Source: a bacterium
GTDB lineage: Bacteria > Patescibacteriota > Minisyncoccia > UBA6257 > JAGOQP01
Length of the DNA stretch: 56,359 bases
Assembly (NCBI GenBank): GCA_021812345.1
Contig: JAKANP010000005.1
Span: 1-56,359, forward strand
Reading direction: 5' to 3'
Shown piece by piece: positions 1 to 56,359 of the stretch. Position numbers and translations under genes: made by a program. Every line of letters starts with the position of its first letter. Within the stretch, counting starts at the first letter, position 1. Below the pieces are notes generated by a model. The model did not search any database. It saw nothing but the letters and a program-made list of their open reading frames with translations, and had not been told where the DNA came from.

Positions 1-369
1 CCTCTCGTCTCCATTGCAGTGTCCGTGTTTCTGCTCAAGGAAGTGTACGAAATATTGTCCGAGTCGGTCCGTATGCTTCTGGACTCAGTGCCGGACGATC
101 TTGATTTTGAGGAAATCAAAGATGCTCTGAAAAAATTTGACGGCGTGACGAACATCAATGATTTACATATCTGGCAGACAGGATCTCACGACCGCTTTCT
201 AAGCGCTCACATGATCACAGGAGAGATGTCAGCGACGGAAAGAGTAAAAATTTTGGCTAAAGTTATGGTTTTACTCAAAGAAAAATACAACATCCGCCAC
301 CCAACCATCCAGATGGTATCGGCACGGGAAATAAAAGAGATTGGATTGGAATGCGAGCATTGCAATTAA
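1..369 (+). CDS. Cation diffusion facilitator (CDF) transporter, C-terminal part
   Basis: The reading frame is open from base 1, so the gene is cut by the window edge and only about 122 C-terminal residues are present. It starts inside a hydrophobic helix (SIAVSVFLLKEVYEILSES) and continues into the cytoplasmic domain with NINDLHIWQTGSHDRFLSAHM, which is typical of CzcD/ZitB-type CDF proteins. Known members are dimeric proton-coupled exporters of Zn, Co or Cd, and this tail forms the metal-sensing dimer interface. It ends with a Cys/His-containing stretch (ECEHCN). It is first in a same-strand run with three more transporter genes. Family call is firm; the metal is unknown. Confidence 0.85.
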   Translation, partial: PLVSIAVSVFLLKEVYEILSESVRMLLDSVPDDLDFEEIKDALKKFDGVTNINDLHIWQTGSHDRFLSAHMITGEMSATERVKILAKVMVLLKEKYNIRHPTIQMVSAREIKEIGLECEHCN

Positions 370-384
370 AATAAATTTAAAAAT

Positions 385-1167
385 ATGACACCAATACTTT
401 CATTTTTCATAACTGCTATCATCGTCGGTTTCGTAACCGCCGGACTCAAAATCCAGTTCGACCGTTTCTTTGCCATTATTCTGCTCATTTCATTCATGGG
501 TTTGCCTGTATTCGGGGCAATCAATACGTTCCTGTGGATCATGTTCTTGAGTGCAACGTGGGTACTGCTCCGAAACAGAGAAAAAATAAAAAGTATGCCG
601 ATGGCGAACAAAAAGAATTTTTTGACCATAGTTCCAATGTTGGCTTTTATCGGTGTGTTTTTGGGAACGCTGGTTTTTGCCATAATCCCTGCTCGTGTTT
701 TGATAATAACCATCGGTGTACTGGCACTACTTTACGGCTTACGGCTTATCTTCGTTCATTTCAAACCGCACGAATTCGAGTATAAAAACGAAAAGCCGAT
801 CTACCAAAAAATCTGCGGTCTATTCGGTCCGGTGGTCAGCGGTTTCTTTGTTGGTCTGGTGGGTACTTCACTCAAACCACTCAAAATTCCTTTTGCTGTA
901 AGAACCGGTAAAATGAATTTGAATCAGGTCTATCTTGGCAACACGATCACAGCCTTCTTCGCATCGCTATTTGCCATTATCCTGCATAGTTTCTATCTTG
1001 GGCAGAATGAAATGACGGGTGAATATGCTTTTTTAGGATCAGGCCTGTGGCTTGCTATCCATATCTCCTACGTCATCACCGACAACTTCTTTAAAGATAG
1101 CTGGCGCAAACCGTTCCAGATTGCAATCGGGATAATTTTGGTCATTGTCGCGTTTAAGTTTTTATAG
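385..1167 (+). CDS. TSUP-family (TauE/SafE-like) membrane permease
   Basis: A 260-aa protein with about eight hydrophobic helices. The two-halves pattern (helical N-terminal half, loop near residues 125-145, then GLFGPVVSGFFVGLVGTSL) fits the TauE/SafE/TSUP family, which exports sulfite, sulfoacetate and other organic anions. Its ATG lies 15 bp after the CDF stop, and its stop is 3 bp before chrA, so it is probably cotranscribed with both. The substrate cannot be read from sequence. Being next to ChrA and a COG0701 permease suggests oxyanion or metal tolerance. Confidence 0.75.
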   Translation: MTPILSFFITAIIVGFVTAGLKIQFDRFFAIILLISFMGLPVFGAINTFLWIMFLSATWVLLRNREKIKSMPMANKKNFLTIVPMLAFIGVFLGTLVFAIIPARVLIITIGVLALLYGLRLIFVHFKPHEFEYKNEKPIYQKICGLFGPVVSGFFVGLVGTSLKPLKIPFAVRTGKMNLNQVYLGNTITAFFASLFAIILHSFYLGQNEMTGEYAFLGSGLWLAIHISYVITDNFFKDSWRKPFQIAIGIILVIVAFKFL

Positions 1168-1170
1168 ATT

Positions 1171-2373
1171 ATGAAAAGACCTACATTATCAGAGCTTCTT
1201 AAAACCACAGCATACATCGGCCTTGTCGGCTACGGGGGTCCGGCGATTTTGGCTTTGATGAAAAAGACCTTCGTACATAAAAAAGAATGGATTTCGGAAA
1301 AGGAATTCATGAATGCCTTGAGTTTGGCGCAGGTTTTGCCCGGCGCAACCGGCGTCTCGGTCATGGGTTATATTGGGTTTAAACTCAAGAAACTGTGGGG
1401 TGCTATCTTAGCACCACTTTTCTATATTCTACCCGCCACGATTTTTATGATCGTCTTGTCGTGGGCGTATTTTACCTATGGCAATTTATCTTTTGTTAAG
1501 GCATTGTTTGCCGGTTTAGGATCGCTTGTCGTCGCCTTGCTTGTGAATGCGACACTGATTCTGGGAAAGTCCGTGTTCAAGAAAATAGACAGAAAAGATA
1601 TCAAGGGGTTGGCTATAAGTGCGGTAGCGTTTATCGGAATTTATTTTCTTAAAATAAACATTGTTTGTATTATCTTTTCGGCCGGTGCCTTAGGATTTTT
1701 ATTTTATTATTTCACCAGAGAATTTAAAGACGAAAAAGCCGATAAAGGTGATGTTTTACTAGCCGAACCGGAAACGCTCAAGCGCGAACATCTATTTGCC
1801 AAAGATTTCATTCCTGTTATCTTGGTAGCCTTAATATTTTTAGCAGGTTTGTTTCTACCGACCACAAAAAACATCATCACGACTTTTCTGGGGATAGGTG
1901 CGCTGGCTTTTGGCGGAGGATTTACGACGATTCCTCTCATCCAGCATCAAGTGGTTGATATACATGGCTGGCTTTCGGGCAAGCAGTTTGTTGACGGTAT
2001 CGCTCTGGGTCAGATCACGCCGGGGCCGGTGTTCATTACCGCCACATTCATTGGCTATCACGTGACAGCAATCCTCGGGGCACTATTTGCGACTCTTGCA
2101 ATTTTCGCACCGTCCTTGATCGCCATGATCGCACTGGCCGGTATCCACGGACGAGTCCAAAATCTGAAGATAGTCAAAGTCATAGTGAAAGGATTTCTAT
2201 CAGGCTTCATCGGCTTGCTCGTTGCTGTGACTTTACAATTCGCCTTCAAATCGCTCATAAGCTGGCAGGCGTGGTTTATTTTCGCGCTCTCGATTATCTG
2301 GCTTCTGATTTTGAAAAAGGATTCGGTCTGGGCGATATTGGGAACGATTTTATTATCATTAATTTTATTTTAA
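1171..2373 (+). CDS. chrA: Chromate transporter ChrA, long two-domain form
   Basis: A 400-aa inner-membrane protein with two homologous CHR halves. The first half has GLVGYGGPAILALM and AQVLPGATGVSVMGYIG (residues ~17-70). The second half has GALAFGGGFTTIPLI and LGQITPGPVFITATFIGY (residues ~240-295). The paired FGG/GYGG and Q-x-x-PG motifs are diagnostic of the CHR superfamily, whose long members export chromate. About 400 aa is normal for the family. It is packed between the TSUP gene (3 bp upstream) and the COG0701 permease (5 bp downstream). Chromate is the family substrate; other oxyanions are possible. Confidence 0.88.
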   Translation: MKRPTLSELLKTTAYIGLVGYGGPAILALMKKTFVHKKEWISEKEFMNALSLAQVLPGATGVSVMGYIGFKLKKLWGAILAPLFYILPATIFMIVLSWAYFTYGNLSFVKALFAGLGSLVVALLVNATLILGKSVFKKIDRKDIKGLAISAVAFIGIYFLKINIVCIIFSAGALGFLFYYFTREFKDEKADKGDVLLAEPETLKREHLFAKDFIPVILVALIFLAGLFLPTTKNIITTFLGIGALAFGGGFTTIPLIQHQVVDIHGWLSGKQFVDGIALGQITPGPVFITATFIGYHVTAILGALFATLAIFAPSLIAMIALAGIHGRVQNLKIVKVIVKGFLSGFIGLLVAVTLQFAFKSLISWQAWFIFALSIIWLLILKKDSVWAILGTILLSLILF

Positions 2374-2378
2374 AGACT

Positions 2379-3344
2379 ATGAGCATATTTTATCCTATTC
2401 AACTGCTCGCAGATTGGCTAACATATTCCGTTTTCGATATTGCCAAGCAGTCTCTTTTGGCCAGTGCAGTAAATTTTTTCATATTCGACACCATCAAAAT
2501 ATTAATTCTCCTTTCGGTTATTATTTTTGCCGTCTCAGTTATTCGTTCGTTCCTGCCTCCGGAGAAGATTCGTTTCATCCTTTCGCACAAAAACAAATAC
2601 ACCGGTAACGTTGTTGCCTCATTGCTTGGCATTATCACACCGTTTTGCTCTTGTTCGGCCATTCCTTTATTTTTGGGCTTCGTGCAGGCTGGTGTACCGT
2701 TAGGAACAACCTTCTCTTTTTTGGTGGCCTCTCCCATGATCAACGAGGTGGCCTTGGTCTTACTCTTAGGAATGTTTGGTTGGAAGATTGCTCTTATTTA
2801 CATCGTGAGCGGTTTGGTCATTGCTATTCTTTCCGGCATTATCATTGGCAAAATGAAAATGGAAAATCTTGTAGAGTCCTTTGTTTACGAAAGTTCCATC
2901 AACGCCAAAACCGACCTGCCTAGTATGACTTGGTCGGACCGGTTTGCATACGCCCGGGATTATACCTGGGATATCATCAAGAAGGTTTGGATATACGTCA
3001 TTATCGGCATTGGTGTCGGTGCGTGGATACACGGTTATGTACCGGCTGATTTTCTTGCCCAATATGCTGGATCGGGAAAATGGTATGCCGTACCCTTGGC
3101 AGTGCTTATCGGCATTCCGTTGTATTCCAATGCCGCCGGCATCATTCCTTTGGTCGGGGCTTTAACCGAGAAAGGCGTGGCTATGGGCACAACGCTTGCC
3201 TTTATGATGGCCGTCACCGCTCTGTCTTTGCCGGAGTTTATGATCCTGAAGCGAGTCATGAAGACGAGGCTTATCCTGATTTTTGCTGGGATTGTTGGGG
3301 TTGGGATTATGTTTACGGGATATCTATTCAACTGGATTCTCTAA
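2379..3344 (+). CDS. COG0701/UPF0718 permease (ArsP-like)
   Basis: A 321-aa polytopic membrane protein. I chose the ATG at 2379, 5 bp after the chrA stop, over an in-frame ATG at 2271 that lies inside chrA. The motif FCSCSAIPLF (Cys90, Cys92) followed by GTTFSFLVASPMINEVAL is the signature of the DUF318/COG0701 permeases, several of which (ArsP, for example) export organoarsenicals or metals. A second half with IGIPLYSNAAGIIPLV repeats the pattern around residues 245-265. It closes the four-gene transporter run. The substrate is inferred only. Confidence 0.82.
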   Translation: MSIFYPIQLLADWLTYSVFDIAKQSLLASAVNFFIFDTIKILILLSVIIFAVSVIRSFLPPEKIRFILSHKNKYTGNVVASLLGIITPFCSCSAIPLFLGFVQAGVPLGTTFSFLVASPMINEVALVLLLGMFGWKIALIYIVSGLVIAILSGIIIGKMKMENLVESFVYESSINAKTDLPSMTWSDRFAYARDYTWDIIKKVWIYVIIGIGVGAWIHGYVPADFLAQYAGSGKWYAVPLAVLIGIPLYSNAAGIIPLVGALTEKGVAMGTTLAFMMAVTALSLPEFMILKRVMKTRLILIFAGIVGVGIMFTGYLFNWIL

Positions 3345-3348
3345 TTTT

Positions 3349-3660
3349 TCAGTCAATTATTTTAAATCGACGTATTTCCTTATGCGCCGTCTCCATGTCA
3401 TCCAGCACTTTTTGGTAGATCGTTTTGGTCTTTTCTGATTTCGGGTTCTCCTCGGCAAATATGATATCGTCATCGTCTACAAAACCGGCTAGTGAGATAT
3501 AAGCACCAGCCAGAAGTCGAATACGTTCCTTGATCGCCTGTTTGATTTTGGTTTTAGGTTCCGGAAGCGAGGATAGCGGATTCATTGATCCGCGCTGATG
3601 TGGCAATCGTACATTTTTTGCGTCCCGGAGGACGGCTTCAATGTCCTCGTCCATAGGCAA
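3349..3660 (-). CDS. Small hypothetical protein (possibly 5'-degraded)
   Basis: About 101-103 residues, convergent with the permease (5 bp between stops). It is charged and soluble, mostly helical, with an acidic stretch GFVDDDDIIF near residue 60. The listed start is a TTG at 3660; an ATG follows at 3654, and no good ribosome-binding site precedes either. The frame stays open upstream to about 3745, so this may be the C-terminal remnant of a longer gene. I do not recognise a family. Confidence 0.5.
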   Translation of the reverse strand: MPMDEDIEAVLRDAKNVRLPHQRGSMNPLSSLPEPKTKIKQAIKERIRLLAGAYISLAGFVDDDDIIFAEENPKSEKTKTIYQKVLDDMETAHKEIRRFKIID

Positions 3661-4132
3661 GCAAGAACATACGCTTGCCCTCGGGACAAGTCCAGCGGTC
3701 AGTTTTATTTTCTTACCGGGTTGATAATAAAATCGGAAGCCCTTTGTTTATAAGGCATTTCGGCAGTTTATTTTCTTGGGAGTCATATTTGCTTAACTTA
3801 AGCAAATCGTTTTACGCTCTCAATTTTGGTCAACGTGCTGGGTCGGGGTCGCAAATGGTTCAACGGTCGGCTTCAGGTACAAAGATTGCCCCAAGGGCAA
3901 ACACGTGACAGAAATTGGGGCGTTTATTTGGGAGCCGATCAGGTCTGGAATAATCCGGATTTTTCTGATAAAATTCCAGTTGTAAAAGGTGGGTTCCATG
4001 TCTTTAGGCTAAAACGGTTGAAAAGTCTGGAATTATGCCCGCCTCCGGGAGGACGAGTTGTAAAAGGTCTTTAATCTCTCGGATATTTCGGAGAATTGAG
4101 TTCCAATTCAATTCTCCGTAGGGCACGGTTGG
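3661..4132. other. Intergenic stretch, possible decayed coding sequence
   Basis: About 470 bp with no convincing gene. A plus-strand open frame (3826-4074) is rich in Arg, Gly and Trp, and has neither a credible start nor a recognised domain. The region contains a strong 11-bp inverted repeat at 4089-4118 and several G-rich segments. It may be remnant coding DNA left by rearrangement between the transporter cluster and the tRNA-Ser island. Confidence 0.4.
4089..4118. repeat. 11-bp perfect inverted repeat
   Basis: The arms cggagaattga and tcaattctccg are perfectly complementary around an 8-nt loop. No T-run follows on the plus strand, so it is not a classic terminator. It lies just upstream of the small gene at 4145. 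Confidence 0.6.
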
Positions 4133-4144
4133 ATGATTATGAGT

Positions 4145-4438
4145 ATGGAAAAAATCAAAGATTTAAAAGATAAATTTTCCGAAGAGTTGTGCCATGAAGG
4201 AAAATATTCTAATTGGTTGGAAATAAACGACGCCAAAGAATTGAAAGATAAAATTGAAAGTAAATTTCAAGGCGTTGAGGTTGATGTTGATTTGGAAATG
4301 CTTACCATAAAAACCGTCGACGGAAGAATGTTAAAAATTCATCGTTGGAAAAAAATTCCTTATGCTCCGGACGGTCAACGTGTTGTTTCTTATCATAGCA
4401 TTGAAGACGAGATAGAAAGATTTATAAAAGAAGAATAA
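4145..4438 (+). CDS. Hypothetical protein, about 97 aa
   Basis: A charged, soluble protein starting MEKIKDLKDKFSEELCHEGK. An alternative ATG 12 nt upstream (4133) adds four residues; the upstream context is weak for both. It has an alternating helix-strand pattern with VEVDVDLEMLTIKTVDGRML in the middle. No family is recognised. It ends 39 bp before tRNA-Ser, and its base composition matches the native AT-rich genes. Confidence 0.55.
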   Translation: MEKIKDLKDKFSEELCHEGKYSNWLEINDAKELKDKIESKFQGVEVDVDLEMLTIKTVDGRMLKIHRWKKIPYAPDGQRVVSYHSIEDEIERFIKEE

Positions 4439-4477
4439 AATATATTATAATTTTATTAGTCAATTTGAGTAAATAAT

Positions 4478-4564
4478 GGAGAGGTGACTGAGTGGTCAAA
4501 GGTGCCTGACTCGAAATCAGGTGTGCGGGAAACTGCACCGTGGGTTCGAATCCCACCCTCTCCG
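4478..4564 (+). tRNA. trnS: tRNA-Ser(CGA)
   Basis: The 87-nt sequence folds as a class II tRNA: acceptor GGAGAGG/CCTCTCC, anticodon stem CCTGA/TCAGG, loop CTCGAAA (anticodon CGA), a long variable arm (GTGCGGGAAACTGCAC) and a T-loop TTCGAAT. Its last nine bases plus nine downstream bases recur at 6443-6460, which marks it as an insertion target. Confidence 0.95.
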
Positions 4565-4572
4565 CAATAAAA
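4555..4572. repeat. Direct repeat, left copy (att-like, tRNA-Ser 3' end)
   Basis: accctctccgcaataaaa, the 3' end of tRNA-Ser plus flank, is repeated exactly at 6443-6460. This is the usual footprint of integration into a tRNA 3' end. Confidence 0.75.
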
Positions 4573-4609
4573 CAAAAACTTCCGAAATGGAAGTTTTGTT
4601 TTATTGCGG
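4562..4609 (+). terminator. Long hairpin terminator after tRNA-Ser
   Basis: ccgcaataaaac...cttcc pairs with ggaag...gttttattgcgg, a stem of over 20 bp with a one-base bulge and a GAAAT loop. Its left arm is the att-like repeat itself. The right arm runs into the 85-bp inverted repeat, so the insertion created or extended it. Confidence 0.7.
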
Positions 4610-4690
4610 TGTCTGTTTGAAAATATACGAACGGAACTGATGGGGGCTAACGATAACGGGCGTAACTCGCTTTGAATCGGGACGGAAAGG
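4606..4690 (+). repeat. 85-bp terminal inverted repeat, left
   Basis: Begins gcggtgtctgtttgaaaata and ends gaatcgggacggaaagg. The reverse complement of 6036-6120 is identical over all 85 positions by direct comparison. Perfect identity at this length suggests a recent event or continuing homogenisation. Confidence 0.95.
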
Positions 4691-4832
4691 CAAACTGCCA
4701 AAGAACCCGTCAAAAATGTCGGCTCGGACTTTATGGCTAAAAGCGGATTTTTATTGAAAAAGATAAATAATTTTGATATCATAGAATTGAAGTTAATCTC
4801 TATACAAATAATGATATCAAAGTATTGAAACT

Positions 4833-5030
4833 ATGGCAACAGTTGGCGAGAACATAAAAAGGGTACGCAATAAGCTCGGCTTGACCCAAGACGATTTAGT
4901 GAGAAAGTCTGGCGTAAAGCACACTACGCTCACCAAGATTGAGAGTGATGTTGTAATTAAGCCAAGTGTGCAAACGGTTGCAAATATCGCCAAGGCATTA
5001 GGCGTGCCAATGGAAGATTTATTAAAATAA
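4833..5030 (+). CDS. XRE-family HTH transcriptional regulator, 65 aa
   Basis: A stand-alone Cro/CI-type domain: IKRVRNKLGLTQDDLVRKSG (helices 1-2), then VKHTTLTKIESDVVIKPSVQ (helix 3 recognition), ending NIAKALGVPMEDLLK. Such 65-75-aa proteins usually autoregulate small cassettes or act as antitoxin-like repressors. It is the first gene inside the inverted repeats, 12 bp before the next gene on the same strand, and probably controls the cassette. An AT-rich stretch before it (near 4778-4830) holds several possible -10 boxes; which is used is uncertain. Confidence 0.9.
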   Translation: MATVGENIKRVRNKLGLTQDDLVRKSGVKHTTLTKIESDVVIKPSVQTVANIAKALGVPMEDLLK

Positions 5031-5042
5031 TTTTAATAAAAT

Positions 5043-5492
5043 ATGGATAGTAAAAATTGGATTGGTGTTGGTATTGTAGTTGTCGTTTTAGTCGTAGGTG
5101 CCTATCTTGTTGGTCAAAGCTCAAACAATAAGTCACCAGTCGTTACTACTCCCACACCGATAAATAATACAACTACAGAGTCTGCGACAAATCCATATCC
5201 GACAGTTCAAACTCCAACACCTCAACCGTCATATACCGCTCCTAGTTATTATACGCCTATGACTTTTTCGACTGCTGTTGAAGCTCAGAGAAGTAGTTAT
5301 GTTAATGGTTGCACATCTTCGGGTGGAATGTGGGGTAAATGCAACTGCGCCTTTGACTATTTAATAAGTAATTATGGTCTTGTTTGGTTAATAAACGAAA
5401 ATGCTTACGTTAATGTTAATGGTGTAGCTTCTACCGAACTCCGTTCGGCGTCGTTAGATGCATATAAATACTGTTCGGTTTATAGCAATTAA
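5043..5492 (+). CDS. Anchored Ser/Thr/Pro-linker protein with Cys-containing C-terminal domain
   Basis: 149 aa. Residues 6-24 form one hydrophobic helix (WIGVGIVVVVLVVGAYLVG), best read as an uncleaved signal anchor. Residues 28-72 are a low-complexity Thr/Pro/Ser/Asn spacer. The C-terminal ~75 residues form a small domain with four cysteines (90, 100, 102, 144) that could make two disulfides outside the cell. No family is recognised. It is the middle gene of the inverted-repeat cassette (12 bp after the HTH gene, 15 bp before the HEPN-like gene). A role in surface exclusion or as an immunity partner is possible but unsupported. Confidence 0.75.
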   Translation: MDSKNWIGVGIVVVVLVVGAYLVGQSSNNKSPVVTTPTPINNTTTESATNPYPTVQTPTPQPSYTAPSYYTPMTFSTAVEAQRSSYVNGCTSSGGMWGKCNCAFDYLISNYGLVWLINENAYVNVNGVASTELRSASLDAYKYCSVYSN

Positions 5493-5507
5493 CTCAAACA
5501 AACGTAC

Positions 5508-6029
5508 ATGAATAAAGAGGAACTCTCGGAGCTCATATTGTCCAATCCAAATGAAGCGTGGAGAAAAGTTCAAACTGGGGAAATTGATATTTCTCATGTG
5601 AATTTTAACGCTTTAAGGGCAAGGGCGAAGAATCAATTTCATATGACGGATCAACAAATCGAAGCAGTCGAATCTACTTACTGGGGTTCTTATTTAGTAG
5701 AGAGAAACATATCGGAAATGGTTTCTTCTATGGAAAAGGCACTTGGCAACACAGATATAGTTGACGATATGTTAGGTCGTTTAACTTTCGGAGATAAAAT
5801 CTCACTAATGAACGATAGATATAACAAAGGAGGACAACTTAAACCATTCATAAGTATGGCTTGGAAAGTTAATCAGTTAAGAAATGATATGGCACATGGT
5901 CGGTTTGGTAATCTCAAATACAACGGCATTGATTTATCCGATAGAAAAGGTCAATTTAAGTTCTTGATTGATTTAGTAACCGCCTTTATGGAATCGGCTA
6001 ACAACATTAAAACCCAAAATAAAAAATGA
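5508..6029 (+). CDS. HEPN-like protein (RX4H motif), putative RNase/effector
   Basis: 173 aa, all helical. The segment TFGDKISLMNDRY...MAWKVNQLRNDMAHGRF (residues ~93-133) contains R125-NDMA-H130. This is the RX4H signature of HEPN domains, preceded by the helix-with-N pattern (VNQLRN) seen in many HEPN toxins and Abi-like proteins. HEPN proteins with this motif are commonly metal-independent RNases in toxin-antitoxin or phage-defence systems. It is the last gene in the cassette and stops 7 bp before the right inverted repeat. RNase activity is inferred from the motif alone. Confidence 0.65.
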   Translation: MNKEELSELILSNPNEAWRKVQTGEIDISHVNFNALRARAKNQFHMTDQQIEAVESTYWGSYLVERNISEMVSSMEKALGNTDIVDDMLGRLTFGDKISLMNDRYNKGGQLKPFISMAWKVNQLRNDMAHGRFGNLKYNGIDLSDRKGQFKFLIDLVTAFMESANNIKTQNKK

Positions 6030-6035
6030 AATCGT

Positions 6036-6120
6036 CCTTTCCGTCCCGATTCAAAGCGAGTTACGCCCGTTATCGTTAGCCCCCATCAGTTCCGTTCGTA
6101 TATTTTCAAACAGACACCGC
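6036..6120 (-). repeat. 85-bp terminal inverted repeat, right
   Basis: Exact reverse complement of 4606-4690. It closes the three-gene cassette. No target-site duplication is visible directly outside the two repeats. Confidence 0.95.
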
Positions 6121-6174
6121 CTTCGCTCGCCGAAGCGAGCTACGGCGGACGCAGTCCGCAAGTAGTTCGCGAAG
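6121..6174. repeat. Nested palindromic repeat element
   Basis: cttcgc at 6121-6126 pairs with gcgaag at 6169-6174. Inside, gcggac-gca-gtccgc forms a second hairpin, flanked by ctac/gtag. It is GC-rich compared with its surroundings and resembles the dispersed palindromes seen in CPR genomes. It directly precedes the ribosome-binding site of the GIY-YIG gene. Confidence 0.6.
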
Positions 6175-6186
6175 GAGAGAATAATT

Positions 6187-6423
6187 ATGTATACAGTTTA
6201 TATTTTAAAGTGTGATGATGGCGATCTATATACTGGTTGTACTGAAGACATTGATAATAGGTTAAACCGGCATAGTAGTGGACATGTTCCGGCTACTGCC
6301 GGGAGATTACCAGTTAAACTTATTGCTTATACAGTTTTTGAAAATAAATACAAAGCATTTGAATTTGAAAGATATTTAAAATCTGGTTCTGGTCGAGCAT
6401 TTATTAAAAAACATTTTTTATAG
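6187..6423 (+). CDS. Small GIY-YIG endonuclease domain protein
   Basis: 78 aa. MYTVYILKCDDGDLYTGCTEDIDNRL carries the YxVYIL...YTG form of the GIY-YIG motif. Then come Arg26 and His30 (RLNRHSSGHVP) and the C-terminal FEFERYLKSGSG with the conserved Glu. The length is normal for the YhbQ/UPF0213-type family, related to UvrC and homing nucleases. A good Shine-Dalgarno site (AAGGAGAG) lies 9 bp before ATG. Its position immediately inside the right tRNA-Ser repeat suggests it is, or was, the nuclease that mobilises the insertion. Confidence 0.9.
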   Translation: MYTVYILKCDDGDLYTGCTEDIDNRLNRHSSGHVPATAGRLPVKLIAYTVFENKYKAFEFERYLKSGSGRAFIKKHFL

Positions 6424-6442
6424 TGAGCGACGTGAGATTTTT

Positions 6443-6460
6443 ACCCTCTCCGCAATAAAA
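6443..6460. repeat. Direct repeat, right copy (att-like)
   Basis: Exact second copy of accctctccgcaataaaa from the tRNA-Ser 3' end. It is followed by native sequence leading to the YdeI-like gene. Confidence 0.75.
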
Positions 6461-6481
6461 TAGAACCACAGCAAAAATTTT

Positions 6482-6841
6482 ATGAATTCAAAACAATCAA
6501 TCATCAAATCCAAGAAAAATATATCCACAACAAAGAAAAAAATCTCCGGAGGAGTGGCGCATGATTTACCCTCCGATTTAAAAAAATCTTTAGCTTCGGA
6601 TGCAAAAGCATTATCTGCGTGGGAAAATATCACGCCGCTTGCAAGAAATGAATGGATTTGCTGGACTATCTCTGTCCAAAAAATTGAAACAAGAAACGAA
6701 CATATCAAAAGAGTAATAAAAGAACTCAAAGAAGGCATGCGCCGGCCTTGTTGCTGGCCCGGATGTCCTCATCGCAGACCGAAAGCGGCAAAGTGGTTTA
6801 AATATTTGCCTGACGAATCCAATCGTAAAATAAAAAAATAA
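6482..6841 (+). CDS. YdeI/OmpD-associated (OmdA) domain protein
   Basis: 119 aa. After a Lys/Ser-rich N-terminus comes VAHDLPSDLKKSLASDAKALSAWENITPLARNEWICWT, then KIETRNEHIKRVIKELKEGMR. This matches the short OmdA/YdeI domain (DLxxAL..D..A...F..L.PSxRxEYI.WI..AKxxETRxxRI). The C-terminus adds a Cys/His-containing PCCWPGCPHRRPK tail. Members are linked to bacteriocin or peptide resistance, but the biochemistry is unknown. A terminator follows. It lies just outside the tRNA-Ser insertion and is probably the original downstream neighbour. Confidence 0.75.
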   Translation: MNSKQSIIKSKKNISTTKKKISGGVAHDLPSDLKKSLASDAKALSAWENITPLARNEWICWTISVQKIETRNEHIKRVIKELKEGMRRPCCWPGCPHRRPKAAKWFKYLPDESNRKIKK

Positions 6842-6843
6842 AG

Positions 6844-6881
6844 AACATCGCAATAAAAAATATTATCTGCGGTGTTTTTTT
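6844..6881 (+). terminator. Rho-independent terminator
   Basis: aacatcgca pairs with tgcggtgtt (one G-T pair), followed by a T7 run. It lies directly after the YdeI-like stop codon. Confidence 0.8.
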
Positions 6882-6897
6882 ATCATTAATTTTATCT

Positions 6898-6903
6898 TAT
6901 AAT
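6898..6903 (+). promoter_or_regulatory. -10 box of the MFS gene
   Basis: TATAAT ends 8 nt before the ATG at 6912. Transcription starting about 7 nt after the box would give a leaderless mRNA. Confidence 0.6.
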
Positions 6904-6911
6904 CATAATAT

Positions 6912-8117
6912 ATGATTCAAAACAGCAATCAGCCCAAAAATCATGATGTTTTTTATGTGGGCTTATTAAGTTTTTTTGGAGGAATCGGACAGGATATTTT
7001 TGTACCGGTCTTGCCTCTCTATCTAACTCTGGTTTTGGGATTTGATAAAACTTTTGTTGGAACTACAGAAGGGCTCGTTTCCGCAAGTGCCGCCATATTT
7101 GCGGTTGTCGGAGGTTATTTTTCGGATAAGTGGAAAAAACAAAAATCTCTTATTTTTTCCGGATATTTACTTTCCATGATTTCCAGGTCATTGTTGGCTG
7201 TAATTACTTCAGGGTTGGGGGTAGTCGGTCTGCGCTTGGGGGATGGAATCGGTAAGGGAGTGAAAGATCCGCCCAAAGATGTTTTGGTTGCGGGAGATTC
7301 TAAAAAAACAAGAGGAAGAAGTTTTGGCATTGTCCGTATGTTGGACACGCTTGGTTCTGTTGTTGGGCCGTTAATTCTTTTTTTACTACTCTATTTTTTT
7401 AAAGACAACCCCCATGTTTATCATTATGTTTTGATTTTTTCTGCCGTTCCGCTGATTGCGACTTTGTACATTACTGCAGCCAAACTTAAAGATTATTCCT
7501 ATGTTCGGCCGAATCAGGAATTGGAGCACTCAAATAACAAGCTTTCCGGTAAACTTCCAAAATCTTTCTTTTTGTTTTTGGTGATATCTTTAGTTTTTAC
7601 TTTAGGGAACTCATCGGACGCTTTTTTGATTTTGAGAGCTCAAGGAGTTGGATTTTCCATAATATTGATTCCTATAGTTATAGCTTTGTTTAATTTGGTA
7701 TATGCCGGAGTATCGGTTCCGTTTGGAATTCTTTCGGATAAAATCGGAAGGGCTCCAACTCTTCTTATCGGTTGGGCGGTCTATGTCTTGACTTATTTTG
7801 GATTCGCTTATGTGCCTCATCCGGCGATGATTTGGGTTCTGTATGCTTTATACGGAGTATATTTTGGAGCAACGTGGGGAGTGGCGAAGGCATTTTTAGC
7901 TGATATTGTCGGTCAAGAATTTAGAGGGAGGGCATTCGGGATTTATGGAACCACCATCGGCGTGGCGACGTTTTTTGCCAGTTTAATTGCCGGTTTTTTG
8001 TGGGATAAGTTCGGAGCTCAAGCGCCATTTTATTTTGGCGCCGGGATGGCGGCTTTGGCGGCGCTACTTTTGGTTTCTTTTTCAAAAAAATTAAAATCGG
8101 TTCAACAGGAAATATAA
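6912..8117 (+). CDS. MFS transporter
   Basis: 401 aa with twelve predicted membrane helices in two halves. The loop 2-3 signature GGYFSDKWKKQK and the second-half GILSDKIGRAP are the classic MFS GxxxDRxGRR-type motifs. The family covers drug efflux and metabolite transport; the substrate is not readable. It has its own -10 box and sits 3 bp before the queuosine-precursor transporter gene, so the two are probably cotranscribed. Confidence 0.88.
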   Translation: MIQNSNQPKNHDVFYVGLLSFFGGIGQDIFVPVLPLYLTLVLGFDKTFVGTTEGLVSASAAIFAVVGGYFSDKWKKQKSLIFSGYLLSMISRSLLAVITSGLGVVGLRLGDGIGKGVKDPPKDVLVAGDSKKTRGRSFGIVRMLDTLGSVVGPLILFLLLYFFKDNPHVYHYVLIFSAVPLIATLYITAAKLKDYSYVRPNQELEHSNNKLSGKLPKSFFLFLVISLVFTLGNSSDAFLILRAQGVGFSIILIPIVIALFNLVYAGVSVPFGILSDKIGRAPTLLIGWAVYVLTYFGFAYVPHPAMIWVLYALYGVYFGATWGVAKAFLADIVGQEFRGRAFGIYGTTIGVATFFASLIAGFLWDKFGAQAPFYFGAGMAALAALLLVSFSKKLKSVQQEI

Positions 8118-8120
8118 AAA

Positions 8121-8816
8121 ATGACTTTATTTTTACTTATTATTTGGGCGATTGTGATTTCTTTGATAACGTTAAGCGGAAGCTGGTATGTAAAAAAATA
8201 TCAAAAACCGGACCTTCTAATCGCCTTGTATGTGACATTTGTTGTCGTTGCTCAAATTTTAGCGGCAAAAATATCGGAATTTAATCTTGGATTTGCGGTA
8301 TTTTATGTTCCTTCGGGAGTGATTGTTTTTTCCGTAACTTATTTATTGACCGATATTATTAACGAAAGATTCGGACAAAAAGAAACCCACATGGCGATTT
8401 TCATCGCTTTTATCTCGCAGGTGGCGATGGTTATATTTTTGTGGATTGGAAATAAAATGACGCCCGCTCCATTTTGGAATTTACAGCAAACCTGGTCTTA
8501 TGTTTTTGATTTAATACCCAGAATAACTCTTGCCAGTTGGACAGCGTTTTTGATTTCGGAAAATTTTGACGCCATAGTTTATGCTTGGTTTAAAAAAATA
8601 ACCAAAGGAAAACATTTGTGGATGAGAAACTCTTTAAGTTCTTTGCCAGCTTTGTTTTTGGACAGCGTTATTTTTATATCAATAGCGTTTTGGGGAGTTG
8701 CGCCCGTACTGCCTCTTATTGTCGGACAAATTGTGATAAAATGGATTATCGGACTGATCGACATTCCGTTCATGTATGCCAACAGAAAAATTATGTCGAT
8801 TCAAAATGGAAAATAA
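8121..8816 (+). CDS. yhhQ: Queuosine-precursor transporter (YhhQ/VUT family)
   Basis: 231 aa with about six to seven helices. VAQILAAKI, SVTYLLTDIINERFGQKETHMAI and SENFDAIVYAWFKK are hallmarks of the YhhQ/Vut_1 family, which imports queuosine precursors (preQ0, preQ1 or queuine) for tRNA position 34. Importing rather than making the precursor would suit a reduced genome, and tRNA-His(GTG), -Asn(GTT) and -Tyr(GTA) in this window are the usual queuosine substrates. No Tgt is seen here. It sits between the MFS and patatin genes with gaps under 7 bp. Confidence 0.85.
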   Translation: MTLFLLIIWAIVISLITLSGSWYVKKYQKPDLLIALYVTFVVVAQILAAKISEFNLGFAVFYVPSGVIVFSVTYLLTDIINERFGQKETHMAIFIAFISQVAMVIFLWIGNKMTPAPFWNLQQTWSYVFDLIPRITLASWTAFLISENFDAIVYAWFKKITKGKHLWMRNSLSSLPALFLDSVIFISIAFWGVAPVLPLIVGQIVIKWIIGLIDIPFMYANRKIMSIQNGK

Positions 8817-8822
8817 AATTTT

Positions 8823-9638
8823 ATGAAAATCAAAAGAAAAAAAATAGGACTTGCGCTTGGCGGGGGAGGATCAAAAGGCTTTGCTCACATCGGAGTGATT
8901 AAGGTTTTGAAAAAAAATAATATCCCGATTGATTTTATCACCGGAACCAGCATAGGCGCTTTGGTTGGAGGATTTTATGCGGCAAGTGAAGATCCGGAAT
9001 ATCTTGAAAGTGTGGCCTCAGGGTCAAGCTCGGGTAAGTTTATATCTTTGATGACGGAATTTACCGGCGGCAGAGGCGGGATTGTCGGCGGAGAAAAGGT
9101 TCTTAATTTTTTGAGTGAAGGGCTTGATGGAATTGATTTTAAAGATTTAAAAATTCCTCTTGCCGTGACAGCAACGGAATTAAATTCCGGAGAAACTGAA
9201 TATTTTGAAAAAAGCGGAGATGTCGCCCAGGCGATTCGCGCCAGCATTTCTTATCCTCCGATATTTTCTCCGTATAAAATAAAAAATAAATTATATGTTG
9301 ACGGAGGACTTTCCTGCCAAGTTCCGGCGCAAAAAGCGCGCTTGATGGGCGCCGATCTGGTAATTGCCGTTAATTTGGAAGATGAATATGTGTTAAATAA
9401 AAAAGTATTTGAAAAAGAATCAATTATGACAAGTACTTATAGCGTATTTAATGCCTCCATTAAAATACTTGTTAAAAAAGTTGCCGAATATGATATCAAA
9501 GAAGCCGACATTGCTTTAAATTTGCCGGTTGGAAGATTTAAAACCTGGAGTGATTTTGGGAGAGCCAAAGATTTGATAAAAATAGGAGAAGAATTTACCA
9601 AAAAGAATATAAAAAACATTAAAAAAGCGCTGTTATAA
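8823..9638 (+). CDS. Patatin-like phospholipase (RssA-type)
   Basis: 271 aa. The oxyanion loop is GGGGSKGFAHIG (from residue 13), the nucleophile elbow is GTSIG (Ser43), and the catalytic Asp lies in DGG (Asp160), giving a complete Ser-Asp dyad. There is no signal peptide, so it is probably cytoplasmic or membrane-associated and acts on lipids. It ends the MFS-yhhQ-patatin run and has a terminator overlapping its stop codon. Confidence 0.9.
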   Translation: MKIKRKKIGLALGGGGSKGFAHIGVIKVLKKNNIPIDFITGTSIGALVGGFYAASEDPEYLESVASGSSSGKFISLMTEFTGGRGGIVGGEKVLNFLSEGLDGIDFKDLKIPLAVTATELNSGETEYFEKSGDVAQAIRASISYPPIFSPYKIKNKLYVDGGLSCQVPAQKARLMGADLVIAVNLEDEYVLNKKVFEKESIMTSTYSVFNASIKILVKKVAEYDIKEADIALNLPVGRFKTWSDFGRAKDLIKIGEEFTKKNIKNIKKALL

Positions 9639-9654
9639 TCAGCGCTTTGTTTTA
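9624..9654 (+). terminator. Rho-independent terminator after patatin gene
   Basis: aaagcgctg / cagcgcttt with loop ttataat, followed by gtttt. The stop codon TAA lies in the loop. Confidence 0.85.
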
Positions 9655-9696
9655 GTGTTTTTATAGTGAGATTTCCACAGGTTGTCTTATGTTCTG

Positions 9697-9705
9697 TGGT
9701 ATAAT
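9697..9705 (+). promoter_or_regulatory. Extended -10 promoter of the dockerin gene
   Basis: TGGTATAAT matches the extended -10 consensus (TGnTATAAT). It is about 61 nt upstream of the ATG at 9767. No strong -35 is visible at the usual distance. Confidence 0.55.
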
Positions 9706-9766
9706 TTAATCAGTTTAATATTTAGTTTGAGTATATTTTTGTATAAAAATTAATATATAAAAAAAG

Positions 9767-12700
9767 ATGAAAAATATTTTTTATTTGTTTTTCAAAAGAT
9801 TTGTAATGGTCGCGTTTTTTTCGTTATTTCTAATCGGTTTTTTATTTTCCGCTCAACATATTTATGCTGTTGACGGATCGGGATCCGCTGTTGTGGCGCC
9901 CGGTTCTGCCAATGCCGGTTCAACAGGGGGGACTTATGTTTTTACTTTTACCGCTGCCGAAGCAATGAACAGTGGCGAAGTATCGATTTCTACCGCTCCG
10001 GGGTGGAGCGCGATGCAGGGAGTTTCGGGAACTGCCGGCTACACGACTGTTGCTTCCACCGGATTGACGGCTAACGTAGAAGACAACGCCGATTCTTTGA
10101 GCGGATGGTCAGCCGGGACGGCTTGCTTGAATGGATTATCTTCCGATACTTTAAATTATCATGAGGGTTTGGGCTCAATTTTATGTTCAACCGGAGACCA
10201 AAATACGGGTCAAGTTTTTTATAAAAATATTTCTTCTCAAAATTGGTCGTCTTACACTAAAGTTGGATTTTGGATAAAAGTCGGGAAAAATATAAGTTCA
10301 GGCAATTTAAGATTTCTTTACGACGATAATAATAATTTGGCCAGTCCGATTGCAAGGATAAACCTTCCGGCAATAACCGCAAATACTTGGACGTTTGTAA
10401 ATTTAAGTCTTTCCGGTACAAGAACTTCTGTTTTAAGTTACGGTTTTGAAATAAATAATAATACTAATTTAGACAATACTACAATAAATATTGACGATAT
10501 TTTACTTGGCCCAGGAAGCCCGGTTTTTGTAAATGGCATCGCTCATGTAAGACTGTTAACTCTTTCTTCCGGACAAACAGTGACATTTAATTATGGTTTT
10601 GGAGGAGGAACCAGCGGAGCATCGGCTCCTTTGGTTGGTCAAGTGTCAACCTTTTCAACTCAAACAAGAACTTCCGATTCCGGTGTTTTAACTAATATAT
10701 CAACTTCTCCGAAAATAACCGTTAATAATCCCGTTCCCGCCATTTTGTCTGTTTCTCCAACTTCAACGATAGCCGGTGGAACGCAATTCACGCTTACGGT
10801 GAATGGGTCAAATTTCAATGCTTCATCTTCCGTTAATTGGAATAGCTCTCCCAGAGTTACAAATTATATTTCATCAAATCAATTATCGGCTACAATTTTG
10901 TCTTCCGATATTGCGAATGAAGGGACTTCAACGGTGACGGTAGTCAATCCTACGCCCGGAGGAGGAACGTCAAATGGAGCAACTGTGACTTCGATTGCGA
11001 TTGCGGTTAAATTTGTCATATTGCCTCCGGGGAATGGAACGGTTGACGCTTCTGTTCCGGTAACTGTTCAAGCTCAAAAAAATGACGGATCAGTTGATCC
11101 TAATTTCAATAAAGGTGTTACATTGAATGTTAATGGTTCCGCTACCGGAGGAGGACTCTTGAGTTTTGCGAGTGGAGTGGCAACTACATCAATTTCCGAT
11201 CATGTAGCGCAAACAGTTCTATTGTCTTTGACGGATTCACAATCAACGGGACTTATTTCCACTTCAACACAAGAAATAATTTTTTCTCCGGGAGCAATAA
11301 CTCAATTTTCTTTGAATAATCCGGGTAATATGTATGCAAATACAAGACTTGGATATACGGTTACCAGAAAAGATCAATATTCAAATCCCGTTTCTGCTTC
11401 AACGTCGACGGTTTATCTTTACACTTCATCTACCAGCACCAATCATGGATTTTATAATGACCCATTGATTGGAAGTTATTTGAATTTTATTTCTATTCCC
11501 GACGGTTCCGCTAATGCTTCTTTTTGGTATTACGAAACTGTTCCGGGAAATTATTTAATTACGGCTTCCGATAATTCTTCCGCTCCCGATGGCGCGGCCG
11601 GCATCGCAGATGCGACTTCTTCAGTTGAAGTTATGCCGGTAGCGACTAAGTTTGTCATAATGCCTACTACTTCTACCACCGTGGATAATCCTATTACCGT
11701 TACGATACAAGCTCAAAAACCGGATGGGACCGTTGATGTTAATTATCAAAAAGGAGTTACTCTTGTTGTAAACGGTTCGGCTACCGGAGGGGGATTGGTA
11801 ACTATAGTTAATGGAGTGGGGACGATGAAAATTTCCGATACTGTTCCGGAAACCGTTCATTTGTCTCTTTCGGACACTCAATCAACCGGTCTTGATGTTT
11901 CTTCTTATCAGGATGTTTATTTTGGAGTCGGGGCCACGGCTCAATTTGTTTTGAGTCATCCGGTATCGATGGGCGCGGGCACCAGAGCGGCCTATACAAT
12001 AACCAGAAAAGATCAATTTGGAAATTTAACGACAAACGGAACCGGCACGGCCTATCTTTACAGCTCTTCTCCAAGTTTAAATAAAAAGTTTTATGATTCA
12101 GCTACCGCGGGAAATGTTATAACTTCAATTCAATTTCCCAATGGGCAATCGTCCGCTAATTTTTGGTATTACGACGATACTTTGGGAACTTGGACCATAA
12201 CCGGGTCGGATAACGCTTCATCGCCTGACGGTTCGGTTGGCATTCAAGATGCCGTTGATTCAATTATTGTAAATCCCGGTCCGGTCGCTTCTTTTTCTTT
12301 GAATAATCCGGGTGGAATGAGTGTTGGCACTTATCTTGAGTATTCGGTAACAAGAAAAGACCAATTCGGAAATCTTGTTACTTCTGGAATAACTCCCGTT
12401 TATCTTTACAGTAGCGCGAATGATACGAGCACCGGATTTTATCTTTCTTCCGGCGGGGGAACTCCAATAAAATCGGTATCAATTTCAGATTCCAGTTCCA
12501 CCGCTAATTTTTGGTATTATGAAAATGTTCCGGGTAATTATACTTTAACCGCTTCCGATAATTCTTCCGCTCCCGATGGAGCCACCGGCATAGCGGATGC
12601 GACTGTTTCTGTAAATGTCATGGCGGCTCCGATTGTTGCCACAAAATTTGTTATTTTACCGACAGCTACGGGAACGGTTGATTCTCCGATTACCGTTACC

Positions 12701-14701
12701 ATAGAAGCTCAAGATAATAGCGGCAATATAGATACTTCCGCCACTTCCAGTGTCACTTTGGTTGTGGGCGGTTCGGCTACCGGAGGGGGACTGGTTACTA
12801 TGGTTAATGGAATCGGAACCGCATCCGTTTCCGATCATAAAGCCGAAACAGTAACTTTGTCTTTATCCGATACTCAGGGAACGGGATTGAATGTTTCTTC
12901 CGTTCAAAATGCGATTTTTAATCCGGGAGCGGTTTATCAATTTACTTTGGATAATCCCGGCGCAATGGCGGCTGGAGTAAGACAACAATTTACCGCAACC
13001 AGAAAAGATAAATATGGTAATCTTGTCACCTCCGGTTCAAATTCTGTTTATCTTTATTCCGCATCAATTGGAACATATCATTTTTATAATGCTTCCAGTG
13101 GAGGCAGCTCAATCAATTCTTTGGTCATAACCGACGGATATTCGTCCGCGCCTTTCTGGTATTACGACGAAAAAGCGGCGACAACCACAATAACCATTTC
13201 CGATAATTCATCTTCTCCGGATGGACCGATTGGAATTGTTGATGCCTCTCAAACTATTATTGTCCAACCGGGTCCGGTTTATAAATTTATTTTGGATAAT
13301 CCGGGAAATATGACTGCCGGAACCAGATTGGGATATTCATTGACGCGTCAAGATCAATTTAATAATCCGGTTATTTCCGGAGTTCTAACTGCCTATCTTT
13401 ACACTTCATCTGTTGGAGCGACAACTACCGCATTTTATGACGCCGCGTCAGGAGGAGGAAGTGAAACTTTCGTTGTCTTTAATAACAATGTTTCATCCGT
13501 TCAATTTTGGTATTTTGATGAAAGTCCCGGAACTTGGGTAATAACCGCATCCGATGGAACTCCTACTCCCAATGGAACTTCCGGAATTCAAGATGCCGCT
13601 GTTTCTGTCACGGTTACTTTGGCGCCAATCGTCGCAACTCGCGTCAACATAATGCCTGTTGGAGATACGCTTGTCGGACAAAACGCGCTTGTCACAGTCA
13701 AAGCTCAAGATGACAGCGGCAATACGGATACTCTTTATAATGGAAATGTTTTACTTTCTGTTTCCGGTTCAGCGTCCGGAGGGGGACAAATTAATATTGT
13801 TAATGGCATTGGAACCATATCAATTCATGATTCTGTTGCCGAAATAGTAAATCTTTCCTTGTCCAGCTCTTCCAGCGGATTGATAACGTCTTCTGCTCAA
13901 ACTATAAGATTTTATACATCTTCCGGTCCGGCATTTTATGGAGGGGGGTCGGTTGCTATGCCGATAATTCCGGTTATAACCGGAGTCCAATTTTCGGGTA
14001 CGGCATTTACCGGAGCTAAGCTTAATATTATATCCATTGGCAATGCGGGCGATGTTCCGGTAAAACAACAAACTGTCGCTTCAGCCAGCGGTTCGTTTAA
14101 TATTCTTTTTAGCAATATACAATCTGGAGCCCGTTCTTACGGAATTGTCGCTTATGATTCTTCAAATCGTCCCACTCAAACAAAAATATTTGACGCTAAT
14201 TTAGCCAATTCAAATCAACTTCTTAAAATTTCCAACGTTCTTCTTTCTCCAACCCTGGGCTTAATCAGAACATCAATAACAAGAGGGGACAATCTTGGAT
14301 TGATTGGTTCGGCTACGGCAGGTAATAAAATTGAAGTGGAAATTGACGGAAATATTTCAACCAGTTCTTCCGCTACCGCAGATTCAAAAGGCAACTATAA
14401 AATTCTCATTAATACCGCTTCGTTGGATTTTGGAAGCCATACAGTTAGAGTGAGGCAAGTGACGTCAGGAGGAACCAAAAGCGACTTTTCTCCCCAACAG
14501 GTTTTTTCAATTACGAAAGTATTTACGCCCAATATGGATTTTAACAATGACGGAGTGATTGATATAAAAGATTGGAGCATATTTATTTCCCGATGGACAT
14601 CAACCGATCCTAAAGTAAGGGCTTTAGACGATCTTAATGGAGACGGCAAAGTTGATGTCCAAGATTTCAGTATTTTTGTGAGAACCCTAAAACAGCAATA
14701 A
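9767..14701 (+). CDS. Giant secreted repeat protein with C-terminal dockerin
   Basis: 1644 aa. The signal peptide is residues 1-34 (cleavage after IYA). Residues ~103-249 look like a beta-sandwich/CBM-type domain (FWIKV..., NTWTFVNLSL..., INIDDILLGP), and ~321-411 an IPT/TIG domain. From ~414 to ~1385 two Ig-like modules alternate as A-B-A-B-B-A-B-B-A; A modules begin KFVILP-like and contain GSATGGG, and B modules contain TRKDQ.GN and FWYY. Further Ig-like domains reach ~1587. The end (1588-1644) is a type I dockerin with two calcium loops, DFNNDGVIDIKD and DLNGDGKVDVQD. It is followed by a cohesin gene, so it is probably held on the surface through cohesin binding. Target glycan or host surface is unknown. 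Confidence 0.88.
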   Translation: MKNIFYLFFKRFVMVAFFSLFLIGFLFSAQHIYAVDGSGSAVVAPGSANAGSTGGTYVFTFTAAEAMNSGEVSISTAPGWSAMQGVSGTAGYTTVASTGLTANVEDNADSLSGWSAGTACLNGLSSDTLNYHEGLGSILCSTGDQNTGQVFYKNISSQNWSSYTKVGFWIKVGKNISSGNLRFLYDDNNNLASPIARINLPAITANTWTFVNLSLSGTRTSVLSYGFEINNNTNLDNTTINIDDILLGPGSPVFVNGIAHVRLLTLSSGQTVTFNYGFGGGTSGASAPLVGQVSTFSTQTRTSDSGVLTNISTSPKITVNNPVPAILSVSPTSTIAGGTQFTLTVNGSNFNASSSVNWNSSPRVTNYISSNQLSATILSSDIANEGTSTVTVVNPTPGGGTSNGATVTSIAIAVKFVILPPGNGTVDASVPVTVQAQKNDGSVDPNFNKGVTLNVNGSATGGGLLSFASGVATTSISDHVAQTVLLSLTDSQSTGLISTSTQEIIFSPGAITQFSLNNPGNMYANTRLGYTVTRKDQYSNPVSASTSTVYLYTSSTSTNHGFYNDPLIGSYLNFISIPDGSANASFWYYETVPGNYLITASDNSSAPDGAAGIADATSSVEVMPVATKFVIMPTTSTTVDNPITVTIQAQKPDGTVDVNYQKGVTLVVNGSATGGGLVTIVNGVGTMKISDTVPETVHLSLSDTQSTGLDVSSYQDVYFGVGATAQFVLSHPVSMGAGTRAAYTITRKDQFGNLTTNGTGTAYLYSSSPSLNKKFYDSATAGNVITSIQFPNGQSSANFWYYDDTLGTWTITGSDNASSPDGSVGIQDAVDSIIVNPGPVASFSLNNPGGMSVGTYLEYSVTRKDQFGNLVTSGITPVYLYSSANDTSTGFYLSSGGGTPIKSVSISDSSSTANFWYYENVPGNYTLTASDNSSAPDGATGIADATVSVNVMAAPIVATKFVILPTATGTVDSPITVTIEAQDNSGNIDTSATSSVTLVVGGSATGGGLVTMVNGIGTASVSDHKAETVTLSLSDTQGTGLNVSSVQNAIFNPGAVYQFTLDNPGAMAAGVRQQFTATRKDKYGNLVTSGSNSVYLYSASIGTYHFYNASSGGSSINSLVITDGYSSAPFWYYDEKAATTTITISDNSSSPDGPIGIVDASQTIIVQPGPVYKFILDNPGNMTAGTRLGYSLTRQDQFNNPVISGVLTAYLYTSSVGATTTAFYDAASGGGSETFVVFNNNVSSVQFWYFDESPGTWVITASDGTPTPNGTSGIQDAAVSVTVTLAPIVATRVNIMPVGDTLVGQNALVTVKAQDDSGNTDTLYNGNVLLSVSGSASGGGQINIVNGIGTISIHDSVAEIVNLSLSSSSSGLITSSAQTIRFYTSSGPAFYGGGSVAMPIIPVITGVQFSGTAFTGAKLNIISIGNAGDVPVKQQTVASASGSFNILFSNIQSGARSYGIVAYDSSNRPTQTKIFDANLANSNQLLKISNVLLSPTLGLIRTSITRGDNLGLIGSATAGNKIEVEIDGNISTSSSATADSKGNYKILINTASLDFGSHTVRVRQVTSGGTKSDFSPQQVFSITKVFTPNMDFNNDGVIDIKDWSIFISRWTSTDPKVRALDDLNGDGKVDVQDFSIFVRTLKQQ

Positions 14702-14731
14702 TTAAAGGTGGAAATAATTTATTAAAAATTC

Positions 14732-14737
14732 TATAAT
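14732..14737 (+). promoter_or_regulatory. -10 box of the cohesin gene
   Basis: TATAAT lies 9 nt before the ATG at 14747. This suggests a separate, near-leaderless transcript for the cohesin gene besides any readthrough from the dockerin gene. Confidence 0.5.
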
Positions 14738-14746
14738 TATTGATAT

Positions 14747-16171
14747 ATGAGATTTACAAAAAATAAAATCGTATTCTTGTTGGCCGTTTTATTTATGATT
14801 GTTCCGTTTTTTGCCAAAGCGGCCACGTTAAATTTTGTGGCTTCTCAAAATCAATTTGTTATCGGTGATCAATTCAGTGTTGACGTTAAAGTTGACAGCG
14901 AAAGCGCCGGAATTAACGCCGTTCAAGCGACGATTCAATTTCCTCCGGATATTTTAATAGCTACCAGCACCGATAAAACCGATTCCGCTTTTAATTTTTG
15001 GCTTCAAGATCCGACAATAGACAATAATGCCGGGAAAATAACTTTTATTGCCGGCGCAACTTCCGGATTTTCGGGAAAATCTCTTCAAGTATTAAAAATA
15101 AATTTTATAGTCAAGGGAGCAGGACAGGCTAATATAAATTTTACGGACGGAGCGGTTACTGCCAGTGATGGAAGCGGAACCAATGTTTTGAGTTCGATGC
15201 AGAATCTGCAGATAACCAGCATTACAAAACAAGACGCCAAACTTATTCCGGCTCCAAAAATAGTTAAACCCGCCGTGCCGACAGGAGTTCTTCCTTCAAA
15301 ACCCGTGATTCAAGTTCCTTTATATCCTGACCAAAATGCTTGGTATAATTCGGTTTCAAGTTTTATTGTTCAATGGAATTTGCCTAAAGATGTCACGAGT
15401 GTTGCGGCGGTTATAAACAAAGAGCCGCTTACTAATCCGACTCAGTCAAATGGCGTTTTTGATAATGAAACTTTCCCCGGACTTTCGGATGGAATTTGGT
15501 ATTTGCACGTAAGATTTAAAAATGATATCGGATGGGGACCGACTCTTCATTACAAAATTTCAATAGACACCATTCCTCCTATGCCGTTTACCGCGACAGT
15601 TAAAGAGGGAAATACTACTGACGTTATCAATCCAACTATACAATTTAGCACAACCGATCAGCCTTCCGGGATAGATTTTTATCAAGTCGTTGTCGATAAT
15701 AGCGCTCCGATAAAAACATCTTCAACTTCTTTAACTCTTCCCCCTCAAAATGCCGGCGCTCATAGAATAACCGTTTCCGCTTTTGATTTTGCGGGAAATA
15801 GTTCGGAATCAAGATTGACCGTAAATATTCAAGAAAAACCGTTTTTTGTTATCGGTGGTTTTTCGGTTACGCAATCAATGTTTTTTATAAGCATTATAAT
15901 TTTGATTTTCTTGGGAATTGTTGCCGGTTGGCACATAAGTTATCTTGCAAAAAAGAGAGTTCAGGGAAGGGTAATTATCGCTCAACGTGATGTAGTTAAT
16001 TCCTTTAATTTAATTTCAAAAGAAATAGATGCTCTTTTATTAAAATATAATGATGGCCAGATAGACGAAAGAGAAATCCAAGAAATTAAGTTTTCTCTTG
16101 AACGTCTTAAAACAACGACCGATAAAATAAAAAAATATGTTGCCGACAATATTGAAGAAATTGAGGATTAA
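14747..16171 (+). CDS. Membrane-anchored cohesin-domain protein
   Basis: 474 aa. The signal peptide is residues 1-25 (AKA|ATLNF). Residues ~26-160 form a cohesin-type domain: VIGDQFSVDVKVDSESAGINAVQATIQF, then LQVLKINFIVKGAGQANINF. After a Pro-rich linker, residues ~180-370 hold two Ig/FN3-like domains, the second containing IDTIPPMPFTA and SAFDFAGNSSES. One membrane helix at ~379-399 is followed by a 75-residue charged, coiled-coil-like cytoplasmic tail. Cohesins bind dockerins with high affinity, and the preceding gene ends in a dockerin, so this is the probable membrane receptor. The tail could contact cytoplasmic partners. Pairing is inferred from adjacency. Confidence 0.82.
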   Translation: MRFTKNKIVFLLAVLFMIVPFFAKAATLNFVASQNQFVIGDQFSVDVKVDSESAGINAVQATIQFPPDILIATSTDKTDSAFNFWLQDPTIDNNAGKITFIAGATSGFSGKSLQVLKINFIVKGAGQANINFTDGAVTASDGSGTNVLSSMQNLQITSITKQDAKLIPAPKIVKPAVPTGVLPSKPVIQVPLYPDQNAWYNSVSSFIVQWNLPKDVTSVAAVINKEPLTNPTQSNGVFDNETFPGLSDGIWYLHVRFKNDIGWGPTLHYKISIDTIPPMPFTATVKEGNTTDVINPTIQFSTTDQPSGIDFYQVVVDNSAPIKTSSTSLTLPPQNAGAHRITVSAFDFAGNSSESRLTVNIQEKPFFVIGGFSVTQSMFFISIIILIFLGIVAGWHISYLAKKRVQGRVIIAQRDVVNSFNLISKEIDALLLKYNDGQIDEREIQEIKFSLERLKTTTDKIKKYVADNIEEIED

Positions 16172-16210
16172 TATATAATTATAAGGTCAATAATTTTTTA
16201 ATTTAAATTT

Positions 16211-16582
16211 ATGAAGATATTAATCGTTGAAGACGAACAGGTTTTGGCAAAAGTATTCCAGGAAAAATTCGAAAAGTTGCATTATGACGTAAAAGTGGCG
16301 ACTGATGGGGAAGTGGCTTTGGGTATGGCAAAGAGTTTTAATCCCGACGCTATTGTGCTTGATTTGGTTCTTCCCAAAAAAGGCGGTTTTGAAGTTCTTG
16401 AAGAAATCAAAAATGTTGATTCTCTAAAAATGGTTCCGGTGGTGGTTGTTTCCAATTTGGGAGAAGACGAAGATATAAAAAAGGCAATTTCTTTAGGAGC
16501 GGTGGATTATTTTGTCAAAGCTCAGCACCCTATAAACGAGATAGTTGATAAAATAAAAAGCGTGATTATTAAAGCGAAATAA
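16211..16582 (+). CDS. Single-domain response regulator
   Basis: 123 aa, a bare receiver domain. The acidic pocket is Glu7-Asp8, the phospho-acceptor Asp51 (VLDLVLPKKGG), the switch Ser81 (VVSNLG) and Lys103 (YFVKA). There is no output domain, so it works through protein contacts like CheY or Spo0F. It lies 39 bp after the cohesin gene and 32 bp before the large kinase, which is its likely phosphodonor. Confidence 0.92.
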   Translation: MKILIVEDEQVLAKVFQEKFEKLHYDVKVATDGEVALGMAKSFNPDAIVLDLVLPKKGGFEVLEEIKNVDSLKMVPVVVVSNLGEDEDIKKAISLGAVDYFVKAQHPINEIVDKIKSVIIKAK

Positions 16583-16614
16583 TCGCCCAAAGCCGGACAT
16601 ATTAATTGTTTTCT

Positions 16615-19600
16615 ATGAGCGATAATTGGTTCGGACTTTATAAAAAAATTAAAGGATTAAATATAAAAACGGTTATTTTGCCTGCCGTAATTTTTATTGT
16701 TCTTCTTTTATCAACTTATTTTGTTTGGACAAAAATAACAGAACAAATCTCATATGACAAACAAAATCTTTTTAATCAGGAGGCTCAACGGGCGATAAAA
16801 TCATTTCAAGACAGAATCGTTCTTGGAAATTCGGTTCTTAGCGGAATGAAAGGATATTATGAATCTATGCAACGGTCGATTACTCCGCAAGAGTGGCTAA
16901 ATTATATAAAACAATTGGAGCCTCAAGCTAAAAATTCCTGTATAGATGCCATAGGATATATTAAAAAAGTTTCCCAAAATAATTTATCCGAAGAAATAAA
17001 AAATGCCAATGATTACGTCGCTTTATTTAATGGAAATTTTGGGCCGGTAGTTTTTCATCCTCAAGGGAACAAAGAAAATTATTACATAATAAAATATTTT
17101 TTTCCGTTAGATGAAAAATCGTTTGACCTTTTGGGTTTTGATTATTCTTCTCAAGAACAATTAAATCAAACAATACAATCGTCAGGCAGTTTATCGACTA
17201 TTCAAATTACTCCCATTCAAAAAATGTGGGACAATAATCATCCTAGAGTGGACGCATTAATACCTATTTATTATAAACAAAATTATGCATTTGAATCGTC
17301 ATCAACTTTGAGAGGTTTTGGTTTGGCGATAACCGACATAGATAATTGCGCCAGATCAATTATCGGCGGTTCCGTTGTTAATGGAATAAATTACAAAGCG
17401 GTTGATATAACTGGCGGCAGTCAGAATGATTTTTTTCAAAGCGACAACTGGGGGGAATATCCGCATCAATTTTTTGAACAACAAAAGATAAATTTTTATA
17501 ATCGTCAATGGCTAATTGAATTTGAATCCGCTCCGGATTTTGGAAATACGGCATCAAACACCGCCTTGGTATTTTTGATCCCGATTTTTGGCATACTGCT
17601 TAGCTTTTTTGTTTCTTCTTTGGTGCTGATGTATTCGACCTCAAGAGCCAGAGCTTATGGCTTGGTGGATAAAGTAACCGGACTTCTTCAGGAAAGCGAG
17701 GCAAAATTAAAAGAACTTTTTTATAAATCTCCGGACCCGATTTTCATATTGGATAATAGCGGAAGGTTTGTTGATATGAATGTTGCCGGAGAAAAAATGC
17801 ACGGAATACCCAAAGAAGAATTGATTAGAAATCATAAGATTTTTGATTTTATCTCTCCTTCAAGCAGCGGAATTGACGAATCTTTATGGGAAAAATTTAT
17901 TAAACAGGGAAATATCAGATTTGATTTTGTATTCAAGCACCCGCAGAGTGGAGAAGAAAGACACATGGAAGTATCTGCGGCGGCAAATTATATTCCGGGG
18001 ATGAATATAGCTATCATAAGAGATGTCACTAAAAATAGAGAATTAGAAAATGCTTTAAAAAAAGCCGAACAATTGTGGAAAACTATTTTTTCCGCCGCCA
18101 ATGACGCCATTTTAATTTTGGATGATAATCAGGAAATAATAAGTTGCAACTTGGCCGCAGAAAGAATTTATAAAGAATCAAAAGAAAAAATAATCGGCAA
18201 AAGAATAATCGATATCCGTTATGACAAGGATCAAAATAAAATTAATGAACAATTTGGCAATGTTATAAAAAACAATGGATTGATTTTTGAAACCAAACAA
18301 GTTCGCGGGAACGGCGACATTTTTGATGCCGAAGTGAGCGTTAAGCCATTTAAAATTTTTGATAAAGATTATATTGTCGATATTGTTCGTGATATTTCCG
18401 AAAGAAAAAAAATAGAAGCAAAAGAGAAAAAAATCAGCAAGGATTTGAAGATTTTAAGCGAAAGCAATCAGGCGATGATTAAATCGCAAAATGAACAGGA
18501 ATTTTTGGACAAGTTATGCAGGATAATTGTTGAAACCGGGGAGTATAAATTTGTTTGGATAGGGGAGGCATTTGATGATGGTGAAAAGTCCGTAAAGCCG
18601 GTAGCTCAATGCGGATTTAATGACGATTATTTGAAAAATATCAAAGTATCTTGGGGAGAAAATGAATATGGGATGGGTCCGACCGGATCGGCAATAAGAA
18701 ATAAAACCGTTTCTGTGGTCAGAAATATTGAAAATGATCCCAATTATTCTGTTTGGCGTTCGGAAGCGGAAAAGAGGGGATATTTATCTTCCGTTGCTTT
18801 GCCTATAATTGTCGGTATAAAAATTTTTGGAGCTTTAAATATTTATTCTTCCGAAGCGGATGCTTTTAATCAGGAAGAGGTGGAGTTGCTTGATAAATTA
18901 TCGGGTGATATCGGTTTTGGCATAAACAGCATTCGCTTAAAAAACGAAATAAAATCAAGCGAGGAAAAATATAGAAAAATGATCGAACTTTCTCCGGATG
19001 CGGTAGTAATACATTCCGGAGAAAAAATAGTTTTTGTTAATAATGCGGCCATTAAAATTTTTGGCGCCAAATCATCGGAAGAAATTGTGGGCAAGCCGAC
19101 AATGAGCTTTGTCCATCCCGATAGCATTAATGTGGTCAAGGAAAGAATTTCGGAGATGATTAATAAAAAAGAGCCCGTGCCCGTAGTGGATGAAAAATTT
19201 TTAAAAATTGACGGCTCTCCGATAGATGTTTCAGTTGTAGCGGCGCCGATTATTTATGATGGCCGTCCGGCTATCCAAGTTATAGTCCACGACATTACCG
19301 AGAGAAAACGTTCGGAAGTAAAAATGAAAGAATTAAATTCCGAATTGGAAAAATTCAAACTGGCCGTTGAAAACGCTTCCGACCACATAATAATAACCGA
19401 TATTGATGGGAATATAATTTTTGCCAATAAGGCAGCCTCTCAAACAACCGGATATCCTATAAACGAAATGATCGGCAAAACCCCTCGTCTATGGGGAGGA
19501 CAAATGCCTTTGGATTTTTATAAAGGAATGTGGAACACCATAAAATACGAGAAAAGGCCATTTTTTGGAGAAATTAAAAACAAAAGAAAGTCCGGAGAAT

Positions 19601-20424
19601 TTTATCAAGCTGTCGCAAGCGTTTCTCCGGTTCTAAACGAAAAAGGAGATGTGATGTTTTTTGTCGGCATAGAACGGGACGTTACTAAAGAGAGGGCAAT
19701 AGACAAATCAAAATCGGAATTCGTATCTTTGGCCTCCCATCAATTAAGAACTCCGCTTTCTGCCATAAATTGGTATACCGAAATGCTTATGGATGAAGAT
19801 GTCGGAAAACTTAACACCAAGCAGAGAGATTATTTGAAAGAGATTTATAATTCGAGCAAAAGAATGACCGATTTGGTCGGGTCGCTTTTGAATGTATCGA
19901 GAATAGATTTGGGAACTTTTGCCATAGAACCAAAGCCGACTGATATCGTCGAAATTGTAAAGTCAGTGATTAAGGAATTATCCCATCAAATAAAAAAGAA
20001 AAAACAAAAAATAAAAGAAGAATACGATACGAAAATCGGGCTTTTGAATGTTGACCCCAATTTAATGAGAATTGTCTTTCAAAATCTGATATCAAATTCG
20101 GTAAAGTATACTCCGCCATCGGGAGAAGTTGATGTTAAGATAAAAAAAGAAGGCGATGATATTATTGTTTCGGTTTCCGATACCGGATATGGAATTCCCA
20201 AGAGTCAGCAGTCAAGAATTTTTGAAAAGTTTTTCAGAGCTGATAATGTAAGAGAGATTGAAACCGATGGCAACGGATTGGGACTTTATATGGTTAAGGA
20301 AATTGTTGAAAAATCCGGCGGGTCAATCAGGTTTGAATCCGAAGAGAATAAAGGGACCAAATTTTTTGTTTCAATACCGATATCCGGGATGGTAAAGAAA
20401 GAAGGAGAAAAGAAGTTGTCTTAA
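16615..20424 (+). CDS. Membrane sensor histidine kinase: CHASE-PAS-PAS-GAF-PAS-PAS-HisKA-HATPase
   Basis: 1269 aa from the ATG at 16615; a TTG nine bases upstream is less likely. TM1 lies near residues 17-39. An extracytoplasmic CHASE-type sensor follows (FQDRIVLGNSVLSGMKGYYES ... RGFGLAITDID) to ~305, then TM2 near 320-342. Two PAS domains, a GAF domain (~600-780) and two more PAS domains lead to a HisKA domain with His1042 (SLASHQLRTPLSAINW). The HATPase has QNLISNSVKYTP (N box), DTGYGIP (G1) and GNGLGLYMV (G2). It is not hybrid, so it must use separate receivers; both flanking genes encode them. The external ligand is unknown. Confidence 0.92.
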   Translation: MSDNWFGLYKKIKGLNIKTVILPAVIFIVLLLSTYFVWTKITEQISYDKQNLFNQEAQRAIKSFQDRIVLGNSVLSGMKGYYESMQRSITPQEWLNYIKQLEPQAKNSCIDAIGYIKKVSQNNLSEEIKNANDYVALFNGNFGPVVFHPQGNKENYYIIKYFFPLDEKSFDLLGFDYSSQEQLNQTIQSSGSLSTIQITPIQKMWDNNHPRVDALIPIYYKQNYAFESSSTLRGFGLAITDIDNCARSIIGGSVVNGINYKAVDITGGSQNDFFQSDNWGEYPHQFFEQQKINFYNRQWLIEFESAPDFGNTASNTALVFLIPIFGILLSFFVSSLVLMYSTSRARAYGLVDKVTGLLQESEAKLKELFYKSPDPIFILDNSGRFVDMNVAGEKMHGIPKEELIRNHKIFDFISPSSSGIDESLWEKFIKQGNIRFDFVFKHPQSGEERHMEVSAAANYIPGMNIAIIRDVTKNRELENALKKAEQLWKTIFSAANDAILILDDNQEIISCNLAAERIYKESKEKIIGKRIIDIRYDKDQNKINEQFGNVIKNNGLIFETKQVRGNGDIFDAEVSVKPFKIFDKDYIVDIVRDISERKKIEAKEKKISKDLKILSESNQAMIKSQNEQEFLDKLCRIIVETGEYKFVWIGEAFDDGEKSVKPVAQCGFNDDYLKNIKVSWGENEYGMGPTGSAIRNKTVSVVRNIENDPNYSVWRSEAEKRGYLSSVALPIIVGIKIFGALNIYSSEADAFNQEEVELLDKLSGDIGFGINSIRLKNEIKSSEEKYRKMIELSPDAVVIHSGEKIVFVNNAAIKIFGAKSSEEIVGKPTMSFVHPDSINVVKERISEMINKKEPVPVVDEKFLKIDGSPIDVSVVAAPIIYDGRPAIQVIVHDITERKRSEVKMKELNSELEKFKLAVENASDHIIITDIDGNIIFANKAASQTTGYPINEMIGKTPRLWGGQMPLDFYKGMWNTIKYEKRPFFGEIKNKRKSGEFYQAVASVSPVLNEKGDVMFFVGIERDVTKERAIDKSKSEFVSLASHQLRTPLSAINWYTEMLMDEDVGKLNTKQRDYLKEIYNSSKRMTDLVGSLLNVSRIDLGTFAIEPKPTDIVEIVKSVIKELSHQIKKKKQKIKEEYDTKIGLLNVDPNLMRIVFQNLISNSVKYTPPSGEVDVKIKKEGDDIIVSVSDTGYGIPKSQQSRIFEKFFRADNVREIETDGNGLGLYMVKEIVEKSGGSIRFESEENKGTKFFVSIPISGMVKKEGEKKLS

Positions 20425-20438
20425 TTTTAAAAATTTTG

Positions 20439-20447
20439 TGTTATAAT
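20439..20447 (+). promoter_or_regulatory. Extended -10 promoter before second response regulator
   Basis: TGTTATAAT matches the extended -10. It lies 26 nt upstream of the ATG at 20474 in the 49-bp gap after the kinase gene. Confidence 0.5.
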
Positions 20448-20473
20448 TAAAATAATTAAATTAATTTTATAAT

Positions 20474-20863
20474 ATGGAACAAAAACAAAAATCCATTTTA
20501 GTTGTTGAAGACGAGATGCCGGTTTTAAACGCATTGGCCGATAAATTTGAAAGAGAGGACTTTATTGTTTTTAAAGCCAAAAATGGGGAAGAGGGATTAA
20601 AATCTGCCTTAGAAAACAGACCGGATATGATATTGCTTGATTTGATGATGCCAAAAATGGACGGAATAGAAATGATGAGACGCTTGAGAGAGGAAAATGT
20701 TTATGGACGCAAAGTGCCGATAATAATATTAACCAACTTATCGGCTGATGATAAAATCACTTGGGCAGTGGCAAAAGATGAGCCGGCATATTATTTGATT
20801 AAATCCGATTGGAAAATAGACGACGTAGTCGATAAAGTCCGCGATACTTTAGGGATGAAATAA
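20474..20863 (+). CDS. Single-domain response regulator
   Basis: 129 aa, receiver only. Key residues are Glu12-Asp13, phospho-acceptor Asp56 (ILLDLMMPKMDG), Thr87 (IILTNLS) and Lys110 (YLIKSDW). It is clearly different from the receiver upstream of the kinase, so the two were not produced by a recent duplication. Their placement on either side of one kinase suggests a branched phosphorelay. Confidence 0.92.
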   Translation: MEQKQKSILVVEDEMPVLNALADKFEREDFIVFKAKNGEEGLKSALENRPDMILLDLMMPKMDGIEMMRRLREENVYGRKVPIIILTNLSADDKITWAVAKDEPAYYLIKSDWKIDDVVDKVRDTLGMK

Positions 20864-20944
20864 ATTAAATTCTTTTTAATTTCATTTTATTTTTTGTTTT
20901 TGATTTTTTTTGTGTTATTCTTTAGATAAAGTAAATAAAATTTC

Positions 20945-22081
20945 ATGTCTGATATTCAAGGAAGCACAAAACAAGAGTTGCAAAAAATTTCTTCAAAAAA
21001 AATAGAAATTTTAAACATACCCGATTCATCGTCGGGCTCTTTGGGCAATTCGGAATCAAAAAAAAATATTACCGGAAGATTGGAAACAAAAATCCTTATT
21101 CTTTTTTACCAGGAATATCCCAATCAACAGCCAACTCACGACATTGTCGTTGATCAGGTTAAAGAAGTTTTGTCGGATTTGGGTTATTCCGTTTCTTTAC
21201 TCCCGATAAATCAAAGTATTGACAGAATAACTAACGGCATCAAACAAGAAAAACCCGATCTGGTTTTTAATTTATGTGAAACATTCAGAAATAACGATCG
21301 ATTTGAAACAAACATCACCGCTCTTTTGGAAATGTTTAAAGTTCCTTTTACCGGATCTGCTCCAAGCGGATTATTTTTAAGCAACGATAAGCATATAAGT
21401 AAGAAAATTTTTGATTTTCACAGAATTCCTTATGCTGATTTTTTTGTCGTTAGAGTCGGACAAGATGTTTCTGTCCCGAGGGGTTTTGTCTATCCGCTTT
21501 TTGTAAAACCGGTGAGAGAAGATGCGTCAATCGGTATTGACGATAATTCCGTAGTTTATGATTATCAATCGCTTTCTAAAAAAGTTAAAGAACTTCACGA
21601 AACATTAGGAGGGGACGTTATGGTTGAAGAATTTATAGATGGCAGGGAATTTTATGTTTCAGTTGTCGGCGATGACGGAAATATACGCGCTTTGCCGATA
21701 GTCGAGCTTGATTTTTCAAAATGGCCCGAAGGAAAACCAAAAATTTATTCAAACAAAGCGAAAATAGACGAAACATCCGAAGAATTCAAAAAAATAGATT
21801 TTGATTATGGAGAGACATTAAAACTCCCCGATGATATTCAAAAGAAAATGAAAGAATTGGCGGTCAAAACGGCAAAGGCGCTGGATGTAAGAGATTACGC
21901 CAGAGTAGATATGAGAATGGACAAAGACGGCAAGATTTATGTTTTGGAAGCGAATTTGAATCCTTACCTGAACAAAGAAGATATTCTTTCGATGTCTGCC
22001 GGAGTTGATGGAATCTCATATCCGCAACTCGTTGAAGAAATAGTTTCGAGCGCTCTTGCCAGAGGAAGAGCAATGGTTTAA
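20945..22081 (+). CDS. ATP-grasp ligase related to D-alanine--D-alanine ligase
   Basis: 378 aa. Residues 1-45 are a Ser/Lys-rich, probably disordered extension. A pre-ATP-grasp fold follows (KILILFYQEYPNQQPTHDIV). The ATP-grasp core has FTGSAPSG, FVKPVREDASIGI, VEEFIDGREFYVSVVG and, near the end, ARVDMRMDKDGKIYVLEANLNPYL, the metal-binding RxD...ExNxNP motif. Many Ddl-like ATP-grasp enzymes ligate amino acids or peptides rather than D-Ala. The N-terminal tail and the location after signalling genes make the true substrate uncertain. It closes the surface/signalling run. Confidence 0.78.
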   Translation: MSDIQGSTKQELQKISSKKIEILNIPDSSSGSLGNSESKKNITGRLETKILILFYQEYPNQQPTHDIVVDQVKEVLSDLGYSVSLLPINQSIDRITNGIKQEKPDLVFNLCETFRNNDRFETNITALLEMFKVPFTGSAPSGLFLSNDKHISKKIFDFHRIPYADFFVVRVGQDVSVPRGFVYPLFVKPVREDASIGIDDNSVVYDYQSLSKKVKELHETLGGDVMVEEFIDGREFYVSVVGDDGNIRALPIVELDFSKWPEGKPKIYSNKAKIDETSEEFKKIDFDYGETLKLPDDIQKKMKELAVKTAKALDVRDYARVDMRMDKDGKIYVLEANLNPYLNKEDILSMSAGVDGISYPQLVEEIVSSALARGRAMV

Positions 22082-22133
22082 TCGTTGTTGATTTTTTTAG
22101 ATAATGATTTATCTTTAATTTTTAGTTTATTTT

Positions 22134-22204
22134 CGGGCCGTAGTATAGCGGTAGTATTCATGCTTTGGGAGCATGCGGTCCGGGTCCAACTCCCGGCGGC
22201 CCGA
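22134..22204 (+). tRNA. trnP: tRNA-Pro(TGG)
   Basis: 71 nt. Acceptor CGGGCCG/CGGCCCG, anticodon stem CATGC/GCATG, loop TTTGGGA (anticodon TGG), T-arm CCGGG-TCCAACT-CCCGG, discriminator A. The D arm is small. A terminator follows. Confidence 0.93.
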
Positions 22205-22207
22205 CAT

Positions 22208-22241
22208 AAAAAAATACACTTGATTTGAGTGTATTTTTTTA
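22208..22241 (+). terminator. Terminator after tRNA-Pro
   Basis: aaatacact pairs with agtgtattt around loop tgatttg (approximate), followed by a T-run. Confidence 0.8.
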
Positions 22242-22270
22242 TAAACGGATTTGTTTTTCAATTCCTCACA

Positions 22271-22290
22271 TGAGCAAATAAATTTGCTCA
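22271..22290. repeat. Short perfect hairpin
   Basis: tgagcaaat / atttgctca with loop aa, 24 bp downstream of the 3' end of tRNA-Phe on the minus strand. No T-run follows, so its role is uncertain. Confidence 0.45.
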
Positions 22291-22313
22291 TTCCTTGCAC
22301 TGCGTTTCACTTG

Positions 22314-22660
22314 TGCCGCGGGAGGGAATTGAACCCCCGACGCCATCCTCTTCCGAGAATATTTGGACTATATCATTCCCCACTTTTTTGTTAAAAGGTG
22401 GGGATTGGGCGCTTCCTTTGGCGCATGCGTCAAAGTAAATGTTAGTCTCTACACCTGCCTACATTAAAAATCATAACAAATAAGTTTTTCCTAAATTAAA
22501 GAATTTAAGTATAGCTAACTTGCGATTAAAAATTCTAATGAAGGATTGGCTCGGTATTATCTTATTAGACTTCACCGATTTCACCCAATTTTTCAATTCC
22601 GATTGCTCGGAAAAGCCCCAAAGAGTTTAGGGATGCGCTCTACCACTGAGCTACCGCGGC
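22314..22660 (-). tRNA. trnF: tRNA-Phe(GAA) interrupted by a group I intron
   Basis: On the minus strand the 5' exon is 22660-22629 (ending at U33) and the 3' exon is 22353-22314. Joined, they give acceptor GCCGCGG/CCGCGGC, D arm GCTC/GAGC, anticodon stem CATCC/GGATG and loop CTGAAGA (GAA, Phe), discriminator A. The 275-bp insertion falls between positions 33 and 34. No other tRNA-Phe is seen in the window, so splicing would be needed for function. Confidence 0.88.
22354..22628 (-). ncRNA. Group I intron in tRNA-Phe
   Basis: 275 nt. The 5' exon ends CCCU. An internal guide TTTGGGG just inside the intron can pair with it and places U33 opposite G, the conserved group I splice-site wobble. The intron ends in G. 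The core shows GAGACTAACA (P7 5' strand) and GATATAGTCC (P7 3' strand), with GACTA pairing to TAGTC. A GC hairpin GGTGGGG/CCCCACC-like (P9 region) precedes the S element. There is no ORF. Self-splicing is inferred from these elements. Confidence 0.82.
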
Positions 22661-22736
22661 ATATTTTTATTACAATGTACTTAGTCAAAATAACAAAAAA
22701 AATAAAATAAATCAATTTTTATTTTATATAAAATCG

Positions 22737-22808
22737 TACCCCCACCAGGAATCGGACCTAGATCTACTCCTTAGAAGGGAGTCATTCTATCCATTGAACT
22801 ATGGGGGC
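22737..22808 (-). tRNA. trnR: tRNA-Arg(TCT)
   Basis: 72 nt on the minus strand. Acceptor GCCCCCA/TGGGGGT (G1-U72 wobble), anticodon stem ACTCC/GGAGT, loop CTTCTAA (anticodon TCT), discriminator A. An ordinary intronless gene. Confidence 0.92.
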
Positions 22809-22914
22809 TTTTAAAAAAACTTACTAATTCATTTTATTGATAACTGGGAATAAAATCAAGAAAAATGATATTGAAATACGTCAATAAATAATTTATAGTA
22901 TTTATGTTATTTAT

Positions 22915-22986
22915 GGTGGCCTTGGTGTAGTAGTAACACTGCAGTTTGTGGCACTGCCATCACGGGTGCAAATCCCGTAGGCCACC
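22915..22986 (+). tRNA. trnH: tRNA-His(GTG)
   Basis: Acceptor GTGGCCT/AGGCCAC with an encoded extra G at position -1 opposite discriminator C, the hallmark of bacterial tRNA-His. Anticodon stem GCAGT/ACTGC, loop TTGTGGC (anticodon GTG). Confidence 0.94.
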
Positions 22987-23003
22987 CCATAATATTTTTA
23001 TAA

Positions 23004-23036
23004 AAAACCCGCTATTTAGCGGGTTGAGTCTTTTTT
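23004..23036. terminator. Bidirectional terminator between tRNA-His and protease gene
   Basis: aacccgct / agcgggtt with loop attt. T-runs flank it in both directions, so it can end both the tRNA-His transcript and the convergent protease gene, whose stop codon lies in the stem. Confidence 0.8.
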
Positions 23037-23680
23037 GTCGGGCAAGAATTGTTTTCTTCGAATATATTTTTAAAATCGGAAACGGGAATAATAGCTCCCA
23101 TCGAACTGTTTTCTCCAACATCTAACGATACCAGTCCGATAACTTCTCCGTCCTTATTATAAACTGCCGCTCCCGATGACCCCTCGTCCAATCTCGGACT
23201 TACAAAAATAGTTCTTTCGGTGATTTTGCCAACCGTGTATTCCTGATAAACTCCATCAAGTCCTTGAGCATTTGAATAACAATAAACTTTATCTCCTTGT
23301 TGAACATTGCCGGCTTTGAGTTGTGGCATGTTTGAAAATATTGGTTTGGCAAATTTCAAAAGTGTCAAATCCTGATAAGGTCTTGAGAAAATTACTTCTG
23401 GTCTTGTTCCGTCAACCAATTTTGTATCTCCGTACGGTTTTAACAAATGAAATACTGTCAAAATAATATCATTGGAGATAATCAATCCGCTTCCTTTGAA
23501 TCTTTGATTTCCCTGATCGGTTATCAATGGCACGTAATGTGAACTCATTTGGAAAACTATTTTTTGATAATCTGACGGCTCTTTGAAGATATTTTTTAGA
23601 TATGGTTTTTGGCAAAAAGAATTTTCTGCCGATAAGATTGTAAAAATGGAAGCGGCTATTAAAAGAACCTTTGTCCTCAT
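23012..23680 (-). CDS. Secreted trypsin-like serine protease
   Basis: 222 aa with a signal peptide (residues 1-23, ending SAENSFC or just after). The chymotrypsin-fold catalytic triad is visible: His78 in ILTVFHLL, Asp104 in YQDLTLLKF and Ser169 in DEGSSGAAV, the GxSGG-type motif. There is no PDZ domain, so it is shorter than DegP/HtrA proteins. A strong AGGAGG site precedes the ATG. It stands alone, divergent from gyrB. It may process surface or periplasmic proteins; the targets are unknown. The cysteine at residue 23 could also make this a lipoprotein, but the lipobox is poor. Confidence 0.88.
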   Translation of the reverse strand: MRTKVLLIAASIFTILSAENSFCQKPYLKNIFKEPSDYQKIVFQMSSHYVPLITDQGNQRFKGSGLIISNDIILTVFHLLKPYGDTKLVDGTRPEVIFSRPYQDLTLLKFAKPIFSNMPQLKAGNVQQGDKVYCYSNAQGLDGVYQEYTVGKITERTIFVSPRLDEGSSGAAVYNKDGEVIGLVSLDVGENSSMGAIIPVSDFKNIFEENNSCPTKKTQPAK

Positions 23681-23766
23681 TTTCGCCTCCTATTTGCTGA
23701 TAAAATATTAATCTATTTTTCACAAAAATCAATAAAAAAGCATTTGTTTTTTGGTTAAAAATTTGA

Positions 23767-23772
23767 TATAAT
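23767..23772 (+). promoter_or_regulatory. -10 box upstream of gyrB
   Basis: TATAAT, 54 nt before the ATG. A weak TTGTTT lies 17 bp upstream as a possible -35. Confidence 0.45.
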
Positions 23773-23826
23773 TAATTTATAAAAGGGTGATTTTTTAAGC
23801 CCATTTTTATTGATTTCAAAACGTTT

Positions 23827-25857
23827 ATGCCAAAAAAAGAAGAAAAAAATCAGCAAAATAGCGGAGCTTCTTACAGTGCCAAGGATATCTATGTTTTAGA
23901 GGGTCTTGAGCCTGTACGAAAAAGACCGGGAATGTATATCGGCTCAACCGGAATTGATGGCTTGCATCATCTGGTTTGGGAAATTGTGGATAACTCTATT
24001 GATGAAGCGATGGCCGGATTTGCCAAAAATATAAGAGTGGAACTTTTGAAGGATAATGTTGTTTCGGTAACCGATGATGGACGAGGTATCCCGGTTGATA
24101 TTCATCCTCAAACAAAAAAATCCGCTCTTGAAACCGCTTTGTGCACCTTGCACGCCGGAGGAAAATTTGGCGGAGAATCTTACAAGGTTTCCGGCGGTCT
24201 TCACGGAGTGGGAGCGGCGGTAGTCAACGCTCTTTCCAAATGGATGAAAGCCGAGGTAAATAAAGACGGCGGACTTTATGTTCAGGAATATAAAAAAGGC
24301 ATTCCTCAATACAAGGTTAAAAAAATAAGCGCTTCAAAAATTACCGGAACAAAAATAACTTTCAGGCCCGATGAAGAAATATTTTCAAAAATAGAATTTG
24401 ACAGGAAAAAAATTATTGATCATTTGCGTCAGCAGGCGTTTTTGGTTAAGGGAATTAAAATAGAAATTATAGATGAAAGAGAGGATATTCCTTTTTATCA
24501 CGCTTTTTATTTTGAAGGGGGACTTCTTTCGTTTTTGCATTATTTGAATGAATTCGGAGAAACCGAACAAGACACTCCTTTTTATGTGAATAAAGAATAT
24601 GAAGACATTCAAGTTGAAGCAACTTTTGTTTACAACAAAGATCCCGAAACTCAGGAGCTTAGTTTTGCCAACAATATTTATACTCCCGACGGAGGAATGC
24701 ATTTAACCGGATTTCGTTCGGCTCTGACCAGAGTTTTAAACGACTATGCCAGGGAGAACGGATATATTAAAGATAAAGAGGAAAATCTGACCGGAGACGA
24801 TGTTCGTGAAGGATTGGTGGCAATCGTTTCTATCAAAATCAGAGAGCCGCAATTTGAAGGCCAGACAAAAGCTCGTTTAGGAAATCCTCCCGCAAGGACA
24901 GCGGTTGAAGCGGTTACCTCGGAAGCTTTAAAAGAGTTTTTGCAAAAACACTCTAATGAATCAAAAATTATTATAGGAAAATGTTTATTGGCCGCTAAAG
25001 CCAGAAAAGCCGCGAAAGCCGCCAAAGAGACCGTTTTAAGAAAAGGACCGCTTGAGGGGCTGGCTTTGCCGGGTAAACTTGCCGATTGCACGTCAAGAGA
25101 GCCGTCCGAATCGGAGCTTTTTATTGTTGAGGGAGATTCCGCAGGCGGTTCGGGAAAACAAGGCAGAGACAGGAGGTTTCAGGCAATATTGCCGTTGAGA
25201 GGAAAAATATTGAATGTTGAAAAATCCCGTCTTGATAAAATGCTTTCCAATAATGAAATAAAATCTTTAGTCATTGCTTTGGGTACGGCAATTGGAACAG
25301 ATTTTGATGCCGATAAAATAAGGTATCATAAAATTGTTATTATGACCGATGCCGATGTTGACGGCGCTCACATAAGAACTTTGCTTTTAACTTTGTTTTT
25401 CAGATATTTTAGAGAAATTATAGAAAGAGGTTATCTTTATATTGCTCAGCCGCCATTATTCAGAGTCCAATCAGGAAGAGAATTTTCTTACGCTTTTTCC
25501 GACAAAGAAAAAGACGATTTGGTTGAAAAAATGCAATTGGCAAAAAGTTTAAAGAAAAAATCAAAAGAAAAAGAAGAAGTAAAATCGGAATTGGAAAATC
25601 AAACCGAATCGGAAGGTTCCGAAGAAGAAAAAATAAAAGGTGTAATGGTTCAAAGATATAAAGGATTGGGAGAAATGAATCCGGGACAACTTTGGGAAAC
25701 AACTATGGATCCGGCGACGAGAATTATGAAGCAAGTATCCATAGAAGACGCTCAAGAGGCGGACAGGCTGTTTGATATATTGATGGGGGAAAAGGTAGAA
25801 CCAAGAAAACATTTTATCCAAAGTCGTGCGGCAATGGTGAAAAATTTAGATATCTAA
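23827..25857 (+). CDS. gyrB: DNA gyrase subunit B
   Basis: 676 aa. The GHKL ATPase domain has EGLEPVRKRPGMYIG and EIVDNSIDEA (Glu52, Asn56), then VTDDGRGIPVD and GGLHGVGAAVVNAL. The TOPRIM domain begins with IVEGDSAGGSGKQGRDR (Glu435) and contains the acidic DADVDGAHI. The C-terminus is typical of GyrB (VQRYKGLGEMNPGQLWETTMDP). It is longer than the usual ~640 aa because of a Lys/Glu-rich insert around residues 575-605 (KKKSKEKEEVKSELENQTES), likely a flexible loop. With GyrA it introduces negative supercoils. It is monocistronic here. Confidence 0.96.
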   Translation: MPKKEEKNQQNSGASYSAKDIYVLEGLEPVRKRPGMYIGSTGIDGLHHLVWEIVDNSIDEAMAGFAKNIRVELLKDNVVSVTDDGRGIPVDIHPQTKKSALETALCTLHAGGKFGGESYKVSGGLHGVGAAVVNALSKWMKAEVNKDGGLYVQEYKKGIPQYKVKKISASKITGTKITFRPDEEIFSKIEFDRKKIIDHLRQQAFLVKGIKIEIIDEREDIPFYHAFYFEGGLLSFLHYLNEFGETEQDTPFYVNKEYEDIQVEATFVYNKDPETQELSFANNIYTPDGGMHLTGFRSALTRVLNDYARENGYIKDKEENLTGDDVREGLVAIVSIKIREPQFEGQTKARLGNPPARTAVEAVTSEALKEFLQKHSNESKIIIGKCLLAAKARKAAKAAKETVLRKGPLEGLALPGKLADCTSREPSESELFIVEGDSAGGSGKQGRDRRFQAILPLRGKILNVEKSRLDKMLSNNEIKSLVIALGTAIGTDFDADKIRYHKIVIMTDADVDGAHIRTLLLTLFFRYFREIIERGYLYIAQPPLFRVQSGREFSYAFSDKEKDDLVEKMQLAKSLKKKSKEKEEVKSELENQTESEGSEEEKIKGVMVQRYKGLGEMNPGQLWETTMDPATRIMKQVSIEDAQEADRLFDILMGEKVEPRKHFIQSRAAMVKNLDI

Positions 25858-25895
25858 TCTTCGTAAAATTATAGAATTAAAGGTAGATTTTTAAT

Positions 25896-25924
25896 TTGAC
25901 ATTTTTATTAGAAAATTATACAAT
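25896..25924 (+). promoter_or_regulatory. Consensus sigma-70-type promoter for secE-nusG-rplK
   Basis: TTGACA (25896-25901), a 17-bp spacer, then TACAAT (25919-25924). It is one of the best -35/-10 pairs in the window. A small GC hairpin (ccgcc/ggcgg, 25944-25957) lies in the leader. Confidence 0.75.
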
Positions 25925-25977
25925 GGCAGGAAGTTAATATTTTCCGCCTGTGGGCGGTTTTAAGTATATAAACGCAT

Positions 25978-26160
25978 ATGTCAAAAATTAATGATTATTT
26001 TAAAGAATCATACAGCGAATTAAAAAAGGTCAACTGGCCGACGAGAAATCAAACCATCAATTTGACGTTGATAGTCATCGGATTTTCTTTAGGATTATCG
26101 CTGTTTTTGGGAGCTTTGGATATTTTGTTTTCTTACATATTAAAGCAAATTATTTTGTAA
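25978..26160 (+). CDS. secE: Preprotein translocase subunit SecE
   Basis: 60 aa, the short single-helix form found in most bacteria. The amphipathic N-terminal segment YFKESYSELKKVNWPTRNQT is conserved in SecE, followed by one membrane helix (LTLIVIGFSLGLSLFLGALDI). It stabilises SecY in the protein-export channel. It is placed 3 bp before nusG, the near-universal secE-nusG arrangement. Confidence 0.93.
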   Translation: MSKINDYFKESYSELKKVNWPTRNQTINLTLIVIGFSLGLSLFLGALDILFSYILKQIIL

Positions 26161-26163
26161 TTT

Positions 26164-26745
26164 ATGGATAAAGAAGAAAAAAAACCCGCTTTGCAAATAG
26201 ACGACTCCGATAAAGGAGCCAGACGATGGTATGCGGTTCATACTTATTCCGGTTATGAAGATGCGGTGGCGCGTTATTTAAAACAACGCGTTGAATCCCT
26301 TGAAATGAACGACAAGATTTTTGAAGTTGTCGTCCCTAAGGAGAAAAAAATCAAGATAAAAAACGGAAAAAGAAAAACTATAGAAGAAAAGATTTATCCG
26401 GGATATGTTTTGGTAGATATGATAATGTCAGAAGATTCATGGTATGTTGTCAGAAACACTCCCAGAGTAATGGGTTTTGTCGGTCCTGATTCGACCAAGC
26501 CAACCCCGCTTTCAAGAGATGAAATTGATTATTTAATGTCAAAAATGGAAAGCGATAAAGAAACGAGATTTACTGTTGACTATTCGGTAGGAGATTTGGT
26601 AAAAATTATTGACGGTCCATTTAAGGATTATGAAGGAAAAATAACGGAAGTGGACGAAGAACACGGAAGAATAAAAGCCACCGTTCCGGTATTCGGAAGA
26701 GAAACCACCGTCGAAATAGATTCCATGCAGGTTCAAAAAATTTAA
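26164..26745 (+). CDS. nusG: Transcription elongation/antitermination factor NusG
   Basis: 193 aa. The NGN domain begins [20 protein letters not shown] and includes [32 protein letters not shown]. The C-terminal KOW domain is [45 protein letters not shown]. NusG binds RNA polymerase and links it to Rho or to the ribosome. It has a ~20-residue acidic N-terminal extension. It lies between secE and rplK in the conserved order. Confidence 0.96.
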
Positions 26746-26768
26746 TTATTAAACTTTTATTTAGAAAT

Positions 26769-27194
26769 ATGGCAAAACCAATAAAAACAACTTTAAAACT
26801 TCAACTTGAAGCCGGAAAAGCAACCCCGGCCCCTCCGGTTGGAACCGCTTTAGGTCCTCATGGAATTAATCTGGGACAATTTTGTTCTCAATTTAATGAA
26901 GCTACCAAAGATATGGCAGGAAGTGTTGTGCCTGCAGTTATAACGATTTACGAAGATCGATCCTTTGATTTTGTTTTGAAAACTTCTCCCGCTTCGGATT
27001 TGCTTAAAAAAGCCGCCGGAATTGCCAAGGGCGCAGGAGATCCTTTAAGAAATAAAGTTGGTAGCGTTACCAAAGCTCAAGTCAGAGAAATAGCCGAAAA
27101 AAAATTAAAAGACCTTAATGCCAGAAATATAAATGCCGCAATAAAAATTATAGAAGGCACGGCTCGTTCGATGGGAATAGAAGTAAAAGGATAA
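26769..27194 (+). CDS. rplK: 50S ribosomal protein L11
   Basis: 141 aa, full length. It shows [34 protein letters not shown] and the C-terminal rRNA-binding domain ending in [15 protein letters not shown]. It forms the GTPase-associated centre with 23S rRNA. Usually rplA (L1) follows, but here a strong terminator comes next and the following genes run on the minus strand. L1 is therefore elsewhere or missing. Confidence 0.96.
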
Positions 27195-27205
27195 AATTGA
27201 TATTA

Positions 27206-27235
27206 AAAAACTCCGCCAAAAGCGGAGTTTTTGTC
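27206..27235. terminator. Bidirectional terminator after rplK
   Basis: aaactccgc / gcggagttt with loop caaaa, with A and T tracts on both sides. It serves rplK and the convergent small membrane-protein genes. Confidence 0.85.
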
Positions 27236-27453
27236 TATTTTACATTTTTTTGAAAGATGGCCATAAAAAATAAAACAAAAAAAATAAATATCGAAATTGG
27301 AAGGATAAGAATACTGGCAAAAATTTTTTCACCGAAACTTTTGAATGCCGGGCTGTTTTTGTCATTTACCGTTGATTCTGTTAATTTTATGGCAATGATG
27401 CCGATTAAAACATCAAATACAAATAACCCCATGAAAATTATAAAAATTTTCAT
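27235..27453 (-). CDS. Small membrane protein, 72 aa
   Basis: Two hydrophobic segments (IFIIFMGLFVFDVLIGIIAI and the C-terminal ILILPISIFIFFVLFFMAIF) separated by a short polar loop. Its ATG overlaps the stop of the upstream gene as ATGA, suggesting translational coupling. It is not recognised; Patescibacteria encode many such two-helix proteins. The partner gene is likely functionally tied. Confidence 0.65.
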   Translation of the reverse strand: MKIFIIFMGLFVFDVLIGIIAIKLTESTVNDKNSPAFKSFGEKIFASILILPISIFIFFVLFFMAIFQKNVK

Positions 27454-27638
27454 GGATTATTTCTTTTTAAGAACGATAAAGCTATCATAACGATGATAAT
27501 CGGAAACCAAAAAACAAAAACAAAGAATAAATCCAAAATGTTTTTAGGCAAATGACGCTTGACCGAGTTGAATATAAAATATGTTCCAAACGGAGACAAC
27601 ATTATGTAAACAGCTAAAACTATTCCGATGATGATCAT
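27450..27638 (-). CDS. Small membrane protein, 62 aa
   Basis: Two predicted helices (MIIIGIVLAVYIMLSPFGTYFIF and ILDLFFVFVFWFPIIIVMIALSF) joined by a basic loop VKRHLPKN. It is first of a two-gene minus-strand unit and overlaps the next start by 4 bp. There is no recognised family, and function is unknown. Confidence 0.65.
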   Translation of the reverse strand: MIIIGIVLAVYIMLSPFGTYFIFNSVKRHLPKNILDLFFVFVFWFPIIIVMIALSFLKRNNP

Positions 27639-27752
27639 TGTTTGATTGTCCGTATTTCCTCCCTTGTAAAATGCTTCTTGTTTTATATCACTTTATTTTA
27701 TCCGTGTAAAGATTATTGCCTTATTTTGTGAATGCGGTTAAAATTAATTTAT

Positions 27753-28397
27753 ATGGCTGGACTTTTAAACGAAAAAATAAATAAAAATTTTATTGTTTTT
27801 GAGGGAATAGATGGGTCAGGCAAGGGGACCCAAGTGGAGCTTCTTAAGGATTATTTTTTAAAAAAAGGAAGGAAAGATGTGGTTTTTACTTTTGAACACA
27901 CAAGAGACGGACAATGGTCTCAAAATATAGAAGATATTGTAAGCGGAAAAATAAAAAATATATCTTCTGAAAAAGTCCAATTGCTTTATATTTTGGACAG
28001 AAAAGATCATATTCATAATTTTATTTTGCCTAATTTGAAAAAAGAAAGGAAAGTTTTTTGCGACAGATATTTTTTATCTACTTTGGCATATGGAAGTCTG
28101 GACGGAAAAACTCATTGGAAAACATTATGGAATTATCACAAAGAAATAATCGGCGATGAAATGATAATGCCTAATAAAATTTTTTTCTTCGATGTGGAGC
28201 CCGATTTGGCAATATCTAGGATTGTCCAAAGAGATATTAAAAAAACTATTTTTGAAAATAGAGAAAGTTTAAAAAAAATAAGGGAAGCATATCTTTCAAT
28301 CGGTCCCCATTTTGACGGCTTTGAGGTTATTGATGCGAGTGGTACTCCGGAAAACGTTTTTAATTCGTTAAAATCAAGATTGGCCGATTATTTGTGA
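27753..28397 (+). CDS. tmk: Thymidylate kinase
   Basis: 214 aa from the ATG at 27753; an upstream in-frame ATG at 27732 overlaps the likely promoter. The P-loop is FEGIDGSGKGTQ (residues ~16-27), the DR motif FCDRYFLSTLAYGS, and the LID region follows EPDLAISRIVQRD. It phosphorylates dTMP to dTDP. The residue after the DRY motif and the FTFEHTRDG loop differ from the usual EPGGT pattern, so it is a divergent Tmk. It is probably cotranscribed with gatB, 30 bp away. Confidence 0.85.
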   Translation: MAGLLNEKINKNFIVFEGIDGSGKGTQVELLKDYFLKKGRKDVVFTFEHTRDGQWSQNIEDIVSGKIKNISSEKVQLLYILDRKDHIHNFILPNLKKERKVFCDRYFLSTLAYGSLDGKTHWKTLWNYHKEIIGDEMIMPNKIFFFDVEPDLAISRIVQRDIKKTIFENRESLKKIREAYLSIGPHFDGFEVIDASGTPENVFNSLKSRLADYL

Positions 28398-28427
28398 AAG
28401 AATTTTTTTTAAGTTATATTAATAATA

Positions 28428-29870
28428 ATGTCATACAAACCAACCATCGGACTGGAAATTCATTCGGAATTACTGACGCGAACAAAAATGTTTTGTGATT
28501 GTGATAATGACCCATCCGAAATAAAACCGAATATAAATGTTTGTCCTATTTGCTTGGGGCATCCCGGGACATTGCCTAAAATTAATAAAGAAGCGGTTGA
28601 TTTGGTTATTAAAACCGGATTGGCTCTAAATTGCACAATAAACAAATTCTCAAAATTTGACAGAAAAAATTATTTTTATCCGGATTTGCCCAAAGCTTAT
28701 CAGATAAGCCAGTATGATAAGCCGATTTGTCTTAATGGATATCTAACTCTTCCTTCAAGCGGTAAAAAAATAAGAATTACAAGAATCCATTTGGAAGAAG
28801 ATACCGGACGACTTGCTCATTCGGCCGATGGGAATCATAGTTTGGTTGATTTTAATCGCGCCGGAGTGCCATTGATGGAATTAGTTACCGAACCCGATAT
28901 TGCCAATGCCGACGAAGCTGTTGAATTTGCCAGAGAATTTCAACTGATTTTAAGATATCTGGAAGTTTCGGATGCCGATATGGAAAAAGGTCATATGAGA
29001 GTAGAGGTTAATATTTCTATTGCCAAAGAAGGGGAGCCTCTTGGAACAAAAGTGGAAATAAAAAACTTAAATTCTTTTAGAGCAGTTTTTGGTTCGATTG
29101 AATGCGAAGTTCAAAGACAGGAAGAGGAGTTGGAAAACGGAAAAAAAATTCCTCAGGAAACAAGAGGATGGGACGACATAAAACAAAAAACCATTTCCCA
29201 GAGATTAAAAGAGGAAGCTCATGATTACAGATATTTTCCGGAACCCGATTTGCCGCCAATGATTTTCAGCGACGAATACATAAATAAAATTAAAAATTCA
29301 ATTTCCGAACTTCCGGAACAAAAAAGAATCAGATTTTCTTCGGATTATAATTTATCGAATATTCAAATAGAATTGTTAATTTCCGATAAAAATTTTTCCG
29401 ATTTTTTTGAAAAATCGGTTTCCGAATTAAGAGAATTGGATATTAACGGCAATCCCGAAATTATTTATAACTATCTGACCTCGGACGTAAAGGGAATAGA
29501 ATCGGATAAAAAAATAAATTTAAATCAGTCAAAGCTTGAGCCTAAGTATCTGGCGCAAGTGATTTATTTATTATCATCGGATAAAATATCAAGCAGAGTG
29601 GCAAAAGATGTTTTGGCAAAATCATTTGATACCGGAAAAAGTCCTGAGGATATAATTAAAGACGAGGGTCTTTTGCAGGTTTCAAGCGAAAATGAGCTTG
29701 AAACGGCCGTTAATGAGGTTATTGAAAAAAATGAAAAAGTGTGTTATGATTATAAAAATGGAAAAGATAACGCTTTGCAATTTCTTGTCGGCCAAATAAT
29801 GGCAAAAACAAAAGGCAAAGCCAATCCAAAAGTCGTCAGAGAATTATTAATAAAATTAATTAATAAATAA
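28428..29870 (+). CDS. gatB: Aspartyl/glutamyl-tRNA amidotransferase subunit B
   Basis: 480 aa, normal length. It has TIGLEIHSELLT, CPICLGHPGTLPKINKEAV, YFYPDLPKAYQISQYD, EEDTGRL, DFNRAGVPLMELVTEPD and HMRVEVNIS. The C-terminal YqeY-like domain covers the last ~150 residues and ends QIMAKTKGKANPKVVRELL. GatB holds the kinase/transamidase site that converts Glu-tRNA(Gln) or Asp-tRNA(Asn) to the amide form with GatA and GatC. Neither gatA nor gatC is in the window. Two unknown genes follow closely. Confidence 0.96.
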   Translation: MSYKPTIGLEIHSELLTRTKMFCDCDNDPSEIKPNINVCPICLGHPGTLPKINKEAVDLVIKTGLALNCTINKFSKFDRKNYFYPDLPKAYQISQYDKPICLNGYLTLPSSGKKIRITRIHLEEDTGRLAHSADGNHSLVDFNRAGVPLMELVTEPDIANADEAVEFAREFQLILRYLEVSDADMEKGHMRVEVNISIAKEGEPLGTKVEIKNLNSFRAVFGSIECEVQRQEEELENGKKIPQETRGWDDIKQKTISQRLKEEAHDYRYFPEPDLPPMIFSDEYINKIKNSISELPEQKRIRFSSDYNLSNIQIELLISDKNFSDFFEKSVSELRELDINGNPEIIYNYLTSDVKGIESDKKINLNQSKLEPKYLAQVIYLLSSDKISSRVAKDVLAKSFDTGKSPEDIIKDEGLLQVSSENELETAVNEVIEKNEKVCYDYKNGKDNALQFLVGQIMAKTKGKANPKVVRELLIKLINK

Positions 29871-29871
29871 T

Positions 29872-30300
29872 ATGGGCGAAATTAACGAAAATAAGCTAAC
29901 AAGCTACGCGAGGGCGATGTATGGAATAAGCGGAGACATAGCCAATACTATTTTTGTTCAAAGAGAACAATCCAAGGATCTTAATTTTAAATCTTTTATC
30001 AGTTCATTGGCTGATGCTCTTGGATATAAGCCGAGTATCACTTCCTTTAATGAAAAAGATTTAATTAGGGCTGATTTTATTAAAGGGTTGAAAGAATTGC
30101 CTGAAGCGGTAAGAAATAATTTATCCATGATTATAATAAGGACTAAAAGTAATCGCGCTCAAATAAAAGGTTTTCAAGAGGCGATTAATGCTTTGACCGA
30201 TGCGGTAACGGAAAGATTAGCTGTCGAAGGCGCTCAAGATGCGTCGTTGGTTGCGCCATTGTTAGCTGAGATGGGGGACGACAATGTTGAAAATAATTAA
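29872..30300 (+). CDS. Hypothetical protein, 142 aa, downstream of gatB
   Basis: It starts 1 bp after the gatB stop, so it is certainly in the same operon. It is soluble and mostly helical with no signal peptide, beginning MGEINENKLTSYARAMYGIS and ending with an acidic tail (EMGDDNVENN). No family is recognised. Together with the next gene it forms a conserved-looking pair after gatB. Confidence 0.7.
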   Translation: MGEINENKLTSYARAMYGISGDIANTIFVQREQSKDLNFKSFISSLADALGYKPSITSFNEKDLIRADFIKGLKELPEAVRNNLSMIIIRTKSNRAQIKGFQEAINALTDAVTERLAVEGAQDASLVAPLLAEMGDDNVENN

Positions 30301-30315
30301 ATTATAATTAATAAA

Positions 30316-30768
30316 ATGAATGACCCAAAACAAAACGATATGAAAGAATCAATGCCAAACTATAATCCAAACGAGATGATTTACAATGATTTTACCAACT
30401 GGCTTGAAACCTTATTAAACGCAAGTTCGGGAGATAACAAGGGGCTGATTATTGAAGCCAGAGGAAGCGATTTTGACCCAAATTCTTTGGAAAATCAGAG
30501 AATAGCTTCTCAATGGGCGGATTCTTTGTTGGCAATAGCCAAATCAAGAAATGCGGCAACGGTTTTTTGGTATAGAGACTTTTTAAAACTTTTTTTGAAT
30601 TGGTTTAGGCCCAACTTGGAAAGATATAATTTTGGTTCCGGAATGGATGAAAATGCCATAAGAAACAGAATCGGCGCAGTTATAAAAAACATTTACAATC
30701 AACTGGTGACCAAGATGGCGAAAGATTTAAATGTTTCTTCCGAATCAATTTCCGTTATCCAAAATTAA
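30316..30768 (+). CDS. Hypothetical protein, 150 aa
   Basis: Soluble and helical, 15 bp after the previous gene. The central part has several tryptophans (NDFTNWLETLL, ASQWADSLLAIA, FWYRDFLKLFLNWFRPNLERY), suggesting a compact helical core or protein-binding surface. It overlaps the convergent miaA gene by 4 bp at the stop codons. No family is recognised. Confidence 0.7.
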   Translation: MNDPKQNDMKESMPNYNPNEMIYNDFTNWLETLLNASSGDNKGLIIEARGSDFDPNSLENQRIASQWADSLLAIAKSRNAATVFWYRDFLKLFLNWFRPNLERYNFGSGMDENAIRNRIGAVIKNIYNQLVTKMAKDLNVSSESISVIQN

Positions 30769-31697
30769 TTTAAGAACTTATTTGTAAGGTTTAAAATTTC
30801 CTTTTTTGAATTAGTCCAGTTAATTGATGAATTTCTTTTAAACCAAGTCATTTGACGCTTGGCGTATTTGACACTCTCTGAAATTATGGATTCCTTCATT
30901 TCTTCTTTTGTTATTTTGTTTTCAAGAAATTGAGCGGTAAATTTATATTCCAATCCGAAAGATTCTAACTTTGCCCATGATAGTCCGTATTTTTGATGCA
31001 ATTTTTTTACTTCTTCAACCAATCCGTTTTTTAATCTTTTTTCAAGACGTTTTGAAATTCTTTCTTTTAGTAAAACACTGTTTTTAACCGACAAACCAAG
31101 CCAAAGAGTTTTGAATTTTGATTCTTTTTTTAAATTATCAATCGGTTTTCCCGTTAAAATATTTATTTCAACGGCCCTAATCAGTCGTCTTTTGTTTTTT
31201 GAATCTATGTTTTTGGCTCTTTTGGGGTCTTTGTTTTTTAAAATTTTAAAGAGTTCTTCCGTATCCATTTTCTCAAGTTGTTCTCTTAATTTTAAATTCG
31301 GTTTTACTTTCGGAAATTGAGTTTCATATATTAAAGCATCAATATAAAATCCGGTTCCGCCACATATTATTGGAATCTTTTTTTCTTTAATTATATGTTC
31401 TATGGCTTTTTTGGAAAATTTTTGATATTGAGAAACGGAAAATCTTTTTCTTGGAGAGGCAACATCAAGAAGCCAATGTTTTACTCCGCGCATTTCTTTT
31501 TTGGTTATCTTATTGGCCCCAATATCAAAATTTTTATAAATTTGTCTTGAATCGGCGGATATTATTTCGGCTCCATTAGTGTTGAATTTTTTAAGATTTT
31601 TTTTAATAAAGAGGGCGATATCCACTGCAATATCCGATTTTCCGGAAGCGGTTTGTCCGACGATGGCGATAATCTTTGGTTTTTGTTCTATTGACAT
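30765..31697 (-). CDS. miaA: tRNA dimethylallyltransferase MiaA
   Basis: 310 aa. The P-loop is IVGQTASGKS (residues 12-21), then ISADSRQIYKNFDIGANK, the catalytic DxR/Q region, GVKHWLLDVASP and CGGTGFYIDALIY. The C-terminal half has NKRRLIRAVEI and ends with KRQMTWFKRN. It adds a dimethylallyl group to A37 of tRNAs reading codons that begin with U. tRNA-Phe, -Tyr, -Trp and -Ser in this window (A37 or G37 in the loop) include candidate substrates. It stands alone on the minus strand. Confidence 0.95.
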   Translation of the reverse strand: MSIEQKPKIIAIVGQTASGKSDIAVDIALFIKKNLKKFNTNGAEIISADSRQIYKNFDIGANKITKKEMRGVKHWLLDVASPRKRFSVSQYQKFSKKAIEHIIKEKKIPIICGGTGFYIDALIYETQFPKVKPNLKLREQLEKMDTEELFKILKNKDPKRAKNIDSKNKRRLIRAVEINILTGKPIDNLKKESKFKTLWLGLSVKNSVLLKERISKRLEKRLKNGLVEEVKKLHQKYGLSWAKLESFGLEYKFTAQFLENKITKEEMKESIISESVKYAKRQMTWFKRNSSINWTNSKKEILNLTNKFLN

Positions 31698-31744
31698 ATT
31701 TTAAATATAATATATTTTTTATTTAGCTCTCACAAGGAGGAACA

Positions 31745-32065
31745 GTGAAAATAATTACCGCAAGACGCGCAAGACGAATTTCTAAAATTATTGAACGAGC
31801 TTTGAAGGAGAAGTCGAGATTTTCAAAAAATGGTCCGCCTCATAATTACAATTATGTTATAGAAAAAGCCGTAAGAGAAGCTGCTTTTTCCGGACAATAT
31901 CAAGTTGAAATCAATTGGATTAAAATTGATATTGATAAAGAATTTGACTCATCCGTCAAAAAGATGATGCGTCCGTGGACCAGAGCCGGATTTTCCGTTA
32001 GGTGGGATCTGTTTTATGAAGGAAGGGGAGTTTATTCCAAAATTCTTGTTTTGTCCTGGAAATGA
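31745..32065 (+). CDS. Hypothetical protein, 106 aa
   Basis: GTG start with a strong AAGGAGG site five bases upstream, which decides the start. The N-terminus is very basic (ITARRARRISKIIERALKEKSRF) and the C-terminal half is beta-rich (QVEINWIKIDID ... GFSVRWDLFYEG). It may bind nucleic acid, but no domain is recognised. It is a single gene ending in a bidirectional terminator shared with thrS. Confidence 0.65.
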   Translation: MKIITARRARRISKIIERALKEKSRFSKNGPPHNYNYVIEKAVREAAFSGQYQVEINWIKIDIDKEFDSSVKKMMRPWTRAGFSVRWDLFYEGRGVYSKILVLSWK

Positions 32066-32072
32066 AATAACC

Positions 32073-32104
32073 AAAACATCTTCTTTTTTGAAGATGTTTT
32101 TTTA
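32073..32104. terminator. Bidirectional terminator between hypothetical gene and thrS
   Basis: aaaacatcttc / gaagatgtttt with a T6 loop; T-tract on the plus side and A-tract on the left. Convergent genes share it. Confidence 0.85.
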
Positions 32105-33904
32105 TTCTCTATTTTTTATTTCTTTTGATAAATCACGAATCAATTTTTCCAAAGAAGTTTCCCCAATTTGTCCTTTGCGACGGCTTCTGACACTTACCGA
32201 ATTATTTTGTTTTTCTTTGTCGCCGACAATTAAGATGTAAGGAACTTTTTCGATTTCAGCTTGTCTGATTCTTTTTCCCAACGTCTCTTCGGCTTTTGAG
32301 ATTTCCGAACGAATGCCTTCTTTTTTTATTTTATCGTTCACTTCCTTGGCGTATTCCGATTGATTTTCCGAAACTGGAATAATTCTTACTTGTGTTGGAG
32401 AAAGCCATGTTGGAAATTCTCCTCCATAATGTTCAATCAAAAATCCTATTAATCTCTCATGAGTAGAAAGGGGAGCGCGATGAATACAAAGCGGAGTCGC
32501 TTCCTTTCCGTTTTTATCCGTATATTTCAATCCGAATCTTTCCGGAACGGCAAAATCAACCTGGTTTGTTGCTAAAGTAAATTCTTTTCCGATAACGCTC
32601 CAAACTTCAACGTCTATTTTTGGTCCGTAGAAAGCGGCTTCGTCGGCTACTTCTTCAAACGGAATTTTTTCTTTTTTGAGTATATCCCTGACCATCTTTT
32701 CGGTTTTTATCCAAAGTTTTTCGTTATCGATGTATTTTTTCCCCAGTCCTTCTTTACTGTGCGTGCTGAATCTCATTATGTATTTTTGAATATTAAATAT
32801 TTTAAAATATTCAAGATACATTTTTATTACAGCTAAAAATTCTTCGGAGAATTGTTCTTCGGAACAATAAAGATGGGCATCGTTCATTTGCATTGAACGG
32901 ACGCGCATGAGTCCAAAAAGTTCCCCGCTTTTTTCGTAGCGATAACAAGTTCCGTATTCGGCTAAACGAATCGGCAAATCCCGATAACTTCTTGGTTCCG
33001 AAGCATAAATCTGATGATGGTGAGGACAGTTCATTGCTTTAAGATAGTAAACTGTTTTTTGTCCGTTTTCTTCCAATATCATCGGCGGATACATAGAGTC
33101 GGCATAATATGGAAGATGACCCGAAGTTTTATACATTATTTCTTTGGCAATGTGCGGAGTTTTCACTCTTAAATATCCGGCCTCCCATTCTTTTTCTTTG
33201 GCCAGTTTTTCAAGCTCTTCTATCATAATTGCTCCGTTTGGCAACCAAAGCGGCAGTCCCGGTCCGGTATAGTCGTTAAACATAAAGATTTTCAGCTCTT
33301 TCCCTAGTTTTCTGTGATCTCTTTTGACGGCTTCCGCCATTATTTTCAAATATTCGTCCAGTTTTTGTTTTGACTCAAAAGCAACGCCGTAAATTCTGGT
33401 AAGCATTTTATTTTTTTCGCTTCCTTTCCAATAAGCGCCGGCAAGCGATTCCAATTTAAATCCATCGGCGGGAATTTCTTTTGTATTTTTTATATGAGGC
33501 CCCGAGCAAAGATCAAAAAACAAAACTTTTTTATTTTTTTTATCGTTAAGCGATGTTTTATAAATACTCAAAGGGGACTTTTTTTTGTGGAGTTCTTCTA
33601 TTAGTTCCAACTTATAAGGAGCTTTGGCAAACATTTTTTTGGCCTGAGCATAAGTGATTATTTCCTTTTTGAATTCAAGATTTTGTCTTATCAATTCTTT
33701 GATTGTTTTTTCCAGTTCAATTAAATCATTTTCTAAAATCGGTTTTTTAAAATCAAAGTCGTAATAAAATCCGTTTTCTATCACCGGTCCGATCCCAAGT
33801 TTTGTATCCGGCCATTTATTCAAAACGGCTATCGCCAGAAGGTGAGAGAGTGAATGTCTTATTTTATGAAGTTGATCTGATTTTTTATCTGATTCTTTTT
33901 TCAT
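32102..33904 (-). CDS. thrS: Threonyl-tRNA synthetase lacking the TGS domain
   Basis: 600 aa against ~640 usual. It starts right at the N2 editing domain: HSLSH (His17, His21) and later LCSGPH give the zinc-binding editing site that removes mischarged Ser. The N-terminal TGS domain is missing. The class II core has AMNCPHHHQIYASEPRSYRDLPIRLAEYGTCYRYEKSG (motif 2 with the zinc-binding Cys/His) and PLCIHRAPLSTHERLIGFLIEHYGG (motif 3). The anticodon-binding domain follows (VRIIPVSENQSEYA). It charges the tRNA-Thr genes of this window, which carry discriminator U. It is 9 bp after dnaE on the same strand. Confidence 0.94.
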   Translation of the reverse strand: MKKESDKKSDQLHKIRHSLSHLLAIAVLNKWPDTKLGIGPVIENGFYYDFDFKKPILENDLIELEKTIKELIRQNLEFKKEIITYAQAKKMFAKAPYKLELIEELHKKKSPLSIYKTSLNDKKNKKVLFFDLCSGPHIKNTKEIPADGFKLESLAGAYWKGSEKNKMLTRIYGVAFESKQKLDEYLKIMAEAVKRDHRKLGKELKIFMFNDYTGPGLPLWLPNGAIMIEELEKLAKEKEWEAGYLRVKTPHIAKEIMYKTSGHLPYYADSMYPPMILEENGQKTVYYLKAMNCPHHHQIYASEPRSYRDLPIRLAEYGTCYRYEKSGELFGLMRVRSMQMNDAHLYCSEEQFSEEFLAVIKMYLEYFKIFNIQKYIMRFSTHSKEGLGKKYIDNEKLWIKTEKMVRDILKKEKIPFEEVADEAAFYGPKIDVEVWSVIGKEFTLATNQVDFAVPERFGLKYTDKNGKEATPLCIHRAPLSTHERLIGFLIEHYGGEFPTWLSPTQVRIIPVSENQSEYAKEVNDKIKKEGIRSEISKAEETLGKRIRQAEIEKVPYILIVGDKEKQNNSVSVRSRRKGQIGETSLEKLIRDLSKEIKNRE

Positions 33905-33913
33905 ATCTTAAAA

Positions 33914-36900
33914 TTAATTTATTTTAATTGCCTGATCGACGATGATTTTTGATTCGTTGTCTCTTAAGGAAAGTTTTCCCTGAATAATAACTATATTTTG
34001 ATTTTCCCAAATTTCAGATTTTCTATCCAAAACTTCGGAAAAAACAACCACTTCCAAAGTATCGCTTAAATCTTCGATTCTTGCAAACGCCATAATTTTT
34101 TTGTTTTTAGTGGTTATTTTTTTTACTGAAGTGATTATTCCGGCAATTCTGTAAGAGCCGGCAATTCCCGATTTTGCCGACCGGTCAATAATGCTTTTTA
34201 TGGGATTAACTTTTTTTTCTTTGAAAAATTTTTCGTATTTTTTTAAGGGATGTTCCGAAACGTAAAATCCAAGAAGCTCTTTTTCCCAAGCCAATTTTTC
34301 TTCTTCTTTGGCCGGAGCCGATTGATTTAACGATATTTTATATTCCGAAGTTTTGTTTCCAAAAAGTCCGTTTTGTGAAATGGTTGAATGTTTTTTTGCT
34401 TGTTGAGAAAAGCTTAATATTTTTTCAAGATTGGATAAAATAACATTTCTTTCGATTCCCAGTCCGTCAAAAACTCCGGCCTTACTTAAGCTTTCTAAAG
34501 ATTTTTTATTCAAATCTTTATGAGTAACTCTTGCCAGAAAATCGGATATGGAAATAAACGGACCATTTTTTTGCCTTTCTGCAATTATGGCGCTAACTAT
34601 ATTGGAGCCGACATTTTTAATTGCCGAAAGTCCAAATCGTATGTGGTTGCCTTCGGGTGAAAATTTTGCATAGCTTTGATTAATATCCGGCGGTAAAACC
34701 ATAATGCCCATTTTTTTTGATTCCGAAACCAAAAAAGAAATTCTGTCCACATCTCCGGAATCGTTATTAAGCAGGGAAGTGGTAAGCTCAATGGGAAAGT
34801 GTGTTTTTAGATAAGCTGTTTGATAAGCAATTATGGCATAACAGGCGGCATGACTTCTGTTAAATCCGTATCGGGAAAATGGTGGAAACATTTCCCAAAT
34901 CGCTTCGGCTGTTTTTTTATCTATTCCTTTTGCGGCCATTCCGGACATTATTTTTTCCTGTTGCTTGTCTAAAAGTTCTTTGATTTTTTTTCCGATTGCT
35001 TTTCTTAATATATCCGCCTCGCTTAGCGTAAATCCTCCCAAGTCGCGGGCAATCTGCATCATTTGTTCCTGATAAATTCCTATTCCATGAGTATTTTTTA
35101 ATATTGGTTCAAGAAGGGGATGTAAATATGTTTCCTTTTCCTTTCCTTGTTTTCTGGCAATGTATTGAGGAATAAGATCCATCGGCCCCGGTCGATATAA
35201 AGCAACCATAGCAATAATATCCTCCAATTCGGTCGGTTTTAATTCTTTCAAATAGCGTCTCATTCCACTTGATTCAAATTGAAAAACTCCGGTTGTATTA
35301 GCCGATTGGATAAGAGAAAAAGTTTTTTTATCGTCCAAAGGTATTTTTCCGATGTCGATTTCAACCTCTTGAGTGTCTTTTATCAACCTGATTGTTTCTT
35401 CAATAATGGTCAGATTTTTTAATCCGAGCAAATCCATTTTTAGAAGACCCAAAGAATTAACCGCCCCCATCTCAAATTGAGTGATGATAGTGTTTGGATC
35501 TTGAGGAGCATATTGCAATGGCATGTATTCTGTAAGAGGTTTTGCGCCGATAACCGTTCCGCAAGCGTGCACGGAAGCGTGTCTGGCAACTCCTTCAAGA
35601 TGCATGGCTGTGTCTATCAATCGTCGGACTTCCGGATTGCTGTCATATTGGCTCTTTAATTCCGGAACCTGTTCAAGAGCGTCTTTTAAATCGGCGTTAA
35701 ACGGAATCATTTTTGAAATTTCATCACAGAATCCGTAAGAAAAACCAAGAGCTCTTCCGGAATCGCGTATGGCGGCTCTTGAAGCCATTGTCCCGAAGGT
35801 TATGATGTGAGCAACGCTATTTTCTCCATATTTTTCTCTAAGATATCCCATAACTTCATCGCGTCTGATATCGGTGAAATCTATATCTATATCAGGCATT
35901 TCTATTCTTTCCGGGTTTAAAAATCTCTCAAAGAGAAGATTATATTTTATAGGGTCGACTTCGGTGATTTTTAATATATAAGAAATAATGCTTCCGGCAG
36001 CCGAACCTCTTCCGGGTCCAACAACTATCTTTCTTTCTTTTGCCCAATTGACAAAATCTTGAACTATCAAAAAATAATCGGCAAACCCGGTTTTTTTTAT
36101 GACATCAAGTTCGTATTTTAAACGATCTTTTATTTCATCGGTCATTTCCGGATATCTTTGAGAAATTCTTTGATTGACCAATTTTTCCAAGAAAGAAAAA
36201 GCCGTTTCGTTTTCCGGAACGTTAAATTTTGGAATAAGAGTTTGTCCCAGTGATATTTCAACATTGCATTTTTCGGCGATTTTTCCGGTATTTTCTATGG
36301 CTTCGGGAGTATTTTGAAATATTTTTTCCATTTCTTCTTTGGGGCGCAAATAAAACTCTCCCGCTTTTAAAGTAAATCTGTCGTCGTCGGTAATTTTGTT
36401 TCCTGTCTGTACCGCCAACAAGACATCATGATAAAAGGCGTCTTCTTTTTTTATATAATGAGTATCTTGTGTGGCGACTAACGGAATATTTTTTTCTTTT
36501 GCCAAATCAATCAAATAAGGGAGAGCTTTGTGGACTTCTTTTATTTTCGGTTGATGCCAAATTTCAATATAAAAATCTTCTCCAAAAATATCTTTATATT
36601 CATCGGCTGTTTTATAAGCTTCATCGATCTGGTTTTTTAATATCATTTTGGGAATTTCTCCCGAAGGACATCCGGACAAGACAATTAATCCTTCTTTGTG
36701 TTCTTTTAAAAGTTCCTTGTCTATTCTCGGCTTGTAATAAAAACCTTCAAGGTTGGCTTTGGTTACCAATTGAATCAAATTTTTCCAGCCGGCATTGTTT
36801 TTTGCCAAAAGAGTTATGTGAAAATATCTGTCGGCATCGTTTGAGTTTTTTATAAATCTGCTTTTGGGAGCAAGATACGCCTCAACTCCCATAATCGGTT

Positions 36901-37081
36901 TTATTCCCTGTTTTTTGGCTTCTTTGTAAAACTCTATTGCCCCGTAAAGATTTCCGTGGTCTGTAAGCGCTATTGCATTCATCCCCATTTTTTTTGTTTG
37001 GGCGACAAGTTCGTCGATTTTTGCGAGACCATCCAATAAAGAATAATGACTGTGATTGTGAAGATGAACGAAGTCGGACAT
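33914..37081 (-). CDS. dnaE: DNA polymerase III alpha subunit
   Basis: 1055 aa, a short DnaE1-type protein (E. coli 1160). The N-terminal PHP domain is FVHLHNHSHYSLLDGLAKID. The palm carries VVGPGRGSAAGS and the catalytic triplet region ERIEMPDIDIDFTD, with the third acid in the following palm segment. Later come GVARHASVHACG, FQFESSGMR, VALYRPGPMDLIP, the helix-hairpin-helix and an OB-fold at the end (GIITSVKKITTKNKKIMAFARIEDL). The C-terminal tau-binding region seems reduced. It is transcribed with thrS. Confidence 0.96.
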   Translation of the reverse strand: MSDFVHLHNHSHYSLLDGLAKIDELVAQTKKMGMNAIALTDHGNLYGAIEFYKEAKKQGIKPIMGVEAYLAPKSRFIKNSNDADRYFHITLLAKNNAGWKNLIQLVTKANLEGFYYKPRIDKELLKEHKEGLIVLSGCPSGEIPKMILKNQIDEAYKTADEYKDIFGEDFYIEIWHQPKIKEVHKALPYLIDLAKEKNIPLVATQDTHYIKKEDAFYHDVLLAVQTGNKITDDDRFTLKAGEFYLRPKEEMEKIFQNTPEAIENTGKIAEKCNVEISLGQTLIPKFNVPENETAFSFLEKLVNQRISQRYPEMTDEIKDRLKYELDVIKKTGFADYFLIVQDFVNWAKERKIVVGPGRGSAAGSIISYILKITEVDPIKYNLLFERFLNPERIEMPDIDIDFTDIRRDEVMGYLREKYGENSVAHIITFGTMASRAAIRDSGRALGFSYGFCDEISKMIPFNADLKDALEQVPELKSQYDSNPEVRRLIDTAMHLEGVARHASVHACGTVIGAKPLTEYMPLQYAPQDPNTIITQFEMGAVNSLGLLKMDLLGLKNLTIIEETIRLIKDTQEVEIDIGKIPLDDKKTFSLIQSANTTGVFQFESSGMRRYLKELKPTELEDIIAMVALYRPGPMDLIPQYIARKQGKEKETYLHPLLEPILKNTHGIGIYQEQMMQIARDLGGFTLSEADILRKAIGKKIKELLDKQQEKIMSGMAAKGIDKKTAEAIWEMFPPFSRYGFNRSHAACYAIIAYQTAYLKTHFPIELTTSLLNNDSGDVDRISFLVSESKKMGIMVLPPDINQSYAKFSPEGNHIRFGLSAIKNVGSNIVSAIIAERQKNGPFISISDFLARVTHKDLNKKSLESLSKAGVFDGLGIERNVILSNLEKILSFSQQAKKHSTISQNGLFGNKTSEYKISLNQSAPAKEEEKLAWEKELLGFYVSEHPLKKYEKFFKEKKVNPIKSIIDRSAKSGIAGSYRIAGIITSVKKITTKNKKIMAFARIEDLSDTLEVVVFSEVLDRKSEIWENQNIVIIQGKLSLRDNESKIIVDQAIKIN

Positions 37082-37213
37082 GTTTTAAAAAACGTTAAAT
37101 TATTTTTTTGATTTTAAAAATTTATTTCATTATAGACGAAACTTTTTCAATGGCAACTGGACTCGAATTAATAAAAGTGATTTACTATAACCAGCTTTCA
37201 AAAAGGAGGTTTT

Positions 37214-37534
37214 ATGGAAGAAAAAGACCGTCAGTATTTGTTTAATCTCGCCAAAGAATATCTGGAAAAAGCAATTTATATTGATTTGAAACTCAGAATC
37301 ATTGATGGGAAGACCATTGCGGGCGCTCATGCCAAATTGATAAAAATTGCAAGAAGTTATTTTCTTCAAGAGGCGATAAGAATGGGTTTGGTGAATTCGT
37401 ATTCCGATAAAAATATTTTAGACATTTTTTATTTGGCGGTTGATGATTATATTTTTAACAAGATAGCGGATGCTGTTGCTCAAATTGAAAATCAGCCCGT
37501 GGAGCCTCCGATGAAAATGATTTTTGAAAAATAG
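37214..37534 (+). CDS. Hypothetical protein, 106 aa
   Basis: A strong AAGGAGG site lies upstream of the ATG. It is fully helical and acidic, with no membrane segment: YLFNLAKEYLEKAIYIDLKLRIIDGKTIAGAHAKLIKIARSYF. No family is recognised. A single gene with its own terminator, divergent from dnaE. Confidence 0.7.
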   Translation: MEEKDRQYLFNLAKEYLEKAIYIDLKLRIIDGKTIAGAHAKLIKIARSYFLQEAIRMGLVNSYSDKNILDIFYLAVDDYIFNKIADAVAQIENQPVEPPMKMIFEK

Positions 37535-37538
37535 TTTT

Positions 37539-37572
37539 TTAACTCTCCTTATCTTTTGGAGAGTTTTTTATT
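37539..37572 (+). terminator. Rho-independent terminator
   Basis: aactctcc / ggagagtt followed by a T-run, directly after the 106-aa gene. Confidence 0.82.
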
Positions 37573-37587
37573 TTTTTAAATAACGGG

Positions 37588-37593
37588 TACAAT
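37588..37593 (+). promoter_or_regulatory. -10 box of rnhB
   Basis: TACAAT ends 6 nt before the ATG at 37600; the transcript would be leaderless. Confidence 0.5.
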
Positions 37594-37599
37594 TTATTT

Positions 37600-38289
37600 A
37601 TGAAAGAAAATATGATTATCGGAGTTGATGAAGTGGGGAGAGGGCCTCTTGCGGGCAGGGTTTTTGTCGGAGCGGTTTTGTTGTCGGTTGCTCAAAATAA
37701 TTCGTTAAAAAAATATTTTAGACTTAAGAGTAAAAAATCATCTTCATACAAAATACCTTGCCTACCGGCAGGCAGGCAAAATACAAAATACAAAATACTA
37801 ACCAGACTTTCTGATTCAAAAAAACTTTCTTCAAAACAAAGAATTATTTGGTTTGATTGGATTAAAAAAAATAACATTTCTTTTGCCGTTGCCGCGTCGT
37901 CATCTTTCGTTGTTGATAAAATAAATATCTCCAATGCCTGTAATCTTGCCGCTCAAAAAGCTGTAAAAAAAATAATCAAAAAAAATAAATTAAAAAGAAT
38001 TTCTGTTGTTGCCGATGCCGGAATAAAAATCAACAACATTTCACAGATAAAATCATTTAAAAGTTTTCCCAAAGCGGACGAAAAAGTTCCTGCGGTTTCC
38101 TTGGCGTCAATTGTTGCCAAAATTTTAAGGGATAAAGAAATGGAAAAAATGCACAAAAAATATCCAAAATACGGCTTTGACAGGCATAAGGGCTACGGGA
38201 CAAAAGACCATATTAAAGCGATAAAGAAATACGGTTCCAGCCCAATTCACAGATTGACATTCATTAGCGAGTATCATAATATTAAATAA
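37600..38289 (+). CDS. rnhB: Ribonuclease HII with palindromic-repeat insertion
   Basis: 229 aa. The active-site start is IIGVDEVGRGPLAGRV (Asp10, Glu11), the DSKKLSSKQR helix follows, then VVADAGIKI (third Asp), SIVAKILRDKEM and the C-terminal YGFDRHKGYGTKDH. Residues ~44-70 (SYKIPCLPAGRQNTKYKI) are an extra segment between the first strand pair and the DSKK helix. At DNA level it is the palindrome tgcctaccggcaggcaggca plus aaaatac repeats. It removes RNA primers and ribonucleotides from DNA. The insert lies at a surface loop, so the enzyme is probably active. Confidence 0.92.
   Translation: MKENMIIGVDEVGRGPLAGRVFVGAVLLSVAQNNSLKKYFRLKSKKSSSYKIPCLPAGRQNTKYKILTRLSDSKKLSSKQRIIWFDWIKKNNISFAVAASSSFVVDKINISNACNLAAQKAVKKIIKKNKLKRISVVADAGIKINNISQIKSFKSFPKADEKVPAVSLASIVAKILRDKEMEKMHKKYPKYGFDRHKGYGTKDHIKAIKKYGSSPIHRLTFISEYHNIK
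37761..37797. repeat. Dispersed palindromic repeat inside rnhB
   Basis: ttgcctaccggcaggcaggc contains the core tgcc-tacc-ggcaggca palindrome, followed by three aaaatac units. Its translation, CLPAGRQ, is the familiar peptide that this repeat class leaves in CPR proteins. A degenerate copy occurs near 52227-52246. Confidence 0.75.
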
Positions 38290-38291
38290 GG

Positions 38292-38392
38292 AATCAAAAA
38301 TTAAATGTCAAAATGATAATGTGAAATACAAAAAAGATGAACAGCTCTTTTTATATTTTGGATTTTCATTTTGCTTTTTGATTTTTTATATT
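38292..38392. repeat. Imperfect AT-rich inverted repeat before rpmF
   Basis: A left arm containing aaaattaaatgtcaaaatga and a right arm containing tcattttgctttttgatttt are loosely complementary around an acagctc centre. It resembles the degenerate long hairpins common between CPR genes. No gene lies in it. Confidence 0.4.
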
Positions 38393-38406
38393 TAATTTAT
38401 TAAACC

Positions 38407-38574
38407 ATGGGCGGAGTACCTACAAAACATCACACTCGTTCCAAAACAGGCAGAAGGCGCTCTCATCACGCTTTGAAGCCTCAGAATATATCCGTTTGTC
38501 CGGAATGCAAGCATCCTATGATATCCCATAGAACTTGTCCCAATTGCGGATACAGACCGAACAAAAAGGCCTAA
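38407..38574 (+). CDS. rpmF: 50S ribosomal protein L32
   Basis: 55 aa. It begins MGGVPTKHHTRSKTGRRRSHHAL, the conserved L32 N-terminus, and has a zinc ribbon CPEC...CPNC. The C-terminus is GYRPNKKA. It is followed 35 bp later by nusB. It is small but certain by motif. Confidence 0.95.
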   Translation: MGGVPTKHHTRSKTGRRRSHHALKPQNISVCPECKHPMISHRTCPNCGYRPNKKA

Positions 38575-38609
38575 AAGACCTTTGTTTTAGTGTTTATTTT
38601 TTATAAATT

Positions 38610-39059
38610 ATGGCTACCAGACATTTGGCTCGTTCCATAGTTCTGCAATCTCTTTATGAGTGGGATTTTTCCGGCAGAAAAAAAAATTTAGTCGAGGTTG
38701 TTCAAAGAAATATGGACGAATTCGGACCGGGAATTAACGAGCCGGAATTTGTTTGGAAAATGGTTAAGGGTGTGGTGGATCATATAAATGAAATAGATCA
38801 AATAATTTCAAAATCGGCCATTGAATGGCCATTTGAACAAATTGCCATTGTTGACAGGAACGTTTTAAGAATCGGCGTTTATGAGCTTTTATATGTTGAC
38901 CATAATGAAGTTCCTTACAAGGTGGCTATAAATGAAGCGATAGAACTAGGAAAAAATTACGGAGGAATTAATTCTGGAAAATTTATAAACGGAGTTTTGG
39001 GAACGGTTTATAAACAATTGGAACAAGTTGAAAGCGCTCAAATCGATTTGAAACAATAA
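38610..39059 (+). CDS. nusB: Transcription antitermination factor NusB
   Basis: 149 aa, normal length. It shows [15 protein letters not shown], the central [26 protein letters not shown] and [19 protein letters not shown]...[12 protein letters not shown]. NusB binds boxA RNA with S10 during rRNA transcription. It is 3 bp before rnc in a tight rpmF-nusB-rnc-smc run. Confidence 0.95.
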
Positions 39060-39062
39060 AAC

Positions 39063-39755
39063 ATGTCAGATTTATCTCAATTACAAAAAAAACTTGGGGT
39101 TGATTTTAAAAATGAAGATTTATTAAAAGAATCTTTAACTCATCGGTCCTATCTTAATGAAAATCCTTCGTGGAATTTGCCTCATAACGAAAGGTTGGAA
39201 TTTTTAGGTGATGCGGTTTTGGAATTAATAACCACCGACTATCTTTATAGAAATTATCCTTCTTATGATGAAGGGCGTCTTACCAGTATTCGGGCAGCTC
39301 TGGTTAATTATCAATCTCTTTCAAAGCTGGCAAAAGTGCTTGACGTTGAAGATCATCTTTTAATGTCAAAGGGAGAATCCAAAGACACTGGCAAGGCGCG
39401 TGAAGTTATTTTGGCCAATGCTTTTGAATCAATTTTGGGAGCTATTTATTTGGATGGAGGATATAAAATTGCCGAAAAATTTGTCAGTCAAAATGTTCTT
39501 TCGGAAGTTGAAAGCATAGTAAAGATGAACTTGGATAAAGACGCAAAAAGTTTATTTCAGGAAATGTCTCAGGAAAAATTCAAAATAACTCCTTTATACA
39601 AAGTTATCGATGAATACGGTCCGGATCACCACAAAACTTTTGTTGTCGGAGTTTATCTGGGGGATAATATGATTGCTCAAGGGTCGGGGCTTTCAAAGCA
39701 AGAAGCGGAATTGGACGCCGCCAGAAAAGGACTTCATGTTTTTAAAACGTCTTGA
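39063..39755 (+). CDS. rnc: Ribonuclease III
   Basis: 230 aa. The signature HNERLEFLGDAVLELI gives catalytic Glu46 and Asp50; the second acidic pair is in ANAFESILGAIYLDGG. The C-terminal dsRNA-binding domain ends EAELDAARKGLHVF. It processes rRNA precursors and structured mRNAs. Its end overlaps the SMC start by 20 bp, so the two are translated together. Confidence 0.96.
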   Translation: MSDLSQLQKKLGVDFKNEDLLKESLTHRSYLNENPSWNLPHNERLEFLGDAVLELITTDYLYRNYPSYDEGRLTSIRAALVNYQSLSKLAKVLDVEDHLLMSKGESKDTGKAREVILANAFESILGAIYLDGGYKIAEKFVSQNVLSEVESIVKMNLDKDAKSLFQEMSQEKFKITPLYKVIDEYGPDHHKTFVVGVYLGDNMIAQGSGLSKQEAELDAARKGLHVFKTS

Positions 39756-41937
39756 AATAAACGGATTTAAATCGTTTGCTCAAAAAACCGTTTTTGAATT
39801 TCCGACGGGTATTGTGGCAATTGTCGGACCAAACGGTTCCGGTAAATCAAATATCATTGATGCGGTTAGGTGGCTTTTAGGGGAACGCGAGGCCAAAAAT
39901 TTGCGTGGAGATAAGATTGAAGATTTGATTTTTGCCGGAACGGCAAAGAAGCCCAAGATGTCTATGGCTCAGGTGAGTCTGGTTTTTGATAACTCGTCCG
40001 GCAAGTTGCCGGTTGACTTTAAAGAAGTTTCGGTTTCCAGAAAAATCAGCAGAAATGGAAACTCTCAATATTTTATAAATGACACCGAAGTGAGATTAAA
40101 AGATGTTATAGATTTTTTTGCTAAAATAAAATTAGGTTCAAAAGGTTTGACTATTATAGGCCAAGGCTCAAGCGACTTGTTTGTAAGGGCTCTTCCGGCA
40201 GACAGAGTGATGATGGTTGAAGAAATACTGGGATTAAGAGAGTTCCAACTAAAAAAATCGGAAGCTCAAAGAAAACTTAAAAATACAAAAATAAATTTGG
40301 AAAAAGTCGAAGCAATGGTTCAAGAAGTGGCGCCTCGGCTCAAGATGTTAAAAAGACAAACCGCTAAATGGGAAAAAAGATTTGAAATAGAAAATGAATT
40401 GAAAAATTTGGAAACAGATTTTTACGCGTTCAAGATAAAAAATCTTTACGAAGCGAAAAATAAAACTGCCGGTCCGATTTCCGGTATAGAATCACAACTA
40501 AAGGAAGCGGTTAAAAAATCTTTGGAAATTGAAAAAAATCTGAAAAATCTCGAAGAAAAATCCCTTCTTTCGGGAAAAACCGAAGCTCTTCAAAAAGAAA
40601 AAAAGGATTTATTTATAAAAAAATCTTCTTTGGAAAAAGAAATTTATAAGATAGAAATTCAAATTGAACAACTTAATAAATCCGTTGAAATTCAGGAAAT
40701 TTCCTCGTCTAAATTATTGGAGGCATTAAAAGAAGTTCATGTTCAACTCTCGGAATTTTTATCAGTTGCTTTGCTGGAAGAATTAAAGGAAAAAATAAAA
40801 AGCGTTATCGCTCAAGTGTCTTTAGTTATTAATCCTAAAAAATCTCAACCTCACGAAGAAGATAAAAATCTTTCTTCAAGAAAGAACGAAATTGAAAAAT
40901 TATTAAAAGGAATCGAGAGCGATATAGAAAAAATCGAGCAGTCGGAAATGGAAATTTCAAAAAATGTGGAAGAGTTTAATAAAAACTTCAAAGAAACATT
41001 TACCGAATTGGAATCTCTCAGAAATAAAATCAAAAATTTTGAAGAACAAAAAAACAAAATTATTTTTGAAGGCGAAAAAATAGATTATAAAATAGATGAA
41101 TTAAAAAATTACATCCGTTCTTTTGGGGGAGACTTTTTGCAATATGAAAAATCGGCTTTAAGTCCTTCTTTTGTTATTGATTTTTCTGCGGAGCAATTAA
41201 TTGATTCGGAAAAGAAAATATTCAGATTAAGAGCCGAGCTTTCCAGTATTGGCGAAATAGACGAAGCATTAATAAAAGAAGCCAAAGAAGTCGAGGTTCA
41301 CCATTCTTTCCTGGTAAAAGAATCGGAGGATTTAAAAAATGCTTCCAAAGATTTGGAATTGTTGATAAACGAACTTTCGGTAAGAATTTCGAAAGATTTT
41401 CATTCTTCTTTTAAAAAAGTTAACGAAGCATTCAATAATTTCTTCAGAATTATGTTTGGAGGCGGTTCGGCCAAAATGAAAATAATTCAAAAAGAATCTG
41501 TCTTATCAGATATTAAAAACGAGAGTGAGGAAATTGAAATAACCCAGAAGACGGACGAAACTCAAGAATCTTTGGCTGGATTGGACCTGGAAGTTTCAAT
41601 TCCTCAGAAAAAAATCACCAGTTTGGAAATGCTCTCGGGAGGAGAAAAGAGTTTAGTTTCCATTGCCGCTCTTTTTGCATTAATTTCTGTAAGCCCACCG
41701 CCATTTCTGGTTTTGGATGAAGCTGATTCCGCTTTGGATGAAAAAAATTCAAAGAGATTTTCAGATTTAGTTAAAAATTTTTCCGGGGATACCCAATTTA
41801 TTATGGTTACTCATAATCGTGTTTCAATGGAAGCGGCTCAAATTCTTTATGGGATAACTATGGATGAAGGTGGAAGCTCAAAATTACTTTCGCTTAAATT
41901 GGAAGATGCCCAGCCGATTGCGCCGGCAATTAAATAA
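39736..41937 (+). CDS. smc: Short SMC-like ATPase without a recognisable hinge
   Basis: 733 aa from the ATG at 39736 (an upstream ATG at 39673 lies inside rnc). The Walker A is GPNGSGKSN (residues 31-39), the signature LSGGEKSLV (~633) and Walker B FLVLDEADSAL (~657-667), followed by the His-loop VTHNRVS. Two coiled-coil arms flank residues ~170-580. Ordinary SMC has ~1180 aa with a ~150-residue globular hinge. Here the middle (around residues 330-380, ending NPKKSQPHEED) is too short for one. The signature sits immediately downstream of an insert rich in Glu/Ser. It should still dimerise through ATP heads. It may work in chromosome organisation as a minimal form. Confidence 0.88.
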   Translation: MFLKRLEINGFKSFAQKTVFEFPTGIVAIVGPNGSGKSNIIDAVRWLLGEREAKNLRGDKIEDLIFAGTAKKPKMSMAQVSLVFDNSSGKLPVDFKEVSVSRKISRNGNSQYFINDTEVRLKDVIDFFAKIKLGSKGLTIIGQGSSDLFVRALPADRVMMVEEILGLREFQLKKSEAQRKLKNTKINLEKVEAMVQEVAPRLKMLKRQTAKWEKRFEIENELKNLETDFYAFKIKNLYEAKNKTAGPISGIESQLKEAVKKSLEIEKNLKNLEEKSLLSGKTEALQKEKKDLFIKKSSLEKEIYKIEIQIEQLNKSVEIQEISSSKLLEALKEVHVQLSEFLSVALLEELKEKIKSVIAQVSLVINPKKSQPHEEDKNLSSRKNEIEKLLKGIESDIEKIEQSEMEISKNVEEFNKNFKETFTELESLRNKIKNFEEQKNKIIFEGEKIDYKIDELKNYIRSFGGDFLQYEKSALSPSFVIDFSAEQLIDSEKKIFRLRAELSSIGEIDEALIKEAKEVEVHHSFLVKESEDLKNASKDLELLINELSVRISKDFHSSFKKVNEAFNNFFRIMFGGGSAKMKIIQKESVLSDIKNESEEIEITQKTDETQESLAGLDLEVSIPQKKITSLEMLSGGEKSLVSIAALFALISVSPPPFLVLDEADSALDEKNSKRFSDLVKNFSGDTQFIMVTHNRVSMEAAQILYGITMDEGGSSKLLSLKLEDAQPIAPAIK

Positions 41938-41999
41938 ATAAGTTGACTTTTTTAAATTTTGTCGTTAGAATCTTATAACTTAAATTATAAATTAATCAT

Positions 42000-42353
42000 A
42001 TGATTTCAATAAAACTCAGACCGGTGGGAAAAAGAAAGCAGATTTCTTACAGAATCGTAATTCTGCCTAAAAAATCAAAACTTGTCGGAAAATACATTGA
42101 TGATTTGGGATGGTATAATCCTCACACCGATAAATTTTCCATAAGTTCCGAGAAGGCAAAAAAATGGATTGCCAATGGAGCTCAGCCTACGGATACGGTG
42201 CATAATATTTTAGTTGACGCTAAAATAATATCCGGACCTAAAATACAACTTCATAAAAAATCAAAACAGGAACCATCCGCTTCGGGTGAAATAAAAAATT
42301 CCGGAGAAAATGCAAGCAGTAATTCTTTGCCTGAAACCGAACCTGCCAAATAA
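42000..42353 (+). CDS. rpsP: 30S ribosomal protein S16
   Basis: 117 aa. The core ISIKLRPVGKRKQISYRIVILPKKSK and YIDDLGWYNPHTDKFSIS, then KAKKWIANGAQPTDTVHNIL, are typical. A ~35-residue Lys/Ser/Glu-rich C-terminal tail extends beyond the ~82-residue norm. It begins the rpsP-khpA pair; trmD follows after one unknown gene, as in the classic rpsP-rimM-trmD order but without rimM. Confidence 0.95.
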   Translation: MISIKLRPVGKRKQISYRIVILPKKSKLVGKYIDDLGWYNPHTDKFSISSEKAKKWIANGAQPTDTVHNILVDAKIISGPKIQLHKKSKQEPSASGEIKNSGENASSNSLPETEPAK

Positions 42354-42418
42354 TTTTTACAACTGGAAAACATTAAAAGAAAAAGGTCGAAAGTTTTGAA
42401 AGTAAAATCAGAAATCTC

Positions 42419-42733
42419 ATGGATTCCTCAAAGGACATAAACTTTCTTGAATTCTTGGTAAAATCAATTGTTGACCATCCGGAAGATGTTAAGGTTGAAA
42501 GAAAAATAGACGAGATGGGTGTTTTATTAAATCTTAAAGTTCACAAAGACGATATGGGACAAGTGGTTGGTCGAAAAGGAGCAACCGCTAAAGCTATCAG
42601 ATCGCTTTTGAGAATTGTCGGTCTTAAAAATAACGCTCGTGTTAATCTTAAAATCTTGGAACCGGAAGGAGGCTCTCAGGAAGGATATTCTTCCAGAGTT
42701 GATCAAGCCATGGAAGATCTCAAGAGTTTGTAA
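42419..42733 (+). CDS. khpA: KH-domain RNA-binding protein KhpA
   Basis: 104 aa. A single KH domain with the GxxG loop in QVVGRKGATAKAIRSLLRI. The N-terminus DINFLEFLVKSIVDHPEDVKVE is typical of the KhpA/UPF0109 family. KhpA binds RNA, often together with KhpB, and influences cell division and ribosomal gene expression. It sits after rpsP as in many bacteria, and is somewhat longer than the usual ~80 aa. Confidence 0.9.
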   Translation: MDSSKDINFLEFLVKSIVDHPEDVKVERKIDEMGVLLNLKVHKDDMGQVVGRKGATAKAIRSLLRIVGLKNNARVNLKILEPEGGSQEGYSSRVDQAMEDLKSL

Positions 42734-42744
42734 TTTATATCTAA

Positions 42745-42773
42745 AAATCGCCTGATAAAAAAGGCGGTTTTTA
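42745..42773 (+). terminator. Terminator after khpA
   Basis: aaatcgcct / aggcggttt with a G-T pair, loop gataaaa, and a T-tract. Separates khpA from the next operon. Confidence 0.75.
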
Positions 42774-42806
42774 ATTGCCAAATTTTGATTTTAATTGTTA
42801 AAAAGA

Positions 42807-42812
42807 TATACT
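42807..42812 (+). promoter_or_regulatory. -10 box of the gene before trmD
   Basis: TATACT ends 6 nt before the ATG at 42819; a leaderless start is likely. Confidence 0.5.
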
Positions 42813-42818
42813 TTAAAC

Positions 42819-43523
42819 ATGAGTGGGCCATTTAAAAATCCATTGGAAAAAGGCGACCTTTTCAAAGAATCGCCATCTTTGTATGAAACTAAAGGGATGG
42901 AGGGAAAGGTAGTAAGAAAAATAGATGCCGATTTGTTTAAAAAAACACTTCCCGAAATAAACAATCCGGCCGAAAAAGCTTTAATTATAAAAAAATTATT
43001 TCAGGAACTTGAAAACTACGGAATAGAAGCGCCTGTTAAGTGGGTGGTGGCGGAAGCTCCAATAGAAGATAAATATCAAGGGCCGGCTCTTTATGCCTTA
43101 ACCGACAAAATAAACGGAACCGAATTTGGCAATATTTCTTTAAATGAAGAAGAAAAAGCATTTGTTAAAATTAAAGATACCATCAATAGTTGGATAGATT
43201 ATATTTCATCAAAACTCGATCAAGACGGATATTTCCTGACCGATATTACCAGGGGCAGACAATATGTTTACGGAAAAAAAGAAGGCGACTTGGAAAATAA
43301 GGTGTATCTGGTTGATACCGATCCTTTTATCAGTAAAGACAAGGATGAATTATTTTTTAATTTTATAATGATTCCCAATGAGATAGATTTTTTGGAAGAA
43401 ACATTTAAAAGAAGATTTGACGAATCCAGGGGGAAATTAAATACCCTTCTGGAAAAAATACAAAACATCCCCAAATTTAAAGGAAAAGATTTTGCCGATA
43501 TTAAAAAAATATTAAACATATGA
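42819..43523 (+). CDS. Unknown protein coupled to trmD (kinase-like pattern?)
   Basis: 234 aa from the ATG at 42819; an in-frame ATG 24 nt earlier lies upstream of the -10 box. It is soluble and mixed alpha/beta. Its C-terminal half contains DGYFLTDITRGRQYVYGKKEGDLENKVYLVDTDPFI, loosely reminiscent of the catalytic and metal-binding loops of kinase-like folds (a D before a basic loop, then a DxD before P-F). This resemblance is weak. It overlaps trmD by 4 bp (ATGA) and takes the place of rimM in the usual rpsP-rimM-trmD order. It may act on tRNA or ribosome maturation. Confidence 0.6.
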   Translation: MSGPFKNPLEKGDLFKESPSLYETKGMEGKVVRKIDADLFKKTLPEINNPAEKALIIKKLFQELENYGIEAPVKWVVAEAPIEDKYQGPALYALTDKINGTEFGNISLNEEEKAFVKIKDTINSWIDYISSKLDQDGYFLTDITRGRQYVYGKKEGDLENKVYLVDTDPFISKDKDELFFNFIMIPNEIDFLEETFKRRFDESRGKLNTLLEKIQNIPKFKGKDFADIKKILNI

Positions 43524-44176
43524 AATTTGACATTCTTTCTTCCATACCGAAAGGATTTGGAGAATATTTTAATCAATCGATTATCGGACGTGCTCAAAAG
43601 CAGGGGATTATTGATATTAGAATTCATGACATCAGAGACTGGACAAGCGACAAACATTTTAAAATAGACGATTCTCCGTTTGGCGGAGGACCCGGAATGG
43701 TAATGAAGATTCAGCCGATATATGACGCTGTCGAGTTTTTAAAATCAAAGATTAAAAATAAAAAATCAAAGTTTAACGCCAGAGTTGTTTTATTCAGCAC
43801 CCGCGGAAAAAAATTTACGCAAAAAGAAGCGAAACGTCTTTCCAAATATAAAAATTTGATATTAATTTGCGGACGCTACGAGGGGGTGGATGAAAGAGTC
43901 GCCGAATACATTGCCGATGAAGAAATTTCTGTTGGAGATTTTGTTCTCTCGGGAGGCGAAATTCCGGCGATGATCGTCGTTGACGCCGTTTCCCGTTTTA
44001 TTCCGGGTGTTTTAGGAAAACAGGAATCGCTTGAAGAAATAAAAGGCAGTTATCCGACCTATACCCGTCCGGAAGTTTTTTATCCGAATAAAAAATCAAA
44101 AGGATGGAAAACTCCAAAAATATTAATGTCCGGAAATCATAAAGAAATAGAAAAATGGAGAATAAAAAACAGTTAA
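43520..44176 (+). CDS. trmD: tRNA (guanine-N1)-methyltransferase TrmD
   Basis: 218 aa. It has the SPOUT knot: IDDSPFGGGPGMVMKIQPIYDAV, LILICGRYEGVDERVAEYIADEEISVGDFVLSGGEIPAMIVVDAVSRFIPGVLG, then SLEEIKGSYPTYTRPEVF. It methylates G37 of tRNAs whose position 36 is G, such as tRNA-Pro(TGG), whose loop TTTGGGA carries G36 and G37. The C-terminal domain is shorter than in E. coli (255 aa). It overlaps the preceding gene by 4 bp. Confidence 0.95.
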   Translation: MKFDILSSIPKGFGEYFNQSIIGRAQKQGIIDIRIHDIRDWTSDKHFKIDDSPFGGGPGMVMKIQPIYDAVEFLKSKIKNKKSKFNARVVLFSTRGKKFTQKEAKRLSKYKNLILICGRYEGVDERVAEYIADEEISVGDFVLSGGEIPAMIVVDAVSRFIPGVLGKQESLEEIKGSYPTYTRPEVFYPNKKSKGWKTPKILMSGNHKEIEKWRIKNS

Positions 44177-44392
44177 GAGTCGTGAGGTTTTATTATTTGT
44201 TCGGAGCTTGATTTTTGCGATGAGTTTGGATATTATTAATCTAAAGCTGGAGGCTGTCATGAAGATGGTCTTCTAAATATAATTAAAACTTTCGCTATTA
44301 AGCGAAACAGTCAAATTCTGTCTTTTGGAATGGCTTGCCAAATTGAAACGGAATTGGCTGCGTCAAAAACGCAGCGTTGTTTTATAAAGAAT
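44177..44392 (+). promoter_or_regulatory. Leader region of rpsB-tsf
   Basis: This 216-bp gap contains two hairpins: tttcgct/agcgaaa at 44290-44307 and ctgcgt/acgcag near 44359-44375, the second just before the rpsB start. S2 operons are often controlled through their leader, so this may be an rpsB leader, but I cannot match it to a known one. No gene is seen. Confidence 0.4.
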
Positions 44393-45139
44393 ATGGAAAA
44401 AGATACAAATAAAAATGATTCGTCAATTTTGGATATTAAATCCATTGCCGAAAACGAGAATGTCGATGAAGCGACACTTTTAGAGATGGCAAAGGCCGGA
44501 GTTTTTTATGGGCACAAAAATTCAAGAAAAAACCCGAAATTTGACGAATATATTTTTGGGTCCAAGAATGGTGTTGCGATTATTGATTTGGTGAAAACTT
44601 TGAAAGCGATAGATATCGTTGCCGGATTCATAAAGAAAAATGTTTTTGAAAAGAAAACTTTTATGGTTGTCGGCGCTCAACCGGCCGCCAAAGAATCGGT
44701 TTTAAAACTTTCTTCCGCATTGGGAAACTGCCCTTATGTTATCAATCGCTGGATCGGGGGACTAATCACTAATTTTGCCGTAGTGGGTAAAAGAATAGAT
44801 TATTTCAAAAAAAGAAAATTGGATTTGGAGCAGGGAAAATTTGACGGATATACCAAAAAAGAAAAGCTTTTAATTTCAAGAGAAATTGAGAAAATGAAAA
44901 TCATGTTTGAGGGTTTGGAAAACTTTTCCAAGATTCCTGATATTATGTTTGTTGTTGACCCGTCTTTGAAAGGGCATTCAACTGCAGTTCATGAAGCAAT
45001 GATTCAAAAAATGCAGGTTGTAGGAATAATTGATAACGATGATTCTCCCGAAGAAATAAATTACTTCATTCCTGCCAATGATCACGCCAAAGCTTCAATC
45101 GATTGGGTCGTTGATGCTTTAATAAATAAAATAAAATAA
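44393..45139 (+). CDS. rpsB: 30S ribosomal protein S2
   Basis: 248 aa from the ATG at 44393 (MEKDTNKNDSS); a start at 44330 would add an atypical 21-residue segment that runs through the leader hairpin. It has VFYGHKNSRKNPKFDEYIFG, VIDLVKTLKAI, VGAQPAAKESV, NRWIGGLITNFAVVGKRI and VVDPSLKGHSTAVHEA. It has an acidic N-terminal extension. It is followed 5 bp later by tsf, the normal rpsB-tsf pair. Confidence 0.94.
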   Translation: MEKDTNKNDSSILDIKSIAENENVDEATLLEMAKAGVFYGHKNSRKNPKFDEYIFGSKNGVAIIDLVKTLKAIDIVAGFIKKNVFEKKTFMVVGAQPAAKESVLKLSSALGNCPYVINRWIGGLITNFAVVGKRIDYFKKRKLDLEQGKFDGYTKKEKLLISREIEKMKIMFEGLENFSKIPDIMFVVDPSLKGHSTAVHEAMIQKMQVVGIIDNDDSPEEINYFIPANDHAKASIDWVVDALINKIK

Positions 45140-45144
45140 TAAAA

Positions 45145-45585
45145 ATGGATAACTTTATTTTGAAATTAAGAGAAGAAACGGGCGCCGGAGTGATGGATTG
45201 CAAAAGAGCGTTGGATGACGCCGAAGGCGATTATGAAAGAGCCAAGCAGATTATTTTTGAAAGAGGAGTAATTAAGGCGGAAAAAAAATCCGAACGAAAA
45301 ACCGGTTCGGGAGTTCTTGAAACCTATGTCCATAACGGAAGAATCGGAGTTATTTTGGAGTTGCGTTGTGAAACCGATTTTGTCGCCAAGACCGATGTTT
45401 TTAAAGAATTAGCGCATGATCTGGCGATGCACATTGCTTCAATGAATCCGGAAAATGTCGATCAATTAGTCAGTCAGCCGTTTGTTAAAGACGAATCCAA
45501 AACAATCAAGGATTTAGTCACTCAGACCATTGCAAAAACCGGAGAGAATATAAAAATCGAAAGATTTTGCCGATACGAATTATAA
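45145..45585 (+). CDS. tsf: Elongation factor Ts, short form
   Basis: 146 aa, against ~280 in E. coli. The N-terminal UBA-like domain FILKLREETGAGVMDCKRALDDAEGDYERA and the first core domain with LETYVHNGRIGVILELRCETDFVAKTDVFKELAHDLAMHIAS are present. The second core subdomain and dimerisation part are missing. It ends TQTIAKTGENIKIERFCRYEL, the normal EF-Ts ending, so it is shortened by internal loss rather than truncated. It recycles EF-Tu-GDP. Compact EF-Ts forms are known in other bacteria. Confidence 0.93.
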   Translation: MDNFILKLREETGAGVMDCKRALDDAEGDYERAKQIIFERGVIKAEKKSERKTGSGVLETYVHNGRIGVILELRCETDFVAKTDVFKELAHDLAMHIASMNPENVDQLVSQPFVKDESKTIKDLVTQTIAKTGENIKIERFCRYEL

Positions 45586-45664
45586 ATTAAAGAATAATCA
45601 AGGGTGACAATTTGAAAGCGTGCATGTATAATAATAATTGAAATTTTTTGATTTAAAATAAAAT

Positions 45665-46030
45665 ATGTCTTTCTTTATATTGGAAATATTTTTTTTCTTG
45701 AGTCTCGGGGCAATCGTGTTTTTGTTTGTCAAAAAATTGCCTTATGTGAGCGATATTCCCCAAAAGGAATTGAATGCCGGCAAATTAAGAAACAGCATAT
45801 TGAATTCGCAGTGGGTGGACAAATTAGACAGCAGGTTTGTTGATTTTTTATCCAAATGGCTCAGAAAAATGAAATTAGCGGTAATGCGTTTGGATAATTA
45901 TGTTTCCAGACATATTGAAAATATAAAACACCGAACTTCCAGAGAAAAAACAACTCAGAATATATTGAAAGAAATAGAAAGCGACGAAAAAATAGAAAAA
46001 AGGGAAGAAGGTGTTGAAAATAAAGATTAG
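45665..46030 (+). CDS. Membrane-anchored hypothetical protein, 121 aa
   Basis: One N-terminal helix (residues 4-22, ILEIFFFLSLGAIVFLFV) is followed by a charged cytoplasmic or surface helix ending in a Glu/Lys-rich tail (EIESDEKIEKREEGVENKD). It resembles single-pass coiled-coil proteins common in CPR genomes. A TATAAT is present ~30 nt upstream. It ends 6 bp before the chimeric tRNA. No family is recognised. Confidence 0.65.
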   Translation: MSFFILEIFFFLSLGAIVFLFVKKLPYVSDIPQKELNAGKLRNSILNSQWVDKLDSRFVDFLSKWLRKMKLAVMRLDNYVSRHIENIKHRTSREKTTQNILKEIESDEKIEKREEGVENKD

Positions 46031-46034
46031 TTTT

Positions 46035-46064
46035 TTGCCAATGTAGCTCAGCTGGTAGAGCAAC
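46035..46064 (+). repeat. 30-bp direct repeat, left copy (tRNA-Thr 5' half)
   Basis: ttgccaatgtagctcagctg followed by gtagagcaac recurs exactly at 46787-46816, 752 bp away. It covers the tRNA-Thr 5' half up to the anticodon stem. Confidence 0.85.
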
Positions 46065-46104
46065 GCTAAAGTGTAGGTCACCGGTTCAAATCCGGTAGGT
46101 GGCC
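46037..46104 (+). pseudogene. Chimeric tRNA-Thr-like gene without anticodon
   Basis: A 68-nt tRNA shape. The 5' half is identical to tRNA-Thr(GGT) of 46789 for 28 nt. The 3' half matches tRNA-Thr(TGT) of 47182 (T-arm and AGGTGGC). The acceptor ends therefore mismatch (GCCAATG with AGGTGGC). The anticodon stem ACGCT/AGTGT is intact, but only AA remains of the loop, so positions 32-36 with the anticodon are absent. It cannot decode. It is probably a scar of insertion or recombination between tRNA-Thr genes. Confidence 0.75.
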
Positions 46105-46121
46105 TCAGAAGCAATTAGATG

Positions 46122-46151
46122 ACCACATTATTAACAGATAATGTGGTTTTT
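46122..46151 (+). terminator. Terminator after chimeric tRNA
   Basis: accacattat / ataatgtggt with loop taacag, then TTTT. It abuts the promoter of the LAGLIDADG-like gene. Confidence 0.8.
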
Positions 46152-46159
46152 GGTATAAT
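46152..46159 (+). promoter_or_regulatory. Extended -10 of the LAGLIDADG-like gene
   Basis: The TGG preceding TATAAT makes an extended -10. TATAAT ends 6 nt before the ATG at 46166, giving a leaderless mRNA. Confidence 0.6.
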
Positions 46160-46165
46160 AAAAAT

Positions 46166-46753
46166 ATGAAAATATCAAAAAAATTATTAGAGCAACTTTA
46201 TTTAAAAGAAAAATTATCCGTATCTCAAATAGCTAAGAAACTTAATCGTTCCATAAGCGGAATTAATTATTGGATTGAGATATATAAGATTAAGAAAAGA
46301 ACCATAAGTGAAGCGATTTATTCAAGACATAATCCTAAAGGAGATCCGTTTGTTTTTGTAAAGCCAAAAAATCAAAAAGAATCTGAATTATTTGGGTTAG
46401 GAATCGGCTTATATTGGGGAGAGGGAACAAAAGCTAATAAAAATACAGTAAGAATAGGAAATTCGGATGTTAATATCATTAAAGTGTTTATAAAATTTCT
46501 TAAAATCTTCTTTGGGGTTTCTAAAGAAAAACTAAAGTTCCAATTGCATTTATTTGATGATTTGAATATAAGTGATGCCGAAAAATATTGGCTGGAGAAT
46601 CTTTTTATTAATAAAAATCAATTATACAAAACAATCGTCACAAAAAGTGGTTCTCTAGGAACATATAAGCATAAAAATAAATATGGTGTGATAACATTAT
46701 ATTACGGCAATACTAAATTAAGAAATATTTTAGTAAATATGTTGCCAAAGTGA
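46166..46753 (+). CDS. HTH + LAGLIDADG-like homing-endonuclease family protein
   Basis: 195 aa. The N-terminus is a helix-turn-helix (LYLKEKLSVSQIAKKLNRSISGINYWIEIYKIKKRT). The core has LFGLGIGLYWGEGTKANK (residues ~72-89), a degenerate LAGLIDADG-type helix of the sort common in CPR proteins with an acidic residue at its end, then VRIGNSDVNIIKVFIKFLKIFFGV and YGVITLYYGNTKLRNILVNML. Only one clear motif is present, so it would act as a dimer or be a non-cleaving relative. It lies between the two copies of the tRNA-Thr 5' half and next to the group I intron. Nuclease activity is unproven. Confidence 0.7.
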   Translation: MKISKKLLEQLYLKEKLSVSQIAKKLNRSISGINYWIEIYKIKKRTISEAIYSRHNPKGDPFVFVKPKNQKESELFGLGIGLYWGEGTKANKNTVRIGNSDVNIIKVFIKFLKIFFGVSKEKLKFQLHLFDDLNISDAEKYWLENLFINKNQLYKTIVTKSGSLGTYKHKNKYGVITLYYGNTKLRNILVNMLPK

Positions 46754-46786
46754 AAAAGTGATGATATTATTTATCTTGTAGAACTA

Positions 46787-46816
46787 TTGCCAATGTAGCT
46801 CAGCTGGTAGAGCAAC
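46787..46816 (+). repeat. 30-bp direct repeat, right copy
   Basis: Exact copy of 46035-46064, forming the 5' half of intact tRNA-Thr(GGT). Confidence 0.85.
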
Positions 46817-47050
46817 TCCATGGTGAATTTTTGCCCATTTCGACGGAAACGCCGAGACGAATCTCGAATTACGGTTAAAGGCCTTTCTCGGGTTAAGACC
46901 GTAGCGCTTTTGCGCTCGAACGACTGACAAGAGGAGCTAAACTTTTTTTAAAAGCATGCTCAATATACAGTCTAATCCTCTAATAGAGATTTTTTGAAAT
47001 AGAGGTATGAATGAAGGAGTAGGTCGTCGGTTCAATTCCGACCATTGGCT
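46789..47050 (+). tRNA. trnT: tRNA-Thr(GGT) interrupted by a group I intron
   Basis: Exon 1 is 46789-46824 and exon 2 is 47014-47050. Joined, they give acceptor GCCAATG/CATTGGC, anticodon stem ACTCC/GGAGT, loop ATGGTAA (anticodon GGT), T-arm GTCGG/CCGAC and discriminator T. The other tRNA-Thr in the window also has discriminator T, which supports the identity. The insertion falls between positions 36 and 37. Confidence 0.82.
46825..47013 (+). ncRNA. Group I intron in tRNA-Thr(GGT)
   Basis: 189 nt with a 5' site after U36 and a terminal G. The P7 halves are GACTG (46922-46926) and CAGTC (46968-46972), the latter inside aatatacagtct, an S-element resemblance (consensus near atatagtct). A GC-rich hairpin gcgctttt-gcgc lies before it. 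An internal guide gcccat can pair with atgg of the exon, but the U at the splice site lacks an ideal G partner, so the exact 5' site is uncertain. Confidence 0.68.
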
Positions 47051-47069
47051 CTGATAAATTTTAAAAATA

Positions 47070-47105
47070 AAAAAACGCGGAGTATGTATAGTACCGCGTT
47101 TTTTA
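47070..47105. terminator. Bidirectional terminator between the two tRNA-Thr genes
   Basis: aaaacgcgg / ccgcgtttt with an AT loop, A-tract left and T-tract right. It ends tRNA-Thr(GGT) and the convergent tRNA-Thr(TGT). Confidence 0.8.
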
Positions 47106-47109
47106 TTTG

Positions 47110-47182
47110 AGCCACCTCCCGGACTTGAACCGGGGACCTTCACTTTACAAAAGTGTTGCTCTACCAGCTGAGCTAAGGTGGC
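47110..47182 (-). tRNA. trnT: tRNA-Thr(TGT)
   Basis: 73 nt on the minus strand. Acceptor GCCACCT/AGGTGGC, anticodon stem ACACT/AGTGA (A-A mismatch at 27-43), loop TTTGTAA (anticodon TGT), T-arm CCCGG/CCGGG, discriminator T. Its 3' half resembles the chimeric tRNA at 46037. Confidence 0.9.
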
Positions 47183-47261
47183 TTTCTCTTTTCAAACATC
47201 AATAATAAGACTTAAGATTTTATTATTCTGAAGTTTTATTATGTGGGTAGGGTGAGAGTCG
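47179..47261. repeat. 83-bp direct repeat, first copy
   Basis: The segment from tggctttctcttttcaaaca to gggtagggtgagagtcg is identical to 47378-47460, period 199 bp. Its end is the last 17 nt of tRNA-Tyr (minus strand), and its start overlaps the first bases of tRNA-Thr(TGT). Confidence 0.9.
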
Positions 47262-47377
47262 GCCTCGCCTCTGTCGCTCGCCGTCGCTCGCGCCAGGGAC
47301 TGACCACCGCCTCGCGCGCTCGTCTTATGACTCGCGCATGCTCCGAGCGTTCGCCTCTCACTTGAAAGCCAAGCAGT
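47262..47377. mobile_element. 116-bp GC-rich insert between the 83-bp repeats
   Basis: This segment is GC-rich (cgctcgccgtcgctcgcgcc and similar) and unlike the AT-rich surroundings. It ends with a small palindrome (aaagccaa/ttggcttt) that overlaps the second repeat copy. It carries no gene. It looks like a miniature inserted element at the tRNA-Tyr 3' end with the flank duplicated. Confidence 0.5.
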
Positions 47378-47460
47378 TGGCTTTCTCTTTTCAAACATCA
47401 ATAATAAGACTTAAGATTTTATTATTCTGAAGTTTTATTATGTGGGTAGGGTGAGAGTCG
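47378..47460. repeat. 83-bp direct repeat, second copy
   Basis: Exact copy of 47179-47261. It includes the true 3' end of tRNA-Tyr(GTA) and its downstream flank. Confidence 0.9.
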
Positions 47461-47527
47461 AACTCACGCGGGCACATTGGCCAACGGTTTTACAGACCGC
47501 CCTCGGCCCCTACGAGACTACCTACCC
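47443..47527 (-). tRNA. trnY: tRNA-Tyr(GTA)
   Basis: 85-nt class II tRNA on the minus strand. Acceptor GGGTAGG/CCTACCC, anticodon stem GCGGT/ACCGT, loop CTGTAAA (anticodon GTA), a long variable arm (TGGCCAATGTGCCCGC), discriminator A. The last 17 nt of its 3' end are duplicated at 47245-47261. Confidence 0.92.
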
Positions 47528-47652
47528 ATAAAGTATTTATTGCCGTATTTTTAGAATACCAAAATTTATCAATAAATCAAATATCTTGATTTTTATTTTG
47601 AGCTAATGTATTCTTTAAACATTAATTTCAGAAAGTATTTAAATTATAGATT

Positions 47653-47823
47653 ATGGCAAAATCAAAATTTAGCGAAAATTTAACAAAATTAAGATGTTCC
47701 GTTTGCAAGCGGATTAATTATAATACCCGAAAAAACAAAAAAACTTTTGAAGGAAAACTTGAACTTAAAAAATATTGCAGATGGTGTCGCGCTTCCACTA
47801 AACACGTTGAAGCAAAAAGATAA
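47653..47823 (+). CDS. rpmG: 50S ribosomal protein L33
   Basis: 56 aa. MAKSKFSENLTKLRCSVCKRINYNTRKNKK, then LELKKYCRWCRASTKHVEAKR. The zinc-binding CxxC pairs (CSVC, CRWC) are intact, as in the C+ form of L33. A terminator follows directly. Isolated gene among tRNAs. Confidence 0.92.
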   Translation: MAKSKFSENLTKLRCSVCKRINYNTRKNKKTFEGKLELKKYCRWCRASTKHVEAKR

Positions 47824-47825
47824 TA

Positions 47826-47856
47826 AAATCCCGCTCAGAAAGAGCGGGATTTTTTG
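47826..47856 (+). terminator. Terminator after rpmG
   Basis: aaatcccgctc / gagcgggattt with loop agaaa, followed by a T-run. Adjacent to the 3' end of the convergent tRNA-Trp. Confidence 0.85.
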
Positions 47857-47927
47857 CGGGGACGCCAGGATTCGAACCTGGATACCTGGTTTTGGAGACC
47901 AGAGTCTTACCGTTGGACGACATCCCC
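47857..47927 (-). tRNA. trnW: tRNA-Trp(CCA)
   Basis: 71 nt on the minus strand. Acceptor GGGGATG/CGTCCCC, anticodon stem CTGGT/ACCAG, loop CTCCAAA (anticodon CCA), T-arm CCAGG/CCTGG, discriminator G as expected for bacterial tRNA-Trp. Confidence 0.93.
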
Positions 47928-47998
47928 GTGGTTTGAATGTTCTTATTTTTATAGAATATATTAAAATACTAATTCTTTCAACACCATCTCATATTTGT

Positions 47999-48004
47999 TA
48001 TAAT
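47999..48004 (+). promoter_or_regulatory. -10 box of pcm
   Basis: TATAAT ends 8 nt before the ATG at 48013; leaderless mRNA likely. Confidence 0.55.
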
Positions 48005-48012
48005 CAAAAGAT

Positions 48013-48672
48013 ATGAACTATTCAAATTCGGAATTGGTTGAAGAATTAACTGAGCTTGGATATTTAAAGTCGCAGTCTTTAATAGATTCTTTTTTGGCTA
48101 TTGATAGAAAAGATTTTGTGCCCGAATCTCTTTTGGAATTTGCTTATTACAACGAACCGCTTCCCATAGGCAATGATCAAACAATTTCTCAACCTTTAAC
48201 TGTTGCTTTTATGTTGGAACTTTTAGACTTGAAAGCGGGGGATAAGGTTTTGGAAATCGGTTCCGGTTCCGGATGGCAAACATCTCTTATAGCTAAAATG
48301 GTTGAATATAGCGGGGGAATTGCCGAAGATAAAGACGGACGTTACGGAGTAATATCTCTTGAGAGAATAGATTCTTTGGCTCAAATGGCGATAAACAATG
48401 TTTCCAAATACGGATTTGTAGAAAGGGGCGTAGTTAAAATTATAAATTTTGACGGAACAAAAGGATACGAAACAGAAGCGCCATTTGATAAAATAATCGC
48501 GTCTGCGTCGGGAAAAGAAATACCCCAGGCATGGAAAGATCAATTGGTTATTGGCGGAAAAATAGTCACTCCGGTAGAAGAAAGCATTGTTGTTTTGGAC
48601 AAAACTGGAAAAAATGAATTTCAAAAGAGAGAGTTTCACGGATTTGCATTCGTGCCGTTGATTTCCGGATAA
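48013..48672 (+). CDS. pcm: Protein-L-isoaspartate O-methyltransferase
   Basis: 219 aa. The family start is DSFLAIDRKDFVPESLLEFAYYNEPLPIGNDQTISQPLTVAFML, with motif I VLEIGSGSGWQTSLIAKM, then GVISLERIDSLAQMA and PFDKIIASASGKEIPQAW. It uses SAM to methylate and help repair isoaspartate damage in aged proteins. A single gene with its own -10. Confidence 0.93.
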   Translation: MNYSNSELVEELTELGYLKSQSLIDSFLAIDRKDFVPESLLEFAYYNEPLPIGNDQTISQPLTVAFMLELLDLKAGDKVLEIGSGSGWQTSLIAKMVEYSGGIAEDKDGRYGVISLERIDSLAQMAINNVSKYGFVERGVVKIINFDGTKGYETEAPFDKIIASASGKEIPQAWKDQLVIGGKIVTPVEESIVVLDKTGKNEFQKREFHGFAFVPLISG

Positions 48673-48987
48673 TTTATGATATTTTTTTGATATTTTTTAT
48701 TTGATTTTTATTTGTCAAGCATCTCACGATCGTAAGATACTTGACAATATTTTTAAGGCGTCACTTTTTGGTTGTTTTAGGTGTGTCAGTTTATATAATA
48801 ATTTGTTATTGACAGAATATTATTTTTATGCTATTATTTAGCAGGCTATAAAGCTGTTTTAGTACTTTGATACTAGATAATCAATCTCGATTGAATCGGG
48901 ATTGTGGGTGAATTGTGCAACTAACGACGTTGTTGGGACAACGAACCCTCCTTCGCATAAAGCTACGGAGGGTAAAAGGAGGATGAG
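48673..48987 (+). promoter_or_regulatory. Promoter and structured leader of the GC-rich gene
   Basis: After the pcm stop this 315-bp region has a near-perfect 32-bp palindrome at 48714-48745, a consensus promoter (TTGACA 48809-48814, 17-bp spacer, TATTAT 48832-48837) and a ~145-nt leader. The leader holds hairpins cgttg/caacg near 48930 and accctcc/ggagggt near 48945-48975, the latter just before the ribosome-binding site AAGGAGG. The leader may regulate translation. No gene is seen in it. Confidence 0.55.
48714..48745. repeat. 32-bp near-perfect palindrome
   Basis: gtcaagcatctcacga and tcgtaagatacttgac are reverse complements except two positions, with no loop. It could be an operator or a cruciform-forming terminator of pcm; no strong T-run follows. 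Confidence 0.6.
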
Positions 48988-49767
48988 ATGAAAAAGCACT
49001 TTGTTATGTTTATCGTCTTGTGCTTCGTCGTGCTCACGCTGAGCACGACCGGGGCGTTCGCTGAGAGCAACAGCGTGCCGATGTGCCGGCTGGGGGTCAA
49101 CCCGGTCGACACACACCGTCAGGTGGACTGGTCTACCCAGTGCACTCTGACGCTAACCTCGCCGCAAGTGGTGAGGATGGAGTCCGCGAGCGGCGACATC
49201 AGCACCTGTCGATTGGCTACGGGAACCTCCGTGGTCATCGACAAGGAGACGAGCAGGGCGGAGTACGTTCGTTTCTGCTCCAATCCTCTGCCGGATCATC
49301 CGTTTCTGTCAGGGCAACGGGATTGTGCCCCTCCAGCCACGGAGAGGGTGGTGGTGCAGACCGAACGGCCTGCGGCAGTCATCCACCAACCAACTGCTAC
49401 CGTCAGGATCTTCCACAACGGTCTGGACATTACCAATACGAAGGTGAAGCCCGGCACCGAGGTGGTGGTCGTGTGGGAGTCAACCCACGCGGATCAGTGT
49501 GTGGCACTGTCCGGTTTTGGGTTCATGACCAAGGGAGAACCCTTCGGTTCAGAGAGAGTCTCTCTGAATCAGAAGGGCCTCTACACGTACAGCGTACAAT
49601 GTCATGGCCCGGCTGGGTACGTCGTGAGCGAGGACGCCAACATCGCAGTCAAATCCAATCCCTGGGGTTGGATCGTTGGTGGCATCTTGCTGGCTATCGT
49701 CGCAGCCGCCGCCGGTGGTGGTGGAGGCCATCACTCGTCGGTTCGCCAAGGGCCGACCATTCCTTAG
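48988..49767 (+). CDS. Secreted/anchored protein of foreign base composition
   Basis: 259 aa. The signal peptide is residues 1-25 (GAFA|ESNSV). A Cys-containing N-terminal region is followed by an Ig-like domain (residues ~140-222, ATVRIFHNGLDITNTKVKPGTEVVVVWEST ... YSVQC). The end has a hydrophobic helix (GWIVGGILLAIVAAAA) and a Gly/His-rich tail. Codons and composition are clearly GC-rich in contrast to both neighbours. A strong ribosome-binding site and a long double-hairpin terminator frame it. This looks like recent horizontal transfer. I do not recognise the family. Confidence 0.8.
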   Translation: MKKHFVMFIVLCFVVLTLSTTGAFAESNSVPMCRLGVNPVDTHRQVDWSTQCTLTLTSPQVVRMESASGDISTCRLATGTSVVIDKETSRAEYVRFCSNPLPDHPFLSGQRDCAPPATERVVVQTERPAAVIHQPTATVRIFHNGLDITNTKVKPGTEVVVVWESTHADQCVALSGFGFMTKGEPFGSERVSLNQKGLYTYSVQCHGPAGYVVSEDANIAVKSNPWGWIVGGILLAIVAAAAGGGGGHHSSVRQGPTIP

Positions 49768-49774
49768 TTCTCTT

Positions 49775-49848
49775 GGGGATTGCGCGATGACATAAACGCA
49801 GGTTTTTAAATCCCGTTTATGCCGTCCGCAATCCCCGCCATCTTTTAG
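49775..49848 (+). terminator. Double-stem terminator of the GC-rich gene
   Basis: Outer stem ggggattgcg / cgcaatcccc and inner stem cataaacg / cgtttatg enclose a T/A loop; a short T-rich stretch follows. GC-rich like the gene, and therefore probably transferred with it. Confidence 0.75.
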
Positions 49849-49897
49849 TGTTTAAAAAATATTTTTTGAAAATTAAAAGATAGCGATTCATATTTAA

Positions 49898-49928
49898 AAC
49901 ATCCGTTAACAAAGCGGGTGTTTTTTTA
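49898..49928 (+). terminator. Second terminator
   Basis: aacatccg / cgggtgtt with a T-G pair, loop ttaacaaag, followed by T7. Confidence 0.7.
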
Positions 49929-49931
49929 TAA

Positions 49932-49964
49932 AAAATCGCCCAAGTAAATGGCGATTTTAAATTT
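49932..49964 (-). terminator. Terminator of the zinc-ribbon gene
   Basis: aaaatcgcc / ggcgatttt with a 9-nt loop and an A-tract to its left (a T-run on the minus strand). Confidence 0.75.
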
Positions 49965-49967
49965 TAA

Positions 49968-50351
49968 CTAAATCTTTTCCCAATAATATCCCGAATCGTC
50001 TTTTTTCCCAAAGTTGTTTTCTTTTTTAGCGCAATCATCACAGAAAAAATGATCTCCAGAAAATTGTGTGTGTCTTACCCAGATAGCCGGTTTGTCGCAC
50101 ATATCACATTTGATGCGTGTTTGGTGGGATTGATTAATGGTATTTTCAAGAGTTTCAAGAGTGTCTTTGATGTCTTCTATTCTATTTTTAATCTTCACTT
50201 CTATTGCATCGATTTCAATATCCGATGGGGGATTATATTTGTCAAAAAGGCGCAACACCATAGCCAATTCCTCTATCGTAAAGGCGGCAGCTTTTTGATT
50301 TTTAAATTCTCTTATCAATCGTTTGATTCTGACGCTCGTTATGTTATTCAT
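49968..50351 (-). CDS. Zinc-ribbon hypothetical protein, 127 aa
   Basis: The N-terminal ~80 residues are helical (IKRLIREFKNQKAAAFTIEELAMVLRLFDKY, then a coiled helix IKNRIEDIKDTLETLENTI). The C-terminus is a treble-clef/zinc-ribbon with Cys82, Cys85, Cys104 and Cys107 (CDMC...CDDC). AAGGAGG precedes the ATG. It could bind nucleic acid or protein. It stands alone with its own terminator. Confidence 0.75.
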   Translation of the reverse strand: MNNITSVRIKRLIREFKNQKAAAFTIEELAMVLRLFDKYNPPSDIEIDAIEVKIKNRIEDIKDTLETLENTINQSHQTRIKCDMCDKPAIWVRHTQFSGDHFFCDDCAKKENNFGKKDDSGYYWEKI

Positions 50352-50573
50352 TTGAAACCTCCTTATGTGCTGATAAAATTATAATCTTGCATATTATCAA
50401 AAACAAGTTTTATTAGTTATGGTAATTGTTTGATATTGTGGATGTTAAAATTTTATTACTTATTAATTTGTAGCAGTCAATCAAGCGGGATTGTGAATAT
50501 CATTTTATTAGATTCATCTAAAATTTATTGTGTTAAATCATAATTTTAATCATAAAAGTAATATTTATTGCAT
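50352..50573. other. AT-rich intergenic region
   Basis: No gene or hairpin of note. It contains one copy (50436-50457) of a 22-bp repeat whose other copy is at 51864-51885, on the far side of the GH3 gene. Confidence 0.4.
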
Positions 50574-51779
50574 TTAATAAATTATATTAAATTCTTTTTT
50601 TAGATTCAAAATTCGGTCAAAAGACTCAATAATCCTTTGTTCTCTAATATTTCCATTTTTTACAGCATTAAAAATTATATCCCTTATTTTTAATGCCAGA
50701 TCTTTATCATATCCACTCGGACTGTCATTTGAAATCATTATCATGTCAATCCCCGCGTTTATGGATTTTATTACCGCATCGTCTAAATTATAATTTTTGC
50801 TTATGGCGCCCATTTGCATGTCATCGGAAATGATAACGCCGTCGAATCCGATTTGTTTTCTTAAAATGTTTTGTAAAAAAATCTTAGATAAAGTTGCTGG
50901 ATAATTTTCATCAACGTTTTTATTTATTACATGAGCAACCATAACTGCTTTAAGCAAGCCGTCATTATTTAAACCTTGATAGGGAAGCAGTTCTTCATCT
51001 TTGTAGGTATTTGTTATATCAACTTGTTCTTTGTGGCTATCTTCTGTCGCGCTTCCTTGGCCGGGAAAATGTTTTGCTACGGCAATAATATTATTTTTTT
51101 GCAAGTTTTTTATAAATAATTTTGAATTATAAAGAACTTCGCTTGCATCTGAAGAAAAAGAACGCCCCAAAGCGCCGATGATTGGATTTTGAGGGTTTAT
51201 GTTTATATCAACTACAGGCGCAAAATCCATGTTAAATCCCAAATTCTTTAATTCCGTTGCCAAAATCATTGATTCTTTATAAGTAGTTTGCAAAGTTTTA
51301 TCCTGCCCCATTTTTTCTTCGGAAATGATGGGTAAAAATCCATATTTTGGTTTTAAGCGATTTACATTTCCACCTTCGGCGTCAACCGCAATAAATAATG
51401 GCGTAGTAGAGTAATTTTGAATGTCTGAAATGAGTTTTTTTGTTTGATCATAATTTATAATATTTCTTGGAAAACTATTTGATGGAAAGTCATAATCAAA
51501 TAAAATAACACCACCAGGTTTAACATCTTTTATCATTTTGTATGTGTCGGAATTCTTTAAAACTCTAGTCTCTCGAAATCCAATCATTATCATTTGCCCT
51601 ATTTTATCTTTAAGTTCATTGTCTGATAATACGACTTGTCTTTTAAAAATATTTTTTGTTTCTGAGGCATCTCCGATTCCATTATTGTTTGGTTTAAATA
51701 TATTTAAATACATAAAAATTCCGCCAATTGTAATGGCGCAGAAAACACAAATTTTTAACAACAATTTAACCAATTTCAT
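50574..51779 (-). CDS. GH3 family glycoside hydrolase (NagZ-like), membrane-anchored
   Basis: 401 aa. An N-terminal helix (residues ~5-25) works as signal peptide or anchor. The GH3 core starts KIGQMIMIGFR, contains DAEGGNVNRL and DFAPVVDININP, and has KHFPGQGSATEDSH around residue 235 (NagZ-type catalytic His on the flexible loop, in DSH). The nucleophile is Asp in VIISDDMQMGAI (near residue 317). The usual NagZ motif is KHFPGHG; here the first His is Gln. There is no C-terminal GH3 domain, as in NagZ. The likely role is removing beta-N-acetylhexosamine from cell-wall or other glycans outside the membrane. Confidence 0.85.
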   Translation of the reverse strand: MKLVKLLLKICVFCAITIGGIFMYLNIFKPNNNGIGDASETKNIFKRQVVLSDNELKDKIGQMIMIGFRETRVLKNSDTYKMIKDVKPGGVILFDYDFPSNSFPRNIINYDQTKKLISDIQNYSTTPLFIAVDAEGGNVNRLKPKYGFLPIISEEKMGQDKTLQTTYKESMILATELKNLGFNMDFAPVVDININPQNPIIGALGRSFSSDASEVLYNSKLFIKNLQKNNIIAVAKHFPGQGSATEDSHKEQVDITNTYKDEELLPYQGLNNDGLLKAVMVAHVINKNVDENYPATLSKIFLQNILRKQIGFDGVIISDDMQMGAISKNYNLDDAVIKSINAGIDMIMISNDSPSGYDKDLALKIRDIIFNAVKNGNIREQRIIESFDRILNLKKEFNIIY

Positions 51780-51889
51780 AATTTGTTTATTTTAACAAAA
51801 TAAGACATATTTTAAAAAATTTTATTAATCGGAAAATTATTTATCTAAGAATAATGATAATTGTTGTGGATGTTAAAATTTTATTGCGT

Positions 51890-51895
51890 TATAAT
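51890..51895 (+). promoter_or_regulatory. -10 box of small membrane-protein gene
   Basis: TATAAT ends 6 nt before the ATG at 51902; leaderless mRNA likely. Confidence 0.5.
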
Positions 51896-51901
51896 TAAAT
51901 T

Positions 51902-52063
51902 ATGACAAAATCGGTTGCAATCATAATTTATTTTTTAACCATGGTAGCGGTGATTGTCGGTGCTGATTTGTTGTTTTTTAAAAATCGTTTTTGGGAACGG
52001 CTTATTGCGAATATTGGCATCGTATTATTATTTATTGCTTTTTATTTCGGGTTTATAAAATAA
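51902..52063 (+). CDS. Small two-helix membrane protein, 53 aa
   Basis: MTKSVAIIIYFLTMVAVIVG (helix 1), a short polar loop KNRFWERL, and IANIGIVLLFIAFYFGFIK (helix 2). It has a clean promoter with a tight -10 to ATG distance. Too short for confident family assignment, but composition and promoter support a real gene. Confidence 0.6.
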   Translation: MTKSVAIIIYFLTMVAVIVGADLLFFKNRFWERLIANIGIVLLFIAFYFGFIK

Positions 52064-52377
52064 AAACCACATACATTTATCTTAACATGTACGTTTTAGC
52101 TTGCACTGAGCTTGCCGAAGTGCTCCGGTGGTTATCCTTCGCTAAAGCTTCGGATAACGCGGTAGGAATCTCACGTTGTCGCTTGGTTCGACTTCGCTCA
52201 CCACAAGCCGCTCTTCTCAACACGCCCTGTCTACTGGTAGGCAGAGCTCGGTTTCTTGACGCTCCTTTAGAGCTTTTTCCTACACGGGAAACTACAAGTT
52301 TCCCGACCCCTTCCGAAGGTTCTCGCACTCCACACAAAGCAAAAAGAAAAAACGCCACAAGGACGTTTTTCTTTTTG
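52064..52377. repeat. Cluster of CPR-type palindromic repeats
   Basis: This 314-bp gene-free stretch contains gcactgagcttgccgaagtgc (48 bp from the left edge), cttcgctaaagcttcgga and a degenerate cctgtctactggtaggcag. Each is a near-palindrome, and translations CTELAEV and SFAKASDN arise from them. The spurious open frames on both strands come from these repeats. Confidence 0.6.
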
Positions 52378-52378
52378 C
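52338..52378 (-). terminator. Terminator of tRNA-Asn
   Basis: agcaaaaagaaaaaacg and cgtttttctttttgct pair around loop ccacaagga. For the minus-strand tRNA the A-rich left arm is a U-rich transcript. Confidence 0.65.
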
Positions 52379-52449
52379 TCCGGTGGTAGGACTCGAACCT
52401 ACAACCATCGCCTTAACAGGGCGCCGCTCTACCATTGAGCTACACCGGA
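52378..52449 (-). tRNA. trnN: tRNA-Asn(GTT)
   Basis: 72 nt on the minus strand. Acceptor TCCGGTG/CACCGGA, anticodon stem GCGCC/GGCGA, loop CTGTTAA (anticodon GTT), T-arm GTAGG/CCTAC, discriminator G. Confidence 0.92.
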
Positions 52450-52586
52450 ATATTTTTTACTGGAGCAGATTTATACTACCAAAGACAATAAAATATTTCA
52501 AGAATTATTTTGTATAGAATAAAAAACAAAATATTTTTATAAAATAAATAAAACAATGAGTCAATCATTTTTTGGGGCAATTATGC

Positions 52587-52592
52587 TATAAT
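52587..52592 (+). promoter_or_regulatory. -10 box of cupin gene
   Basis: TATAAT ends 9 nt before the ATG at 52602. It decides the start: the earlier in-frame ATG (52596) and TTG (52572) are at or upstream of the expected transcription start. Confidence 0.6.
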
Positions 52593-52601
52593 AATATGGT
52601 A

Positions 52602-52952
52602 ATGGAAAATCATAAAATTATTTTAAGGCCTTGGGGAAAGGAGGTTATTTATTTAAGAGAAAAAAATATCTGGGTTAAAAAAATAAATATCAAAAACGGA
52701 CATCGCGCCAGTTTACAAAGCCACAAAGGGAGGGATGAAACCTGGATTGGATTAAGTGGCGCAACCAAAGCCATTGTCGGAAATAAAACAAAAATATTAA
52801 AAGCCGGCGATATAATAAAAGTAAAAAAAGGACAAAAACATCGCTGGGCGGGAGTAAAAAATGCCTGCGTTCTGGAGGTGGCGTTCGGAAAATTAAACGA
52901 AAACGACATATTCAGATACCAAGACGATTACGGAAGAGCGGATAAAAAATGA
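52602..52952 (+). CDS. Cupin, mannose-6-phosphate isomerase type II-like
   Basis: 116 aa from the ATG at 52602. The single cupin has RPWGKEVIY at its start, the metal motif RASLQSHKGRDETWIGLSG (His41, Glu46) and the second motif GDIIKVKKGQKHRWAG (His80). This matches the C-terminal cupin of ManC/AlgA proteins, which isomerises mannose-6-phosphate and fructose-6-phosphate. It precedes two GH130 genes by 40 bp, consistent with a mannoside pathway. Sugar nucleotide-linked sensing is an alternative. Confidence 0.82.
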   Translation: MENHKIILRPWGKEVIYLREKNIWVKKINIKNGHRASLQSHKGRDETWIGLSGATKAIVGNKTKILKAGDIIKVKKGQKHRWAGVKNACVLEVAFGKLNENDIFRYQDDYGRADKK

Positions 52953-52992
52953 TTTGCTCTAAATTTTTTAGATGATATAATATATAAAATAA

Positions 52993-54198
52993 ATGCCTAA
53001 AAAGAATATAACAACAAAAAAAACATCTAAAAAAAATCTTTCCAAAAAGATTGTTAAAAAAAGCGTTGCTAAAAAATCTTCAGTTAAGAAAACGAAAGCA
53101 GTTTTAAAATCCAAAAAATCGCCTAAGAAACCAAAATCGGTTTTAAAACCTAAAAAACTTTTAAAAAAACCAAAGTCCGAATTTGAATTAAAAAAGCATC
53201 CCGAGAATCCCATCATAAGACCAAAAAGAGAAAATGAGTGGGAATCATATCAGACTTTTAATCCGGCGGCCATTTTTGAAAATGGAAGAGTTCATATTCT
53301 TTATCGAGCTTTAGGGAGCGACGGAGTTTCCCGTTTAGGATATGCTTCAAGCGCAGACGGCATTCATTTTGACGAAAGATTAAACGAGCCGGTTTTTGTT
53401 CATTATACAAAACCGTTTAACGCTTCTTTGCAAATGCCAAAAGATTTTTTTGCTTATGCTTCGGGCGGAAGTTGGGCCGGATGCGAAGACCCGAGAATAA
53501 CCAAAATCGACGATAAGATTTATATGCTTTTTGTCGCGTTTGACGGATGGAATATTCCAAGACTAGCAATCACCTCAATCAAGCTTAAGGACTTTTTAAA
53601 TAAAAAATGGAAATGGTCCGGCTCAAAAATTGTTTCTCCCGAAGGAATCATAGATAAAAGCGGAGTTATTTTTCCGGAAAAAATCGACGGCAAGTACGTA
53701 ATAATGCACAGAATTTTTCCCAATATTCAAATAGATTATTTGGATAATCTTGATTTTGAAAATGGAAAATATCTTGAAGAAAAAGACACGATAAAAATCA
53801 GAAAAAATAAATGGGATAGCAGAAAAATAGGGGCCGGTGCTCCGCCGATAAAAACAAAATACGGATGGCTTTTGATTTATTATGGAGTGGACGATAAAAG
53901 AGCTAGTCAGTATAAAATCGGAGCAATGCTTTTGGATTTGAATAATCCGGCTAAAGTTTTAAAAAGAACAGATAAGCCGATATTGGAGCCGATTGAATGG
54001 TATGAGAATGAAGGCCACAAAGCCGGAATCGCTTACCCGTGCGGAGCGGTTGTTATTAAAAACAACCTTTTTGTTTTTTATGGAGGAGCGGATACGGTTG
54101 TTTGCGTTGCAACGGCAAATTTGGATGATTTTATGAAAGAATTAATTTCCGGGAAAGAGCCAAAATTGGAAAAAATTTCGGAAACGCCAAAGAAATAA
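52993..54198 (+). CDS. GH130 family mannosidase/phosphorylase-like protein with Lys-rich N-terminus
   Basis: 401 aa. The first ~60 residues are mostly Lys, Ser, Val and Pro (a histone-H1-like tail). The five-bladed propeller follows, with YQTFNPAAIFENGRVHILYRALGSDGVSRLGYASSADGIHF and GCEDPRITKIDDK; Asp166 matches the catalytic Asp of GH130. Later AGAPPIKTKYGWLLIYYGV and YPCGAVVI...FYGGADT are typical. GH130 enzymes phosphorolyse or hydrolyse beta-1,2/1,4-mannosides. The tail might bind nucleic acid or acidic glycans. Its direction and neighbours indicate an operon with the next gene, 3 bp away. Confidence 0.85.
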   Translation: MPKKNITTKKTSKKNLSKKIVKKSVAKKSSVKKTKAVLKSKKSPKKPKSVLKPKKLLKKPKSEFELKKHPENPIIRPKRENEWESYQTFNPAAIFENGRVHILYRALGSDGVSRLGYASSADGIHFDERLNEPVFVHYTKPFNASLQMPKDFFAYASGGSWAGCEDPRITKIDDKIYMLFVAFDGWNIPRLAITSIKLKDFLNKKWKWSGSKIVSPEGIIDKSGVIFPEKIDGKYVIMHRIFPNIQIDYLDNLDFENGKYLEEKDTIKIRKNKWDSRKIGAGAPPIKTKYGWLLIYYGVDDKRASQYKIGAMLLDLNNPAKVLKRTDKPILEPIEWYENEGHKAGIAYPCGAVVIKNNLFVFYGGADTVVCVATANLDDFMKELISGKEPKLEKISETPKK

Positions 54199-54201
54199 TT
54201 T

Positions 54202-56118
54202 ATGTTTGTAATCAAAAGATATTCTTCAAATCCGATTTTAAAACCGGACCCAAAAAGCTCCTGGCAGGCGCAAGGAGTTTTTAACGGTTGTCCGGTGAAA
54301 AAAGGGAAAAAATATCATTTATTTTTTAGAGCCGTCTCGGAAAAACATTTTCATTCCGAAGCGGGATTTGAAATGGAAGTTTCCGATATTGGGCAGTCAA
54401 TTAGCGGAGATGGAATTCATTTTAACAGTGGTCAAAGATTTATTATTCCCGAAGAAGAATGGGAAAAGTATGGATGTGAAGACCCAAGAGCTACTAAAAT
54501 CGGGAAAAATTATTATATTTTTTACACCGCTATTTCAAAATATCCTTTTGTACCGGATGGAATAAAAGTTGGTTTGGCAATTAGCAGTGATTTGAAAAAG
54601 ATAAAAGAAAAGCATTTGATTACTCCGTTTAACGCCAAAGCGATGGCGCTTTTTCCTGAAAAAATTAACGGAAAATATTGCGTGATTTTAACAGCCCATA
54701 CCGATATGCCGCCGGCAAAAATATCAATCGCTTATTTTGATAAAATCAGTCAAATGTGGTCGCCTGAATTTTGGGATAATTGGCATCAGGAGATAGACGA
54801 CTGGACAATAAATCTTCAGAGAAGGCCTCAAGATCAGATTGAAGTCGGTGCTCCGCCGATAAAAACAAAATACGGATGGCTTTTAATTTATTCTTACATA
54901 AGAAATTATTTTTCTTCTTCGGATAGAATTTTTGGAATTGAAGCGGCAATATTGGATTTAGAAGATCCAAGAAAAATATTGGCGCGAACGGGAATGCCGA
55001 TAATGACTCCGGAAGAGCCGTATGAATTAAATGGGAGAATACCGGATATAATTTTTCCAAGCGGAGCATTAACCACAAAAAATAGATTAAGAATTTATTA
55101 CGGAGCATCGGATGCTTTTTGTTGTCTTGCGGAAGTCGGAATCAAAGAATTATTAGATCACATCTGGTCTTATTCCGGATTAAAGCAGATGCAGTTAAAA
55201 AGAGCCAAAGAAAATCCGATAATTGTTCCTAATATATATCATCCTTGGGAGTCGAAAGCAGTTTTTAATCCGGGAGCTTTTTATTATGGAGGTAAAATGC
55301 ACATAATTTATAGAGCTATGTCTGCCGACAATACTTCGGTTTTTGGTTATGCCACGAGCAGTAACGGAATTCATATTGATTACAGAAGTCCCGAGCCAAT
55401 TTATGTTCCAAGAGAATCATTTGAAAGTAAATTAAATCCGGGCGGAAATTCCGGATGTGAAGATCCAAGAGTGACGGTTATCGGAAAAAATCTTTATATG
55501 TTCTACACCGCTTATGATGGAAAAAATTTACCAAGGATAGCTTTTACTTCCATAACTTTAAAAGATTTTTTAAATAAAAAATGGAATTGGAAAAAACCGA
55601 TTTTAATATCTCCGCCTGATTTTGATAATAAAGATGCCTGTTTGTTTCCGGGAAAAGTCGGAGGAAAATATCTTATTTTTCACAGAATGGGTATGGATAT
55701 TGATATCGCGTTAATTCCTGATCTTGATTTTAAAAAAAATAAATGGCTTGAAGAGCAAATTTGGCTAAAACCGCGAAGAGGATTTTGGGACAGCAAGAAA
55801 GTCGGTGTTGCCGGACCGCCCATTAAAACAAAAAAAGGATGGATTCTTTTGTATCACGGCGTTTCCGATGAAGGAATTTACAGAGTCGGCGCCGTTTTAA
55901 TGAGTTTAAAGGACCCGACTAAAATAATTTCCAGAACAGACAAACCGATTCTTGAACCGGAAATGCCTTATGAAAAAAACGGACAAGTTTCAAATGTTGT
56001 TTTCCCTTGCGGATATGCGGTTATAAAAAATAAAGTTTTTATTTATTATGGAGGCGGGGATAGTGTGGTGGCGGCGGCAACTATCGGTATTAACGAACTA
56101 CTTGATGTTTTTAAATAA
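54202..56118 (+). CDS. Tandem GH130 fusion protein
   Basis: 638 aa containing two GH130-like propellers: residues ~1-325 (GCEDPRATKIG with Asp94) and ~330-638 (NPIIVPNIYHPWESKAVFNPGAFYYGGKMHIIYRA, then GCEDPRVTVIG with Asp421). Each half ends with the usual FYGG/YYGA strand (YYGASDAFCC; YYGGGDSVV). The first half is more divergent. Single-domain GH130 enzymes are ~330-400 aa, so this is a duplication-fusion. The two halves may differ in specificity, or one may be a binding module. It is probably cotranscribed with the preceding GH130 gene. Confidence 0.85.
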   Translation: MFVIKRYSSNPILKPDPKSSWQAQGVFNGCPVKKGKKYHLFFRAVSEKHFHSEAGFEMEVSDIGQSISGDGIHFNSGQRFIIPEEEWEKYGCEDPRATKIGKNYYIFYTAISKYPFVPDGIKVGLAISSDLKKIKEKHLITPFNAKAMALFPEKINGKYCVILTAHTDMPPAKISIAYFDKISQMWSPEFWDNWHQEIDDWTINLQRRPQDQIEVGAPPIKTKYGWLLIYSYIRNYFSSSDRIFGIEAAILDLEDPRKILARTGMPIMTPEEPYELNGRIPDIIFPSGALTTKNRLRIYYGASDAFCCLAEVGIKELLDHIWSYSGLKQMQLKRAKENPIIVPNIYHPWESKAVFNPGAFYYGGKMHIIYRAMSADNTSVFGYATSSNGIHIDYRSPEPIYVPRESFESKLNPGGNSGCEDPRVTVIGKNLYMFYTAYDGKNLPRIAFTSITLKDFLNKKWNWKKPILISPPDFDNKDACLFPGKVGGKYLIFHRMGMDIDIALIPDLDFKKNKWLEEQIWLKPRRGFWDSKKVGVAGPPIKTKKGWILLYHGVSDEGIYRVGAVLMSLKDPTKIISRTDKPILEPEMPYEKNGQVSNVVFPCGYAVIKNKVFIYYGGGDSVVAAATIGINELLDVFK

Positions 56119-56141
56119 TTATAATTAATAAGAAAAATAAT

Positions 56142-56359
56142 ATGACAGCAAGTGAATTAAAAGATAAGTTGGCAAAGGGCGAAAAAATTCGTTTGATTGA
56201 CGTAAGAGAAGGAGACGAATTTGAACAGGGGGAGAAGATAGAGGGCGCTGAAAATATTCCGATGGGAAAAGTTTTTGTTAAAGTTCAAAAAAACGAACTT
56301 CCCAAAGAAGGTAAAATTGTCACTATTTGTAAAACCGGAGGAAGATGTGAAATTGTTGC
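56142..56359 (+). CDS. Rhodanese-like domain protein, N-terminal part
   Basis: 72 residues are visible, cut by the window end. MTASELKDKLAKGEKIRLIDVREGDEFEQG has the rhodanese VRE start; then GAENIPMGKV and VTICKTGGRC, with active-site Cys63. Single-domain rhodaneses transfer sulfane sulfur. It follows the GH130 gene by 23 bp. Confidence 0.85.
   Translation, partial: MTASELKDKLAKGEKIRLIDVREGDEFEQGEKIEGAENIPMGKVFVKVQKNELPKEGKIVTICKTGGRCEIV

Follow-up and report, generated by a model that had tools for sequence, protein, structure and literature searches.

The window, 56,359 nucleotides of bacterial DNA that make up one contig of a 725-kb genome, carries two adjoining genes, the first encoding a giant secreted protein tipped with a dockerin and the second a membrane protein with a cohesin domain (Table 1). 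Both reading frames lie where the original prediction had placed a 1644-residue protein and its neighbor, and the cohesin gene starts 45 nt downstream of the giant gene on the same strand. From its N-terminus, the giant protein is composed of a signal peptide, a tip, a CoaZ repeat, two alternating repeats, an Ig-like pair and the dockerin. The CoaZ repeat matches NF058597 with 96 bits (NCBIfam; cut-off 30), and by phmmer the Ig-like pair is common to this protein and the short dockerin proteins of relatives.

Table 1. Positions of the genes and domains discussed in the text, numbered along the window unless a locus label is given
Feature	Position	Strand	Support
Giant secreted dockerin-tipped protein, 1644 aa	9767..14701	+	ORF; Pfam and NCBIfam matches; repeat map
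N-terminal tip, aa 36-330, Ig-like domain with inserted jelly roll	9872..10756	+	AF2 model; homologs in relatives
CBM-like beta jelly roll inside tip, about aa 105-260	10079..10546	+	Foldseek; fold resemblance only
CoaZ "choice-of-anchor" PGGG repeat, aa 322-408	10730..10990	+	NF058597
Stalk, two alternating repeats of about 110 aa each, aa 412-1391	11000..13939	+	phmmer self-repeats
C-terminal Ig-like pair beside dockerin, aa 1400-1585	13964..14521	+	phmmer; weak Big_13 match
Type I dockerin domain, aa 1590-1641	14534..14689	+	PF00404 over cut-off; profile of 55 relatives
Dockerin calcium loop 1, DFNNDGVIDIKD	14537..14572	+	Sequence; conserved ligand positions
Dockerin calcium loop 2, DLNGDGKVDVQD	14630..14665	+	Sequence; conserved ligand positions
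Cohesin membrane protein, 474 aa	14747..16171	+	ORF; homologs in relatives
Cohesin domain, about aa 25-162	14819..15232	+	PF00963 matches of relatives; cohesin fold
Ig-like domain Big_13, aa 286-361	15602..15829	+	PF19077 29.5 bits, cut-off 27
Transmembrane helix, about aa 376-396	15872..15934	+	Hydropathy
Cytoplasmic tail, about 78 aa, few proline/glycine, likely helical	15935..16168	+	Tails of relatives' large cohesin proteins
Stand-alone receiver (response regulator)	16211..16582	+	PF00072
Histidine kinase (CHASE sensor, extracellular; PAS; GAF)	16606..20424	+	Pfam
Second receiver gene	20474..20863	+	PF00072
Arm homolog of relative G046, gene split into two overlapping ORFs	L162:668-6303 (G046:C55)

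The C-terminal dockerin matches PF00404 (Dockerin_1) with 26.5 bits, above the Pfam cut-off of 22.9, and is the sole PF00404 match in the 725-kb genome. Both of its calcium loops are complete and EF-hand-like, with D/N/D...D ligands (DFNNDGVIDIKD and DLNGDGKVDVQD), which bears out the two canonical calcium loops first read at this C-terminus. Most calcium-ligand positions of both loops are kept in at least 90% of the rows of an alignment of 55 relatives, and the profile built from these relatives matches dockerin structures of the PDB, 2y3n best of all (E 5e-15). The dockerin of nearly all relatives is single and lies few residues from the C-terminus. Four genomes from elsewhere in the phylum (G326, G218, G219 and G245) contain 8 to 21 dockerin matches, compared with one in most relatives of the genome studied here.

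The AlphaFold2 model of the tip (pLDDT 83, pTM 0.81) is an Ig-like domain carrying an inserted jelly roll. The best Foldseek matches of the jelly roll are mostly CBMs (CBM4, 11, 16, 22, 30 and 61; E 1e-5 to 1e-3), and, with E 2e-5 to 1e-3 and TM-scores of about 0.5-0.6 by target for families 4, 11, 16 and 22 (Foldseek), the fold is a CBM4/11/16/22-type beta jelly roll. Pfam searches of the tip in 14 relatives returned no CBM family and no family at all. Glycan binding by the tip is thus a lead only, because the CBM-like fold comes without any agreeing sequence family; of the role first suggested for the arm, an adhesin or glycan binder, it is the second half that gains a structural lead, from fold. 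Homologs of the tip are present in 9 of 150 relatives, and tips vary among relatives while the dockerin plug stays. The giant dockerin protein of one relative (L070:9752-15500, G090:C8) is interrupted, with ORFs of 545 and 1366 aa and one TAG inside the homologous stretch.

The identity of the cohesin domain comes from family matches and fold, not from Pfam on the 474-aa sequence alone: by itself this protein gave no cohesin match with Pfam, NCBIfam or phmmer against the PDB. Homologs of the protein are found in 72 of the 150 relatives, and the genome itself has one. Among 64 aligned cohesin regions of relatives, 43 match PF00963 at E 0.01 or better (best E 4e-10), and the curated cut-off of this family is exceeded in the genomes of 29 of the 150 relatives. 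The cohesin family profile has a weak match to cellulosomal cohesin structures of the PDB (5g5d, E 0.004). The AlphaFold2 model of the domain has a pLDDT of 94-98 across most of its length, and its best 50 PDB matches are 50 cohesins (best E 2e-9), the Archaeoglobus cohesin 2xdh being among the matches with a TM-score of 0.77 by target length. Whether the N-terminal domain lies outside the cohesin fold was checked on this predicted structure; the fold is that of a cohesin, and the assignment of a cohesin-type domain to the second gene stands.

Hydropathy shows a signal peptide at the N-terminus of the cohesin protein and, further on, one membrane helix with a tail of 78 aa behind it, in agreement with the membrane helix and cytoplasmic tail originally described for it. 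A membrane helix follows the cohesin in 72 of 73 large cohesin proteins of relatives, for the most part with 67-94 aa after it, and 57 of the 73 have tails of 65-95 aa with a common weak pattern. Many relatives also encode a second, smaller cohesin protein, whose tail has about 10 aa. The closest named relatives of the 474-aa protein come from genomes of uncultured bacteria, among them Candidatus Yonathbacteria (45-46% identity), which probably places the organism among the Patescibacteria (CPR). Phage records contained no relative of the protein.

Dockerin and cohesin genes across the phylum

Both domains occur together in 58 of the 150 relatives, the dockerin alone in 5, the cohesin alone in 14 and neither in 73 (Fisher p 5e-22; here and for the phylum sample below, Fisher values treat kin genomes as independent samples and therefore overstate the evidence, although the spread over families is real). 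In 54 genomes, of the 63 dockerin-bearing relatives, a cohesin gene lies at most 1 kb downstream of the dockerin gene on the same strand, and by family codes these 54 genomes span about 19 families. Among the 72 relatives with a cohesin protein, 14 have no dockerin detected by Pfam; for 9 of these 14 (G013, G031, G033, G035, G045, G049, G085, G111 and G145) a dockerin was found by local profile or gene clustering.

In a sample of 240 genomes from the whole phylum, 60 have both domains, 25 the dockerin only, 23 the cohesin only and 132 neither (p 5e-18), and the co-occurrence persists when the order of the present genome is removed (p 5e-17). A dockerin gene followed by a cohesin gene within 1 kb is found in at least 26 genomes outside that order. 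The dockerin-cohesin gene arrangement recurs beyond chance.

Predicted anchoring of the giant arm

We consider it highly probable that the two genes form a surface-anchoring module in which the dockerin of the giant arm is held by the membrane cohesin. The cohesin protein would be exported and kept in the cytoplasmic membrane by its one helix, with the cohesin domain facing outside. Once secreted, the giant protein would plug into the cohesin by its C-terminal dockerin, which would fold around two calcium ions, and its long Ig-type arm, CBM-like at the tip, would thereby be mounted on the cell. With calcium and a removable plug, the arm would be exchangeable without sortase or covalent linkage. 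In this model binding between dockerin and cohesin is predicted, as is its dependence on calcium, and the arm may act as an adhesin or glycan binder.

One relative, G046, bears on the role of the dockerin. Its arm homolog has the same tip and CoaZ-like repeats and then, after an apparent frameshift, a second ORF that ends not in a dockerin but in the peptidoglycan-binding domain PG_binding_1 (PF01471, E 3e-10). Because a peptidoglycan-binding domain is found at that end, the dockerin appears to stand in for an envelope anchor, and this anchor swap is the best functional argument for such a role. Together with the cohesin fold and the phylum-wide gene pairing, this replacement strengthens the surface anchor that was first predicted from the two genes.

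The two genes share a reading frame, which allowed dockerin and cohesin to be modeled as one read-through fusion, joined by the linker and the signal peptide. The domains of the fusion are confidently predicted, the linker is a long helix and, at a pTM of 0.64, the mutual placement of the domains is unsettled. That unsettled placement, and the genomes that carry one domain without the other, would agree with an arrangement in which dockerin and cohesin are not partners, the dockerin being a calcium-stabilized cap or the binder of a third partner and the genes lying side by side as co-expressed surface proteins. We judge such an arrangement improbable, as the phylum-wide co-occurrence and adjacency of two known partner domains is far more than would be expected if arbitrary surface genes were simply co-expressed, and as the plug is constant while the tips vary.

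Little is known about how ultra-small Patescibacteria grip hosts or surfaces, and a mechanism has been predicted for only a few of the proteins on their surface. Anchoring through a conserved plug-socket pair would be a concrete mechanism of this kind, one that can be tested cheaply on two small soluble domains, and the pair would account for dockerin genes in genomes without cellulases. SEML1_0315, a dockerin-domain surface protein, is essential for epibiotic growth of the cultivated Saccharibacterium Southlakia (PMC10633639). SEML1_0315 resembles the giant protein in being a dockerin protein on a patescibacterial surface, with a proposed role in targeting host glycans, and its essentiality makes the anchoring idea genetically testable in that organism. 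Dockerins of a giant protein from Omnitrophota have been proposed as adhesins (PMC10066038).

Relation to cellulosomes and other known systems

The original prediction spoke of a cellulosome-like attachment. As a cohesin-dockerin anchor this description is retained; in its enzymatic sense it is dropped, given the single dockerin, the single cohesin and the lack of a catalytic domain. A cellulosome was rejected for this genome, where the sole dockerin is on a non-catalytic repeat protein and there is one cohesin homolog. A cellulosome-like complex of enzymes by which the cell feeds on polysaccharides would use the same pair of domains and could make use of a CBM-like tip; the cohesins and dockerins expressed by another Patescibacterium have been interpreted in this way (PMC9123182), and one relative has dockerin-tipped glycosidase-like proteins beside its cohesins. 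We nevertheless regard such a complex as very improbable here: the giant protein showed no catalytic domain, nor did eight other giant arms, 48 of the 63 dockerin-bearing relatives have a single dockerin match, and among 127 cohesin proteins in the loci examined, each with one cohesin, there is no multi-cohesin scaffoldin. The relative in question belongs to the same order (L128:1904-9721, G015:C2) and, unlike the locus described here, has a small cellulosome-like set of tandem dockerin-tipped proteins adjoining cohesin proteins, two of the dockerin proteins being glycosidase-like (GH39-like, PF01229, E 4e-16; GHL15, E 2e-9).

The cellulosome of Clostridium thermocellum and its relatives shares with the present pair the type I dockerin and cohesin folds and a cell-anchored cohesin, as in anchoring scaffoldins. 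The pair differs from it in having no enzymes and no multi-cohesin scaffoldin but one plug and one socket. Those cellulosomes are anchored to the cell via S-layer homology domains, whereas a membrane helix would anchor the cohesin here. The recurrence of the gene pair across the phylum suggests that a component best known from cellulosomes serves here to keep surface proteins attached to the cell, and the pair counsels caution against annotating such dockerin and cohesin genes as cellulosomes.

Cohesins and dockerins outside cellulosomes are already known (Peer et al. 2009, cited in PMC10066038). The noncellulosomal modules of Archaeoglobus (2xdh) and Clostridium perfringens (2jh2, 2vo8) have the cohesin fold in common with the present protein and a use outside cellulose digestion, and here too cohesin and dockerin are encoded together without cellulosomal enzymes. 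The present system is distinguished from these modules by a fixed operon-like pair, a giant Ig arm, a cohesin that spans the membrane and has a cytoplasmic tail, and a phylum-wide occurrence. A literature search, with most subscription journals outside its reach, found no paper on the conserved pair, on a cohesin spanning the membrane or on the association with two-component genes described below, and none that combines cohesin, dockerin and Parcubacteria.

A likeness to the WxL/WxLIP clusters of Gram-positive bacteria (PMC10599100) is seen in relatives whose dockerin proteins are short, where a WxLIP-like protein lies beside the dockerin and cohesin genes. This membrane protein precedes the pair in several such loci; 8 of 13 examples match PF06030 weakly, and the WxLIP-like profile matches EfmWxLIP1 structures (E 6e-5). 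In L073:5890-11184 and similar loci the WxLIP-like protein is accompanied by a small secreted protein, rich in beta structure, with the shared motif YxDTITYxC at its end; the short dockerin and cohesin genes follow, and such loci may be patescibacterial surface clusters of the WxL kind. No WxLIP-like gene was recognized beside the pair in the window among the proteins scanned, and Pfam found no WxL domains.

Two-component genes beside the pair

Downstream of the cohesin gene lie a receiver gene, a CHASE/PAS/GAF histidine kinase gene and a second receiver gene, an arrangement that is the layout of giant-arm loci. We define giant-arm loci as those whose dockerin protein has at least 550 aa (up to 5025 aa), the dockerin protein of short-arm loci usually having 160-500 aa. 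Giant-arm loci mostly have one large cohesin protein; in most short-arm loci a small cohesin protein comes first and a large one follows. Of 22 giant-arm loci, 16 have receiver or histidine kinase genes no more than three genes away from the pair, versus 2 of 53 short-arm loci (Fisher p 1e-9), a comparison that should not be biased by the selection of the loci for carrying a dockerin or cohesin. The genome has three receiver domains only, two of them downstream of the pair, and the gene order of the histidine kinase region is the same in G001 and G002. These observations hint that the adjoining two-component genes may regulate or read out attachment.

A more specific possibility, which we hold to be plausible but rather doubtful, is that the pair is a contact sensor, relaying attachment or arm tension through the membrane helix and the 78-aa tail to the receiver and the CHASE kinase. 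It would agree with the contrast between giant-arm and short-arm loci, with the presence at the locus of two of the genome's three receivers, with the long tail that is typical of large cohesin proteins and absent from small ones, and with the CHASE or Cache sensors carried by several of the neighboring kinases. However, adjacency may reflect co-regulation only, the tail pattern is weak, the kinases at L085 and L086 have no recognized extracellular sensor, and the giant-arm loci are partly a single lineage. More tentative still is the wider proposal that Patescibacteria have a phylum-wide calcium plug-and-socket that mounts exchangeable giant arms, the socket signaling attachment inward to a dedicated two-component system. 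If true, it would be a contact-sensing device assembled from cellulosome parts.

Two further observations concern the genes downstream of the pair. The kinase ORF is listed from a TTG at 16606; translation probably begins instead with the ATG at 16615, because relatives begin three codons later (MSDxW...). The second receiver gene is followed, at 20945-22081, by a gene for a D-Ala-D-Ala-ligase-like ATP-grasp protein (PF07478, E 2e-28) that is kept in G001 and G002.

Follow-up and report, generated by a model that had tools for sequence, protein, structure and literature searches.

How does a tRNA gene come to be preceded by a hybrid tRNA that shares its 5′ half and lacks part of its anticodon loop, with an endonuclease-like gene between the two? 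The question is raised by a contig (JAKANP010000005.1, here C23) from the 725-kb draft genome of a member of the Patescibacteriota, assembled in 27 contigs; the whole 56,359-nucleotide stretch was analyzed and is referred to below as the window. Read 5′ to 3′, the locus consists of EF-Ts, a 121-aa ORF, a chimeric tRNA-Thr, a 195-aa ORF, and an intron-split tRNA-Thr(GGT). Beyond the latter, the opposite strand carries tRNA-Thr(TGT), tRNA-Tyr, and tRNA-Trp, with L33 between tRNA-Tyr and tRNA-Trp. The individual features are as follows.

46035 to 46064, + strand: first copy of a 30-bp repeat and GGT-type tRNA-Thr 5′ half (tRNA bases 1-28 at 46037-46064)
46037 to 46104, + strand: chimeric, anticodon-less tRNA-Thr, a presumed remnant, with a GGT-type 5′ half and a TGT-type 3′ half (Rfam tRNA model, 39.3 bits)
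46065 to 46165, + strand: TGT-type 3′ half and spacer up to the putative endonuclease gene (best match in 244 genomes, the corresponding junction in relative G175)
46122 to 46147, + strand: inverted repeat ACCACATTAT/ATAATGTGGT near the promoter (from the sequence)
46154 to 46159, + strand: −10 box TATAAT, 6 nt 5′ of the ATG (from the sequence and a comparison of loci)
46166 to 46753, + strand: gene for a 195-aa HTH-LAGLIDADG protein, a putative free-standing homing endonuclease (ORF, homologues, structure model)
46742 to 46753, + strand: relic of a tRNA 5′ end within the 3′ end of the gene, TTGCCAAAGTGA versus TTGCCAATGTAG (comparison with homologues)
46787 to 46816, + strand: second copy of the 30-bp repeat (exact)
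46789 to 46824, + strand: tRNA-Thr(GGT) 5′ exon, bases 1-36 (from the sequence)
46825 to 47013, + strand: ORF-less group I intron of 189 nt that separates tRNA bases 36 and 37 and ends with G (structure and covariation)
47014 to 47049, + strand: tRNA-Thr(GGT) 3′ exon, bases 37-72 (same sequence as in the nearest sister genome, where the gene is intronless)
47110 to 47182, − strand: intact tRNA-Thr(TGT), the copy proper to the genus (97% to sister genome G001)
47442 to 47527, − strand: tRNA-Tyr(GTA), in an inverted Tyr-Thr(TGT) block (tRNA search and comparison with relatives)

A first-pass annotation of the window had described a 30-bp piece of tRNA-Thr(GGT) repeated 752 bp apart, a first copy running into a tRNA-Thr(TGT)-like 3′ half, a LAGLIDADG-like gene between the copies, and a group I intron in the neighboring tRNA, and each of these observations was borne out. 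The repeat, TTGCCAATGTAGCTCAGCTGGTAGAGCAAC, is exact at 46035-46064 and 46787-46816, and base composition predicts only ∼1e-8 30-mer pairs of this kind for the window. The exact match between the 5′ half of the chimera and the downstream tRNA covers 28 nt, where the best shuffled score was 10. The 3′ half of this 68-nt tRNA-like unit is the same as the neighboring tRNA-Thr(TGT) at 32/36 positions, and its best matches are tRNA-Thr(TGT/CGT) genes. Two of the four differences from the TGT 3′ half of the genus constitute a paired change in the T stem, C49-G65 to A49-T65. Five anticodon-loop bases are absent from the chimera. The annotation had placed this loss at positions 32-36, exactly up to the intron site of the neighboring tRNA; the loss itself stands, while its position is uncertain by one base, as 31-35 fits equally well in a run of T. 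The acceptor stem contains mismatches at 5-68 and 7-66 and ARAGORN gives no tRNA call for 46037-46104, and for these reasons the chimera is taken for a dead remnant. It occupies the position of an intact tRNA-Thr(TGT) in relatives of the family. Moreover, the chimera 3′ half and spacer (46062-46165, query positions 6-98) match the junction between tRNA-Thr(TGT) and endonuclease gene in G175 at 78%, the best match in 244 genomes.

The 195-aa protein was modeled by AlphaFold (mean pLDDT 89) with an N-terminal HTH (residues 1-45) and a C-terminal domain, the LAGLIDADG domain (residues ∼59-195), which contains the motif GLGIGLYWGEG at residues 77 to 87. The residues G85-E86-G87 at the end of this motif, including its acidic residue, are invariant in 22/22 members. 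Structure comparison aligned the model with the TliVMA intein endonuclease domain (7qsu; Z 9.4, 85 residues, rmsd 2.8) and with I-DmoI (Z 6.7 over 79 residues). This fold match came from a second look at Foldseek's own match list; OmpA/MotB-like domains, mostly unrelated, topped the Foldseek ranking, and the second comparison favored LAGLIDADG endonucleases. A sequence search against solved structures gave no LAGLIDADG match, the best being a stretch of 8vd6 in the HTH region, and Pfam LAGLIDADG_3 matches 1/22 members weakly (E 0.0075). The protein has no GIY-YIG domain, having an HTH and a LAGLIDADG fold instead. Based on the model, we regard it as a putative LAGLIDADG homing endonuclease for which DNA cleavage is predicted.

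Homologues at E ≤1e-5 were found in 105/244 genomes of the order. A close homologue was defined as a match below E 1e-50, and 25 genomes, that of the window included, carry one among the matches listed. The gene tree is weakly resolved, with 12/78 inner branches starred; it follows lineage in part, several lineages cluster, and the window groups with Wolfebacteria GWA1_42_9 (SH-aLRT 97). A −10 box matching at 5/6 positions or better lies within the last 45 nt before the gene in 69/80 loci (control, 98/405), and the transcript of the window gene is possibly leaderless. The inverted repeat at 46122-46147 is a candidate terminator or, purely as an idea, an operator, and G175 has the same arms with a change of one T-A pair to C-G. 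Across loci, promoter palindromes are modestly above shuffles (arms scoring ≥10 in 14/79). As a side observation, inverted repeats stand beside the −10 box in several loci (e.g., L200, L203, and L024), some of them resembling a tRNA D arm (TTGGTAGAG); such repeats may be an autoregulatory site.

The intron directly follows U36 of tRNA-Thr(GGT) and holds no ORF. Twenty-six distinct introns from relatives and the window were aligned; they are 184 to 230 nt long, end with G in 26/26, and all follow the GGT anticodon. An intron of this length has no room for a gene of the HTH-LAGLIDADG kind. RNAalifold yielded the group I helices P1, P2, and P4 to P9, the helix names being our own reading, and the P3 pseudoknot was added by hand. 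With P3, 95.6% of cells are paired and 26/52 pairs change on both sides, although pair 90-102 was shifted by a gap column and hence went uncounted in 24/26 rows. P3 itself is 100% paired, with changes on both sides in 1/3 pairs. The covariation score was 0.433 (shuffled, 0.138), and 0/500 shuffles came up to this score or to the number of pairs changing on both sides. A U·G pair is present at the 5′ splice site in 25/26 introns, the exception probably being an alignment slip. The Rfam group I model gave no match at E ≤1 for the window intron or at E ≤10 for six relatives, while the core motifs are present; the assignment of the 189-nt insert as a group I intron is therefore based on structure and covariation, and its splicing is putative.

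Comparison with relatives indicates what was inserted. Both genomes of the same genus (G001 and G002) lack the close gene and carry an intact tRNA-Thr(GGT) with no intron. The spliced tRNA-Thr(GGT) of the window is identical to that of G001 at 74/74 positions and differs from that of G002 at two. From the intact, intronless site in the sisters and this identity, it follows that everything between the chimera 5′ half and the 3′ exon is an insertion. It is bordered by GGT bases 1-28 (46037-46064) on the left and by base 37 (47014) on the right, spanning approximately 46065 to 47013. Its parts are the 3′ half of a TGT-type tRNA and the spacer that follows, then the gene, a new 5′ half of GGT, and finally the intron. 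The first-pass annotation had delimited an inserted unit at 46065-46816; an insertion is indeed present, and it extends through the end of the intron at 47013. The gene order in G001 is Tyr(+), Thr(TGT)(+), Thr(GGT)(−), and the window carries the same block inverted. Three other genomes (G174, G175, and G179) have the order Thr(TGT), gene, Thr(GGT) with intron, and thus resemble a donor. In the genus of the window, bases 8-28 of the TGT and GGT genes are identical.

These observations lead us to a reading that we consider reasonably probable, in which a free-standing endonuclease and an ORF-less intron would have shaped the locus by collaborative homing, with the upstream tRNA-Thr(TGT) of the donor serving as the left recombination arm and the chimera left behind. 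The endonuclease would cut the intronless tRNA-Thr(GGT) at or near 36/37. The right broken end would then pair with the tRNA 3′ exon of the donor, and the native 3′ exon would be kept. The left end, comprising tRNA bases 1-28, would pair not with the donor GGT gene but with the paralogous tRNA-Thr(TGT) upstream of the donor's endonuclease gene, a step suggested by the chimera and made possible by the likeness of bases 8-28 between the Thr paralogues. As a result, the TGT 3′ half, the endonuclease gene, the GGT 5′ half, and the intron would be copied in jointly, whereas a left end paired in the usual way, with GGT, would bring in the intron alone, without the gene. Finally, the intron would splice out, the tRNA would stay functional, and the redundant, anticodon-less chimera would decay. 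Double-strand-break repair with the left end on the donor TGT and the right on the GGT 3′ exon is the simplest reading of the sequence, and the TGT-type 3′ half, which looks foreign, is best interpreted as the left arm of that homing event. The GGT-type 5′ half could derive from either donor or recipient. The loss of five loop bases may have occurred during or after insertion, and the mechanism gives no account of it.

Intron and gene insertion are part of one event or system. In a test within the order with one row per genome, the intron was present in 16/25 genomes with the close gene versus 10/97 without it (Fisher p 1.1e-7); the gene-negative loci comprised 8 of the family and 100 L33-anchored stretches drawn from 206 genomes with an L33 match, of which 11 loci with no visible Thr(GGT) were dropped. 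The two are also separable, with 9 gene-positive loci lacking the intron and 10 intron loci lacking a close gene. Their histories appear partly separate because the window intron is closer to those of G177 (69.6%) and G174 (69.2%) than to that of G175 (61.3%). The anticodon arm is altered in most intronless tRNAs beside the gene: the common arm, ACTCCATGGTAAGGAGT, occurs in 1/30 of them among the best 80 of 125 close homologues, a set that overlaps the within-order nine and spans more lineages than the control. Within the order, the common arm was found in 1/9 intronless tRNAs beside the gene versus 39/87 without it (p 0.075). As a counterexample, the gene in G168 (L011/L170) stands beside an unaltered, intronless arm. 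Protection of the tRNA gene against its own nuclease, by the intron or by an altered site, would fit the overall pattern, and the intron association and altered arms bear indirectly on whether the nuclease target coincides with the point of intron insertion.

The arrangement recurs in many related lineages. Using an alignment as the query, 125 close homologues were found among named genomes (Wolfebacteria, Liptonbacteria, Moranbacteria, Saccharibacteria, Peribacteria, Doudnabacteria, and others), of which the best 80 were kept; a scan of the same contigs with the single protein gave no match. Among these best 80 of 125, a tRNA-Thr lies directly downstream on the same strand in 80/80 (79 GGT, 1 CGT): an intron splits 48, another 30 are GGT and uninterrupted, one more GGT is truncated at the contig end, and the last is CGT. 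The endonuclease gene is outside the ORF-less intron (184-230 nt) and adjoins it, upstream of the tRNA. In the same best 80 of 125, the ORF overlaps the tRNA in 53. In 41/80 it stops precisely on T8-A9-G10 of the tRNA, and 12/80 run deeper, with the stop at 19-21 (n = 3), at 36-38 (n = 4), or further still (n = 5). The C-terminal Leu-Pro codons of overlapping ORFs often belong to the tRNA 5′ end. The window and G175 have an ORF that no longer overlaps the tRNA, yet it ends with TTGCCAAAGT, a relic of TTGCCAATGT; the codons equivalent to 46742-46753 are the tRNA 5′ end itself in 41/80 homologues (best 80 of 125). The unit was sought beside tRNA-Thr elsewhere, as the first-pass annotation proposed, and while the adjacency of the gene was general (80/80 of the best 80 of 125), the 5′ piece upstream of the gene was confined to the window and possibly L162 (13 nt) and L165 (9 nt) among 79 loci tested, the window included. 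A second shift between tRNA-Thr paralogues is seen in L210, where the order is Thr(GGT) with intron, gene, Thr(CGT).

More distant homologues are also found next to tRNA genes. In a set of 46 (40 stretches chosen down the homologue list, L002, and L027-L031), a tRNA or intron-split tRNA starts ≤200 nt downstream in 38/46; for a random point in this genome, the chance of a same-strand tRNA start within that distance is estimated at ∼0.6% (41 tRNA matches/725 kb). The adjoining tRNAs are Ile(TAT) (14), Gly (12), Arg (5), Tyr (2), Ala (2), Met (1), and Thr (2), mostly detected as uninterrupted. One further homologue, L239, stands by eye before a tRNA-Tyr that contains a group I intron. Because the ORF usually ends inside the tRNA in the wider family, nuclease and tRNA would move jointly, and they are probably transcribed together. 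From this we tentatively propose, at somewhat less than even chance, that CPR bacteria contain a large HTH-LAGLIDADG family merged with tRNA genes. A single transcript would be both nuclease mRNA and tRNA precursor, such that 5′ cutting by RNase P and complete translation would be mutually exclusive. The mobile unit would consist of the nuclease and its own cleavage-proof tRNA, with an altered anticodon arm or an intron, and essential tRNA genes would spread between lineages as homing cassettes, with clades specialized by tRNA (Thr, Ile, Gly, Arg, Ala, and Tyr).

Other explanations of the locus account for part of this evidence. Rearrangement within the genome, without transfer, would have gene and intron inherited vertically, the first 28 bases of the TGT copy beside the gene overwritten by conversion from GGT, and that copy then decaying while another TGT copy remained functional. 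Divergence of the gene from G175 (70% protein identity) resembles that of its neighbors (EF-Ts 68, L33 73, and PCMT 64%) and is normal for the family, so that vertical inheritance followed by losses in G001 and G002 would be compatible; the tRNA-Thr(TGT) directly upstream of the gene in G174, G175, and G179 and the exact sharing of bases 8-28 also fit. The cost is loss of gene and intron in both G001 and G002, the need for a second TGT, and a chimera 3′ half that lacks the TGT signature of the genus, where a paired C49-G65 to A49-T65 change would arise only occasionally by drift in a dead copy. We consider this history unlikely, although it deserves consideration. The draft state of the genome (27 contigs) invites the suspicion that two alleles were joined at their common tRNA 5′ half. 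Such a misjoin at the shared 21 bases would give an intact TGT anticodon loop rather than a five-base loss with a GGT-type acceptor strand, and the gene-tRNA order is found again in many independent assemblies, which makes an artefact scarcely credible.

Two further explanations concern the nature of the element. The first-pass annotation read it as inserting into the tRNA 5′ half and regenerating that half. An insertion with a regenerated half fits the intact sister genes, and the direct repeat at both ends, together with the short 5′ pieces in L162 and L165, is what a self-contained element integrating at, and carrying a copy of, that half would leave. Yet the insert holds no recombinase: its one ORF of note encodes the HTH-LAGLIDADG protein, with no tyrosine or serine integrase. 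The 5′ piece is rare among the 79 loci, and relatives adjoin the tRNA 5′ end without such a repeat, nearly always free-standing against the tRNA, so that we judge self-contained integration highly improbable. That annotation had also asked whether the arrangement might be fixed across a clade with no mobile variants; contrary to this, the close gene was found in 4/13 family genomes searched, and gene and intron also occur apart. Alternatively, the protein could be a maturase or a regulator of the tRNA or intron rather than a nuclease in this role, as the N-terminal HTH, the inverted repeat near the promoter, and the intron association might suggest. This is quite doubtful, given that the intron is absent in 9/25 gene-bearing genomes, that 10 intron loci lack a close gene, and that distant members mostly adjoin tRNAs detected as uninterrupted.

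Collaborative homing by way of the donor tRNA-Thr(TGT), the reading we prefer, has partial counterparts in known systems. A homing endonuclease aimed at the anticodon region of a tRNA with a group I intron has reportedly been described, intron-encoded according to the title of the work, unlike the free-standing gene found here. Collaborative homing is established in phages, where, according to the parts of the sources available, an ORF-less intron and a separate neighboring endonuclease gene are likewise tied to one conserved site and able to occur apart (PMC3984707, PMC2988022). The present case would differ in having a LAGLIDADG protein instead of the phage enzymes, an essential bacterial tRNA gene as target, an overlap of gene and tRNA, and paralogous tRNAs that appear as recombination arms, with cleavage predicted. 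In phages T4/T6, the 5′ end of tRNA-Tyr and the 3′ end of segB share microhomology and recombine there, giving a 718-bp tRNA-segB repeat unit (PMC13096335). SegB is similarly a free-standing endonuclease linked to tRNA genes; in contrast, it is a phage-borne GIY-YIG enzyme that makes amplifications, and an intron partner is not mentioned in the available portion of that source. The LAGLIDADG enzymes of CPR rRNA insertion sequences, such as I-ShaI, are well described and share the CPR hosts, the single LAGLIDADG domain, the group I introns, and homing, but their ORFs lie inside rRNA introns, and the word "tRNA" is absent from the main text as available (PMC11270868). Some tRNAs of circularized genomes, nearly all CPR, carry group I introns (PMC8172020); these are alike in kind, and the accessible part of the source gives no isoacceptor, position, or linked endonuclease. 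In the licence-limited literature searched, we found no report of CPR endonuclease genes that adjoin or overlap a tRNA gene, nor of a LAGLIDADG family abutting or overlapping tRNAs that combines an ORF-less intron partner with a paralogue-templated chimera.

If our reading is right, tRNAs, which are essential and highly conserved, are both target and carrier of a mobile nuclease in many CPR lineages. This would account for tRNA introns, hybrid tRNAs, and the seemingly missing tRNA-Thr(GGT) in reduced genomes, and would add a case of collaborative homing on a bacterial chromosome. In that event, the chimera would be a rare footprint of an extra-intronic endonuclease gene carried along via pairing with a neighboring paralogous tRNA. 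Furthermore, the same-strand overlap of coding gene and tRNA poses a testable question on RNase P and translation.

Several minor observations were made alongside. Distant viral relatives (24-31% identity) occur on six IMG/VR contigs of 110 to 497 kb (L275-L280); all six loci hold tRNA genes, five of them with four or more within ∼4 kb. By eye, a different, canonical-looking group I intron splits tRNA-Tyr(GTA) upstream of the gene in L207 and downstream of it in L239, and a distant homologue in L270 (G117) comes immediately after what resembles the 3′ portion of a group I intron, instead of standing before a tRNA. In L019/L020, a broken-up tRNA-Thr 5′ half (GCCAATGTAGC ... GAGCAACTC) lies directly downstream of the gene, and after it comes a complete tRNA-Thr(GGT) whose sequence differs. 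In the window, 48988-49767 encodes a GC-rich 259-aa ORF (59% versus 37% for the window) that has no Pfam or PHROG match. A 91-bp direct repeat (97%) at 47176-47266 and 47375-47465 contains the tRNA-Tyr 3′ tail and downstream flank, and the GC-rich stretch (66%) between its copies is missing from sister G001; judged from the sequence, this looks like a second, different insertion that duplicated a tRNA 3′ tail. tRNA 3′ tails are also repeated ∼85 to 160 bp downstream in L012, L024, and L027 (tRNA-Thr(GGT)) and in L181 (tRNA-Tyr), and in most of these the copies are separated by sequence that is GC-rich or palindromic; in L024 a palindrome lies within the T loop of the duplicated tRNA 3′ half.
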